From: Telopea speciosissima
Taxonomy: Eukaryota; Streptophyta; Magnoliopsida; Proteales; Proteaceae
Assembly: GCF_018873765.1 (NCBI RefSeq)
Contig: NC_057919.1
Location: forward strand, 60,611,484 to 60,675,483
Direction: 5' to 3'
Length of the DNA stretch: 64,000 nt
Position numbers and translations under genes: made by a program. Positions within the stretch are counted from its first letter, which is position 1, and each line of letters starts with the position of its first letter. Shown here piece by piece: positions 1 to 64,000 of this stretch. The notes under the pieces are model-generated. The model saw only the letters and a program-made list of their open reading frames with translations. It made no database searches and was not told where the DNA came from.

Positions 1-1740
1 AACATTGACTCTCTCAACAAGGATCTCCATTGCAATCCTGGAGAAATTCAACCCCTATCCAATCCTTCAGGGAATGGGTACCCACCTGCAGTACCAACTT
101 CAGAATTGCAGCCCAGCAAAGTATGCGATGTGGCCACCCCGACCCTTTCCTCTTTTTTCGTTAGAGTATTTTAAGCCCCTACTCACACCTATAGGATCTT
201 ATTATGACAAAAGCTGCTACATAACCCTCAACAGAGGCATTTCTACATCTCACTCAAATGTAAAAACAGATATTTGCCTCCTCTTATGATACCCATATAA
301 AGGAAATTCAAAACCACCAGATTTCAATCACAACTTAAATGCATTTTAAGTAGTATATAATATATTAATTTTACCAACGATTATAGATCAGGAGCACTTG
401 TTCTGGAGCACACATCTAACACAATTTGAAAACTTAGAATTTCAGTATGTCAATTTCACTAAAGCAAACCAACTCTCTAGATAAACATTTCAAGTAACTA
501 TCACATAAAACAACATCTTCTAGCCTGTGCTGGAGACTAACTGGCAAATCAGGCAAAAACTGTCCGAGTGTTACTCATGTAAACTTGGTTATGGATTTTT
601 TTGGGATTTCGACTGCACTTCAGATTTTCAGCTTCAGTTCATCATTAGCTATGAAAAATTTCAAGTGGAAAACAAACACTTCTCAACTGGATAAATGTGG
701 TGTAAATGGGTCTAAAGCTCAAGCCTATGCCCTCAACAAGTTCAAACTATAAGATAACTGGATAACCAAAATTTGGAGCTACACGGTTAACAACAACAAA
801 AGAAAGAACACGCAAGTAAAAAGTGGATTCATGAAATATGATTTGAGACAAGCAAAACCACACTAAATCAACCAACATGGGATATGAATTGAACTTTAAT
901 TACGTTTCTTTGTTCTTTCTTTTTTCTTTCACTTATTTTCCCCATTTTCCTTCCTTTCTCCACTTCTTTTGCTATTTCTTTGAATCCCTCCCTTTATTTT
1001 CCCTGGTGAGAGAACCACCAGAAAAGCTCAATGAACTCTGTTTTTATGGATGAAAAGTCAAATAGCCTATTAGGCAGAAAAAGAAGGGAGAATCAAACCC
1101 ATCAAAATAACATCACTGGACACAATTAGCACAATAACTTCTTCTTCTTGTTCTCTTTTTCAGTAAGATGACAACAATTCTAGTCTCAAATCCTAAATAA
1201 TCTGCTAGCACTCATATGCAGAGAGACGCAACCATGTATATATAGATTTTCAAAGATTACAGCAGAAAAACTCTAGTTAAGCATAAAGCCCTCCCCCCCC
1301 CCCCCCTTCCCTTTCCCCTGGGTGGGCAAAAAATTGATAGAAGAATCAAACCAATAAACAGCGAAAAAGTCAGTCTACGATATTCGTCGGGAAAAAATGA
1401 ACTCCAACTAAGTATGTCATTCCAGGACATTATTATCAGCAAAAATGCAATAATTTTCCGCTTGTTACCTGTAAAAACAAATTTTGGAGAAAAATAAACT
1501 AAGGGAGTAAATGTCACACCAGTACATAGCAGAATAAAAGAAAATGGCATGAAATACAAGACTATAACACAAACGAAAAAAAGAACAACACAAGAAAGAA
1601 AATAATTAAGAGCTCCTCACTGTTTCAATTCTCATTTCATTTTGTTGAGGTTCTTACTGCAACCCTTTGTTTCTACTCTAAAGAGAAACTACAAAATTCC
1701 CTCATTTTATTAGCAAAATATAGATAAGAAGAAACATGCA
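1..1740. other. No recognised gene
   Basis: No open frame here resembles a known protein. The stretch is AT-rich with a C homopolymer at 1293-1306. It could be intron or downstream sequence of the possible minus-strand gene whose 5' end is suggested near 2.05 kb, but no exon could be confirmed. Confidence 0.4.
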
Positions 1741-1768
1741 AAGCATTAGAAGGAAATAAGAAACAACC

Positions 1769-2050
1769 TCTTGAGAAATCTCTTCTTCCACTCCAGCTCC
1801 GACTCCATTAGAGCCTGTATCGCGTATCATTCTTCCCTTATCAATCGCTCCTAGAGACGAACTGCTTCAAAGTGAAAAACAATTCTTCTGAACCTCTCTC
1901 TCTCTCTCTCTCTCTCTCAAAATTTACACAGGGAAGGCGGAGAAGTAGAAGAAGAGAAGACGATGATGGTCTCTGTTGCAGTCGCGGGGCTTTTCTCAAG
2001 TCTGCTGACGGAATACGCAACATTGATTCTTACGTCTGAAAAGTAGAAAT
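1769..2050 (-). other. Possible 5' leader and first exon of an unidentified gene
   Basis: Read on the minus strand, this stretch looks like a plant 5' end. A GA/CT-rich leader (1894-1918) is followed by an ATG at 1830 that opens a short frame of about 20 codons. It ends at a possible splice donor (exon end 1769, intron beginning GTTGTTT). A second ATG in another frame lies slightly downstream. I do not recognise the encoded peptide, and no following exon was identified in 1-1740. The leader-like composition is seen directly; the gene itself is inference. Confidence 0.22.
1894..1918. repeat. (CT)n microsatellite
   Basis: An uninterrupted CT dinucleotide run of about 25 bases, in the possible leader of a minus-strand gene. 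Similar CT or GA runs occur at 8644-8668, near 9603, near 16780, near 35380 and at 48001, mostly inside leaders or leader introns. Confidence 0.9.
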
Positions 2051-2080
2051 GAGAGATCGACCTCTCATGAGGTCCAATTT

Positions 2081-2257
2081 GGATCCTCCACTGCGGAGCT
2101 GCCCGGCAGGACGGTGCTGCCAAGACACGGTGAGGTGCGCAATGATCGCCTTACCCCGACTCGGGCAAGGCACTCGGGCAGGGGTAAGGTGATCATTACG
2201 CGCCTCGCTGTGTCTTGGCAGCATGATCCTACCGAGCAGCTCGGCAATAGAGGATCT
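2081..2257. repeat. GC-rich fold-back MITE-like palindrome
   Basis: The left arm (from GGATCCTCC at 2081 to CTTACCCC near 2157) and the right arm (GGGGTAAGG near 2179 to GAGGATC at 2256) are reverse complements over about 75 bases with scattered, mostly transition, differences. The loop is about 20 bases. It is much more GC-rich than its surroundings. It would form a long hairpin if transcribed and is most simply a MITE, but no clear target duplication was found. Confidence 0.75.
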
Positions 2258-3242
2258 CGATAATTGTCACATTGGAGTTGTTTTTTTTGTTTTTTTTTTT
2301 TTTTTTTTTTTTAATGCTATTCTAGTGAAGTATAAAGTTTCACTATTAATCTTTTTGCTAGATGGTAGATTTATTTTGTTCGCTGCAAGTTTTATTAAGT
2401 AGACCTCAATTTCGTTAGCATAAGAACAAGTCATGACCATTCCATGAGTTTAGAGTTGAAGATAAAAGAAGTGTGATGCTCCAATAAACGGATCGCATCT
2501 TCTTCCATCTCCAACCACTAATCCTTCGCCTTGGCCTCTTGTAAAAGACTTATTGTATATTAACAATATAGGATATGATGTTTCCTTTGTACATAAAGGG
2601 GATCCTTTTTGTTTGGCCGTAGTTGTTAATTTGGCCAAATCTATCCACTCTAAGAAATCGATGTATATATTTGCTCCGTAGTTTTTAATATATTTTAATC
2701 TTCTGATAAAAAATAATAATAATAATAAAAATTTACTATTAAGTCATTTATCACATTGACCCATTGATGACCGTTATTTTATTTTAGGATGTTTTACGTA
2801 TCATTATTTTAATAGTTTGGATTTACCTAGTTGGCAATCATACGCATTCCTCATCCGTTTGTTGAAGTTAATCAAGGTTTTAGAAAAACATGGAATCAGG
2901 ATTCAAATCGGTCTAAACTCTTGACCGATTTCGAGTCTAATCGAATCCAAACCAATCTGAAATCTAGATTAGTCTTGATCGTTTCAAGATTTAGTGTGTA
3001 GATTCAAACCCTGATTTTGTACAAAGATAGGTCCAAGATCCGTGCAAGTTAATTGATCTGATCCGACCCGATTATAAATCTAACCAATATTTATTCGAGA
3101 AGAGTTACGAGAGGGTGAAATTGAATCAAGTTTGCAATTCAGCAACTAATGTTTTTCCTGGACCCTCCACTCATGGTGAAAGGCATTCTATTCATCACAA
3201 GGTAGGGAGCAGGAGAGGCCATCGAGAGGGGGTTTTGGAAAG
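2258..3242. other. No recognised gene
   Basis: AT-rich DNA with a T homopolymer (about 2281-2312) just outside the GC-rich palindrome. From 2870 to 3090 it contains degenerate motifs of the form GATTCGGATCGG/CCGATTTCGA, which recur at several places in the window and look like old MITE remnants. Confidence 0.4.
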
Positions 3243-3616
3243 GGTAAATTACACATCACCCCCCAATTTTCAAACGAAACTCAAATTACCCCCTTGTTTT
3301 TGAAAATACTCATCCGTTCCCCTCTACAATAACGGTGTTAGTCTATTGTTAATTATTGGAGTAAAATGATTATTTTACCCTTAGTACTATAATATTAGAA
3401 TTAAATTTACAATACTATCTTTCTTTCATCCTCAACTTAAATTTAAAGATTTAAATTTATTTAATTAACTGACATCATCATTTAAAGCATAAAACTAACT
3501 GTATGGACTAATTTATCATATTGGGATCTACTATTAGGGAGTAATTTGAGTATTTAAAAAAATCAGGAGATGAATTGAGTTTCTTTTGAAAACCAAGGGT
3601 GACCTACAATTTATCC
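3243..3616. mobile_element. Mutator-type MITE (non-autonomous)
   Basis: The left end begins GGTAAATTACACATCACCC and the right end, read in reverse complement, begins GGATAAATTGTAGGTCACCC. Similarity continues for about 70 bases (TTTTCAAA-GAAACTCAA, then ATACTCA). These ends resemble those of the autonomous Mutator-like element at 10099-16060. Flanks are similar but not identical (TTTTGGAAA and GTTTGAAAA), as expected for an old 9-bp target duplication. No coding capacity. Confidence 0.6.
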
Positions 3617-4024
3617 GTTTGAAAACATATGAAAATCTTATAAAATTGATGATGGTGAAACGTCCTCTACTGGTGGAAGAAACCTGTCCCTTTTTTTTTT
3701 TAATATAATTTTTCATTTTTACTTGTAAATTTGTATTACGTGACGTGTTTGTCGTTTGGCGGAGAAGGTGGCCGTATGAGGTGGTGGGTCCCAACAAATA
3801 GGCTCATTAAAGTCCAAAGAATAAACTTCTAAAAAAATCCAAAGAATAAAGACCAAAACCCCATCCGACGACGCGGTGGATAATTTGTCTATTCGTCAAA
3901 GTGTCAAGCAAGTCAATTCTCTGACTCTCCTCTCCCTTTCACACACTTTTTTTTTAATATTTATATAAAATCTTCGTCTCACACACACGCTCTGTGCGAT
4001 TTTAATTCTCCAATTCTCTCCAGG

Positions 4025-4205
4025 GCGACAGTTTGGAGTGGAGATGTCGACATCCAATGGTTTGACCTCATTCATTTCAAATTTTTTTTCCTTTCTTATC
4101 TATTTGGACCTCAGTCATTTCAAAATTTTTTTCTTTTTCTTATCGAATTGGCACCGTTGGATGTTCAAGTTACCAAATATCGATATTTCTACTCTGAACT
4201 GTCGC
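4025..4205. repeat. Fold-back MITE, about 180 bp
   Basis: The ends GCGACAGTTTGGAGT and, in reverse complement, GCGACAGTTCAGAGT match. The inner parts also pair (ACATCCAATGG with CCGTTGGATGT). The middle holds two T-rich copies of a unit containing GGACCTCA-TCATTTCAAA. The open frame crossing it is a by-product. Target duplication not evident. Confidence 0.55.
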
Positions 4206-4487
4206 ACTACACACTTTTAGGGAATTGCCGAGGATTATTTTCCCTTTTGTATGAGCCTATGCCCTCAACACAACACAACACAACAAGGGATTTAAAAATT
4301 GAAATCGAGTAATCTTGATTCTTATTATTTTGGATTGGACGATCCATACGAGCATACCTGGTTTTTAGGGTCATGAAGAATCTGACCGATTTCGATTGAT
4401 CCAGAATATAATTAAATCAGAATCAGCTGGACACAATTCAGATGTTGATTCCATGTTTTAAAACCTCGAACACAACACTCAACAATG

Positions 4488-4980
4488 TAGGGGTGTCAAA
4501 AATGAGATCACATTGATTAAACCGATTGAGATCGATCAACAAAAATTATTTTCAATTCGATATGGTTTTGGTTTTTAGAATCCGTCAAGAGACCAAATCT
4601 GATCTTCAAGAAAAACAACCTCTAGGATTCAACCTGGAAAAAAAAAATCGATAAAATTCAATATTATTTTATCATTTATTTTTAGTGGTTGGTTATCTAT
4701 GTAACAATGGAAGGTGATATTGTTTACCCCGAAAATAAAATGGAAGATGATTTCTCCGAAAATCTAAAGACAAATCGAACCCATTATTTTAACACTTTCT
4801 TTTTAATTTAAACCTATATGTTCGCGTGAGATCACACATATAATAGACTGATAATGGATTGTTAAACGAAAATGATAATGGACTGAAATTGACCAGATCA
4901 ATAGCAATCGGTTTCAATTTGTCATTCTAAAAAACAAAACACTCATTGATCAGGTTTTAACCGACCGTTTGACACCCCTA
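4488..4980. mobile_element. hAT-like MITE
   Basis: The ends TAGGGGTGTCAAA and TTTGACACCCCTA are exact inverted repeats. This end sequence is shared, with variation, by the element at 19810-20490, which has a clear 8-bp target duplication. Here no matching flank was found. The interior has no coding capacity and contains repeated CCGATTGAGATCG-type motifs. Confidence 0.55.
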
Positions 4981-7530
4981 GGACTACTCTGCAACTCTGG
5001 TTCACTACTATCCTCTACTTCATCCTAGGGTACGTACCCCGTTCTCTACGTCTAAACTAACTTCTTCTATCAGTATTGACATAACAACGACCATCAAAGA
5101 TTTTCTTACTGGTATTGACCAATGGGGACGATTGATCATTAGTATTATTAATGCTACCTAATCACGTGGCCTCTGTGCCTAGACACAAGTGGGTGCTAAA
5201 TGACCAACCCGCCGCCATGATGCTTACGCGCATGCTCCTAGCACCCACCGTCGCTCTTTCTTTCTCCTCTTTTTCTCTTGAAATAACCTTATTGCCACCT
5301 GAAATGTTTTTTTATTCCGGATAATCATTGGATGTTTCCTACCGATCAAGGGTGCACTCCCCAGACAGACAAGAAACATTCTACCATATATTTATCATAG
5401 AGTGAACCTCGTGATCATCCAACCCAAAAAATAAAATTTTAAAATTTTAAAAATTAAAAAAAAAAAACTTGTGATCCTTGTTTATCTTTCTTTTGGGGAA
5501 AGTGTTATGAACTTTCATAATTTGAACTTTGACAAGCAGCATATGTAGCCATACCTTGTGGGGCCCGGATCACATCTAAGTGGGTGGCAGGTCACATATA
5601 CTTGGATTCGGATCAGATACACATTCTATTCAGAGAGAGGTAATGTTAAGCTGGATCATAGGATAATGGTATGTCCTAACCCTTGGCCGTTGGATCTGAA
5701 TTTTTAGGACCCTAGATTTGGAGAGTTGTTGACTGGGTTGAATGAGGTTAGTGGGCTGTTTGGCACATTAGGGTTTTGGGACCACACGGTCTTCTTAATT
5801 CTTGGTTGAGAGAATTTCCTTACACATTCCAGGCTCTTTCATTTGAGAGATGTTGCTTGAAAAGTCTATTTCTTAGAAGCTTGGTTGTAGTTTCATTGAA
5901 TTACAAAAAAAATCTGGAATCCAGATTCGGATCGGTCTTGATCGATTTTGATTCGAGGTCAGGATTGGGATCGATAAGGATTGATGAGAAATCGATCAAA
6001 ACATATCTCTAACCCTACTTTTTGTACAACGATTGGCCAAAATAACTAGATCGGCTGATTCGGCCGATCTAATCCCGATTCTTGAAATGGTGTTAGTGCC
6101 ATTGTGTGTTAGTGTCGTTGTGTTAGGTTTGGTGGTTTTTATCTATACCAGATTGATGGGTTGATTCAATGGTCTAGTATGGGTTATCTATTTGAATGGG
6201 AGGTGAAAAGTGTTTAAGTGGAGAAGTTGAGTCTTCATCAAGATTGAGACTTTCAAGAAAGTGAAAATAGTTTGATGATTGAAGATATTATGTTAGATGG
6301 AGTCTTTTAAGAGACTTTCAAAGAAGTATGAGCGGGTTTTCTCTAAAGAGAGAGAAAGTCAAATCTCGTCCAACAAGATAGAAGAAAGAGACTTAATGAG
6401 TTTTCTTTAAGGAGAGAGAAAGTGCCAAAAGAAGGGAGTAAACAAGAAGAACAAAGCGAGAAGAAAGGGGTGTAGAGAGTAGATACACCAATGGAGAGAG
6501 AAAAAGAGGAGATGAGTAAGTGACCAAGTGAAAAATGGAAAGAGACAAAAGGTGTACAAGGGACTTGGGTTTGGGTATCAAATCGCAAGGGTTGTATTTT
6601 TTTATTCTTCTCTTGTTCTTAGTGGAAGATCGAATCACTCCGTGGATGTAGGCGGTATTGCCGAATCATGTAAATCTTTTGTCTCGTCTGATTGTTACAT
6701 TTTTTTTTCTTTGTTCTTCTACATACCATTTTCGTGTGTTGCTCACATAGAAAGAAAATGTTGTTTCCTATCCCCAACACATTGTAGTAAGGAAGGTTGG
6801 ATAATAACTAATAGTTCTCAATATCCTTTTACTCATGTGACAAATTTAAGCCCAATATGAACATATCAGAAATAATAATACAAAAAGAAATCACCAATCT
6901 TTAAAGCTATTTCTTCCAATCTTTAAAGCTATGGCAAATCTGGAAAGCAAGGAACCGTAGTATCTTCGCATTTGTCTACCCAAATCCTGGGACGACAATC
7001 CTCGTCTCTAACATCATGGTTGCAAAATTTCGATTTCATTGTAAATCCCTCTCTCTTTTCTATTGGGAATTTTTCTCAGGCTCTTAATCAATAAATTTGC
7101 ATTTGTCCAAAAATAAATTGATTTTAAATCGGTAATACTAAAAAGCAAAAAAATTTCAGTAAATTGTACATGAAAATATATGATTGAATTAAGGTCTCCC
7201 ATGCTTATGGTTTAGCTTGGTGGGCCTTATTCAAGGTTAGGTTTTTAGGCTTCTTCTTTTCTGGAGGAGTTCATACATATTGCACAAATTTTTTGCCCAT
7301 TGAGGATAAATAAAATTCCACTCCATCAGTAGCTTTGCATAAAAAGAAAATATATTCTCCAATAAACTGAAAAATAAAAGATGATCAACGACTTAAGCAC
7401 CCTCAATGATTGATCTAATATGATTTTGAGTGTTAGAATCGTCAAACAAAGTAAAAGTTTCAATTTTTCTTAGATTTGGAGAAAACATTTCAACTTGTTA
7501 GCCATTATTCTGACTAAAATTTTATATGAA
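4981..7530. other. No recognised gene; old repeat remnants
   Basis: 5149-5275 resembles the CCTAGACACA MITE family (compare 39452-39575). 5905-6080 is a remnant of the GATTCGGATCGG repeat. A purine-rich unit ending in AGAGAGAGAAAGT occurs twice, near 6337-6361 and 6399-6424. Open frames in both directions at 6343-6860 are low-complexity and resemble nothing known. Confidence 0.4.
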
Positions 7531-7539
7531 ACATTGTAG

Positions 7540-8500
7540 AGGCTAATTGCTCAAAACTCTTCTACCAGAATAGTATTGTCCATTTTAATCATGTTAATAT
7601 GATATGTATGAGGATTTTGTAACTAGCGTGGGAGGTCAATGTAGTAATTTTTCAATTACAATTGGGTTACATAAAGGATCAGCTCTAAGCCCTTTTTTGT
7701 TTACACTTATCATTGATAATTTAACCAGGAACATTCAAGATGAGGTTCCGTGGTGTATTCTTTTTGTTGATGATATTATTTTGCTGGATGAGACAAAAGC
7801 AAAGATTTAACCCCAAAGTTGGAGTTATGGTGATCAATCTTGGAATCAAGAGGTTTTAAGATAAGTACAACGAAGACAAAGTATATGATATGTAACTTTA
7901 TCTATGCTAAGGCAAATAAGAAATGGTGAATATTGAGGAGAGACAGATATCGCAAAATGATTATTTTAGAAATCTATGATCAATAATAAATAAAGAATGT
8001 GATATAAAGGATGATGTTTCATAGAGAATTAAAGTGTGAAGGATGAAATAGAGAAGTGTGTCTAGAATATTGTGTAATTATCGTATTCCTTTAAAACTTA
8101 AAGAAAAATTCTATAGGATAGTCGTACGACCATCTATGATCTACGAGACAGAATATTGGCCAATTAAAAAGTGTAATATGGATAAAATAAGTGTAGCAAA
8201 GATGATGATGTTGAGATGGATTGCGGTAAAACTATGAAGGATAAAGTAAGAAATTACCACATTATAGTAGATTTGGGAATTGCACATGATAAGCTTTGAG
8301 AAAATCATTTGAGATGGCATGGTCATATTAAAAGAAGGGCTTGGGATGCACCAGTATGGAGGATCCCTAGGAGAAGTAGTGAGGAAAGAAATGCATAGTT
8401 TAGGTCTTATCTCAAGTATGACCTCGAATAGAGTTGATTAGAGAGTAATGATCCATGTACCCGACTCTATTTAAGTGGGAAATTATTGAGTTGTTGATGT
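7540..8500 (+). pseudogene. RTE-type LINE reverse transcriptase remnant
   Basis: A decayed non-LTR retrotransposon. The frame at 7604-7807 contains the RT core: IGLHKGSALSPFLFTLIID (normally HQGSALSPFLF), then FVDDIILLDE with the catalytic YxDD-type motif. Beyond a stop the same protein continues in shifting frames through about 8340, with recognisable pieces equivalent to the C-terminal part of plant RTE proteins (RIPLKLKEKFYR, VRPSMIYETEYWPIKK, VAKMMMLRW). Many stops and shifts make it clearly inactive. The 5' part, including the endonuclease, is missing, as is usual for truncated LINEs. The 3' end carries the TTGTTGATGTTGTTG tail typical of this clade (seen; clade assignment from general knowledge). 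Confidence 0.75.
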
Positions 8501-8544
8501 TGTTGTGTTCCTTTTTTTTTTTACTATTATTATCTATACTTCGT

Positions 8545-8610
8545 CGTTACACGAATCCATGTAGTCGACCCCATTTAATTGGGATAAAGCTTAATTGTTG
8601 TTTTTATTAC
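8545..8610 (+). mobile_element. Second RTE LINE 3' end fragment
   Basis: The segment with GTAGTCGACCCCATTTAATTGGG and the TTGTTG tail repeats the 3' terminus that closes the preceding LINE remnant (there, GTACCCGACTCTATTTAAGTGGG). It is either a second, severely truncated insertion or a local duplication. Confidence 0.5.
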
Positions 8611-8642
8611 ATAGGAGGACAATGAGATCATTTCATATGTAT

Positions 8643-8675
<33 letters not shown>

Positions 8676-9359
8676 GTTATATTTATGCTCCCACTCCTTA
8701 ACCCCTAACTCCTTTCAAAGGGAATCACTAGAATAGTAGAGTTGATCTAATCACCTTATGTGACACCTACTACCTACTTAGCAAGGGTTTATGATTACGG
8801 ACCTGACCTCTATGGCCATTTTGGACAAATGTAGTTTTGTAGAGTATGGATCCGGATAGGATGTATCTATAAACTTTTCCAAGTATTATATATTTATTTT
8901 CATAAATAAATAAAAAAACCCTGATATGGTTTACAATAAAAATATATATTTTTTAAATTGTAACATAAACCGTTAAGAATTTAGAAACAATTTTTAAATG
9001 GATCACAACTTTGGAGAAAAAATGAAAAGATTTTTTTAAAACACTATTTGAGAAAGTTTTTTTTTTATTTTTAAATTATGCTAATTTTCTCAAGGTTTAG
9101 GTTGGTTTTGTTGGGATTTTTTTCTCCAATAATATTTTACATGAAAATTTTACTACATATTAAATTCTCTATATTTTTAATATCATTTTATAGGGAGAAA
9201 TAACTATACCTGGTCACGTGTGGAGTGTTGCCCCTGCGCCCAGACACAGGGGTGGGCAAAATGACCTTTGCACCCCCATGGAAAGTCAGGCCTTTGTTAG
9301 TAAGTTTGGGAACGACAATAAAACGGGTACGAATACTCGGAATGATGCAGATCCCTGTT
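8611..9359. other. No recognised gene
   Basis: (GA)n microsatellite at 8644-8668, then AT-rich DNA. 9205-9290 is another degenerate member of the CCCAGACACAGGGGTGGG MITE family also seen at 39452-39575 and 44272-44400. The similarity to the copy B promoter region starts near 9355. Confidence 0.4.
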
Positions 9360-9675
9360 TTTGGGTTTCAACTGATTCAGATCCACCTGGAATCGAAGTC
9401 GAAGGAACGATGCTGTCCCTGTTTCTGTACTCTTCAACCTTGTATTTGCTCAAACCCGGTCTAATGGTCCGGTAGATTGGATGTAACTACAACGATTCCA
9501 ACCGGCCAACCTGCCAACGAGGTTCCACTTCCACCCCTTCCCTCCTCAACATTGATACGAGTCGTCAGTCCTTTTTATATCCATTTTCCACACGAGCCAA
9601 CCCTCTCTCTCTCTCTCTCTCATCTTCGGCGCTTTATCTTCTATGCAAGGAAGGCCATTCAGTGACCACTACTAG
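9360..9675 (+). promoter_or_regulatory. Promoter and first untranslated exon, copy A
   Basis: This block is repeated at 20925-21228 with only scattered substitutions. It contains a TATA-like TTTTTATATCC at about 9571, then CT-rich leader sequence, and ends at a good splice donor (exon end at 9675, intron starting GTAAGGG). The next likely leader exon is 16201-16313, beyond the Mutator-like element. The promoter call rests on the TATA-like box, the CT-rich leader and the conservation between the two copies; no transcript evidence is available. Confidence 0.5.
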
Positions 9676-10098
9676 GTAAGGGTGTCAATTTAGAACTGAA
9701 ATCGAAAACCCGAAACCAAAACCATACGTTTAAAATCGAACTTGAAGTGAATCGGTTTGGTTTTAGTTTCCAAAGCTAACAATCTTTTTTAGGTTCGATT
9801 CGGTTTTGGTTTCATGCCTAAAAACCATTAAGCTTAACTGAATTACCTATTTTCAAACCGAATAAGGAACCATATAAAACTATATGCTTTTTAATTTTTA
9901 ATCAAATTTGAATGATAAATTCTTTTCTAGAGTTTGGGAAAAGTCTGGGCGACTATAATCCTAACAAATATGGTTTTTTTTAATTGATGAAGACGTAAAA
10001 AAGTTGATCTAAACCGAAATAAAACCACTAAGAAGTTGAATACAAAATCGAATAAAAACCAAAACCGAATCGACTCGGTTTTGGTTTAAAAAATATAT
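9676..10098. other. hAT-like element remnant in the first intron of gene A
   Basis: Begins TAAGGGTGTCAATTTAGAAC, similar to the hAT-like ends TAGGGGTGTCAA elsewhere in the window, and continues with repeated AAAACCGAAT/CGGTTTTGGTTT motifs. The corresponding copy B sequence begins at 21229. The Mutator-like element inserted into this sequence at 10098/10099. After it, the same sequence resumes at 16070. The right-hand terminus is deleted in copy A. Confidence 0.45.
10090..10098. repeat. Target-site duplication, left
   Basis: AAAATATAT, repeated exactly at 16061-16069 on the other side of the Mutator-like element. Nine bases is the duplication length typical of the Mutator superfamily. Confidence 0.9.
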
Positions 10099-10182
10099 GG
10101 GAAAATTACATATACCTCTCCTGTACTTTGGCCTAATTACACATTCCTCCCCTTGGTTTTCCCACCTTACATTCGATTCCCC
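10099..10182 (+). repeat. MULE left terminal inverted repeat
   Basis: About 80 bases matching the reverse complement of 15978-16060 with roughly eight differences. It contains TACCTCTCCTGTACTTTGG and CTCCCCTTGGTTTTCCCACC. Confidence 0.88.
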
Positions 10183-10632
10183 TATAGTTTTCCAAAAATT
10201 AATAATTCCTCCCTTGTCGTTAGCATCTGTCTGTTATGTGCTGACATGGCATAGTTAGATTTTTTTTAATACCCAAATTGCCACTTGGCCATTGTGAGAT
10301 GACCCATTTACCCTTTTGATGAAAATAACAAGGGAAAGGGAGAAAGACACTTCCAATTCCAAACTTCGTCTTCAACCTCTGACCCGTGAACTCTCCGGCG
10401 ACGATACACCCAATAATCTGCCAGTCGTTTGATGATCTGCGGCTAGAGAAGAAAGGCGCGGAGAAGGTATGTGTGAAACCCTAATTTCCTCCTTTGATTT
10501 CAACCATTTTCACTTTCAAACTCAATCTTCTTCCTTCGTGACCTAAAATTTCTTCCATACACAGGTAGCTATGGCTAATGCTGGTTTGGAGAATGAGCTG
10601 GGAAGTTAATTCCTCTTCTTCCATACATCACA

Positions 10633-10729
10633 AGCTTGCCCTAATTCCTCTCCTTCAATCGATTTGAGGTATACCATACCGACAGCTTGCTTGCCCTAAT
10701 TCCTCTCCTTCAATCGATTTGAGGTATAG
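10633..10729 (+). repeat. 39-bp direct repeat in the MULE leader
   Basis: The unit beginning CTTGCCCTAATTCCTCTCC and ending ATTTGAGGTATA occurs twice, starting near 10633 and near 10689, separated by a short spacer. It lies upstream of the transposase start. Confidence 0.85.
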
Positions 10730-11076
10730 CCCTAATTCCTTTGTTATACTTTTGTTGATGTAATACAACCAGAACTTGTGTTTGTAAATCCATACATACA
10801 TATGAATAACTATGCAATAGGCCGAGGCATAGACCCAAGTTTCACATGCTATAAATCCAAGAACTGTCATCAGATTTATTTGATATTTTGTTTAGGAGAA
10901 ATCCTTAAGTTTATTAGTCTCTTAATTTTACACTTGGATGCTATTTATTTAGATAATTCTTTTAGCAAGTTTTTAAATATCCATTGACCCATATCATCAA
11001 TGTTGAATTTTTTTTGTTTATGCATAGCCCTAGTAATGGATGTAATATGCAATATTGAATTTACTTGGCAAGATAA

Positions 11077-14000
11077 ATGGGCATAGAAAAGGTTGATCCA
11101 GATAGGTATGGGTATTTGGACATGCTCTATGACATATACAATACAGTGCTTAAAGAAGTCCTTGTGGGTCGTTCAGTGAACTTCAAGACTAACTATGTAA
11201 CCCCAAATAGACAAGTGATTGAAGTGAATGATGATTACATAGTGTACAAGATGTTTTCACTATGTAAAAAGTCTGCTTCAGTGAATGTTCATGTCCATAG
11301 TCTTGTTGTGAATGAAGAAGTTAATGAGAATTATACAGTCAATGGCTACAGCAACTCAGTACTGAGCAGAGAAGAAAATGTTGAAGAAAGTGAGGTTTAT
11401 TCTGTAATTGATAGAGATGTTTCAGTTGTAGGTCATTTTACTCGGCAAAAAGTGGTAAAGCACACTCCTAGAAGAGGTGGTGTGGGTTGTAATTCAAAAT
11501 GTACATCTCTAGGTACTGGTACTGGCACAGTTGTTGCACATGCTGCTTTTAATGCTAATGCTAATGTTGGTGAAAGAGAAAGGGATACTAGAAGTTTAGC
11601 CATGGGAAAGGCTACTGGAACAACTGCTACTACAAGATCCAGTGGCAAATCAATTGGTGAGAAAGCTAAGGCTAATTCTGATGCCTCTGCTAGAGAGAGA
11701 GAGAATAGTAGCAGATCAGATGCATCTGCAAGCCAAGGCATTTCTGGTAACACTTCACCCATTGCAAAAACTGGAAGCTTGGGCATTACAACCAGTAGGG
11801 AGACACCCATTGGTACAAGAACCAGGGCAACTAGCAAGAGTTATGGAAGATGTGAACCAATAGAAAATGCAACTGATGAAGACAGTACTGATGATGAATG
11901 GGTCTATAAAAGTGAGGATGAGAGAGTTGATGTGAGTGATAACAGTGGAAGTGATAGTGAGTATGAAGAAGAAGCTGATGTGCTTGATGTGGAAGGACAG
12001 ACAAATGAGGATACGGTTATGGATGAGAAGGATGAGTTGTCTGACTATGATCCTGATGAGTCCCATGGATACAAACTTCAAGGTGATTATGGTTTTGATG
12101 AAAGACAAAGAATAACTTTAGAAGTTGGTTTGGTGTATGATGATGTGAATCATTTCAGAAAAGTATTGTATGAATATGTGGTTCAAGAGGGTTTCCAGCT
12201 TTTAAAATAGAAAAATGAGAAGTCAAGAGTCACAGCAAGATGTGCAGGTAATGGTTGTACTTGGAGAATTCATGCTTCTCTAGATGGTGATGGTAAGGCA
12301 TATATGATAAAGACTCTTAACCCACAACATACATGTGTCAGTGATTCAAACCGAAATCAATGTTTCATACAAGTGGGTTGCTGAGAAACTCTGTGAAGAG
12401 CTCAAGGTTGGCCCAGGAATGTCAAGAGAAGCCATGTCAGCTATTTTGCTAAAAAGATTTGGACTTTAAGTTTCATACATGAAGCTATGGAGGGCACGCA
12501 AAGTTGCCCATGAATGGAATGAAGGTAATCATGCAGATTCTTATGCAATGTTACCTAGCTATGCAAGGCTGGTTGTGCAAACAAATCCTTGTAGCATGTT
12601 CATACTTCAATATGAGGACAGACCAGTGGATATGTCAACTAATCCAGTCTTCAAGAGATGTTTTGTATGTTACAAGGCATGTAGAGATGGTTTTGTGAAT
12701 GGTTGTAGAAAGTTTGTTGGACTTGATGGCTGCCATCTTAAGGGCAGATTTGGAGGGGTGTTGTTATCAGCTGTAGCAGTTGATGGGAATAACTCTATAT
12801 TCCCACTTGCATTTGGAGTGGTGGAAATTGAAAACAAATCCAGTTGGAGGGTTTTTTTGGATTGTTTACATGATGCTCTAGGGGATGCAAGTGATGACAA
12901 CACATTGACTTTTATGTCAGATAACCAGAAGGTATGTCTGATTTAGTATGCTATAATTATTTTTTGAAAATTTATAAGTTTTGAATTGATATAGTTTAAG
13001 TGGTATTTAATTTCTATGTTTTGCATTTGATTTATGTAGGGATTGACAGAGATTATTGGTGACCTCTTCCCGTATTCTAATATTAGATGTTGTAGTAGAC
13101 ATCTATACCAGAACTTCAAGGCAAAGTTCCCTGGATCTATATTGAGAAGATATTATTGGGCAGCTTCTGAAGCATCTACTTTGGTTATATTTCAAAAGGC
13201 AATGGATACCATTAAATCCATTGACAATGCAGCCTATGAGTGGTTGAATAGGAAACCACATACGTTGTGGTCTAGGCATGCATTTGATTTAAGATGTAAG
13301 AATGATTCTATTACAAACATTGTCACTGAGAGTTTTAACAGTTGGGTTGGATATTTGAGAAGCAAGCCAATATTGAGTTTACTTGACTCCATCAGGATTA
13401 AGGTGATGGAGAGGTTATACAATAGGTATCAAAAGGGTTGCACATATGAAAGTATGATCACCCCTAAGGTGTTGCACAAATTAGCAACTATTAAAGAACA
13501 GTCCAGACATTGTCATGTCTATGCATCTTCTCCTTATGAATTTGAAGTTGCAGAAAACTTTGTGAGAAAGTTTGTGGTTGATTTGAAAAAGAGTTGTACA
13601 TGTAGAGTATGGGAGTGTATTGGGGTGCCATGTAAGCATGCAGCTGCAGCAATCTCATACAAGAGACAGATTGTTGAAGATTACTGTGATGGATGTTACA
13701 GTAAGCAGAGGTACTTGGTGACATATGCGAATATGATCCATCCCCTCCTAGATATACAAGATTTGAGTAAAGAAGGTCCACAAGGTGTTGTGCAGCCTCC
13801 AAAATTGAAGAGATTACCAGGTAGACCTCATAAGAACAGGAGGAAGGAACCTGGTGAGGGAGCTCCAACAGATTTTAGAAAGAGAAGTAGGACTGTGAGA
13901 TGTGAAAAGTGTAAAGAACTTGGACATAACAAGATGAAGTGTGAGAGAGCTCCAGTTAAGGAGAAGGGGGCATCTTCTTCTAATACTTCAAGGCCTAGAA

Positions 14001-14254
14001 AGGTAATTACATCAATTTTTTACATCTGTTATACGTAGTGTAACTATATTGTAAGCTCATTCTAACTTTGTTTTTGTTTTATGTTTATAAAATAGATGAA
14101 AAGAAATGAGGAAGAAGATGAGGTGCGCATGTCACAGATTGTAACTAGATCACAAGCTTCTACTACTACTACAACTGAGACTCCACAAGAGAGGATTAGA
14201 TCCCAATTGACAGTTAAACGGGCAAAACAAAAGGGAACAAGCAACAAAAAGTAG
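11077..14254 (+). pseudogene. MULE transposase (MuDR family), three lesions
   Basis: The transposase cuts and re-inserts the element through a DDE-type catalytic core. Exon 1 (11077-12931) holds an N-terminal MuDR-like segment, a serine/threonine- and acid-rich linker, and the MuDR DNA-binding domain (FRKVLYEYVVQEGFQL, then CAGNGCTWRIHASLDG). It is broken by TAG at 12208, a frameshift near 12355 and TAA near 12467. The MULE domain follows: GLDGCHLKG (first Asp), FMSDNQKGL (second Asp, spanning the intron 12932-13039) and ITNIVTESFNSW (Glu). Exon 2 (13040-14002) adds a SWIM zinc finger (CTCRVWECIGVPCKHAAAAI) and a CCHC knuckle (CEKCKELGHNKMKC). Exon 3 (14096-14254) encodes a basic tail ending TSNKK. 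Both splice junctions are in phase. Start chosen at the ATG preceding VDPDRYGYLDML. Exon 2 and exon 3 appear intact, so loss of function is due to the exon 1 lesions. Confidence 0.9.
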
Positions 14255-14546
14255 CTGAGCAGCTTGGAAACTTTAAAGGGAAGCAAGTGTCAGATGGTGT
14301 TGGCTGCAGACTTGGATTTTTTTGGATCTTTTATGAGTGTTATGAACTTGTTTTATAATATTGACACAGGTTGTATATGGGTCTTCAAACAATGTCATGT
14401 GTTTTGAAGTTTTTGTACTTTGTGGAAGTAGGTTGATTGGAACAATTTAAGGATGTTTGAAAGTTTAAGTGTTGGATGGTTGATTTATGTGGAACATATA
14501 TAATGTTGTGTAGTTGATTTGATGTGACTTATTATGGATCCCCATA

Positions 14547-14893
14547 TCGTTTTTATTAGATGTTTACTATTATCCTTGCATACAGGTTGTAAATTTTGTC
14601 CTGTTTTAGAGGAGATGCTGTCCGTATGGTTTTTATTACATGTTTACATATTATCCTTACATACAGGTTGTAAATTTTGTTCTGTTTTAGGGGAGATGCT
14701 GTCCATTTGGAACTAGGACACTTCACATATGATCAGGTCCATATAGGCTGTAAATTTTTGTCATGTTTTAGTGGAGATGCTGCCCATTTGGAACTAGGAC
14801 AACTTCACATATGATCGAGGTCCATACAGGTTGTCAATTTTTCTCATATTTTAATGGAGATGTTGCCCATTTGGAACTAGGACAACTTTACAG
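14547..14893 (+). repeat. Tandem repeat, four degenerate units of about 80-95 bp
   Basis: Each unit has the core CAGGTTGTAAATTTTGTCCTG, then TTTTAGnGGAGATGCTG, and in later units CCCATTTGGAACTAGGACA and CACATATGATC. The first two units carry TTTTTATTAnATGTTTAC instead. Located between the transposase stop and the right end of the MULE. Unit length and spacing exclude CRISPR. Confidence 0.85.
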
Positions 14894-15039
14894 ATTATCA
14901 GTCCCTTTTACCTACTAAAATATGGGAAATATTGCCACTTTGAAGATTATAACAACCTATAACAAACACAATAGTTAAAAAAAGTTGTTCATTTCATTGC
15001 TAAATTGTACTTGATTACAATACTTCATCAACTTATCTT

Positions 15040-15890
15040 TCACAATTTTTTAACAATAAAGGCTAAAACAACTACAACAACAAAGCAAAATAAAGTTTGC
15101 CCAACAAGCTTCCCCCGACCTAGTCTAACATTCATCTGCGCTTGTCTAAGCTCCATCTGCCCTAATCTGCGTTTCAAACTGGACATCTCTTCCACCACAT
15201 CTGGAGGACTGGGGTTTGATACACTTTGCATCTCTTCATTCAACACCATCCTATCACCAATTATTTCTTCATTATATGGATCACACCAGGAGAAAAACCG
15301 GACTCATAATAACACTTCATGTTTTTGAACTTCAATCCAGGATGGTTGCTGCTATTCACATTGGATGTAGACATTGGCTCTGCAAACAAGAAATTAGATT
15401 AGTTGGTATTAGGAAATCTATTAATCTGATCCAAACCGAGTTTAATTAACATGGATATAAAAGCACAATTTATAAATAAATTGGATCAGCCATGTCTATT
15501 TTGCTAAATCAACATATGGTATTACTATCTACATACATTCAGCCTTAATTCGCTTGAACATGATTTTGCCCTAATTCGGATTACAACCTGCATACATTCT
15601 TCCCTAATTCATTTGAAAATGATTTTACTCTAATTTTTCGAACATAGGGGTGGGATTGAAAGCTATTTCGCTAAATGAGCATATGGTATTACACTATGAG
15701 AGGATGAAATGAAAAAAAAAGAAGCAACTAACCTTCGTCGGAGATGGAGATGCTTGGAGGTGACTGTCGCCGAAGTTGCTTGAAGGTTGTTGTCGCCGAA
15801 GAAGCTTGGAGGTGGCTGTCACTGGATAAGGTTGGAGGTGGGTGAAAATGAAACCCTAGTCGATTTTAGAAATGATGAAAAGGGTAAAAT
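15040..15890 (-). pseudogene. GRF-type zinc-finger gene remnant, antisense within the MULE
   Basis: On the minus strand a leader-like exon (about 15890-15732) ends at a GTTAGT donor. An acceptor near 15384 opens a stretch encoding STSNVNSSNHPGLKF, then CYYES, and in a shifted frame FSWCDPYNEEIIGDRM. This runs into the open frame 15249-15040 (MVLNEEMQSVSNPSPP, then a helical segment with LKRRLGQMELRQAQM, and a hydrophobic end FCFVVVVVLAFIVKKL). The order NPGR-like, Cys, F-WCDP, coiled coil, C-terminal membrane anchor matches small plant GRF zinc-finger proteins as I know them. The N-terminal zinc ligands are not visible and one frameshift is needed, so it is probably broken. It may be a second MULE gene or a captured host fragment. 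Confidence 0.45.
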
Positions 15891-15977
15891 TGGAAATGCA
15901 ATTTTTATTTGTTAGTAAAGGATAAAACAGTCTTTTCAAACCATTAACTAACAACACCCTAACACCGTCAACCATAA

Positions 15978-16060
15978 GGGGTCAAAATATAAGGTGGGAA
16001 AACCAAGGGGAGGAACGTGTAATTAGGCCAAAGTACAGGGGAGGTATATGTAATTTACCC
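15978..16060 (-). repeat. MULE right terminal inverted repeat
   Basis: Reverse complement of 10099-10182 with a few differences. Followed immediately by the target duplication AAAATATAT at 16061-16069. Confidence 0.88.
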
Positions 16061-16200
16061 AAAATATATTCATATTCGTGGTTCGATTCGGTTCTGGTTT
16101 CTACATTTTGTTAACGAAACAAAAACCCCAAAACTAAACCTTTCTTAGATTCTCAATCTGCCGGTCCCTTCCCCTTCTCCGTCTCCGATTGTGATTGCAG

Positions 16201-16949
16201 AGGCTCAAATTTGAAGAGGAATCAACTCCAGCCTTGCAGCGACCTCATTGGAGGAATCGACTGTGATAGCCTTGCAGTGGGTCCCTTCATCTTCTCCATT
16301 TCTCCGGTAATAGGTGAGTCTGTTCTCAATCCCTGATTTCTTAGTCTATTTGGCAGCCGAATATGTCATTGATCAATGCGATTCCATAATCTTCTTCCAC
16401 TCATTTTAATCCAAAACCATTGCTCATGAATCCTCCTAGTATTTCAAGAACCATCCACGAGATAACAAGAACAGTTGTCTCGTTAGAGTTGCCACTTCCT
16501 TGTGACCATTTCTCCTTCTCATCATTTGTCCTCTTTTGATCCAGAAACCACAACCGGCTTTGTAGAAGAAACCTTCTTGGTGTTCAAATCAGACAAGCTT
16601 CCCTGAATGTTGGGGATTTGTTTTTTTCTGAGGAAATCGAATGGATAAGTTCCAAGTTCATTGTCTACAATATCGTATCAAATGGCTGTTCTTTAAAATT
16701 CAGTGTTTTGATTTCCTACTCTGAATTTGTTCCCCCATCATGTTTAATTTCTTTAGCAGACCCAAGCACAACCTTTCGCCTCTCTCTCTCTCTCTCTCCG
16801 CCTAGAATACTAGTCGAAAAGAAGCATTCATGTTCTGCTAAATTTCTTTTGTTTTTCTTCACAGGCATCTGCGGGTAGTTGCAGATTACAGAGGGCTCTC
16901 CCCTGAATCCTGAATTAATCGCCTCCTTAGTCCCCCACATAAGGAAAAA
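16201..16949 (+). other. 5' untranslated exons 2 and 3 of gene A
   Basis: Exon 2 is likely 16201-16313: a pyrimidine tract ends in TTGCAG at 16200, and a strong donor GTGAGT follows at 16314. Exon 3 starts at 16865 after CTTCACAG (an alternative acceptor lies about 16 bases downstream) and runs into the coding ATG at 16950. The same two exons are present upstream of the uL18 gene at 34730-34841 and from 35437; the similarity ends shortly after GGGCTCTCC in exon 3. Splice sites are predicted by eye. Confidence 0.55.
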
Positions 16950-18414
16950 ATGAAGTTTCTGGACTGGTACGTGAAGATAGCAGCTGGGTCTGCCTTGATC
17001 GGAGCTTCGATGGAGTTCTTCATGATTCAAACCGGTTTCTGTGTGAGAACCATCCTTTCGTTCTCCTTTAAATCTCCAGTTTATTTCTCTCTTGTGTTTT
17101 TCCCCCTATAAAATGTTGTTGCAATTGAAAATTACATGATATAGAAGCTTAAACTGTAGTACGTTCAACCAGAATTCGATCCGGGTCTATAAAAATATAT
17201 TGAAAAGAATGAACCATATATCCCTTTTCCTCTTCTGTGGAGTTTCTTGTAAACAGATCAAGCGTATTATGCTAATAAGTACAAGTGGAACTATTTCAAG
17301 TTCAAGATTTTATTGTCAGGTTTAAATTTCTTTCAAATATTTTTTTGTTTTTCTGTTTTTCCTTTTATGCTAAATAATCTGTTATTCTTATTGCTCTTGT
17401 TCTATTTCGTAATTCATGCAGTTGCTTGTACCGTTTGTATCCCTTACCTGTTTGTTGAAATGCCTCAACTGATAAAATAAGATCATGTGTTGTTTCCAGC
17501 ATTTGTATGTACTTTAAATTCATTTGTAATGTGAAGGCCTTCTACAAATTAGCTAGATGGTCGATTAACCTGAAGTTAAAGGAAATTAGAAGGTTCATCT
17601 AGACTTTTCAAACTATTGTGGCTCCAATTCAGTTTTTTCGTACTTCATAATTAGCTTGCAGGAAGATTCAATGTTCTAATTATTGGCTTAGGCATGGGAT
17701 TGTATGAGTATTAGTTATAAATATTTAGAGGGAAAAAAAGATAATGTGGCACCAATAAATCTGAACCCAGTATGAAAAAACCGTGGGAAGCTTCCGTGGT
17801 TGGCTTTCATTTGAGGTGAGGCTATTTAAGCTACTGGAAGTCTTTAAAAGTCTCACAATCATGGGAATATGCATCCAATTGTGGAGTGTCTAGCTAACTT
17901 TGGTGGATTGATATAGATGTCATCAGCCGGTGGGAATCTTCTGTATCATTATACTTATAATTTTACTGTCTTCCATATGGGTTCGGTTGCTCTTTTGAAA
18001 CAGTGATGTTTATACTTTATATGATACATCATGTGTATCAATAACCAGTTATCAACCCCTTCAAATAATATCCTGTCTGGAGTTTTCACCCGTCATGAGT
18101 AATTTCAACTCTCATAAATACCGATTATAGTTGTGGGCAAGCGTATTTATACTATTTCATTTCATCAAATCAGTTGCATGCTTGATTGTGCTACAACAGA
18201 AATGCAAATCGTGGCTATAACTTGGATTTTGTTGTCCGTCTTTGAAGTTCTAACTCTAATACTTGACTGATGTTTGTTGTATTCCTCAGACGACACTGTA
18301 ACTGTTCTAGAGTCTGAGAAGCGAGCTTGGGAGAATTCGCCCGAAGCTGAAGCAATCAAAAAGGCTCTCAATCCTTGGAGGGAGAATGATAAGGAGACAA
18401 GGAAGAATTCCTAG
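16950..18414 (+). CDS. Small conserved plant membrane protein, 71 aa (gene A)
   Basis: Two coding exons, 16950-17040 and 18290-18414, join in frame across a GT-AG intron (GTGTGAG...CCTCAG); the codon for Tyr31 spans the junction. The protein starts MKFLDWYVKIAAGSALIG, with one short hydrophobic segment (about residues 7-27). A hydrophilic C-terminus follows with VLESEKRAWENSPEAEA and ALNPWR. It resembles a family of roughly 65-75-aa plant proteins that I recall under names such as fiber protein Fb11; mitochondrial inner-membrane association is my inference from general resemblance and is not shown by the sequence. Exons look intact with no lesions. The promoter lies upstream of the MULE, so the mature mRNA would require splicing out about 6.5 kb. 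Confidence 0.72.
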
Positions 18415-19500
18415 CATTCTGTTTTACTTTCACTCGATTCACGGAACGGTACATTTGAGACTTACCCTTTTGTTATATGGTGAAGTGTTTGACTAATTTA
18501 ACCTTAAATATAGATAGTAACGGATATAAAAGTTGGCAGAAACTTCACCCTGTACACAGTTCAGTTATGTATCAGGAGCACCTAACTGTTAAACTGGTTG
18601 ATCAATTTTTTGTTGAACTTGGTGCCTTTTAACAAATGATATTGAAATTTTACCTGATTCTTCTGACTTTAAGCTGAACCAAACCCAATGTGTTTTGGAT
18701 CATTGCCCCTTTGAAAGTCATCTCTTTTGATGAGATCAGCACTGAAAGTTTTGATCTTTTGTGTCTTTGAACCAGGGAAGCCCAATACTGGACCTCAACA
18801 ATCTTTTTAAATATACTAGGATCATCTCTTAACAAGCTTTATTCATATAAATAAGGAAATTTTATTAAAGATGGGACAAGTGACCTGAAGGGGGAAAAGG
18901 GCCTCCCTATACTTACTAGGCCCCTGACTATTTGCAGAAAACAGAATGAATATTTCAATCTCCCATTCAATGTCAGTTAATGTTCTTTTCTTATGTTTCT
19001 CATTTTCTAAATTGAAGTGGGAGTTATGTTAGATAGTGAATGTTGTATTGGATATCATAGCGGAATCGACAATTTACCATGTTCCTATCCAATCCTTCTC
19101 AGTTTTACCCCAACTAAAAGATGTCGGCTACATGGATCCTCTTTTGCCAATCAACTCTTTTCAATTCATACTTGTTAAGTGTCCCAAGCTATATGCATGT
19201 CTTTCCTCTCCAGTATCTGCAATGCACCATGATATTCTAAAAATTTATCTGTTGCATCTTTTGCAGGCTACAAGGAGATTCAAGACTGACAAGTGATTGG
19301 AGAACCTTTATTGGATTTGTTCATGCCGTTGTGATTTTTTTGTTTTCAATTGTGAGTTGGCATTGCAGAATTTTTGTAAAACCTCAAGGAGATTTGTGAA
19401 CTCGGAATTTGGAAGAGAATAAATTGAAACTGTCTTTTGTTTTTATGGTGGATAAGAAAATCAAAACTTTTGATGTAATCTCTAGGTGTTACTTGACTTA
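18415..19500 (+). other. 3' region of gene A
   Basis: No coding similarity. A possible 3' UTR intron could run to an acceptor TTTTGCAG near 19266, followed by a short segment ending in AT-rich DNA near 19430-19560 suitable for polyadenylation. The open frame 19036-19296 on the plus strand has no recognisable similarity. Confidence 0.3.
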
Positions 19501-19801
19501 CTGATTAACAGAATTCTCACTTTTTTAATTATTTTGTTCAGTATGTAAATAATGTGGATCAAAATCACTCAATTGTATTTATAATCACACTGTAAAGTCT
19601 CAATTATATTTTATCAATTTGTAAGAGGAATGATTCTAAACCAAATAGTGGTTTATGATTGGGGTTGTTGGTATCTATGGCCTTGGCGATGGCTCTTCAA
19701 CTTAATTTGTCACGATCGAAACTGAAATTCATAGGGTTTGAGCCCCTTATAATCATAATTAAGTACTATCATATTCTAATTTTTTCGTGTTCAAGTAATT
19801 A
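19501..19801. other. No recognised gene
   Basis: AT-rich intergenic DNA between gene A and the hAT-like element. Confidence 0.4.
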
Positions 19802-19809
19802 CATTGCAT

Positions 19810-20490
19810 TAGGGTGTCAATAGTTGGCCTGCACTGTTAAGCCCGACTTAAACTGATCTGTTAAAGTGTGAAACTGGACCGACTAGTTACTAAATGTGTT
19901 GGGTTCGAGCATCGATCGATTGTTATTCGGGTGCAAGGTAATCGTCCGACCAGGACTGACCGAAACATGTGACCGACTGTTAGGCCTGACTAAGACCAAC
20001 CTGACCTTGTTTATTTTCTCATATTGGTAGTTGAACGAAGCACGATGGCCGCTCAAACCCAGGCCGCAGAGGAGCTCAATCCTTGTTTGAACACATTACA
20101 TTCAACTCTAAATAAGATTCTTAATACGGAGAAACTAGTCAGACCAAATCCTTCCTAAAACCAATAAGTGTGAAAAGAAAGACCAAACATCTCATGTAAT
20201 TGTATATGAACTCAGTAACCTAATAGACAAAAAAGGTCCTTAAAAAATGATGAAATGAAGCAACAATTGATTAGGCCGTTTATGGGCACTTTGGTATGAG
20301 CCAGTCTAGAGACCAATTAACCCGATTAGCATGAGCTTGACCATTGATCGGTAATCGATCGACCGAATATAATCATATCTATGTCTAGCCTATGAGGCCC
20401 GATTAGCTAAACATGTTGGTCATGGTCCAGAGTGTTAAATTGGTGGGAACTGATTAGGCCTGACCTAGATTGACCGGTTGACACCCCCTA
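19810..20490. mobile_element. hAT-type non-autonomous element, 681 bp
   Basis: Ends TAGGGTGTCAATAG and, in reverse complement, TAGGGGGTGTCAACCGG. A perfect 8-bp target duplication CATTGCAT lies at 19802-19809 and 20491-20498. Eight bases and this terminus type fit the hAT superfamily. No transposase; the interior holds degenerate GACCGACT/GGCCTGAC motifs. Confidence 0.88.
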
Positions 20491-20498
20491 CATTGCAT

Positions 20499-20924
20499 AT
20501 CAACCATCCACAGATCCACTATTCTCTATCAGAGAAAGAAATCAACCCCTTATTATAGTCTCTATGTAAGTGTAATCAATCATGTTGTCGAGATCATGGA
20601 TTTAAATCACGGTATTAGGATGTTTACCAAAAAAAAATCATGGTATTAGGATTAGCAACCGATACAAATCCGTTAATATGGGCCATATCAGACTGTTTTC
20701 TCCTCATTTTTTGGACCAGTACAGAATATCGGGCACCAGTGATACCGATAAGTATCGACCGATTGTTTCCCTCTTAATAAATAAAACCGCAGAACATTTA
20801 ATGAAACTTACCTCTTATAGTATGATCCCAAGTTTATTGAATCACACTTAAAAAAAAAAAAAAAAAAAGTCATAGATTTTGAAAAATATTTGCTTCTTCT
20901 CCCTTATTCCAATTTTTAGGGTTT
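20499..20924. other. No recognised gene
   Basis: AT-rich DNA with an A homopolymer near 20850-20868. The similarity to copy A starts just beyond it. Confidence 0.4.
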
Positions 20925-21228
20925 CAGCCGATTCAGATCCACCTGGGATCAAAGTCGGAGGAACGATGTTGTCCCTGTTTCTGTACTCTTCAACCTTGTA
21001 TTAACTTAAACCTGGTCCAATGGTCCGGTCCATTGGGTGTAACTACAACGATTCCAACCGGCCAACTTGCCAACGAGGTTCCACTTCCACCCCTTCCCTC
21101 CTCAACATTGATACGAGTCGTTGGTCCTTTCTATATCTATTTTCCACATGAGCCAACCCTCTCTCTCTCTCTCCTCTTCGATGCTTCATCTTCTACACAA
21201 GGAAGGACATTCAGCGACCACTACCAAG
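20925..21228 (+). promoter_or_regulatory. Promoter and first untranslated exon, copy B
   Basis: Close match to 9355-9675: the same GATTCAGATCCACCTGG start, the same TGTAACTACAACGATTCCAA, a TATA-like CTATATCTAT at 21131, a CT-rich leader and a donor at about 21227/21228 (GTAAGGG). In this copy the base before the donor is changed (CAA instead of TAG), so the donor may be weaker. The downstream gene is the uL18 protein gene rather than gene A. Confidence 0.5.
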
Positions 21229-21469
21229 TAAGGGTGGCAATTTAGAACTGACATCGAAAATCGAAACGAAACTAGTCGTTTAAAATCGAACCGAAGTAAA
21301 TCGATTTGGTTTTTGTTTTCAAATCATTTATTGTTATTTTTTCGCTACTTTTAAAAGTTTTAATAAGCACATGCTATAATTGCTCCAAATCAAGGGGTAA
21401 TTAGGTAACTTCACTTTTTTTTAAATTTTATTACTTTTCAAATTTAACTCTCAAACCCTTGTCTCTCTC

Positions 21470-21705
21470 TCTCTGCTCGTGAACTAGACTGAAGGTGAAA
21501 GCCTCTCCCTCTCGCACGTCGCTTGCTTGTGAACCAAACTGAAGGTGAAAACCTTCTTGCTCACGCTCGTGAACCTGACTAAAGGTGAAAACCTTCTCTC
21601 TCTTGATTGAACCTTGTTATTCAAGCGGTGACGGTATATATTCTAAGTACACCGGTGAACAAATCTAGGGCTTTGAACTTGCCTTTGATTAGTTCATATT
21701 TCCAC
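21470..21705 (+). repeat. Degenerate tandem repeat
   Basis: Three units of about 45-65 bases share GTGAAC, then GACTGAAGGTGAAA (variants AACTGAAGG, GACTAAAGG) and ACCTTC. This sequence is absent from copy A, so it entered copy B with other material before the gypsy insertion. Confidence 0.6.
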
Positions 21706-21710
21706 CAGGA

Positions 21711-22044
21711 TGGTACGACCCTGGCTCTTTTAGGAAGAAGAACTTGAAGAATAATATTGTATCCCACTTCAGGGGGGACCTCCTCGAGCAAGGCTCAATC
21801 TTAATGATATAATTCTCATGCTCTTCTCATTAGGTGATTAAACTAATATAGGGAGTACAACCAGATTACAACCAGGACTCCTTAACGTAATAAACTCTAA
21901 CAACTGAAATAGATAACAATCCTAAACTAGTAAAATAATCTCAAAGACAATCCCAACTCAACTCTACTTCTACGTGGCTGCATGGCACAGCATGGCCACC
22001 ACAATAACACAAATCAATAAAACAAATCCTAAAGAAACGTAACA
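21711..22044 (-). repeat. Gypsy 3' LTR
   Basis: 334 bp, TG...CA type ends, preceded on the plus strand by the target duplication CAGGA. Differs from its partner mainly by an insertion around CTGCATGGCACAGC. Confidence 0.93.
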
Positions 22045-22055
22045 TTCCCCTTTCC

Positions 22056-23519
22056 TTAAGAGGATTTGTGACCCCACGAATCAAACTGTGGAAACCGCTG
22101 ATGAAGATCATGCCAGGTTTCCCACGTGGCATCCTCAGGCGCTCTACTGGACCACTGGACTAAGATTTGAGTTACAGCACGATTGTTGGGTTTCACCACG
22201 CGACGATCCAGGGCAGCAATGGGCTCCACGAGAAACTGTCCATCCTCATTAACTTCTGGAAGAGTCGTCTGAGCGAGAACTTGCTGACCCAACTTCTTTT
22301 TTAGGCAAGAGACATGAAACACTGGATGAACCTTCGATTGAGCAGGCAGGTCGAGCTTGTAGGCCACTGGCCCGATGTGTTGAGTCACTTGGAAGGGGCC
22401 ATAAAATTTTGGGGCCAGCTTCAAATTGGTACGTGCTGCAACAGTAGATTGCCGATAAGGCTTGAGGCATAAGAACACCCAATCGCCCACCTGAAACTCT
22501 CTTTTTGAGCGGTGAAGATCAGCTTGTTGCTTCATGCAGTGTATGGCGCGATGGAGGTTCTCTCTAACTGCTCGAAGGAAACTATCACGCCGCTCTCGTA
22601 ACTGTTGATCAAGTGCGGCCACTGGGGTGCTTCCTGATGTATAAAGAGTGAGTGGTGGTGGGGTCTAACTGTACAGAACTTCATAAGGAGTTATTTTGGT
22701 GGAGGAGTGACATGAGGTGTTATACCACCATTCCGCTAACGAAAGCCACCGTGCCCATTGTTTAGGTTTATCCCCTGTAACACATCGGAGATATGATTCC
22801 AAACAACGGTTCTTGACCTCTATCTGCCCGTCCGTCTGGGGATGGTAGGCCGAGCTCATGCGCAACTGAGACCATGGAGTCGAAACAATTCTTGCCAAAA
22901 TGTGCTTAAAAATACTGTGTCTCGATCACTCACAATGGATTGAGGCATTCCATGGAGTTTAAAAACCCCGTCGAAGAACACCTGAGCTACTATGGAAGCA
23001 GTGTACAGATGGCTCAATGGCATGAAATGAGCATATTTACTAAGTCGATCTACCACAACAAAGATCACGGTTTTACCAAAAGAGACTGGCAAGCCATCGA
23101 TAAAATCCATAGACAAATCGGTCCATACCCGTGTGGGTATTTGAAGGGGTTGTAATAACCCTAGAGAGGCTCGCCTTTATTATGTTGGCAGACGTTGCAC
23201 TTGGTCACAAAACAATGGATATCCTTCCGATAACCAGACCAATAAAAAGTGCGTTCAACGGCTTCAATGTCTTTAGAAATCCTTAGTGTCCTCTGGTCGC
23301 TCCAGAATGTAGCTCAGTAAGGATGGTAGCTTGGATAAGAGATGTAGGGCTAATAACCAAGCGACCTTTGTAATGAAGTTCATTGTTCAGCCATGTATAA
23401 CCCTGATGAGATGTGGCATCAGCCTGGAGGTCCTGCACGATCTGATGGGGGGGAGGTATCTGAAGTCCACTCCGATCGAAAATGGTCCAACAAATTGGAC
23501 ATGGGTCCAGTAATGGCAT
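22056..23519 (-). pseudogene. Gypsy integrase and chromodomain region
   Basis: Integrase inserts the cDNA into the host genome. Read on the minus strand: the zinc-binding region (LHSGATRGH with the His of the HHCC motif, 23519-23283); the catalytic core with [10 protein letters not shown] (first Asp) and IVSDRDTVF (second Asp) at 23116-22856; then AYHPQTDGQIEVKNR with the Glu at 22898-22665. The last frame (22622-22056) holds the GPY/F-like segment (KFYGPFQVTQHIGPVAYKL) and a C-terminal chromodomain (ILVQWSSRAPEDATWE), which in chromoviruses targets chromatin. Frames are separated by a stop near 22664, frameshifts near 22860 and further stops around 23150-23280. Domain residues themselves are well conserved, indicating recent decay. 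Confidence 0.88.
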
Positions 23520-23525
23520 GGAGCA

Positions 23526-24945
23526 CTATCTCGTCTTCACCTTATCGTGAGAGAGCATCTGCGACCTTGTGTTCTGTGCCCCGTTTATATAAAATCTCAT
23601 AGTCATAGCCCAATAGTTTGGCGAGCCACTGGTGTTGGGCTGGTGTACTGATGCGCTGCTCGAGTAGGAATTTGAGACTTTGATGGTCAGTCCCGAATCT
23701 TGAAGTGCCTGCCTATGAGATAAGGCCTCCATTTTTGGATGGCGTGAACAATAGCCAACATTTCCTTCTCGTAGGTTGAGAGAGCCAGATTTTTGGGCGA
23801 GAGGGCTTTACTTGTGAAGACAATAGGGTGCCCAGCTTGAAGCAACACGGCGCCGATGCCTACTCCACATACATCGCTCTCTATAGTGAACTCTTTGGAA
23901 AAATCAGGTAAGGAAAGCACTAGGGCAGTGCTCATAGCATGCTTAAGTGACTCAAAGGCAGCTTCAGATGATGATGTCACAAAAAATCCATCCTTCTTGA
24001 GCATATCTGTAAGGGGTTGGCTTATCTTTCCATAATCAAGCACAAAGCAATGATAATAGCCAGTAAGACCAAGGAAACCACGTAGGGCCTTCAAGGTCTT
24101 TGGTTTAGGGCAATTAACCATATCAGCCACCTTGGCAGGGTCAGTTGCTACACCTTCACAAGAAATAACGTGTCCCAAATACTCAAGCCGCGACAATCCA
24201 AAGGCGCACTTGCTGCGCTTGACGGAGAGATGATGGTGACGCAGTGTAGTAAACACAGTTTGTAGATGTGAGAGGTAATCTTCCCAATTATGATTGTATA
24301 TTAATATGTCGTCAAAAAATACAAGCACTAATCGGCGAAGGAAAGGCTTAAAAATCTCCTTCATGAGGCACTGAAAAGTCGAAGGGGCGTTAGTCAAGCC
24401 GAAAGGCATAACTAAAAATTCATAATGCCCTTCGTGAGTGCGAAATGCCATTTTTGAAATGTTGGGTGGGTGAACCCGAATCTAATGAAAACCTGATCGA
24501 AGATCAAGCTTGGAAAATAATTAGGCACCATGAAGCTCATCCAACAATTCATCAATGGCAGGAATAGGGAACTTATCTTTCACAGTGACTTGATTTAGGG
24601 CCCTGTAATCAACACAGAACCGCCACATGTTGTCCTTTTTCTGTACTAAAAGAACGGGCGAGGAAAAGGGGTTAACACTTGGGCGGATGATTCCAGATTG
24701 TAGCATTTCCTTAACAAGTTTTTCAATCTCATTTTTCTGCATATATGGGTACCTATAAGGGCACACGTTGACTGGTGTCGTGGCTGGCAGCAAAGGGATA
24801 TGATGGTCTTGAGCACGCTCTGATGGTAGGTCGTGTGGTTCTTCAAAGATTGGTGCAAACTCAAGTAGCAGTTCGGAGACTGACGGAGGATCAACCTTAT
24901 CATGATTGGAGGTTGAAGTAATAGAATAGAAGGCACATTATCCAT
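23526..24945 (-). pseudogene. Gypsy reverse transcriptase and RNase H
   Basis: The RT starts near 24793 with [20 protein letters not shown] and [20 protein letters not shown]. It is interrupted by stops between 24521 and 24451, then resumes with FRTHEGHYEFLVMPFGLTNA and the catalytic FFDDILIY (normally FFDDILIYS). The connection runs into RNase H: FTIESDVCGVGIGAVLLQ, LSTYEKEMLAIVHAIQKW, ending at a stop near 23687. A further piece (HRQALQDSGLTIKVSNSYSS, 23732-23526) is a frameshifted continuation. Two or more stops in the palm domain and one before the tether make the polyprotein non-functional. Confidence 0.9.
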
Positions 24946-25366
24946 GCTTTTGTATAGTGCGGCTCATCTCCTCACGACCAATGGCCTTTAAATCTCCACT
25001 TTGAGCACCTCTCATCACATGCCTATGCCTATTCAGCCAAAACTCCATGCGTAATTTCTCAAAATTCCATATAATATCACCAAGAGTGGTGAGCCATTGG
25101 ATACCTAAGACAATGTCGTACCCGTCGAGAGGTAAGAGTCGAGCAGCTGCTGCGAACTCCTTTCCGTGCATAAACCAGCAGAGGTCAAGGCAGATCGAGT
25201 TAATGAGTAGCTGTTCGCCATTAGCCACTTTTACTCGGAGTGGTTGTGTGGGCTGAACTATGCAACCAGTACGCTTTACGACCCTTGGATCGAGGAAGTT
25301 GTGGGTACTGCCGAAATCAATCAAAATCGATACTGGCCGGCGCTTAACAAAACCGTGGACGCGCAT
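24938..25366 (-). pseudogene. Gypsy aspartic protease
   Basis: Cleaves the Gag-Pol polyprotein in intact elements. The active-site loop reads VSILIDFGSTHNFLDP; in this family the D-S/T-G triad is expected, so the Ser/Thr is replaced by Phe. The flap-region motif GYDIVLGIQWL follows. The frame ends at a stop before the RT. The substitution together with downstream stops suggests inactivity. Confidence 0.85.
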
Positions 25367-25499
25367 GGTATGGGGTGCTGGTGAGCTGGTGAGGGCATGA
25401 AAGGAGATCTGAACATCATTCTCGGCATCGTGAACACCATCGTTCGATGGATTTAGGTCGCCTGGATCATCTTCTGAATCAGATCCTCCAGCTTAAAGT

Positions 25500-26435
25500 A
25501 CAAAAAGTTTCTTGGTTCTACATCGATGACCAGCGGTGAATTTTTATCCATAATTGAGGCAAAGTCCTTTTTTGCGCTGGGCGTTCATCTTCGACTGGGT
25601 GAGCCGATTAAAGGGGGGGCGAAGAAGCCGTTGTGGGTCTTGCTTGTGATTTGGTGGAGGAGTTGAACGGTGGGTGTGGGGCTGGAGTGAGCCTGCTTCA
25701 CTGCCGGTTAAGAGCCTCGGCATTATCTTCTTGGAGGCATGCAAGCCTTAAGGCCTGACTGATGGTGCTAGGTTTGAACATCTGAACAGCTGCTCGAATC
25801 TCATCTTTCAGACCGCTGATAAAACAACTAATGAAAAATTCATTAGTAAGACCATTGGTGCGGGTAGCCAACTCTTCGAACTGCTCTTGATATTCCTTCA
25901 CGGTGGTGGTTTGGTGGAGTTTAGTGAGAGCACTGGTGAAATCTTTGAGGGAATCGGGACCAAACCGAATGCACAAGGCGTCCACTAAGGCTTTCCATCC
26001 AACTCGGCCAGGGAGACCTTCGAACCAACGGAACCACTGCAGGGCTTTCCGTTCAAGATGAATAGCGGCTAAGGAAACCTTGTTATCCTCCATGATCTGG
26101 TTGTAGTAAAAAAATTGCTCCACTCGATAGATCCATCCCAAGGGATCTTCCCCATCAAATTTTGGAAATTCAACTTTTCCAAATTTGGTTTGAATCGGAC
26201 CCTGGGGAGAACCAAAACGCGGGGAGGGGCTAGCTTCGTGGTTGGGGATTAGAGTGTTCGGCTGAGAAGAAGCAACAGACGCAGCAAGCTGGTCGGACTT
26301 AAGGTCCATGGCAGCAAATCGATTATCCATAGAGGAAACCAGCTACTTGATCTCTTTGAGGCTCTCATCATTTTTGGCAGAGAGTTTAGCGATCTCGGCT
26401 TCCAAACGCTACTAAGTTCGAGTTCCTTCTACCAT
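25500..26435 (-). pseudogene. Gypsy gag
   Basis: The capsid/nucleocapsid precursor. The likely original start is the ATG at 26435, just inside the PBS, but two adjacent stops (26413 region) and another near 26343 follow. The longest open part starts at 26330 (MDNRFAAMDLKSDQLA). The gag core is clear: KVEFPKFDGEDPLGWIYRVE, ALQWFRWFEGL, VKEYQEQFEELA, FISGLKDEIRAAVQM. Frameshift near 25700, then RKKGLCLNYG with a stop inside the zinc knuckle. The second Cys of the CCHC knuckle is Tyr here and the motif resumes as AGHRCRTKKLF. Confidence 0.85.
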
Positions 26436-26442
26436 GGGTGAA

Positions 26443-26458
26443 ACCTGCTCTGATACCA
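26443..26458 (-). promoter_or_regulatory. Gypsy primer-binding site
   Basis: The minus strand reads TGGTATCAGAGCAGGT, two bases inside the 5' LTR; complementary to plant initiator tRNA-Met. Confidence 0.9.
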
Positions 26459-26460
26459 GA

Positions 26461-26785
26461 TGGTACGACCCTGGCTCTTTTAGGAAGAAGAACTTGAAGA
26501 ACAATATTGTATCCCACTTCAGGGGGGACCTCCTTGAGCAAGGCTCAATCTTAATGATATATTCTCATGCTCTTCTCATTAGCTGATTAAACTAATATTG
26601 GGAGTACAACCAGATTACAACCAGGACTCCTTAACATAATAAACTCTAATAACCGAAATAGATAACAATCCTAAACTAGTAAAATAATCTCAAAGACAAT
26701 CCTAACTCAACTCTACTTCTACGTGGCACAGCACGACCACCACAATAACACAAATCAATAAAACAAATCCTAAAGAAACGTAACA
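26461..26785 (-). repeat. Gypsy 5' LTR
   Basis: 325 bp partner of 21711-22044; adjacent to the PBS and the target duplication CAGGA at 26786-26790. Confidence 0.93.
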
Positions 26786-26790
26786 CAGGA

Positions 26791-27199
26791 TCTCTCTTGC
26801 GACACCAAATCTCGTAGCTCGGTATCTCATCCCCCTCTTTCTTGGATCTTATCTGTGTTTCCATCGTTTAATTGTAGTTCATTTACCTATATTTCTTGTG
26901 CTTTGGGTTATATCTGTCTTCTTTGTCATTTTCTTTTTTTGCTAATTTGTTCTTATCTTGTGTTTATGTTATTCATTTTTGGATATGTATCTCTCTGTTT
27001 TTGAGTTTTCTATGTTGTTATAAGTATGTGTCATCGTTGTTCTGCTTCTTTGCTTTCTTTTCTTTCCCTAATTTCCTAATGTATTTCTTTGTGCTTTGGT
27101 TTTTATTCATATTTTCGTATCACTTTTCTTTGCTAGTTTGTGTTACTTTGCTATTTGGTATTTTCGCTGTTTGTTTGCATGTTCTCTGTTTTTGTGGTT
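26791..27199. other. T-rich sequence between the gypsy and copia elements; no gene
   Basis: Continues the copy B sequence interrupted at 21710. Rich in TTTG/CTTT and intron-like. The plus-strand open frame 26896-27201 is a low-complexity F/L/C-rich translation with no similarity. Confidence 0.45.
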
Positions 27200-27204
27200 A
27201 AGAC

Positions 27205-27725
27205 TGTTAGAATAAATCGATCCGAATAGGAACAAAATCCCAAAAGCCAGGATCTCCATAGGGTGTTCAAGAACACAATCAAATAAATAATAGAAAATAG
27301 GGATAGAACCACTGACCTTGTTTCGCATCCATAGTGATGATGATTGCAGCGGAAAATAAAGAACAAAGATCTAGGTGATTCCCCTCTATTCCCAAAGTAA
27401 CTGGCCTGATGAGAATACCGAATGTGTAGGGACGACGAACACTGAATATCTCCCTCTCTTTCAAGAATACACTCCTCAATAGTAATTGAGAATAATAAGT
27501 TGTGATGGGTAGAGGGGGGACCTAGCTCTCCTTATATAGTAATCCCTATAGGGTCTGACTCATCACAGTCCCAATAGGAATCTATCTGGCCCACACTAAG
27601 CCAGTCCACATTAGACTTCTAATATAACTTAATGACCCCACTTTATTAGACCAAAACCCTAATTAGCCTGGTTTAGGGATTTAATTATGTCCATATAGAA
27701 TTTTATTAGAACTAAAATTCTAACA
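27205..27725 (-). repeat. Copia 1 3' LTR
   Basis: 521 bp with TGTTAG...CTAACA ends, preceded by the target duplication AAGAC. Confidence 0.93.
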
Positions 27726-28458
27726 TTCTCCCACTTGAACTTATATTAAATTCCTTATTTTTAAAAGGATTTAAAAACAGTTTTGACCAAAACAAATCAC
27801 AGGCTACAACTCTTTAAGAAAACTTTATGTGCACAATTTTTAAAATAAATTGGTCTAGAGGTCATATTAGAAAGTCAATCCTATCCCATAGAGTTTTAGA
27901 CACCGAATCATGGTGGTAACTGCATCTATGATCAAGCGACACAGAGCCTTCCATGGTCACGAGAGCCCTCAACTCTACTAACATGGATGCAATGTGGTAG
28001 TGTGGCAACGAGATAATACTCACGTAGTGATTCCTTATGTATTATCCGTTTATCAGTCCAAAATTTTTCTTCTTTAAGTGGCACAGGCTCACTAGAGAAA
28101 TAAACTTTGTGATTCTAACGAATCTGTATGTCTCATAAAAAATAACTCGAGTTATACTTTATGTGTTACAAGACATACCTTTAGGCTAACAACTTAATGC
28201 CCCAGCCTTGCTTAAGGTTAACACATTCCTTAAGACTTTAAAATCATAAATATATACATCATGTCAATAAATAAAACACTCATGTGTTTAAAAGAAACTG
28301 CATGCAATGACACCTGATATATATATAAATCAAAGTTTACCATAAGGTAAAAATACAGATGAAAAGAAACTTTAAATTACAATGAAGCAAAATAAAATAA
28401 ACTCCCACTAACTAACCACATCCCATGATGTAACTAAGCCCATGCTCATGACATGTCT

Positions 28459-28893
28459 CTAAAAAACACAAGGGCGAAGACCTTTGGTTAGGGGATCTGC
28501 AACCATATCATCTGTACTAATATGCTCCACTATAATATCACCTTCCTTTACTCTCTCCTTTATGGTCAAATACTTGACCTCCATGTGTTTAGACCCTCTA
28601 AGTCCTTTATTGTTGTTTATAACCAACACAGCAGACCTGTTATCATAGTATATCTGGATGGGTCTATCCACAAAATCTATAATAGTCAACTCCTTTATGA
28701 GATTTCTGAGCCAAATAGCCTGAGTAGCAGCCCTATAGCATGCTACAAACTCTACCTGCATAGTTGAAGTGGTCACCAATGTCTGCTTTTTACTCTTCCA
28801 TGATACTGTCCCTTCGGCCATCAAGAAAACATAACCTGATGTGGATTTCCTGTCATCCTCACAGCCAGCAAAGTCAGAATCTGTATGACCCAC
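28459..28893 (-). pseudogene. Copia 1 RNase H
   Basis: Degrades the RNA strand of the RNA-DNA hybrid. Conserved copia signatures are visible: GHTDSDFAGCEDDRKSTSGY (catalytic Asp), STMQVEFVA (normally STAEAEY; the Glu is retained), YYDNRSAVLVINN (Asp), HISTDDMVADPLTKGL. The frame ends shortly before the PPT. The upstream connection to RT (28900-29335) is broken by stops, although pieces such as LGSIMYAQ-type sequence are discernible there. Confidence 0.88.
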
Positions 28894-29335
28894 TAGCTTG
28901 AGTTCAGGAATGTGTCTTTATGTTACATATAATCTTTTGTCCCCTACAAGTACCATAATACTTTCTTGGCAGCAACCCAGTGGCTAAGACTAGGATCTGA
29001 CTGATATCTGCCAAGAAGACCCATCACAAAAGTAATATTCGGTCTGGTACAGACCTGAGCATACATGATACTACCTAGTGCGCTAGTATAAGGCACCTCA
29101 TTATGTCATCCTTCTCAGCTTTATTTTTCGGACACTGTGTCGAGCTCAGTTTGAGAACATGAACATTCCCAGGTTTACAATCCGGCATACTGAACCTCTC
29201 CTAAATACGATCAACATAAATCCTCTGAGAAAAAATTAGTAAACGACGAGAACAATCCCTATGGATCTCAATGTCAAGGACAAAAGAAACCTCACCAAAG
29301 TCCTTCATGTCAAATTCCCTAGATAATAGTTGCTT

Positions 29336-29929
29336 TCATTTATGCAACATCCCTAGGTCACTGCTAGCAAGCAGGATATCATCCATATAAAACATGAGAA
29401 AATAGAATTTGCTCCCACTGACCTTGTGATATATACACTGATCCGCTTTGTTTTCCACAAAACCGAATGAAGTCACGACACTGTCAAACTTTAAATACCA
29501 CTGCCTAGAAGCTTGTTTGAGACCGTAAATAGACTTCTTGAGTCCATGCAAGATGGTTTGAACCATCCACCGCAAGACCCTCATGTTTAATTCAACAAGC
29601 TCCCAAACATCATTATGTTTCATGGAGTCCACCTCATCTCTCATTACATCTAACCACAAATCTAACTGAGAACTAGAAACAACGCCTGAATAAGAAACTG
29701 GATCAACCACACAACCAATGTCGTAGTCATGTTCTCTCAGATAGACCTCATAGATAGATGGTATTTCTGAATTTCTTCCCTTGATGGATTTCCGTGATGG
29801 TGCTACCACTGCCTCACCCTGAATCTGAGAAATCTCAGCTGGAAGTGCATCAATGATAGGATCCTCAATCGCATCCTGATTGAGAGGAATCTCATCAGGT
29901 GCTACATGAATGTCAAGGACCGTTATCAA
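29336..29929 (-). pseudogene. Copia 1 reverse transcriptase with internal deletion
   Basis: The N-terminal part reads YLREHDYDIGCVVDPVSYS and VDSMKHNDVWELVELN, then jumps directly to HGLKKSIYGLKQASRQWY and the catalytic FYMDDILLASSD. In intact copia RTs about 100 residues lie between VWELVEL and KKSIYGLKQ, including the fingers and the first catalytic Asp. Their absence here is an in-frame internal deletion. The YxDD box is retained. Upstream, 29930-30170 is frameshifted linker between integrase and RT. Confidence 0.87.
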
Positions 29930-30095
29930 TATCAGGCTCCTGAACTTCAGCAGGTGTAACTAATGGCGTAGTGTGCCCCACATCCGTCTGAATAGGTAGA
30001 AGAACATGTACCAATGTACCAACCATGTCACTATCTCGAACAATCTGAGAACAATCATTCCTTTTGGCCACATCAAATTCCAGAAACTTCGCTGC

Positions 30096-31241
30096 CTATA
30101 AGTCCATAATTCTAGTGTCTCCGCAGGGGTTATAAAATTTATATCCCTTCGAATGATCTGGGTAGCTAACAAAATAGTAATGAGTAGTCCTGGGATCTAA
30201 CTTGTTTAAAGTCGGATTATACAACTTCACTTCTGCAGGGCACCCCCAAACTCTAAGATGGTTTAAACTGGGTTTACGGCCGGTCCACAACTCAAAAGGC
30301 GTAAGAGGAGCGGCTTTAGTAGGTACACGGTTAAGGATATAAAGAGCAGTTTTCAAGGCTTCACCCCATAAGAACTTAGGTAAATTTGTCCTACTAACCA
30401 TACTCCTCACCATGTCCATAAGGGTACGGTTACGCCTTTCGACGACCCCATTTTGTTCAGGACTTCCTGGCATAGTAAACTGACTAACTATTCCAGAGTC
30501 CTCAAGGTATTTGGCAAACGAGCCCTTAAGCTGTCCAGCATCGCCATGTCTGCCATAATACTCACCCCTACGATCAGATCTAACAATTATAATAACTTTC
30601 CCTAACTATTTCTCAACTTCAGTCCTAAAAATCTTGAACTTGTCAAGAGATTCAGACTTTTCTTTAATTAAGTACAGGTATCCATATTGGGAATAGTCAT
30701 CTGTAAAAGTGATAAAATAAATTTTTTTACACAATGTGGCTGAATAGGGATCACTGATGTCAGTGTGAATGACCTCTAACAGGTCAGAACTACGGACTGC
30801 AGTTTTCTTCTTTATTTTGGTCATCTTTCCCTTACAACAGTCTTCACAAGTTTCTAGATCACTTTCGAGAGTAGGCAGGATGTCAGACTTTATCAGCCTT
30901 TCCACTCTTGCCTTAGAAATATGATATAACCTCTTATGCCACAATGTGAAAGACCGTTCTTTAGGTAAGGGTCTTTTAGAAACAACACTTTCAACATTAC
31001 AGGAGACGTAGATATCAGTGGGAGACAAACACAATCTGTACAATCCGTTGGACATAAAGCAGGAACCAACTTTAGTTGAATTAAAAAATAAATTAACCAT
31101 AGTATTCTTTATTTCAAAATAGAAACCACTAATGTCCAAAACTGAAACCGAAATTAAATTCCGCCTAAAGGACGATACATAAAAAGTGTTCTTTAAAGTC
31201 AATTTAAAACCAGAATCTAATAATAAAATGACATCTCCCAC
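30096..31241 (-). pseudogene. Copia 1 integrase
   Basis: Zinc-binding domain: LWHKRLYHISKARVERL (HH) and CEDCCKGKMTK (CC). Core: VIHTDISDPYS (first Asp), TFTDDYSQYGYLYLIKEKS, then, after a stop at 30606 and a frame break, PGSPEQNGVVERRNRTLMDM (Glu). C-terminal region: FLWGEALKTALYILNRVPTK, RKPSLNHLRVWGCPAEVKLY. The central segment 30474-30605, which should carry the second Asp, is poorly preserved. One or more stops make it non-functional. Confidence 0.88.
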
Positions 31242-31270
31242 GAACTCTACGTCAGAATGTCCATCATTTC

Positions 31271-32275
31271 CTACGACCAGCCTTGATTCATCCTTGTTTG
31301 GCCTCCTCCAGGTTTATGAACCCCTCGTATGGTAAAAGCAACATGGTTAGTTGCACTGCTATCTAGCCACCAAGAACTGGATGGGGCTTCTGATAGATTG
31401 GATTCACAAACAAAAGCCAAAGAATCATTACCTGATGGCTGCTTGGGCTTGAGTAACCAAGCCTTGTATTTGTCGCAGCCCTTCTTCATGTGACCCTTCT
31501 TCTTGCAAAAGAAGCAGCGATTACTCTCTTTCTTCAAAGAGTCTTTCTTGGGTCCCAAATTGTTAGTCTGATCGGACTGTTTATTGGCAGACTTATGAGT
31601 ATGGTTTTTAGACTTTTTACTCTTACGGACTTTGGAAGTAAACAGGGCAGTAGGCTTTTTCTCTTTCTTTAGTTTCTCTTCCTCAGACACAACCCTAGAA
31701 ATTAGGTCATTAATGCTTCAGACTCCATCTTGGGAAATGTGGTTGGTTTTTATGATGCCAAATTCAGAAGGTAGGGTATTTAAGGCTTGATGGACAATTA
31801 GGGCATCTGGAAGAGGAATGTCTAAGGCCTTGAGTTTAGTTTGGTAATCAACCATCCTAATAATGTAATCCCTAACACCCCTAGAACCATCATACTCCAT
31901 ATTAAATAACCCTTGCAGAAGTGTCCCAATCTCAGCATTCGATGAAACTTTGTATCTCTTGGAAATTGCATCTAGCAATTCCCTGGCAGTACATTTCTCA
32001 GGCAGACCACTTTTTAGGTGTTCCGGTATCGACCTCTTTATGGACAGTATACTGAGTCGATTACTCTTTTGCCATGCAGCATGCACAAACTTTTCATCCT
32101 CAGTACTATCAGCAGTTAGTTCCATTGGTGTATCCATAACAAGGGACGTGTGCACATCTGCCATTTCCATAGCAAACATAATGTCCTCTTTCCACTTCTT
32201 AAAGTTTGACCCAGTGAGGAGCTCAATAGTAACCATGTTATTATTGACAGAGAAGGTGACTGAAAATTTAAACAA
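31271..32275 (-). pseudogene. Copia 1 gag, zinc knuckle and protease start
   Basis: The gag core runs 32275-31718 (LLTGSNFKKWKEDIMFAMEM, LLQGLFNMEYDGSRGVRDYI, ALNTLPSEFGIIKT) and ends at a stop. It continues from 31690 with a Lys-rich spacer and the knuckle CFFCKKKGHMKKGCDKYK, a good CX2CX4HX4C. Then SSSWWLDSSATNHVAF follows, in which the protease D-S-G-A motif reads D-S-S-A (Gly lost). The frame is lost after this and integrase sequence resumes at 31241. Confidence 0.88.
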
Positions 32276-32375
32276 TGAACAGTATAATAATTAAAATGAT
32301 GCAAGTACTGCTTGAAAACTTTATAAGCTAATGAGAATTTTACACACATCATTGTGAAAACACCTTTGGGCTGAA

Positions 32376-33568
32376 TTCTCAATATGCAATTGTAAAAATC
32401 CCTACATACCAGTGGCCATGGGAATATGGCTCAACTTTCAAAATCCACCACCTTTGGGTGTGCAGAATTCTAGGATCAACCTATTCACATGCATACTGTA
32501 TATGTACCCCTTCAAGTACCAATACATGACCACCACCTTTGGGTGTATGACCACACATCAGAGTTGAAGGACATCCCATAACTGTATAAGACCAGTGTTT
32601 CACAAATCCAACAAGGAAGGTCGCTTTGGCGGCTGCATCCTGTCGAAAACATGAAACCCTCTTTCGGGATTTTCCAAAATTACTTACATCCTTAAACAAT
32701 GTGTTATTTTATAATTTATGACAAGGGGCTTTAAATATCTTAAAATTAACACAAAATAATAATAATTCTGTTCATCAAGGTAGGTATTCCAGCAATTCAG
32801 AAATTGGTTCGGTTCCCAATAGAACGAACCGATAAATTATATAAAGGGTATGCATCAAAAGAATACCAAAAATATTTAAAATATTCATATCTGATCAAAA
32901 CAGAGGGCACCACTGTGTAGAGCATAGAAAAACAGAGCCAACGCAAAAAACGGGACCCCAAACGGAGTCTCGTAGCCCCCAGAAAGCTCGGTCAAAGTTC
33001 AGGTCCAAATCCGATTGACTGTATTGGTCAAACCGGTCCGAAAAGTCAAACCAAAGCAATTTGGCTCACCCCCTCGGTTCGAGTGAACCGGTTTAGACCC
33101 GGTCCAAACGGGTTCGGGTCAACCTAAAATGGGTCATCAACCGGGTCAACGTGTCGGGTTTTTGGGTCAAAAACTGGGTCGACCCGACCCGAGCGGCGCA
33201 CGTTAGCATCACCTAGAAATACTATTAGGCGCACGATAGCAAAACCTAGATCCCCTTTTTTTTTTTTCTTTTTTAAACTTCTGCTGGCGAGTGAAGATCA
33301 CCCGCGGCTGCCGCCGGCGCGTGGGAGCGCATCCGGCAGCCGTCGACGGTGATCCACCCATCGAAAATTCTGATTTTTCGAGCTCTACGCCCCTATGTGA
33401 TCAGATTCTGTTTTCGCCGGCTAAAAAAATTGGCAGAATGCCAGTGTCCGTATGGGTTTTTTGAAAACTAAAAAAAACCCTAAAAACCTTGATTCGAATC
33501 GAAAAATTTTCGATTCCCTTATTATGTTCTATTATTTTGAATCAATATAGGTTCAAGAACGGATCTAT
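32376..33568 (-). other. Copia 1 untranslated leader
   Basis: Between PBS and gag. Contains a repeated CACCTTTGGGTGT motif (near 32448 and 32531, with a related CACCTTTGGGCTG near 32362) and a block rich in GGGTCAACC/CCGGTCC motifs (33050-33200). No protein similarity. Confidence 0.6.
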
Positions 33569-33584
33569 GGAGGCTCTGATACCA
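33569..33584 (-). promoter_or_regulatory. Copia 1 primer-binding site
   Basis: The minus strand reads TGGTATCAGAGCCTCC next to the 5' LTR; complementary to plant initiator tRNA-Met. Confidence 0.9.
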
Positions 33585-33586
33585 CA

Positions 33587-34105
33587 TGTTAGAATAAATC
33601 GATCCGAATAGAGACAAAATCCCAAAAGCCAGGATCTCCATAGGGCGTTCAAGAACACAATCAAATAAATAATAGAAAATAGGGATAGAACCATTGACCT
33701 TGTTTCGCATCCATAGTGATGATGATTGCAGCGAAAAATAAAGAACAAAGATCTAGGTGCTTCCCCTCTATTCCCAAAGTAACTGGCCTGATGAGAATAC
33801 CGAATGCGTAGGGACGACGAACACTGAATATCTCTCTCTTTCAAGAATGCACACCTCAATAGTAATTGAGAATAATAAGTTGTGATGGGTAGAGGGGGGA
33901 ACTAGCTCTCCTTATATAGTAATCCCTATAGGGTCTGACTCATCACAGTTCCAATAGAAATCTATCTGGCCCACACTAAGCCAGTCCACATTAGACTTCT
34001 AATATAACTTAATGACCCCACTTTATTAGACCAAAACCCTAATTAGCCTGGTTTAGGGATTTAATTATGTCCATATAGAATTTTATTAGAACTAAAATTC
34101 TAACA
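33587..34105 (-). repeat. Copia 1 5' LTR
   Basis: 519 bp partner of 27205-27725, followed by the target duplication AAGAC at 34106-34110. Confidence 0.93.
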
Positions 34106-34110
34106 AAGAC

Positions 34111-34427
34111 GACTTATGTTTTAGGCCATCGCTGAGGCTTCTTTATTCATTACAACTCAAGGCTGTAGTCTCTGTAGGTTATGTATGCAGTTGTCCCAAA
34201 CATTTAAAATACGACCTAAGCCAAATATGAAATCAAATTAAAATCCACAAGAAGTTGAATACAAAATCGAATAAAAATCGAACCGAATCAATTAGGTTTT
34301 GAAATTGTATTCATATTCTTTGTTCGATTCGATTTTGGTTTCTATATTTTGTTTCTTAACCTGATCCGAATAACCAAAACCAAACCGATTGCCACCACCT
34401 CTCTCTCTCTTGTTTTCTGTTCTATTG
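34111..34427. other. Continuation of copy B intron; no gene
   Basis: From about 34240 to 34345 it matches 10025-10098 plus 16061-16110 of copy A (AAGAAGTTGAATACAAAATCG; TTCGATTCGATTTTGGTTTC). This is the uninterrupted form of the MULE target site, with ATTGTATTCATATTC where copy A has the MULE. Confidence 0.6.
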
Positions 34428-34618
34428 AGCTCCTCTCCAAAGCCCAGCACGCCCAGAGAGCATCCAGCCGTTGGGCTGTGCACACACATCCCTTTTTTTT
34501 TGGGTAAAATGCCACACACAACCCTAGACATGCACCGAGATGTGTGCGGCACACCCCAACCCTTGGATGCCCCCTGGGCACTCCCTTGGCGCTGAGCTCC
34601 CTGGAGAGGAGCCGGATC
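34428..34618. repeat. GC-rich fold-back MITE-like insertion
   Basis: The left arm GAGCTCCTCTCCAAAGCCC, then GGGCTGTGCACACAC, pairs with the right arm (GTGTGCGGCACACC, then GGAGAGGAGCCGG). Absent from copy A at the equivalent place, so it inserted after the duplication or was lost from A. TATT occurs at both flanks. Confidence 0.55.
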
Positions 34619-34729
34619 CTATTCAATTGCCCCTTCTTCCTCTTAAGTTAGAAACCCCAAAACTAACCCTTTCTCAGATGTTCAATCTGCCAGCCCCTTC
34701 CTCTTCTCCGTCTCCGATTGTGATTGCAG

Positions 34730-35375
34730 AGGCCCAAAGTTGAAGAGGAATCAACTCCAGCCTTGCAGCCACCCCAGTCGAGTAATCGACTCCGACAGCC
34801 TTGCAGTGGTCCCTTCATCCTCTCCATTTCTCGGGTAATAGGTGAGTCTCTTCTAAACCCTGATTTCTTAGTCTATTTGGCAGCCGAATATGTCATTGAT
34901 AATTGCGATTCCATCATCTTCTTCCCCCTGTTTTAATCCAAAACCATTGCTCAGTGAATCCTCCTAGTATTTCAAGAACCATCCACGAGATAACAAGAAC
35001 AGTTGTCTTGTTAGAGTTGCCACTTCCTTATGACCATTTCCCCTTCTCATCATTTGTCCTCTCTAATTTGCTCCAGAAACCATAACCGTCCTTGTAGAAG
35101 GAACCTTCTTGGTGTTCAAATCAGTCAAGCTTCCCTGAATGTTGGGGCTTTGTTTGTTTTGAGGTGAAGGCATAATTTGTTTTACTTTGAATATGCTTTT
35201 AAAATTCAGTGTTTTGATATAGTATGTGAGGATGAAATCAAATGGATAAGTTCCAAGTTCATTGTCTACAATATCGTATCAATTGGTTGTTCTTTAAAAT
35301 TCAATGTTTTGATTTCCCGCTCACTGAAGTTGTTCCCCCATCATGTTTAATTTCTTTGGCAGGCCCAAGCACAAC

Positions 35376-35407
<32 letters not shown>

Positions 35408-35500
35408 GCTATAACCTTTTCCGTTTTTCTTCTCAGGCATCTGGGGTAGTTCAGATTACAAAGGGCTCTCCACTAACACGCGGCTACGTGATTCGGCTCA
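34730..35500 (+). other. 5' untranslated exons of the uL18 gene, copy B leader
   Basis: 34730-34841 (acceptor TTGCAG, donor GTGAGT) and the exon starting 35437 (after CTTCTCAG) match gene A exons 2 and 3, and the intron between them is also shared. Homology stops after GGGCTCTCC near 35472, where gene A continues into its ATG and this copy does not. How this exon splices to the coding exon at about 36445 is not resolved. Confidence 0.5.
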
Positions 35501-36444
35501 TGTCAGTGACTCTCTTTCTTGTTCTTTGAAATTTAACTATGTTGCTATTTTGTCCCCTCTCCCCCCCCCCCCCCCCCTCTTCTCAAAACAAATGTGTCTG
35601 GAATTATCGTTGTGCTCTGAAAATGTTCTATGTTTCTATTCAGTTGTGAGGCTTCCTTTGATAAAATAATTGTTTACATGCTGTTATTTTATTTATTAGG
35701 TGGTGTACATGTCTGTTACACAGTAAATTTATGCCTGTATTTTTGGCTTATAGAATGGCTGTATGAAACATGTACCGTATCATTGCTGTATGTGTTTATT
35801 ACCCCAGATTTTTGAAGGGTATTATTGCCGTCTGATCTGTTTAATTGCCGCCGTACGTATCCGTACCCGTTTTATTGCCATTCCCGAACTTACTAACTAT
35901 GCTCCGTACTGCCCAAAGAGCTATGCAGTAGACCCATGTTTGAATCATTACAGGCTACAGCAACTGTATAGTAAATACATTGAAGAACGGGTGATTTTAT
36001 TCACCGAAAGAACTGATGAAATAGCTGCATTTGGGTAACTGCTTTGACATCTGAGTTGATGTAGTTTGACCTTACTGAACCAATGACTTAAAAAGTCCCA
36101 TAAAACTTGAAACAAGTGGAGTTCGTTATCCAAATCATCAGTTTAATGTAGTCTTTTTATCTCCTATGAGGTTATTAAGCATATCAGGGTTGCCTTACAG
36201 GGTGTTTGTATTTTGAAGGAAAATTAGGTCTTGTCTTAGCCTTCAGTGGGGGAACAAAGAATCCACTTCATATAGGCTTTTCAAACATCTGAGTTGCTAG
36301 GTTTGAAGGAAAATTTTTAATCTTTTTTTTTTTTTTGTTTTCTGTTTTCAACAAATCTGAAGAACATTTATCCTTTAGAATGTGCACTTTATTTTCCGCT
36401 GGCATTTCAGTGCTTTTTTCCTTTCTCATTGTTTCAAACCTGCA
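35501..36444. other. Intron-like sequence of the uL18 gene
   Basis: No coding similarity. C homopolymer at 35561-35577. A CCTGCAG acceptor at 36445 probably opens the exon carrying the start codon. Confidence 0.45.
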
Positions 36445-36501
36445 GGTGACTGGCCGTTTGCCTGTGGAACCACTGTTTCATTGAAGTTGTAGGTGCAAGA
36501 A

Positions 36502-38487
36502 ATGTTTAAGCATGCATTGGGAAATTTGTGGATCAAAAGGGCTTCTCTGTCCAACATGGAGAAAGTTGTTCCACTTTTATATCTGTGGAGGCGCAGCGTC
36601 CACAGTGGACAGGTATATACATATAGCATTTATTTATAATACCCCAACTGCCTCCTGCATTAGGATTTGTTAGGCTAAAAGATTGAGAACAGAAATTTTG
36701 GATAATAAAGAACATTACAAAGCTTATGTTGTATGGTAGCTGTAACTTGATTGGGGGTTGAAAAATTAACCTCCCAGACAAGAACCCAAGCTAACCCAAC
36801 TCAGATAAATAACCCTAAAACTCCCAACCTGCTCAGATGAAGGTTAAACTCAAGGAAACAAACACAGATATAGGGAATCGGATCCCTTCAAAAGATGGAA
36901 TTGATCCAACGGCTAGATTTAAAGTAATTTGAAAAACAGTAATTTCTGAATCTGAGATCCAGGAAATAGGGAAACTCAAATTAATTCAAATCAAACCAAC
37001 AAAACCATTTGAAACTTGGACCGAATCCCTATTTCAGTTCTAATCCAATTCCCAAAATATCAGAACAATGAATAGCTGGATTGGATTTAATTTTGAAAAC
37101 CTTAAAGCTGAATTAGAGAAAACTCAGAAGTATGGAGATTTTTAAGTATCAACACAAGGAGACCTCAGAATGGACCCAAACAAGGGTCGAGTTCTGCTGC
37201 TAGGGGTCTCTTGAAACCCCTAAAATATTGGCCCAATCTGATACTAAGACCAGGTTGCAATGGAACTTGGCTGTACTACCAACCCAAAACAGGGGAGCCA
37301 CAGGTATATAATAGGGTACCAATGGGGTTTAAAGCAACTAAATAATATACTCAATATGTACCCTCAGATCTGTGAAGATAAACTAAAATAAAACACAGAT
37401 TAAAACTGTGATCTGAAAAGGCATGCAATGGAATGATCCAACAGTACCTTTATCTCGCAAAACAGAGTATGAAGAAGGAAGATAAAACCCAGGTGTTCCA
37501 CCTCAAACCAGATCAGAATCCCTCTGTCTGTATAGCTTCACGCCAGGCTGAATCTCCTCATGTTGCAGAGCAAACAAGCTTCATTCAAATTCATAAATTG
37601 TAGGGGAGCCTCGACTCCTACAAGGTATAAAGAAAAACTTAGCCACTTCTCTGCATCATAACTGTAAGATGCAATGTATGTTGTGTAACAGGGAATGTTT
37701 TTCCCTGGAGAAATGTTTCATGACTGGCCTTTTTAGATGGTGGAAAGTGTTTTTAACAAATGGAAAGAAGCTATAGCTTAAATGTGCTGGTGAAATCCAG
37801 TGAGTTATTTTTGGTGTAATATCAAATAATGAGTTTCAGGACCTTACATGTGCACCATATGCAATCCTCTTGATGGACTATATTTTACTATAAGGATGTT
37901 CTGGGCAAACTTTTCTCTCGCACACTACTTAATACATGTACACAGACATGCAAAATCTTCTCTAAAAGGAACCAGATGACTAGATGATAATATTATGTGT
38001 AGAGTTATTCGGTTTCTTTGTGGTCCTTTCACAGGTTAATTCTGCACCAAGAAGCTTCTTTGGAGTGGAAGATTTCCTCGATGATGATAACAGCCGCCCA
38101 TACACATACAAAAAGGAAAAGAAGACAAAGAATCCACACAAACACATATCTTTCAAGCAACGGACCGTAGCATACATGGAACCTTTTACACTTGATGTTT
38201 TCATCTCCAAGCGCTTTGTTTCAGCATCGCTTACACACAGGGTGACAAGTAAGCAGGTAGCAGTTGCTGGCACAAACTCTAAAGACATCAAGGCTGTTCT
38301 CCAGTCTCGATCAGACATACCTGCATGTTTGGCTGTTGGCCGAATCTTAGCTGATAGGGCAAGAGAAGCTGATGTCTACACTGCCTCTTATACTCCAAGG
38401 GAAAGGGACAAGTTTGAGGGGAAGATCAGGGCAGTGGTTCAGTCTCTCATAGACAATGGAATTGATATTAAAGTCTTTCTTGATTGA
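36502..38487 (+). CDS. uL18 (L18p/L5e family) ribosomal protein, probably mitochondrial
   Basis: Two coding exons, 36502-36612 and 38035-38487, join in phase 0 across a GT-AG intron, giving 187 aa. Exon 1 encodes MFKHALGNLWIKRASLSNME and LYLWRRSVHSGQ: Arg/Lys/Ser-rich, without acidic residues at the extreme N-terminus, consistent with a mitochondrial presequence. Exon 2 carries the L18p domain: TVAYMEPFTLDVFISKRFVS, HRVTSKQVAVAGTNSKDIKA, CLAVGRILADRAREADV, ending DIKVFLD. Bacterial uL18 binds 5S rRNA. Plant members of this family include mitochondrial L18 proteins (Arabidopsis HEART STOPPER is one I recall) and others linked to organellar intron splicing. Which role applies here cannot be decided. 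No lesions seen. The start is chosen because it gives a presequence and an in-phase splice; the frame upstream of 38035 in the same ORF is intron. Confidence 0.85.
36613..38034 (+). other. Intron of the uL18 gene
   Basis: GTATAT donor and TTTCACAG acceptor. No coding content. 36770-37640 has a different texture (AACCC/AATCCAATT-rich) and may be an inserted non-coding repeat, but no ends could be fixed. Confidence 0.7.
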
Positions 38488-38759
38488 CTTTTTGAAAAGA
38501 AATTTCTGGTTAGGAAGAGGGGGGGGTGTTCCTGGGATAGATTTGGAGTTTGGACCATCTCAGAGATGACCCATACAAAAAAATCCCATAGCCCATTTTC
38601 ATTACTTCAAATCTAGCCGTTGGTCTTACGACTTTGCAGAAACCTGTGTTTTTGGTGAAACAGTAAGAAACTCAGGTAGAATTTTGTACTGAGAATAAAA
38701 ATTCGTGATTTCATAATACTGCTGTGATTAGCCATTAACATAATCTACAGGCTTGAAGA

Positions 38760-39143
38760 TAGGGATGTAAACGGATCAAGTTTGGCTCGGATATGGGTCT
38801 GATGTGATCGGATCCGGACATTCCTTGGCCGAATACGGATGTCCCTAAACGGATTCAGATGCGGATTGAATTCGGATTTTCGACCATCCGTTTACATTGC
38901 TGCTTTGTGTAAACCGGGCCTTCCTTCCCCTAGCGGATACAATTAACTCTCAATCCATATCTTTTGGATCATGATTCTCTTTTTCTCATATTTTAGAACC
39001 AGTTGAATCTTCAAAAACCCTCAAGATCATTACTTATTTAATTTTTTATTATTAAGTATTCGGATTTTTTTTCCGGATATCTCTAAACGAATATAGATGT
39101 TCCTAAACGGATTTGGATTTTCGATTATCCATTTACATCCCTA
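38760..39143. mobile_element. hAT-type MITE, 384 bp
   Basis: Ends TAGGGATGTAAACGGAT and, in reverse complement, TAGGGATGTAAATGGAT. 8-bp target duplication CTTGAAGA/CTTGATGA (38752-38759 and 39144-39151) with one mismatch. Interior holds repeated CGGATnnnnCTAAACGGATT motifs. Lies 270 bases downstream of the uL18 stop codon. Confidence 0.82.
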
Positions 39144-39451
39144 CTTGATGATTGAGAAGACACTTTAGTTGAAAATGTGAAAAGATTGAATGGATTTATC
39201 TATTCTAGATATAAATGACAATGTAATCTTTTAAAATTTGTAGGTTACCTGATACATAAAATTATATGTAACCATATGAAATTTTGACCTTATGCTCAAA
39301 ATTTGTGCACTCTTAAAAAAAAAAAAAAAAAAACTCTGAACTCGTGACACTAGAAAGCCCTTGGTTATTCTCTATAATGCCAGCAAAGATAAAAACAAAT
39401 AAATTGGGAATATGACACCAAACCGCAACCTAGAGAGAAAAAAAAGGGCTC
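39144..39451. other. No recognised gene
   Basis: AT-rich, with an A homopolymer at about 39315-39333. Confidence 0.4.
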
Positions 39452-39575
39452 ATGTTCTCTGTGCCGCAGCGTAGGCTGTGCCTAGACACATGGGCCTGCC
39501 ACTCAGGGGGTAGGGTGGTCATTGCACCCACCCCCATGTGTCTGGGTGCAGTCTGCGCCCCTAGCACAGAAAACA
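39452..39575. repeat. Palindromic MITE (CCTAGACACATGGG family)
   Basis: The left half ATGTTCTCTGTGC, GGCTGTGCCTAGACACATGGG pairs with the right half CCCATGTGTCTGGGTGCA, GCACAGAAAACAT. Degenerate relatives lie near 5149-5275, 9205-9290, 44272-44400 and 44655-44720. Confidence 0.65.
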
Positions 39576-40374
39576 TTCTCCCGAAAAAAAATTATTCATA
39601 TACCTACCTATCAAACCAAGTTTTGGTCCAATAGTACTATCCACAAGTTACTCATGACTTCACAATTTTTGCAATGATGTCTTTTATCTTTGTTGTCATA
39701 GGAGGAGGAGATGGAGAAGAAGAACACTCAACACCCAAGAGTAAACACAACCCATTCGGGTGTTTGTTTGAGTATCAAAACTGAGAGAGAGTTTGCTAAG
39801 ACGAATTTCTCGGTTGGTCATTTTTGCAAGCCATCTTCTAGGGATTAAAACACCAAACCGTTTTCCAAACTAGTACTACAAACCGTATGTAAATTGGTTG
39901 TGAATTAGATAACAAAAACTGAATAGAAATTGGTAAAATCGGATCTAATGCAAAACGAATAAGATTTTGTTTGATTCCAGTCCAGTTCAATAATGATTTC
40001 ACCTTGTCAAAATGTAAGCCGCACCCGGATCAATTGACAGCCTTACTTGAGGGGTGTCCATAAGAAAATCCCAACAAAAAAATACTAACGAAAAAGACCC
40101 TCTTTAAAAAAGCAAGTACATGACAATCATGTTAAAAGCATCAATCGTGGAATGGGACAACAAAGGGCCGAAATGACTAGAAGCCCCCCCTATTTGATGC
40201 ATTGTAACCCTCTTCCAACCCCCTTATATGGCCATGCGTGAAAACATTCCCTTAGAAAATAAATATTTGGGAAGAGGTTCTGTCGTCAGTAGTTTTAAAA
40301 TGTCAAGAGTGAGATGGACTATTGGATGAGAGTGAAAGGGCAATCTATCCACGAAGTAGATAAAAGGCCAATCT
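39576..40374. other. No recognised gene
   Basis: AT-rich intergenic DNA up to the truncated 5' end of the LINE. Confidence 0.4.
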
Positions 40375-43300
40375 ATCCTACATGTCAAGGATATCGTTTT
40401 CTAGGCCAAGAACCATGGTGGATTCTTGTCATTTAATCGACTTAGGTTCCCATGGCCCTGTTTTTACCTGGAATAATAGGAGACAAGGAAAGGCTAACAT
40501 CAAGATTCGGTTAGATAGAGCCTTTGCTAACCAATGTTGGTGCTCGAAGTTCGAATATGCTGCTGTATTTTGTAAATCCACTGTTGGTTCTGATCATCTT
40601 CCGATCCTCATTGATACAAATGGTGGTAGATCTAAGGGTGTGAGACCCTTTAGATTTGAGAGCATGTGGTTCAAACATCCCCTGTGCCAACCTATAGCTT
40701 TGAAAGCCTGGGCAGAGACAACTATACAGCCAAATTTGCATCGAAAATTGGAGCATTGCAAACAAGTTTTCAAGAAGTGGAACAAATCAGTTTTTGGGCA
40801 TATTCAAACTCATATCAAGGAGCTGAAAGAAAAATTGAAGTACTACCAATCAATGCCAAACTCTGACACCACCCAGCAAAAAACAAGGAAGTGGAATCCC
40901 AGCTTAAGGAAGACCTATTCAAGGAGGAGGAAATGTGGCTGCAAAAGTCCAGAACTAATTGGCTGAGAGGAGGTGACCTCAATACCAAATACTTTCATGC
41001 CTCTACAATGCATAGGCGTCGACAGAATAAGCTTATCAAGCTAAGAAGAGACGATGGTAGCTGGACCATGGATGATAAGGAGCTGCAATTTGAAATTACA
41101 AATCATTTTCATTCGGCCTTTTCAACTCAGGGCATTGACTCTCAAGCTCTGCAGATCACTCTTCAACTGGTCCAACCGATGGTTCCTCTTGACATTGCAG
41201 ATCAGTTATGCATCCCCCCTGAGTTACTTGAAATCAAAGCTGCCCTCTTTGCCATAACCCCTCTTAAATCCCCAGGCCCAAATGGATTCCCTCCAGCCTT
41301 TTTTCAAAAATATTGGGATTTCACTCAAAATGAGCTTGCCACATTTGTGCTAGACTTTTTTGCTTCAGGGACTCTCCCACCTTCAGCTAATGCTAATTTC
41401 TTATGCCTAATTCCTAAAGTCTAGAACCCTGAATCAGCCAACCAACTGCGGCCTATTAGCTTATGCAATGTCGCCACGAAGGTGATCACAAAGATTTTGG
41501 CCACTCGACTTCATAGGCTGCTACTGGACATAATCTCTCCATCACAATCGGCTTTCGTGCCTCAAAGATTGATCTTGGACAACATCTACATAGCTCACGA
41601 GATATTCCATTATATTAGGAAGAGGAAGAAAGGCAAGAAAATGTTTATTGCAGTCAAATTAGACATGAAAAAGGCTTATGAATGCCTAGAATAGGTTTTC
41701 GTCGAGCAAATGCTTCTCCGGCTTGGTTTTTCATCCAAATGGACCTCCATGGTGATGAGTTGTATCACTTCAACCTCCTATCAGGTTCTTATAAATGGCA
41801 ACATTGGTGATGCGATCATTTCTACCAGAGGAATCCGACAAGGGGACCCTTTCTCCCCAGCCTTGTTTATTCTTTTCTCTCAAGCAATTAGTGATATCTT
41901 AAATAGAGATCAATCTTAGAGGAAGATTCTTGGAATTAGAGTGCGTAAAAGAGGACCAACCATTAATCATTTGCTATTCGTCGATGATAGCCTCCTGTTT
42001 TCGGAAGCAAAACCTTGCCAAATCCATTCCATGAAGGACAACATACAACTCTATTGTAAAGCAAGTGGGCAAGAGGTCAATTTGCAAAAATCATCAATTT
42101 CTCTTAGCCCAAATACTGCTTCACGCTTCAAACGCTGGTTCTCAAGGATTCTAAAAATCCCTTATGGGGAGGGCCCTAAGAAGTACCTAGGACTCCCTAC
42201 TGATTTTGGGATTTCAAAGGTACAAGTTTTTAGAGAGATCAATGATAAATCTGTTGAGTTAATGCAACCTGGAAAAATAAACTACTCAACCAAGCTAAGA
42301 AGGAAATATTACTGAAATCTAAAGCTCTCACAATGAACACCTTTGCTTCGGCACATTTCAAGCTTCCAAGGACACATCATGATAAACTCAGATCTGCAGC
42401 CAGCAATTTTTTTTGGGGAGAAAAGGAGGAGAAAAAGCAGATCCATTGGATCTCATAGAAGAAGCTTTGTCGTTCAAAGTTTAATGGGGGCCTGGGGTTT
42501 CGAGACCCCAAGCTTCACAACCAAGCAATGTTGGCAAATGTAGCATGGCGGCTTTACTCTGATCCGCATTCTACATGAGCAATATTTATGAAAAGCATCT
42601 ACTATCCTTCCAACAACTTTCTCAATGCAGCAGTGGGGTCTCAAAGCTCTTGGGCTTAGCACAACATCATTGAAGGGAGGAAAGCCCTGTTATTGGACCT
42701 GATTTGGCAAGTAGAAAAAGGGGATCAGATTAGTATATGGGACGACAACTAGATCCCTTCAACCACAAACTTCAGACTTGTGTATCCAAAGCCCCAAGAT
42801 TGTAATCTCCATTGGGTTGCTAAGCTTATTGATCATGATAACAGGACTTGGAAAGTAGACCTCCTAAATCAGTTCTTTGAACCTTGTGACAAAGCTGCTA
42901 TTCTCAAAATCCCTCTATCTCTATTTCCACAGGAAGACATTTTGAGATGGGGGGCAACAAGAAATGGCAAATTCAGCGACAAATCTGCTTATCATCTCCT
43001 CTGCAACAGTGAAGGTGCCTAGCAATTACAGAGTAATTCTTCCTCCAACCTTCCTCTCAGCCAAGCTCCCTTGTGGAAGAAGATATGGAATTGCTCCACA
43101 CTGCCCAAGATCAAGACATTCATGTGGAAAGCCTGTGCTGGAGGGCTTGCAACTGGTACCTCTCTTAGTAAGAAGCACATTTCCCTCGACCCTTCTTGTA
43201 GTCTCTGTGATGCTCCATTGGAAAGTATAGATCATATTCTGCTCAACTGCGCTTTTGCCAGGGCCGTTTGGTTTGGATGCTCCCTTTCCTACATTGCTCT

Positions 43301-44104
43301 GTTGGAGAGCTTTCAACCTTTGGAGATTGGATAAATAACAGTTGGGAAACTCTCTCCAGCCATAGCAAGCAAGAGGGAAGAAGAAATATGACTCTGTGCA
43401 GCTTCTTAGCTTGGAACATTTGGCTAGCTCGGAACGAGAAAGTGTTCAATGGCATCTCTACTACGCTTGCAGTGGTGATCAACCGAGCTCATATGGCAGC
43501 TATTGAGTACCTCCTTGCACAAAGCACAAATCTAATTACCCCTCCTCATTTGTCTCCGACTCAATCTCCCCATCCAAATCATTGGAGTGCTCCAGCAGCA
43601 GGAAAATGTAAAGTGAATTGTGATGCATCTTTGGGTAAGGATAACAAAGGAGGGCTTGGTTACATTCTCAGGGATCACCTAGGGAAGCCTATTGCTGCCT
43701 CCTTGAAATCGGAAACATTTGATTCAGTTATTTTGGGAGAAACGTTGACTTTAAGGAACAATATGCTTCTGGCAATTGCGGAGCTTCAAGAATCTGTGGA
43801 GTTTGAATCCAATAACAAAGATCTTATATCTTTCATTAAGGGACAGCAAGACAGAGCCCCTCTGCTTGTTAGGCCAATCCTTAGTGATATCACCCACCTG
43901 TCCTCCTTTTTTATTTCATGCTCTTTTGAGTTTATTCCAAGAGACATCAACATGTTAGCTGACTCATTGGCAAGGAAGGCCCTTTCCTTATCGTGTAGGA
44001 AAGACTGGCCTATCTCCACTCCGTGGATTCAGTCTTCTTGTATTTCTGAGTTCATGTGCTCAACACGTTCTAATGAATAGTCTCTTCTTTACCAAAAAAA
44101 AAAA
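40375..44104 (+). mobile_element. L1-type LINE, 5'-truncated (LINE 1)
   Basis: Starts inside the endonuclease and ends in a short poly-A (about 44093-44104) after TTCTTTACC. Protein order: endonuclease end, RT, zf-RVT, RNase H, all plus strand and in several frames. No convincing target duplication was found. It is older than the LINE at 50513-52045, judging by its more numerous stops. Confidence 0.9.
40382..44080 (+). pseudogene. LINE 1 ORF2 remnant (endonuclease end, RT, zf-RVT, RNase H)
   Basis: In an intact element ORF2 nicks DNA and reverse-transcribes the LINE RNA. Seen in order: endonuclease C-terminus (CHLIDLGSHGPVFTWNNRR, IRLDRAFANQCWC, VGSDHLPILI); linker with NWLRGGDLNTKYFHA; RT with SPGPNGFPPAFFQKYW, QLRPISLCNV, SAFVPQRLILDNI, TRGIRQGDPFSPALFI, the catalytic LLFVDDSLLFSEA and KKYLGLPTDFG; zf-RVT (LRWGATRNGKFSDKSAYHLL, CSLCDAPLESIDHILLNC); and RNase H (KVNCDASLGKDNKGGLGYIL, EFIPRDINMLADSLARKA). 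Stops at 41422, 41692, 41917 and 42313 and several frameshifts (near 40900, 42350-42780, 43020, 43330) disable it. Confidence 0.9.
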
Positions 44105-45460
44105 GAAGTCCGCCAAGCTATTATTTTCTTTGGGAATTTATCTTAAATGAGTGCAAACCATCCATCCAAGTTGTTACTTTCTCCACTGTTAATGAGTTTA
44201 GACTACGATGCCCCATTACTTCTCCACCGCTCTAATTTTCTTTTGCTAAAATACAAAAAATAATGGGAAAAATGACTATGATCGGGAGCATTACTTCTGC
44301 GCCTAGACACAATATGAGGTGAAATGATCACCCCACCCCATGAAAGGTGGAAATTTCGCCCCAATTAATACTTCTGTATGCACTCCTCCCGGAAAGAGAA
44401 TTCTTGCCCAAAAATGAATTTACAGAGACTTTCTAGAAAATGAAGAAAAGACAATGCAAAATAAAAAAGGAAACCAATCAGCTTGGATTTTTGGAACTTG
44501 CATTGCACTTAAAAGGAAGAATAGGAAAACGAGGATTGGACCCCAAGAAAAGCTAAAACTAGTCATTGGTTGTAAAACATTTGCACTTGTAAGGAGAGGA
44601 AGAGTATAAAAATGAGGATTGAAGCCCAAGACAAACTAAATATAAAAACATTAGGCACATGGGGTGAGCGTAATGACCATCCTACCCTTATAGTTGTGGC
44701 ACAAAGAACATTCTCCCATATAGTTGTTAGCTATAACAAATTTGCCTTGGCAGATATTGAACCGAATTGGCTGTATCAGATAGATTTACTTTTATACCCT
44801 TGGTCCGTACTGATCCATTGATATGTGATCACCTTACAATCGGTATTGTTGACTACCGATACCGATATGGATCAGACGATTCAGACTATTCGATACCATC
44901 CATAAAAAAAGCTTCCAATAGTACTTAAAACGTTTCTTATCCTTCGTTGGTTGTTTTTTAAATTAATTTTCCAAGAAAAAAATGTAATTTCAATCAAAAT
45001 TTGAGGAAGATGTTTATCACATAAAGTGTTTCACAACGAAGGGAGCAAAACATTACATGGGAACTTAACTCAATTGTTAATTAGAAGAAAAAATGGAAAA
45101 GAAAAAGAGAAAAAGGTAATTTTCCTTTGCCCACAGCTAACGGTGAGGATTCGGATGTTGTCCTAAGGATACTGAGAAGCAGTCAAGTGGTATTATCGAT
45201 TTCGTACTATATGGCAAGGTTTTAAAATACGGAATCAGAGACAGATTCATACAATGATGAATCGGCCTTCAAGAACCCTAGAATCAGTCTATAAATCTAA
45301 AAATATGAAAATTTTCTAGGGTTTTGAGTGTGAATCAGCCGTGTTGGATTGATTGAAATCGGGATCAGTCATGACAGGTTCTGATACAAATAGGCCGATT
45401 CAATGATTCGATTCTCAATTTTTAAAAACCATGATAGGGGGACATAGCATTTATGATTTT
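44105..45460. other. No recognised gene; old repeats
   Basis: 44272-44400 and 44655-44720 resemble the CCTAGACACA MITE family. 45215-45440 is another GATTCGATT/CCGATTCAAT repeat remnant. Confidence 0.4.
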
Positions 45461-46010
45461 AAGGCCTGATTCAGTATGATTTCTATTTCTATTTCATGGG
45501 GTGATTTCTATTTCGGAAATCTTTTACTTTTTGATTTTTGCACCTTATTTCAATGAAAAAAAAAATCAAATGGAATAGATTTTAATTTTGAAATAAAAAT
45601 TGATTTCACTCTTGCTCTTTAATGAGCACAAGGTTAATTTGATGGGTAATGTAGTAATTTTATACTAAAAATCTAACGCCACTCTTCTTCTCTTGATGGT
45701 TCCCCACCACCATGCCATCACCACCTCCTCGTCGCCGCCAACACCACCACCACCACCATCCTGGCACCACCATCACCACCACCCCTTCTCGGCCCCACCT
45801 CGTCTCCGCTCCGGCCACTATCAACCTCTCCCAAAGAAATATAAAGAATTAATTCTCTGAAATTGAACTTCCATGCGAATTTCTTATTCTTGAAATATTT
45901 CAAACTGATCCAATCAAAACAACTTCAATTTCTTAATTAAAAATCTTTGTTGACTGTTTCATGACATCAATCTGAAATTGAAATAGAAATCATATCAAAT
46001 TTGGCCTTAG
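45461..46010. mobile_element. MITE with TIRs AAGGCC...GATTTCTATTTC
   Basis: The left end AAGGCCTGATTCAGTATGATTTCTATTTC mirrors the right end (in reverse complement AAGGCCAAATTTGATATGATTTC). Contains a GC-rich ACC/ACCACC segment at 45700-45810, unlike its surroundings. The internal block GAGCACAAGGTTAATTTGATG also occurs at 48790 and 53095, where a relative lies in the copine first intron. Confidence 0.6.
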
Positions 46011-46194
46011 ATGAGCGTACGTTTCCTTCAATCACGGTGCAAGAAAACTTTTTTCATCAAAAGAAAAAGAGAGTTTTTGAATAGTGACTTTATGACTGAA
46101 CGCTTGGGTAGGTGAAGTTTTCTCATTAATCTTTGCTTTTGTATTTATTATGCAAAGTCAAAACTACCCTTATCTATTCTGGAAAAAGTTTTAG

Positions 46195-47500
46195 AGAACT
46201 TTTCACATACCTCCACTGAGGTATCACATAATTATAAAAACACTCCTAAGTTTTGGGAAATTCCATGTGCCCTTCTGAGGTTCTTAAAAGTTAACCCATA
46301 CCCTCATTCTGTTAGTTTAAGATTAACAGTGTTAAAATCAAGGGATAAACTGATAAAAATGTCCTTACAAGAAAACAAAAAAGAATAAATTCCGTATTAG
46401 GGTTTGAAAAAAAGGAAGATAAGTTGCAGGTATCCTTCTAGTAAGTTGTTGGTGAGATATTATTCCTTAATTCATTATGTGAAAGTACCCAATACTCAGA
46501 ACAGAGATGCAAGAGAGTTGTAAATTGAAAGAAAACTATAGAAAAGAAAAAAAAAGAAGGGAAGAAAGTATCCACCGTAAAATGGATTTGCATTGAATTG
46601 AATTGAATTGAATTTAGCTCTGTTTACAAATGGCCTGTACTGAAAGATTCTATTGGTAGTTGATGATAGGGTTCTTCAATTCTAGACCAAATTTTGGGTG
46701 GCCACATCAAGCTTCTACTTCTTTATCAAAAAAAAAAAAAAAAATAAAAGCTTCTACTTTGATAAAAGCAAAAAAAAAAAAATGTTAGAGAGGTGTAATT
46801 GAACGTTGTAAGAATCTCTCTGGTTTGGTGAGGTGGGGAATGAAGTGATCATGTGAATATTAATTGCACAATGACACTAATTAATGGGGCCACTACTTCA
46901 CCCCACACTCATTAAATTCAGTTTAGTTTCCTTCCACTTGACTGTGAAAGCATTCATTTGAGTAATGGAGGTAAGTGAAATGAAATGAAATGAAATGAAA
47001 TGAAATGAAACTCTTCCTTTAATGTCAAAGCAGAGGTAGAAATACTTACTCTTCTTATGTAGATAAAATTAATTGAGTGGATTCTTGGTGAAGTTCTCCA
47101 TTTGTCTGAATCCACCTTGAAATTGAAAATGTTAGAGAGGATCTTCGTTATGGGGATGGGTTGGCTTTAGAGGGAAAACTATATGTGATGGACAATCAGC
47201 TTCTTCTTCAGATCGATTTTTAGGAAGGATGTCTGTAACTCATCTTTCTATTTTTTCAAATCCAAAACGATTTGGAAAGATGAGTTACACGTCTTTTTTT
47301 CCTTATAAGGGCATTTTTGTTATTTTACCCTTTGATTTGAACACTTTAATCCTAAACTAACGGAATGTAGGCATGAAGGCATGAAGGCATGTGTTAACTT
47401 TTAAAAACTTAAGGAGAGCACACAAAATTTCCCAAAACTGGGGTGTTTTTATAACAACTTGATACCTCAAGAGAGGTATATGGAAATCGATTCACAAATA
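46195..47500. mobile_element. Non-autonomous element with about 180-bp TIRs (Mutator-like)
   Basis: The left terminus (CACATACCTCCACTGAGGTATC, TAAAAACACTCC, AGTTTTGGGAAATT, GTTAGTTTAnGATTAA) matches the reverse complement of the right terminus (CATATACCTCTCTTGAGG, TAAAAACACCCC, AGTTTTGGGAAATT, GTTAGTTTAGGATTAA). The long TIRs are Mutator-like. A GAAAT pentanucleotide run lies near 46977-47010 and a GGCATGAA triplication near 47365-47390. No transposase; the interior does not resemble a known gene. It ends within about 500 bases of the copine start codon. Confidence 0.6.
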
Positions 47501-47509
47501 CCCTCGTAG

Positions 47510-48015
47510 GTTATAGTATTTTCAAAGAATACCAAACACGGTTTACACTTTACACTTTACATTTATCTGATCCTTCTCACCAGGGCAACACTATCTATAA
47601 GCTCCTCTCTTCAAGAGTTCCAAGTATTTCGTAGGAAGATTTTGAATCCAAAGCTTCTCTTTTAAAATTGTGAATTGCGGGAAAATCAAATACCCAACTC
47701 AACAACTCGATTTAGCAGAGCAATTCAGTTATTGGCAGATACAGCAATACTCTGCTTGCTTCAGTTGATTGGTTTTGCTGTTTGGGAATTTTCAAGAAAA
47801 GTAGATTTTCTGCTTTGTGCTGAAGTTTGGAACTTCCCTATTTTAGTGAAGATATAATTATGGAATGGACGTTTCTCTTTCTCTAAAAGATACCCTCTAC
47901 GGTTGAAATTCCAGAGCATTTGTAGCAAGAAACGGATATTCAAGAAACCCTCCTACTTCCGTTCCCCTAAAGCACTGACCCTCTTGTTCACAGTAGACGG
48001 AGAGAGAGAGAGAGA
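47510..48015 (+). promoter_or_regulatory. Promoter-proximal region and 5' leader of the copine
   Basis: The last part, from 47745, is repeated at 52052-52318. It contains possible TATA-like CTATCTATAAGC at about 47590, and a GA-rich run right before the ATG at 48016. Only unit A has the upstream part (before 47745), so unit B lacks the promoter-proximal sequence. Confidence 0.4.
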
Positions 48016-48177
48016 ATGGGTGGGTGCTTTTCGGACAGAAAGGGAGGACAACAGGCTATAGGAGGGGCACAACAAAGGCCCATGGCCATGAGCGATGAAA
48101 GAGCTGCTGAACCCAATGATGCAGTTGATTACTTCTTCAGGGCTCGCGGTTATCATGGCCTCTTCACCCAACTCGAG
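48016..48177 (+). CDS. Copine (BON family), first coding exon, partial gene
   Basis: 54 codons from MGGCFSDRKGGQQAIGG to ARGYHGLFTQLE, ending at a GAG|GTATTT donor. The MGGC start is a typical N-myristoylation signal. The NDAVDYFFRARGYHGLFTQ segment precedes the first C2 domain in plant copines (BONZAI), which are membrane-associated Ca2+-dependent proteins restraining plant immune responses. The MGGC-x-S and KGG-x-QAIGG pattern most resembles BON3 as I remember it, as opposed to the MGNCCSD start of BON1. The following C2 exons are not in the window: the intron runs into unit B and then retroelements. The gene may continue past 64000 or be truncated. Identical in sequence to the exon in unit B. 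Confidence 0.7.
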
Positions 48178-49784
48178 GTATTTACTATTCATCTGGGTTC
48201 TCTCTTCTTTACCCAAAAAAAACTAGAACACAACAAGAAAGAGAAAACTAAGGCTAAGGTTAGAGGGATTACTGTTTTCACTGCGCCCCCAATAAGATGT
48301 TGCCCTACTTTGCAACGTGTATATTAGAACTAAAGGTGATGATTCATGCTTAACTGTTGTTGCAACTTCTGTAGAATTGATTATGGCATTGAAATGAGTT
48401 TCATGTCCTTTGTTGAGGAAGGGACACGTGATGCTGCATGGGGGTATTCTCCTAAATGGAAAGAAGATAAGAATGAGCAATATATGACATGTCACATTCT
48501 GCTTGTGTGGCCAGTCATATGCTGGAAATTGGGAACATCTTTTCTTCATATTAAGGCCCTGCATGATAACACTTTTGTTTCTCTATTTCTCTATTTTTCT
48601 TTTTGTTTGTGGAAAAAAAGAAGAAGAATAGAATTCCGTTTGTTACTACCAGTTCATTTTTTAATTCATGGGAATGAACCAGTTACAAAAAATTGCTGAG
48701 AATTAGAGAAATAGAAGCTTTAATTTAGAATTTCTTTATTCCAGAAAGAAAGGGGAGAAATAGGGGGGGGGGGGGGAGAGGAGTTGCTCTTTAGTGAGCA
48801 CATGGTTAATTTGATTTGATGGTCAAAGGAGTAATTTCATTTTCAAAATAAAACACCACCTCCTCGAATTTAAATTTACTATGCGTTACCAAACACCTCT
48901 TTTTGTCAAGAAATTTGGCCCAGTAATAGAAATACAAAAAGTTATCCTTGGAATAGAAAAATAGCCAAGAAATAGAAGTGTTATAATGTAGGACCTTAGG
49001 GTCTAGCAATTCTATGAATTTTTACTAGATGGTTCATGTTACACTAAGTAAGAGTAGACAGATGCGAACAAATAATTCCTTCTTTGTGCATCATGATAGC
49101 TACCTCATTGGGTGATGTGTTATGGATTTTGGTATTGGCTTGTGGATAAGGTGTGGAATCTCTGATCTGGTCGGATGAACATGAACAGTTAGCAACCAGG
49201 TTCAGCTGACCATTCCAACTTGTTTAATAGACAAATTGTGAATCCAATATTTATTCTTGGAGACCAGGCCAGCCCTCTGACCCAACTTGGTATTTGCTAG
49301 AAAACCAGGTTGCTCACAATGTTTATGTTTTTAGTTGTCTTCACTCTTCCGGGCCTAACCTGTTTCCACCCCTTACTTGGTGGTTTTGGCCCCATTCAAT
49401 TGTGCAATATCTAGCCACTTACAGGAGATAACATTGTGTCCTTTCAGTTTATGTTGGCCTTTTATTTTGGAGGTTTGATACAAACACTTATCATTACCCT
49501 GGGATTGAAATATTAGGACAAACAATAAATCTTACTGTCCAAGTTGAACTTGCTCAAATTTGACAAGAAGCATTTTCATTTGTCATACTCTCCAAGTAAA
49601 CCTTAAGTTTCCCCCCCTCCCACAGTCAAACCTCTTCCCTAGCCACACTGTCTAGGCTAATGTATGATTGAAAAGAATTAAATTGTAATAGTATCAAAAC
49701 TTTACTTTTCTCATCTGTATGCACAATTGTACCAATGATGTGGAATTCTTGTGTTTAGACTTCAGAGTCCATGGAAGTACACTA

Positions 49785-50110
49785 TAGTTTTTTTTTTTTT
49801 TTAATTTTTATAGATAACAAGAGGCTTTACTGATAAAGTACAAAGTAGAGGACAACAACAAAAGGCCAAAATCTAGGACCCAAAGGAAGGGACTAAACAA
49901 TGAGATAGTGACCAAATACAGAGATTCCTTATCCAACTCATTAACACAAGAGTTTGCAAATCTTATCCTCCAAGAGAACAAGAACTCCCCTTTAGCACAT
50001 ACAACCCTAGCTTTCCTAATAACAGACAGAGTATCGCCAGAGCAGGAAAATATAGTTTATTTTGCTTCCACTTCGTACCATGGACTTTTGGATGAGACTT
50101 GAGAGTGGAA
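49785..50110 (-). pseudogene. LINE 3'-end remnant in the copine intron (unit A)
   Basis: Minus-strand tail: RIRFANSCVNELDKESLYLV and DFGLLLLSSTLYF followed by a poly-A (plus strand T tract 49787-49802). This kind of Leu/Ser-rich terminus plus poly-A is common at plant LINE 3' ends. The same remnant is in unit B at 54082-54410, so it predates the duplication. Confidence 0.45.
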
Positions 50111-50512
50111 CTTACTGTTGTACTGGCCTCAACATTGAGAGGGGGTGAATCAGTGTGTATAAAAACTTTCCCCTTTTTTAACTAGCTATTGGTACGGTAA
50201 CTGTTGTAGTATGAACCTGCAAACATAAACTGGCTGGTGCTGACCAATTTTACCAGTCACACACAGTCGTATGCACTCTTGCCTCTCAACAATATGGCCA
50301 GGCTACCAAGAATCACTCTGCAAGCAAACACATACTCCTACATCCAATAACAAAATAGCATAGATACACACAACACCAATTATACGTGGCCTGGCAATTT
50401 GCCTATGCCCACGAAGCAATACCCTTGTAGGGTTTCGTATTTGCTCGATACACTATTATTCTTTTCAATCGCAACAATGGTTCAGGAGAGTCTCCTACTT
50501 ATGTTCTTGATC

Positions 50513-52045
50513 TTTTTGTTTTTGGGTGAATAAAAAATCCATTACCAAAGGAAGAAAAAAGAAAGAACAGGAGGCCCCAAGAGGGGAAAAGAAAGAAAAC
50601 AGGACGCCCAACCCCAGCTTAGTTGGAGAGGTCCAAAGCAACAAAAGAAACATTATAAAGGCCCCAGGAATCAACAATAAGCCTGTTCTTAGGGGTATCT
50701 AAGCATTGGGAAGAAGCCATAGAGGATATCTTTGCAGAGATCTCAAAGGAGATGGAATCCCAAATCTGCCTGTAAGATCTAGAGTTGGAGGTCCATTTCC
50801 TGACATTGCGCTCCATCCAAATGTGGTTTAGGGTTGCACAAAAAGCCAATCTGCCCACACAGTCACATAGGCAAGAGCCTGCAAAGTACTTGGCAATCCA
50901 TTGCCATTCTCTGGGAAAGGGCCGGATACGTCTCTGAGTAGGCCAGCACTTGAAGAGGATGCCTTTCCAGATAGCTTTGGTGGTGGGGCACTCAAAGAAA
51001 AGGTGATTCAGATCTTCATCATTGTTCCAGCAAAGACAACAAGTAGGAGACACAAGGATCTGCCGGCTACGAAGAAAAGCCTGAGTTGGGAGGCAATTGT
51101 TGAAGATTCTCCAGGCAGTGAAGCTGTGCCGAGGGATGTGGTGTTTGAACCAAATGAGCTTGTACCAGGGGACCACCGGGGCTTTTAAGCGAATGTAGTT
51201 CTAGGCCACTTTGGAAGAAAACACACATGGCTTGTCTGTTGACCAAATAACACAATCTCCCCTTGTCCTCTGCCTTTTGGAAATAGATGGGAGATCATTC
51301 CAAAAAGTGGCAAGAGCAGGGGTAGGGGGGGAGGGAGTCCAGCCGTCTGAATCAAGGATGTCTGCCACCAAGGAGAGCCTATGGAGACCTGAGGCATAGA
51401 TGGTTCTCGGGGTGACCAAGTGAAGAAGAATTCCCCTCGGGTGCCAATTGTCCAGCCAAAGAAAAGTAGAGCCTCCATCTCCAATCTGGGAGCGAATGGC
51501 CTGGTGAACCAGCTGGCGGCAGGAGAGGATTTTGTGCCAGACCCAAGAGGCTTCAGAAGAAAGAGTGGCAGTCCAAATGGAGTTCTGGCGCAAAGGCCCG
51601 GAGTAGATCCAATCCACCCAAATGCTTTTCTTCTTTGAGGCAACATTCCAGAGAAGCTTAATGATGCCGGCTGTATTAACTTCTTTGATCCTTCTAATGC
51701 CTAACCCTCCTTCTTTCTTTGGAAGGCACACTGCCGCCCAGCTGAGAGGATGAAGGTACCGAGAGGAATCTGAACCCTTCCAGAGAAAAGAAGCCATGAG
51801 AGCTTCTAAGGACTTGACAATGGACTGGGGAAGGGCAAAGAAGCCCGACCAGTAGATGTGCGAAGCCTCCAGAACTGATCTAATAATAACCAATCTTCCT
51901 GCATAGAAGAGAAGCTTGCCTTTCCAAAGCTGAAGTCTTTTCCGGATCAGATCTAGCATGGGGCTGCAGTGATGGGCAGTGAGCCTAGCTGGAATGAGGG
52001 GGAGCCCTAAGTACTTGACCGGCAGCCTGCATTCAAAGAAGCCAG
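50513..52045 (-). mobile_element. LINE 2, 5'-truncated, between the two 2.77-kb repeats
   Basis: 3' end at 50513 (A-rich tail, T-rich on the plus strand). 5' truncation at about 52045-52051. It abuts unit A on one side and unit B on the other with no extra host sequence. CTTGATC occurs at both junctions (50506-50512 and 52046-52052). It encodes only the last part of ORF2 and has few lesions, so it is young. Confidence 0.9.
50619..52045 (-). pseudogene. LINE 2 ORF2 C-terminal part (RT end, zf-RVT)
   Basis: Starts in the RT region (GFFECRLPVKYLGLPLIPAR), then KRLQLWKGKLLFYAGRLVII, LEALMASFLWKGSDSSRYLH, KKEGGLGIRRIKEVNTAGII, DGGSTFLWLDNWHPRGILL. After one TAG at 51201 (a Trp position in relatives, by my reading) it continues WYKLIWFKHHIPRHSFTAWR, CCLCWNNDEDLNHLFFECP (zf-RVT), ending ALDLSN. 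Part of the frame between 51960 and 52045 needs no ATG because the element is 5'-truncated. Confidence 0.9.
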
Positions 52046-52318
52046 CTTGATCAATACTCTGCTTGCTTCAGGTGATTGGTTTTGCTGTTTGGGAATTTTC
52101 AAGAAAAGTAGAGTTTCTGCTTTGTGCTGAAGTTTGGAACTTCCCTATTTTAGTGAAGATATAATTATGGAAAGGCCGTTTCTCTTTCTCTAAAAGATAC
52201 CCTCTACAGTTGAAATTCCAGAGCATTTGTAGCAAGAAACGGATATTCAAGAAACCCTTCTACTTCCATTCCCCTAAAGCACTGACCCTCTTGTTCACAG
52301 TAGACGGAGAGAGAGAGA

Positions 52319-52480
52319 ATGGGTGGGTGCTTTTCGGACAGAAAGGGAGGACAACAGGCTATAGGAGGGGCACAACAAAGGCCCATGGCCATGAGCGATG
52401 AAAGAGCTGCTGAACCCAATGATGCAGTTGATTACTTCTTCAGGGCTCGCGGTTATCATGGCCTCTTCACCCAACTCGAG
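52319..52480 (+). pseudogene. Duplicate copine first coding exon (unit B)
   Basis: Encodes the same 54 residues as 48016-48177 and keeps the GAG|GTATTT donor. It lacks the promoter-proximal sequence of unit A; instead, LINE 2 lies 270 bases upstream. It could be an extra exon of the same gene or a non-functional copy, depending on where the remaining exons lie. Confidence 0.7.
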
Positions 52481-54081
52481 GTATTTACTATTCATCTGGG
52501 TTCTCTCTTCTTTACCCAAAAAAGACTAGAACAGAAGAAGAAAGAGAAAACTAAGGCTAAGGTTAGAGGGATTACTGTTTTCACTGTGTCCCCAATAAGA
52601 TGTTGCCCTACTTTGCAACGTGTATATTAGAACTAAAGGTGATGATTCATGCTTAACTGTTGTTGAAACTTCTGTAGAATTGATTATGGCATTGAAATGA
52701 GTTTCATGTCCTTTGTTGAGGAAGGGACACATGATGCTGCATGGGGGTATTCTCCTAAATGGAAAGAAGATAAGAATGAGCAATATATGACATGTCACAT
52801 TCTGCTTGTGTGGCCAGTCATATGCTGGAAATTGGGAACATCTTTTCTTGATATTAAGGCCCTGCATTATAACACTTTTGTTTCTCTATTTCTCTATTTT
52901 TCTTTTTGTTTGTGGAAAAAAAGAAGAAGAATAGAATTCCGTTTGTTACTACCAGTTCATTTTTTAATTCATGGGAATGAACCAGTTACAAAAAGTTGCT
53001 GAGAATTAGAGAAATAGAAGCTTTAATTTAGAATTTCTCTATTCCAGAAAGAAAAGGGAGAAATAGGGAGGGGGGAGGGGGAGGAGTTGCTCTTTAGTGA
53101 GCACATGGTTAATTTGATTTGATGGTCAAAGGAGTAGTTTCATTTTCAAAATAAAACACCACCTCCTCGAATTTGAATTTACTATGCATTACCAAACACC
53201 TTTTTTTGTCAAGAAATTTGGCCCGGTAATAGAAATACAAAAAGTTATCCTTGGAATAGAAAAATAGCCAAGAAATAGAAGTGTTATCATGTAGGACCTT
53301 AGGGTCTAGCAATTCTATGAATTTTTACTGGATGGTTCATGTTACACTAAGTAAGAGTAGACAGATGCGAACAAATAATTCCTTCTTTGTGCATCATGAT
53401 AGCTACCTCATTGGGTGATGTGTTATGGATTTTGGTATTGGCTTGTGGAAAGGTGTGGAATCTCTGATCTGGTTGGATGAACATGAACAGTTAGCAACCA
53501 GGTTCAGCTGACCATTCCAACTTGTTTAATAGACAAATTGTGAATCCAATATTTATTCTTGGAGACCAGGCCAGCCCTCTGACCCAACTTGGTATTTGCT
53601 AGAAAACCAGGTTGCTCACAATGTTTATGTTTTTAGTTGTCTTCGCTCTTCCGGGCCTAACCTGTTTCCACCCCTTACTTGGTGGTTTTGGCCCCATTCA
53701 ATTGTGCAATATCTAGCCACTTATAGGAGATAACATTGTGTCCTTTCAGTTTATGTTGGCCTTTTATTTTGGAGGTTTGATACAAGCACTTATCATTACC
53801 CTGGGATTGAAATATTAGGACAAACAATAAATCTTACGTCCAAGTTGAACTTGCTCGAATTTGACAAGAAGCATTTTCATTTGTCATACTCTCCAAGTAA
53901 ACCTTACCCCCCCCGCCAGTCAAATCTCTTCCCTAGCCACACTGTCTAGGCTAATGTATGATTGAAAAGAATTAAATTGTAATAGTATCAAAACTTTACT
54001 TTTCTCATCTGAATGTACAATTGTACCAATGATGTGGAATTCTTGTGTTTAGACTTCAGAGTCCATGGAAGTACAATATAG

Positions 54082-54410
54082 TTTTTTTTTTTTTTTTAAT
54101 TTTTATAGATAACAAGTGGCTTTACGGATAAAGTACAAAGTAGAGGACAACAGCAAAAGGCCAAAATCTAGGACCCAAAGGAAGGAACTAAACAATGAGA
54201 TAGTGACCAAATACAGAGATTCCTTATCCAATCCCCCCCCAGCTAACTCATTAACACAAGAGTTTGCAAATCTTATCCTCAAAGAGAACAAGAACTCCCC
54301 TTGAGCACATAAAACCCTAGCTTTCCTGATAACAGACAAAGTATCGCCAGAGCAGGAAAATATAGTTATTTTGCTTCCACTTCGTACCATGGACTTTTGG
54401 ATGAGACTTG
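54082..54410 (-). pseudogene. LINE 3'-end remnant in the copine intron (unit B)
   Basis: Counterpart of 49785-50110, with a T tract at 54082-54097 on the plus strand. The minus-strand open frame here is a little longer (about 95 codons) than in unit A because of small differences. Confidence 0.45.
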
Positions 54411-54826
54411 AGAGTGGAACTTACTGTTGTACTGGCCTCAACATTGAGAGGGGGTGAATCAGTGTGTATAAAAACTTTCCCCTTTTTTAACTATCTGTTG
54501 GTACGGTAACTGTTGTAGTATGAACTTGCAAACATAGACTGGCTGGTGCTGACCAATTTTACCAGTCACACACAGTCGTATGCACTCTTGCCTCACAACA
54601 ATATGGCCAGGCTACCAGGAAGTGCACACTCACTCTTCAAGCAAACACATACTCCTACATCCAATAACAAAATAGCATAGATACACACAACACCAATTAT
54701 ACGTGGCCTGGCAATTTGCCTATATCCACGAAGCAATACCCTTGTAGGGTTTCGTATTTGCTCGATACACTATTCTTTTCAATCGCAACAATGGTTCCGG
54801 AGAGTCTCCTACTTATGTTCTCGATC

Positions 54827-57264
54827 TTACAAGAACTAGGTCTTCAACTTTAAAGATGAATGGCAAAAAGAAGAATGTTACTGAGGGAAGACTAAAGCAA
54901 ATGCTCCCAAAGTTTAGGAGGGTGGGATTCAGAAAAAGTTCGCCAAGGAAAACTGTTTCCATTGCGGCAAACCGGGTCTTTGGAAGAGAAACTGCAGGAT
55001 CTACTTGGCTACCTTGAAGAAGAAGCCAGAAAAGTATTTTTGAATCTTCTGTCTTAATTGAATCCAATTTGTTGGTTGGACCAATTGACTTATGGTGTGT
55101 GGACTCCAGGTCCACAGTCCATGTTTGCAATATGTTGTAGGGGTTCAAGGAGACAAGAAGATTCCAGAAAATTGAGCTAGATTTGAGAGTCGGTACGAGA
55201 GATGAGGCCAACGTTGTTGTTGTTGGCACATATTTTTGGCGTTTTAATGATATTGGAACCATAGTTTAAATGAATTTTCTTACATTTCTGATTTGAAAAG
55301 GAACATTGTTTCTGTTTCAAAACTGGTTGATACTGGATATTCTTTTTGTTTCAATTTAAATTTTATTATTAAATTGAATGGTCAGTTTGTTACCTCTGAT
55401 TTTAAAGAAAAATGGTATGTATTTTTTGAAATCATTTCCAACTGGAACAATTAGTTTCAGTATGGTAGCAACAAATTTTAAAAGAAAGCAGTCTCCCATA
55501 AATCCCATATACCTATTGCATCTTAGATTAGATCATATTGGAGTAGAAACAATAAATAGGCTGGTTAGGGATGGACCTTTATAAAATCTAAAAGTGCATC
55601 CCTATCCGACTTGTGAATCTTGCCTATAAGGAAAAACAACCAAGAAACCCTTTCCCAAAAGGGTAGAAGGGCCAATGGTGTGTTGGAGTTAATACATTTT
55701 GATGTCTGTGGTCCCATAAGTATTTAGATCTGTTACGAATATGAATATTTTGTTATGTTCATAGTTGATTACTCTCATTTTTTTTTGGGTAAATGTTGAT
55801 TACTCTCATTTACTCTCAATTGCCATTGGCCTTTTGGGGTTTCACATTAGAGATGACTATTTACATATTGGATAGGATTCGAACTGAGTTTGTACCTATA
55901 GCACCCTCTGAGTTGTGGAATGAGTGTAAGCCTGGTTTACAACACTTGAGAGTGTGGGGCTGTATTGCACATATGAACAGGCAGCTCACAGATGAATTGG
56001 AATCCAACACAGATAGGTGTCATTTTGGGATACCCTAAATGCACCATATGATATTATCTTATAGCCTTATAGATCAAAAGGTGTTTGTTAGCAAGCACAT
56101 AATGTTTTTCTAATAGGATCTCATCACTCCTAGATCAGATTCAGTGATCTTTAATGAATTATCCCGTGATGAATTATTTTCGGTTCTGATTGAACATAAC
56201 TCTGATACTCCCAAATCTGTGGAACAACCTAGTATGGCTCGTTGTTCTGGGAGGTATGTTAAACCTCTAGTTCGTTATACCCTCACAGAGGACGACAAAA
56301 AAGTAGAAGAGTTTCTTATAGTGTCTGACTCTTTGGATTCGGATTCCAATAACTTCTTTGAGGCAATAAAGGATGTGGATGCAGACCGATGGAATGAAGC
56401 TATGTGCTCTAAAATGGATTCTATGTATTCCAACCAGGTCTAGACTCTTGTTGATCCACCATAGGGTGTAAAACCCATTCAATGTCAGTGGATCTACAAT
56501 AGAAAGAAAGGTGTGAATGGGAAAGTAGAAGAGGAGCAAGTTATTGAGCTCTATATATGGTCTCAAGCAAGCTTCTAGGAGCTGGAACATCCGTTTTAAT
56601 TAGAAAGCCGAAACATTCGGTTTTGAGCAAAACATGGATGAACTTGCGTTTATACTTATATAAAAAAGGGCGTACTCAATGCACGAGGCTCCCACCACTG
56701 TGGGTTTTGCGGAGGGTCATAATGTACATAGCCTTACCCCTGCTTTTGTAGAGAGGTTGTTTCTAGGTCCTATATGTAGATGACATATAATTGATTGGGA
56801 ATGATGTGGGTATGCTTTCATCTATCAAAATGTCATTGTCCTCAAATTTCTCAATAAAGGACTTATAAGAGACAAGTTACATCCTAGGTATTAAAATTGT
56901 GAGAGATTGCAAGAGTTAGATGTTGGGAAAGAATACAGTCGTATGGAGAAAATATGCCAAGCAGAAGTTGACAGTTGACTCTGCTATACGTGGAGTCATA
57001 GTATCATCTCATTAAGGAGATCATACAATGTGGTGATATTTGTATTGTCAAAAATCACACTACAGACAATTTGTCAGATCCCTTAACAAAAGAACTGACA
57101 CATATTGTATTCGACAGACATGTTGAGAACATGTGTATTAAATAAGTAAGACATTGGCTTTAATGTTACAAGTGGGTGATTGTTGGATATGTGTGTCTTT
57201 CAAAGCTTATTTAAGCGTATTAATTTGCATTATCATTTTATGTGCGATGGGTTGTCCTAATGTT
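54827..57264 (+). mobile_element. Decayed Ty1/copia fragment (copia 2)
   Basis: Plus strand; no intact frame. In order: gag zinc knuckle CFHCGKPGLWKRNC (the knuckle His is Leu); protease-like WCVDSRSTVHVCNM (DSGS expected); GAG-pre-integrase YLLHLRLDHIGVETINRLV; integrase C-terminus LWNECKPGLQHLRVWGCIAH; RT pieces (DVDADRWNEAMCSKMDSMYS; QCQWIYNRKKGVNGKVEE; GLKQASRSW; a YVDDI-type box near 56775); and the RNase H end with LTKELTHIVFDRHVENMCIK. A polypurine GTTACAAGTGGGTGATTG is followed by an LTR start TGTTGGATATGTGTG at about 57183, truncated at about 57264. Begins abruptly at the end of unit B; no 5' LTR. It contains an Au-like SINE. Confidence 0.85.
56660..56768 (-). mobile_element. Au-like SINE fragment
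   Basis: Plus strand: AAAAAGGGCGTACTC, GCACGAGGCTCCC, TGTACATAGCCTTACCCCTGC, GAGAGGTTGTTTC. This matches the 3' half of tRNA-derived Au SINEs (read in reverse) as I know them and also the SINE at 63817-63973. It lacks the tRNA-like head. It interrupts the copia 2 RT just before its YVDD-type box. Confidence 0.75.
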
Positions 57265-57775
57265 ACATCTTAAAGTGTCCACAACTAGGAACAATATTGG
57301 GCATGTTAAAGTATCGAGTGGTTTGATGTATTTGGAGTTCTTCAATCATTCCCTTATAATTTGCAAAATATTCATTCAAAGATCTGTCTCCCTGTTGAAA
57401 AGTGAAAAGCTTCTCATAAAGATCATACATACGAGAGATGTTCTTTTCTTGAGAAAAACTTTCACGTAGATCATTCCAAACATCCTTAGCAAGAGTGTGG
57501 AACATCACATTAGATGCAATCGCAGGTTCAACACTGTTCCATAACCATATTTTAACAACTGAGTTCTCACGCATCCACTCATCATGAGTCTTGACTGTAG
57601 TAGCGTCCTTTGGATCAACAATAGGTGGATCATTTGTAATATATTTTATTTTTCCTTTTGCATGAATATATGCTTGTACTGCCTGTGCCCATAACAGATA
57701 GTTTGAAACTCCAGATAACTTAATGGTAGAAATTTAAACTTGGACAGTATCCGTTTGAGTTTTGGGATCAGCCAT
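57263..57775 (-). pseudogene. Copia gag fragment (copia 3)
   Basis: Minus strand: a MADPKTQTD-like start near 57773, then SGVSNYLLWAQAVQAYIHAK after a stop, DPKDATTVKTHDEW, IWLWNSVEPAIASNVMFHTL, FSQEKNISRMYDLYEKLFTF, LNEYFANYKGMIEEL. This is the UBN2/gag-like capsid of a Ty1/copia element. It is truncated at 57263, directly abutting copia 2 in the opposite direction. Confidence 0.82.
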
Positions 57776-57959
57776 AATTAAAGCTTAGCAATTTCTTGGA
57801 GGAGGAGCAGCAGTAGAGTAATCGGCAATAGCAGTAGTAGAAATATTACTGGTACTTGAATATGACCAGATTTGGGTAGATAAGTAATAAAATACCCAGC
57901 AGTAAGTCAACCAGTAAAATTAAGTTTGAAAGATCCAAAAATAATACTAGATCAATAGT

Positions 57960-58215
57960 GGGCAGGGGTTTTTAAAAAACCCAGAAATTCCAGAATACCT
58001 TTCGGCAGTAGCAGGGTTACAAAAACTCAGAAATTCCAGAAGAAGATATCGGCAGCAGAAGGGTTGCAAAACCCAGTAGTTTTTTTTTTTTTTTTTTTTT
58101 GTAAAAGAAAACTTGTAGTTCCAGAAGAGCTATCGGCAGCAGCATGGGTGCAAAAACCTAGAAATTCCAGTAGAAGGGATATCGGCAGTAGCAGGGGTAC
58201 AAGAAACCCAAATCG
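57960..58215 (-). repeat. Leader repeat upstream of copia 3 gag
   Basis: Four degenerate units of about 55-65 bases share AAATTCCAGAA, TATCGGCAGCAG, GGGTnCAAAA-CCC. A poly-T insertion at 58080-58101 splits one unit. Confidence 0.75.
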
Positions 58216-58332
58216 CAAAACCAAGGGAAGTCGAAATCTGTAGCTGAAGTAAGAAACCTGATTCAGAACCAAGGGTATACTCAAGGAAGAAAAAGAAGAA
58301 GGCTGCTGCCTATGTGATGAAGATCAGCCCAA

Positions 58333-58405
58333 CCTTAATGGGCCAGGCCTATTGATCCTTAATGGACTAGGACTATTGATCCATAATGGGCTAGGACTAT
58401 TGATG
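58333..58405 (+). repeat. Short tandem repeat, about 26-bp unit
   Basis: Three degenerate copies of a unit containing GGACTATTGATCC followed by TAATGGnCTA. Confidence 0.75.
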
Positions 58406-58553
58406 TGGATTAGATCCAACATCATAGGCCCAACTTTTATTAGTCCTAATGGGCTTTAGCCTAGACCCAAGACCAAGGCCCAACCCATGCAAGTTGGGTT
58501 TGGTCACTCTATGTTTTTAACACGTGTTATGTGTGGGTAGTAGGTATTGTCAA

Positions 58554-59928
58554 TAAAGGCAAGGTTCGAAAACTCAGGTCTCGGTGCTAACTCGGACCCT
58601 TGAAAAACCGAGTTGAGTCGAGATCTTGCCGAGATCTCGCCGAGTTGGTGCACTTTTTTTTTTCTCGACTCGAAGCCTCATCTCGGTGGGTTTTAGACCT
58701 AGTTTGGGTCTGAAACTTGGTATTCAGCCTATTTTAGGCCATTTAAACACAATGGCACTATCAGATTTTGCAAAAACAAAGTCAAAATAGGAGTTTCACT
58801 TAGTGGGAAAGCAGGACAGACACAGGACAAACACACTTATTTATGCCTAATATCATTTAAGTAAATGCAAAATTACTTAAGATATTATTCATAAATAAGC
58901 AAATACCCCCTATTTGAATTCAATAAAAATAGTTAAAAAATCAAAATTCCAAAAGGAAAAAAAGTCAACCCCCCAATTCAAGAACAAAAACTGGATTTTC
59001 GGCGGTAGATGCAATTTTCAACTTTCTAATGCTGGGGTTTTTCTCAAATCTAAAAATTTCATAAATCTTATTATGGTAAAACATTGCTAAAACCAAAAGT
59101 GCGGTAAAATATTCATTTGTTTTGATGTCCAAAAAACTATTTTCATTCAGAGCGATTTTGACAGCATTCGCGCACACCGAATTAAGTTTGAACGGTACAT
59201 AACTCCTTCAATATGAAAGCTTTCCAACAAGTCCAAGATTGCTTAAATCTGATTTATATTGAAGGAGTTATGTACCGGTCAAACTTAATTCGGTGTGCGC
59301 GAATGCTGTCAAAATCGCTCTGAATGAAAATAGTTTTTGGACATCAAAACAAATGAATATTTTACCGCACTTTTGGTTTTTAGCAATGTTTTACCATAAT
59401 AAGATATATGGAATTTTTAGATTTGAGAAAAACCTCAGCATTAGAAAGTTGAAAATTGCACCTACCGCCGAAAATCCAGTTTTTGTTCTTGAACTGGGGG
59501 GTTGACTTTTTTTCCTTTTGGAATTTGATTTTTTAACTATTTTTATTGGATTCAAATAGGGGGGTATTTGCTTATTTATGAATAATATCTTAAGTAAATG
59601 AAATACAAAGACATTTACTTAAATGATATTAGGCATAAATAAGTGTCTGTCTTGTCTGTCTTGGTTCCTGGCATAGATAGGTGTCTGTATACCAAGATTT
59701 TCCAGCAAGATCTCGAGATCTAGCACTCATATAGAGGACCTAGATGGGCATTTTCCTATGTCAAACCGAGATCTTGATCGAGATCCGAGATCTCGGAGAG
59801 ATATTATACTTTTATGACTCGACCCCCATCTCGTCTTGGGATTTCGAAAAACCGAGAAACTCGGTGAGATCTCGGCGAGGATGTCGCCGAGATCTCGTGA
59901 GTTCTCGAACTATGAACAAATGAGGTCT
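58554..59928. mobile_element. 1.37-kb fold-back DNA element
   Basis: The arms, about 58816-59214 and 59257-59662, are inverted repeats of roughly 400 bp around a 42-base loop. Outside them lie further mirror-like CTCGGCGAGATCTCG-rich segments. Termini AAGGTTCGAAAACTC (58561) and, in reverse complement, TAGTTCGAGAACTC (near 59915) match. TATTGTCAA occurs at 58545-58553 and 59929-59937, a candidate 9-bp target duplication slightly outside those termini. No transposase. A transcript would form a near-perfect hairpin. Confidence 0.8.
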
Positions 59929-59937
59929 TATTGTCAA

Positions 59938-60800
59938 AGGAAGGCTCCTATGTCAAAGTTAGGTAGGGGTTTGGTGATAATAAGTCAATAGTTGGTAAGC
60001 CAATGTTTGGTAGGAGATTTCTTATTTTCTAAAGTCAAGAATTAGGTAGGAAAGTTGGGTTTTGATGTCCTTTCTTGGAAGCTTTTGTTTCTATTTATAT
60101 GTAAGGCTGTTTTCAGCCAAGAAGACAACTTTGATAATTCAATATTGCTATAAGCAATTGCTTCTTTTGAAGTAAATCCATGGTGTTCGATCCTTGGTGA
60201 TGGAGCTGGTGTGTGATCCAAGTTGACTTCTTGCGGTGGGAAGCCCATGATGTTACTCTTCAGCCTTTATTCTCATCCTTTTTCAAGCAGATTTGTTTGT
60301 TTAAACCTTTGCCTTTCCTACTGTTCCAGATCTATCCCTCCACATTACCTTCACTCTTGAACTAAACCATACCCTATTAAACCATCCCGGCCTTAACCCC
60401 ATCGAATTGAACCTCTTCTTCCCCTGATTCAGATCCTGTTTTGGGACTGGTTGAACCTTCATTCTAGTTCTACATTAAAACCAGTACTGATCGATTGGAG
60501 AAGGCAGCTTGGTAGAAATTCCTCTCTAGGGAATCGCAGGAGGAGCAAAGATTGTTTCGAAGAGTAATATAGATCCAATGATTGGATCAGAGGTGCAACA
60601 ACAGTATGAACTTGAATAAACACCAATCAATTCTTCACTCCAGGTGACCAGTAGCAATAAAACCCTAGTTTTCAATTGAAAACTTCATCTAGGGTTTAAT
60701 CTTCAACCATATGCAGCATAGGGTGCTACACCCTTTAAAGAAAAATCGAGCTGTTGGAGACTTTGAAACCAAAATCGCAGATCAGAACAACCTAATGGTT
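59938..60800. other. LTR-like and leader-like retroelement sequence
   Basis: 59938-60180 reads on the plus strand like a copia LTR (TATA-like CTATTTATATGTAAGG at about 60091). It continues the sequence interrupted by the fold-back element (58430-58553). 60250-60800 shows no protein similarity and, read on the minus strand, lies downstream of the PBS at 60803-60814. Confidence 0.45.
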
Positions 60801-60802
60801 GT

Positions 60803-60814
60803 GCTCTGATACCA
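60803..60814 (-). promoter_or_regulatory. Copia primer-binding site
   Basis: The minus strand reads TGGTATCAGAGC, preceded by an LTR-like end GCCCTGCTACA. It is fused to copia 4 protease sequence on its upstream side, so the LTR body is missing. Confidence 0.7.
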
Positions 60815-60849
60815 TGTAGCAGGGCAGAGCCCTAAAATACCAGAACCGA

Positions 60850-62278
60850 GAGAGATGTGAAGAGAGGAGATGGAGAAAAAGAGTGGAGAAGGGATAGTAG
60901 TAGAAGTAGCTGCAGTAGAAGGTCTTGTGCCATCCAAGTAATACAAGCCATCACACTCAAGCCCGCCACCAATTGTCTTCCTTGTCTGATGGTCCTGAAA
61001 AACACAATAAGAAAGATAAAATGTTACAGAACAATTAAGGGATTTAGTAAGTTGACTAACAGATAAAAGGCTTATAGGTAATTTAGGAATATGAAGAACA
61101 TGAGAGAGGGTCATGGAGGATGTGGGAGAAACATCTCCATGGCCAGTTACTTCAGTTGAGGACCCATCAGCAAGGATAACTTTAGAAGAAGTTTGATTCA
61201 GTGAAGAAAACAAATATGGCTTACCAGTCATATGACAAGAGGCACTATAATCAATAAGCATGGTTCAAGATTTTGCGAAATATCACCGATATATCGGCAT
61301 ATTTCGGAAATCTCAACACTACCGAGACGGAATGGCCATAAGAAATGAAAAAAGTACAAATTTCGGCGAATTTTCGTGATATTTCGGGATATTTCAGGAT
61401 TTACATGGCAATTGTGGATGACTACACTCGTTTCTTCTCCGAAACTATACTGTGGTCCACGTATGTCCTTTAGATAGAGAGCAATGGATGCCGACTCCAA
61501 CGGAGCATGAGTGGGGTCGATCCAGGAAGGCATAACAATTATTACTAGAATTTGTTTTATGACAGTTGTGAGCCTTGTGAGTTGTGAGTTGTGACTTTGT
61601 GTATTGACTATTGAGTATTGAACTAATGACTTTTATGGAGTTTCTGAGTTATGACTTATGAACTTACGCACTTATGACTTTATGAGTTTAAAGTTTAAAC
61701 TAAAGGCTACATTTGACCTTATTTTTGTTTCATTACTTTGTTTAAATTTGTTATTATGTCTTTTAGTACTTATACAATGTGTATTTAACTATTTATACAT
61801 CAAGGTCCAACCGTATACTGTCAATCAAGGGTGTAAACGCAAAACACCACTTTGAGTTCACTTTTTTGCAATATGAAGGTTTAAATGTGTTTATTTAGCT
61901 TAAATAAGGGTGTACATGAAGTATCATGCCTTAATATGGCCAAAAACCCACCGAGATGGACTGCCGAAATATGGAAGAAAAAATACCATATTTTGGCGAA
62001 ATTTCGGATATTTTGAAAATCTCGACTTGCCCGAAATGGCGAGATGAGACGAGATCTTGAACCTTGTCAATAAGCCAGGAGGCAGAAGAAGGCTAAAAGA
62101 CTGAGTGACCTTTATATGCTACGGTGGCGGTAGATGTGGAGGCAGAATTAGTTTCAAGTTGCTGGAGGCGTTTAACTAACTGGTTGTAATCATCACGGGA
62201 CACAGTGGATGAGGTATCTGACGTAGAACTCTGAGTCATATCGCTGGAAGGTTTCTCAGTAGGTTTCACATCAGCCAC
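60850..62278 (-). pseudogene. Copia gag-end and protease, split by a DNA element (copia 4)
   Basis: 62278-62093 encodes MADVKPTEKPSSDMTQSS, DDYNQLVKRLQQLE and ends KGHSVF with a stop. The continuation SSASWLID is interrupted by the 807-bp insert and resumes at 61259 as LIDYSASCHMTGKPYLF, then VILADGSSTEVTGHGDV, LPISLLSVSQLTKSLNCSVT, GGLECDGLYYLDGTRPS. It is a copia protease with D-S-G-A altered to D-Y-S-A. After about 60870 it runs into LTR-end sequence instead of integrase. Confidence 0.82.
61260..62066. mobile_element. 807-bp non-autonomous DNA element with 9-bp target duplication
   Basis: Perfect target duplication TCAATAAGC at 61251-61259 and 62067-62075. Termini GGTTCAAGAT at both ends (inverted). 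Subterminal regions rich in TTTCGGnnATnTTTCGG and ACCGAGACGG motifs. The insertion lies exactly inside the copia protease active-site codons; removing it and one duplication restores the reading frame. Nine bases suggests Mutator-like mobilisation. Confidence 0.85.
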
Positions 62279-62289
62279 TCACCACTAAT

Positions 62290-62690
62290 CTAGATCAGTT
62301 AAAACAACAACAGGCAGAATTTCAAGTTGCAAAATTTTTGGCTGGATTACATCCTGACTACCAGTCTGCCAAAGGTCAACTACTCACAGAGGAGAAGGTT
62401 CCTTCTTTCAATGAAGTTTTTTCTCGCATCAATCAGTTGGCCAATCCATCTAAGTTTGATCCTCTTCCCAAAGAAAATTCAGCTTTTGTTGCTAGTCGTG
62501 GTCGTGGCCAAACCTGGGATCGTGGCCAAACCTGGGGCTGTGGCCGGGGTACTGGTGGAAGAGGTACAAATTATTCATCTTTTGACTAGTCTTCAAGCCA
62601 ATGCACTTATTGTGGGAAACCAAATCATTTGTGGAGACCTGTTGGGCCAAACATGGTAAGCCTGAATGGGCAAATGAACTCGATACTATA
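62290..62690 (+). pseudogene. Copia gag fragment (copia 5)
   Basis: Plus strand: KFLAGLHPDYQSAKGQLLTE, VPSFNEVFSRINQLANPS, a GRGQTW/GGRGT Gly-Arg segment, then the knuckle CTYCGKPNHLW; a 1-base deletion shifts the frame before the final Cys, after which CWAKHGKPEWANE is readable. Truncated both sides. It lies head-to-head with copia 4 gag, about 10 bases apart. Confidence 0.82.
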
Positions 62691-63380
62691 ACATGGCATA
62701 CTATTCATTGGGTTGTCATGTTTTATATTTCTCGGAAATGATTCAAGAATATGGATATGACCATTCATATTGTGTGTGTTGGACATGATCTAAGTGAGAG
62801 TCTTGTATTGCAGTGAGCTCATGATTGGTGTATGTCCGTTCTGCATCTCATTCCTATGGATGGAATGTACGATCAGACCAGACCATTGCCAAGGCTGTCC
62901 TTAGTCCGACACCGTCAATTGTTTATTTAACAAGGCTCTTTGATAGTTTATTTTGTCCCCATACCTGAGAGGTCCCAACCATTGCAAGTATACTTTGTGT
63001 GTCTTGGTGTGCCTATGGTTGTTGCCTACAATAGGTATATGTCGGTAGGCCAGATTCATGGTATGTATCTGTGAGTTTAGGAGATGCTCAACATGAATCC
63101 ACTTCCCAATTAGAAGGATATCCTGAGAGAATTTGAGCTCGGTGGCATTTTTGTAAATTGTATGCAAACACAATGAAATATTATTATTAAATGATTATAT
63201 TTAAAAAATATTTTATAAATGTTTTATGTCCAATCAATGGTCGAGATTCTCTGTATTGGCTGTTTCAACAGTTGTATTTTCATACCCGAAAATCTGTTAT
63301 GATGTTGTAAACGTGGATGGACTTATATGTAATGTTTTTAATAACTCAGGGGTTTACATGTTATTTCCAATTGTTTCTGC
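62691..63380. other. No recognised gene
   Basis: AT-rich; the minus-strand open frame 62901-63173 resembles nothing known. Confidence 0.4.
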
Positions 63381-63816
63381 ACTAGTTATTAATTAGTGTT
63401 ATTTACTGGGTCAATAATACTAAATATTGTAGAAGAGTTAAGACTCGCCTTGTGCAACCTCAGTGGGAACACCTTATAGGGTCACACCACGTGCTGACAC
63501 ACTCAACATGGGAGACTACAAGATGGCATTCTATAAATACATAGCTAGGGAGGAGAAATAGGAACACTCAACTAAATAGCCAACAATTTAGGATTTTCAG
63601 AATCCCCAAAAATCGTGGCAGCCTCTCTTTCTCCTCCTCCAGTTCTTCTCTCTACTGTCTCTTCAGGTTTTGAGAGCTAGGGTTTGTGAAACCCTAATTT
63701 GGGAAGAGCATCTCCTTTGTGTTGATTTCTGTTGCCCGTATAGAGTAGCCATTTCAAGTGCTGTAATCCTTCTGAGAACCTATACTTGTGACTTTTGAGG
63801 TAATCCTAAACCCCTA
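63381..63816 (+). other. Possible LTR with promoter
   Basis: A CTATAAATAC TATA-like box at about 63531 precedes a CT-rich stretch and GAGAGCTAGGGTTTGTGAAACCC. The texture is that of a plant LTR/leader. Ends and partner not found; a host promoter is an alternative. Confidence 0.3.
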
Positions 63817-63973
63817 AAAGAGCATCCCAGTGCACTAGGCTCCCGCTATTGCAGGGTCTGGGAGGGGCAAATGTACATAGCCTTACCCTCTGCTTCATAG
63901 GAGAGGCTATTTCCAAGTTTTGAACATGCAACCAATAGGTTGCAATACTTAACCGTTGTGCCAAGGCTCGCCC
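63817..63973 (-). mobile_element. Au-like SINE, near full length
   Basis: On the minus strand it starts GGGCGAGCCTTGGCACAACG (A-box-like GCCTTGGCACAACGG). It has a decayed B box (ATGTTCAAAACTT), then GCCTCTCC, GGGTAAGGCTATGTACA, GGGAGCCTAGTGCACTGGGA, and ends GCTCTTT. Head and tail match tRNA-derived Au SINEs as I know them. Length about 157 bp. Confidence 0.82.
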
Positions 63974-64000
63974 ATTTTTATATATTTGTTCAAACCTGTA

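Follow-up and report, generated by a model that had tools for sequence, protein, structure and literature searches.

A LINE between two 2.77-kb direct repeats in Telopea speciosissima: a probable giant target-site duplication

In the genome of Telopea speciosissima, a 5'-truncated LINE, here called LINE 2, sits between the two copies of a 2.77-kb direct repeat. We propose that a single aberrant insertion made both the LINE and the duplication, which would formally be a giant target-site duplication (TSD), and we put the probability of this reading at about 0.64; this weight, like those behind our wording on the rival explanations, is a judgement and was not computed. A giant target duplication had been suggested in the initial annotation of this DNA. 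The suggestion is supported by the current study, although not proven: the word GATCAAG at the LINE's 5' end is LINE sequence, and there is no short TSD. The stretch analysed, hereafter the window, comprises 64,000 nucleotides (C4:60611484-60675483), and the genome searched is the corresponding assembly (822.9 Mb, 1,287 contigs). The features of the locus, in window positions, are as follows.

47745..50514, + strand: unit A, the left copy of the duplicated target (self-comparison, global alignment, edge comparison)
50506..50514, + strand: 3' insertion edge, CTTGATC plus TT, with a putative nick at CTT/AC (from the intact version at 54820-54834)
50513..52054, - strand: LINE 2, 5'-truncated, its outermost bases common to the units (alignment, Pfam, comparison with relatives)
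52046..52054, - strand: 5' end of LINE 2, CTTGATCAA as read on the + strand, including CAA at 52052-52054 (comparison with relatives)
52052..54828, + strand: unit B, the right copy of the duplicated target (self-comparison, global alignment, edge comparison)
54820..54848, + strand: uninterrupted target across the edge of unit B, the counterpart of the empty site (five dispersed homologues)

Results

Comparison of the window with itself showed units A and B to be a 2.77-kb direct repeat with 96.5% identity, gaps included; it is the longest repeat pair within the window, where shorter pairs are present too. In a global alignment with 2753 aligned sites, the units differ by 38 transitions, 23 transversions and 9 indels, which are scattered along the whole unit, and the K2P distance is 0.0225. 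Both comparisons confirm the 2.77-kb direct repeats that had been described as adjoining LINE 2. The layout given for them also holds, but the exact edges are shifted and are ambiguous by 2-3 bases, because CAA at 52052-52054 and the two T after 50512 are common to unit and LINE. With 40 of 1344 candidates scored, the 823-Mb genome gave no full-length match to the unit other than A and B, and neither an empty-site nor a duplication-only allele was found among these candidates in the one assembly searched. Each unit contains an ATG-led candidate first exon (48016-48180 and 52319-52483) with GT directly after it. This reads MGGCFSDRKGGQQ...FTQLE, with 54 residues identical in A and B, and had no match in Pfam.

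The element between the units is about 1.54 kb long, spanning 50513-52051 without the shared 5' bases. It contains the 3' part of ORF2 with a zf-RVT domain (PF13966, E 2.6e-20), the 3' end and, on the low-coordinate side, an A-rich tail. Its reading frame is single up to the TAA at 50621, with one interrupting TAG at 51203; the final TAA is separated from the 3' end, which closes with ...CACCCAAAAACAAAAA, by 109 nt. No Pfam match was obtained for the truncated upstream piece. As a query, LINE 2 has at least 42 matches in its own genome (40 of 3836 candidates scored). Protein scans and a DNA pattern yielded no usable relatives in viral contigs, and three loci (L001-L003) gave no match in a blast comparison. 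The relative L014 carries RVT_1 (PF00078, 5.1e-31) and zf-RVT, plus DUF4283 in an upstream ORF, and LINE 2 and L014 between them display the reverse transcriptase and zf-RVT in ORF2 by which a plant LINE, an L1-type non-LTR retrotransposon, is recognised. No endonuclease match was seen in the five ORF pieces of L014, a fragmented copy and the sole one scanned. The other marks of a plant LINE, namely the A-rich 3' tail, variable 5' truncation and short target duplications, were found among the 18 relatives described below.

The initial annotation had pointed to CTTGATC at both borders of the LINE, and the motif indeed occurs at 50506-50512 and again at 52046-52052. In the LINE sense it reads GATCAAG, and a search for this word in LINE relatives had been proposed as a check. 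The first set of relatives consisted of eight loci, one of which is the window itself; in all seven others (L005-L011), homology runs past the 5' end of LINE 2. On the window's + strand, L005, L006, L007 and L010 go on as GCTTGAT, then C or T, then AAGGAAGGCAGC, and L008, L009 and L011 as GCTTGAC and CAAGGAAAGCAGC. In a wider set of 18 relatives, which contains these seven copies, L025, L027 and L029 end before the 5' end of LINE 2 and 15 reach beyond it, and every one of the 15 continues upstream as element. The exact word is found in three of them (L013, L014 and L017), and L012 has AATCAAG, one change away; these four are the closest copies among those reaching the 5' end. The same position is occupied by GGTCAAG in L015, L016 and L018, by GGTCTTG in L019-L022, and by GGAAAAG in L023, L024, L026 and L028. 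In a tree, the copies nearest to LINE 2 are L012, L013 and L017, with L014 outside. Judged from these alignments, GATCAAG is not fixed across the LINE family but belongs to LINE 2's branch.

Since the element continues in 15 of 15 copies and CTTGATCAA is found in the closest relatives, CTTGATC at 52046-52052 is LINE sequence and not a 7-bp TSD. The evidence for a short duplication is thereby gone, and the 2.77-kb unit is the only target duplication left. LINE 2 diverges from its relatives just after CAA. The intact left edge (AGATACAG CAA TACTC) shows that the unit begins with the same three bases, so the join has a 3-bp microhomology.

At the other end of the element, the right edge of unit A reads CTTGATC and then passes into the LINE tail, whose first base is T, and the right edge of unit B reads CTCGATC TT ACAAG. 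Five dispersed homologues (L032 and L052-L055) run uninterrupted across B's right edge, to 10-26 bp past it. L032 has CTTGATCTTACAAG at the edge, and L052-L055 differ right after CTTGA, with CAATACAAG or TAATACAAG. All five carry T where unit B carries C; therefore, A's CTTGATC is probably ancestral and B's CTCGATC probably derived by a T>C change. The same T led us to reject a CpG reading, in which B's CTCGATC would be ancestral and the match between LINE and nick only 4 bp. Because the two T of unit B are common to the LINE tail, the nick on the primer strand can be CTT/AC. Thus, the 3' edge sits at a possible TT/A endonuclease nick, in a register picked by eye. Among the eight relatives with clear or weak duplications, a TT/A on the primer strand is readable in five (L016, L019, L025, L026 and L029; in L016 after the shared A bases were given to the duplication by eye) and does not fit in L022, L024 and L027.

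Clear short duplications of 9-16 bp lie beside six of the 18 relatives (L016, L019, L022, L025, L027 and L029) and weak ones beside two (L024 and L026). No duplication was accepted in the other ten (L012, L013, L014, L015, L017, L018, L020, L021, L023 and L028), a count that includes L017, which has no 3' end left to judge by, and the long copies L014, L020 and L021, whose true 5' end was perhaps not reached. The 5' ends of the relatives are scattered, and all except L017 have A-rich tails. Six truncated copies with no accepted target duplication, short or long (L012, L013, L015, L018, L023 and L028), may be insertions with target deletions. For giant duplications, 374-464 bp of 3' flank was compared with 3.9-8.5 kb upstream of each of the 18 copies, a span that larger duplications would escape, and no large direct repeat was found beside any of them; giant duplications are thus not common in this LINE family. 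The matches that the flank search did return are the short target duplications of L016 (15 bp), L019 (15 bp) and L022 (16 bp). Two more, at L013 (30 bp, inverted) and L021 (54 bp, 78%), were rejected as they start away from the element border.

The initial annotation had also proposed that the divergence of the units be compared with the age of the LINE. In a comparison with five close relatives, 22 of 1542 sites of LINE 2 (1.43%) carry private substitutions; 7 of these are transversions, and 14 are C>T or G>A. Units A and B differ at 61 of 2753 sites, or 1.11% per lineage. The ratio of LINE to unit is 1.29 (95% CI 0.75-2.13) for substitutions and 1.09 (0.39-2.62) for transversions, the LINE's private branch being an upper bound on its age because it can hold time before the insertion. 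The comparison is compatible with the same age: the LINE insertion and the unit duplication fit one date, with a wide interval and without proof.

Discussion

Several features expected of a giant TSD are seen at this locus. The repeats adjoin both ends of LINE 2 and leave no additional short duplication, the 3' edge can be placed at an endonuclease nick site, possibly CTT/AC, and insertion and duplication are about equally old by the ratio of 1.29 and its wide interval. In addition, we counted for the one-event reading that A and B, the sole full matches to the unit among the 40 of 1344 candidates scored, flank LINE 2. In such an event, the LINE endonuclease would nick the + strand at CTT/AC, at the unit's right edge, and the nicked 3' end would prime reverse transcription of the LINE RNA, that is, target-primed reverse transcription. 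The 3' end of the cDNA would then join through the CAA microhomology to a break 2.77 kb upstream, instead of a nearby second cut. The upstream break may have affected either the sister chromatid or the other strand of the nicked molecule; once the unit was filled in on both sides, the arrangement unit-LINE-unit would result.

This one-step account does not explain why LINE end and nick have CTTGATC in common, which counts against it. In a simulation that used the longest relative and the TT/A sites of the window, a 7-bp match in the register of CTTGATC arose in 1.05e-4 of random pairs (about 1 in 10,000), and 2.2e-3 of pairs (about 1 in 450) had a 7-mer of any kind in common within the last 12 bases. 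The match had been noticed post hoc. Speculatively, a template switch within one event would explain both the CTTGATC match and the CAA join. Thus, the cDNA end would have paired first with the nick via CTTGATC, stalled as its two mismatched terminal A blocked extension, and switched to CAA 2.77 kb upstream, all in one inherited event. We offer this version tentatively and hold it to be on the doubtful side.

Other histories of the locus have to be weighed against a single insertion. The LINE might have landed near the junction of an older, longer tandem duplication and deleted a stretch across it, by which the units were shortened. The resulting sequence would be identical to the outcome of one event, and no exact strike at the junction would be necessary; furthermore, the ten of 18 relatives without an accepted short duplication (L017 among them being unjudgeable without its 3' end) imply that irregular integration may be common in the family. 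This history, however, requires two independent events plus a deletion covering the junction, and no younger age of the LINE relative to the duplication could be detected. The self-comparison of the window also revealed no trace of a longer unit outside A and B, a point of limited weight as the survival of such a trace is unexpected. We regard it as unlikely. In a two-step history, the LINE would first have inserted in the ordinary way where a single unit has its right edge; CTTGATCTT would be the 9-bp duplication of that insertion, and its 5' junction would show 7 bp of microhomology. Later, the LINE border would have been connected to the unit start by illegitimate exchange, the partner being an empty sister or homologue. 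CTTGATC at both LINE borders would be accounted for in this way, the 9-bp duplication falls inside the 9-16 bp range of the relatives, and L027, a member of the family, has 5 bp of microhomology (GAAAA) at its 5' end. We nevertheless find the two-step history improbable, as the exchange must land no farther than about 2 bp from the end of the LINE and the CAA microhomology at the join suits direct joining of the cDNA end.

An assembly artefact, in which one haplotype with the LINE and one without it were falsely joined in series, would draw on a unit that is present in both haplotypes. The window contains no N, though, and the base-exact 3-bp microhomology gives no long overlap to cause a false join. 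Moreover, A and B have diverged by 2.2%, about three times as much as the 0.76% heterozygosity given for T. speciosissima in an excerpt of PMC13080361; this weakens the artefact explanation, which is quite improbable in our estimation. The alternative put forward in the initial annotation, that a pre-existing tandem duplication was struck by the LINE exactly at its junction with a 7-bp duplication of CTTGATC, drew its main support from that motif at both borders. This support is gone, since the closest relatives show CTTGATC to be part of the LINE itself. The nick would also be GATC/AA, as opposed to TT/A in five of eight relatives, and the exact positional strike needed is estimated at about 2 in 5,500. 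It is accordingly a very improbable course of events.

The single aberrant insertion that we favour has counterparts in human cells. In NER-deficient cells, human L1 insertions have target duplications of 5 bp to 5.3 kb with a median of 1,495 bp, for which a distant, unrelated second nick is proposed by the authors (excerpt of PMC5223499). There, as at LINE 2, the LINE is inserted between kilobase direct repeats of the target. That work, however, followed an engineered human L1 in cell cultures deficient in repair, whereas LINE 2 belongs to a plant and was read from a genome assembly, and the two copies of its target have since diverged by about 2%. In human cancer, an L1 bridging sister chromatids gave a 22.6-Mb tandem duplication with the L1 at its junction, and 1-5 bp microhomology is reported at many 5' junctions of L1-mediated deletions (both from an excerpt of PMC7058536). 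In the cancer case, as at LINE 2, the LINE marks the junction of a direct tandem duplication, and its 3' insertion edge has an endonuclease motif; the cancer event differs in being somatic and 22.6 Mb in size, compared with 2.77 kb in a reference assembly.

Within T. speciosissima, the ordinary insertions (L016, L019, L022, L025, L027 and L029) are of the same element as LINE 2, with an A-rich tail, commonly a 5' truncation and, in four of the six (L016, L019, L025 and L029), a TT/A-type nick. What sets them apart is the size of the duplication, 9-16 bp versus 2.77 kb at LINE 2. There are good grounds for regarding the LINE 2 locus as a new case of the kind known from human cells. No large LINE target duplication in plants was recognised in the literature searched, which lay mostly outside the subscription journals.

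If one event was responsible, host DNA in a plant lineage can be duplicated by the kilobase when a LINE inserts. If the template-switch version were true, LINE insertion would directly generate small segmental duplications in plants, in the present instance one that takes in a candidate first exon. With both junctions readable, the locus is a datable natural example. It is also relevant to the later half of LINE integration, that is, where and how the cDNA end joins, which is described as very poorly understood in the abstract of PMC6895275.

Other elements in the window

A second, different LINE lies on the + strand at 40364-44080, with an RVT_3 match (E 2.2e-15) and a weak RVT_1 match of 23.9 bits, under the Pfam cut-off of 29.6. 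Directly after unit B, at 54834-55240, one dispersed repeat gives way to another, many-copy one, and a copia gag-like zinc knuckle can be read there by eye only. Fragments with copia gag (PF14223) and Pol_BBD (PF22936) are found on the minus strand at 57263-57733 and 60782-61264.
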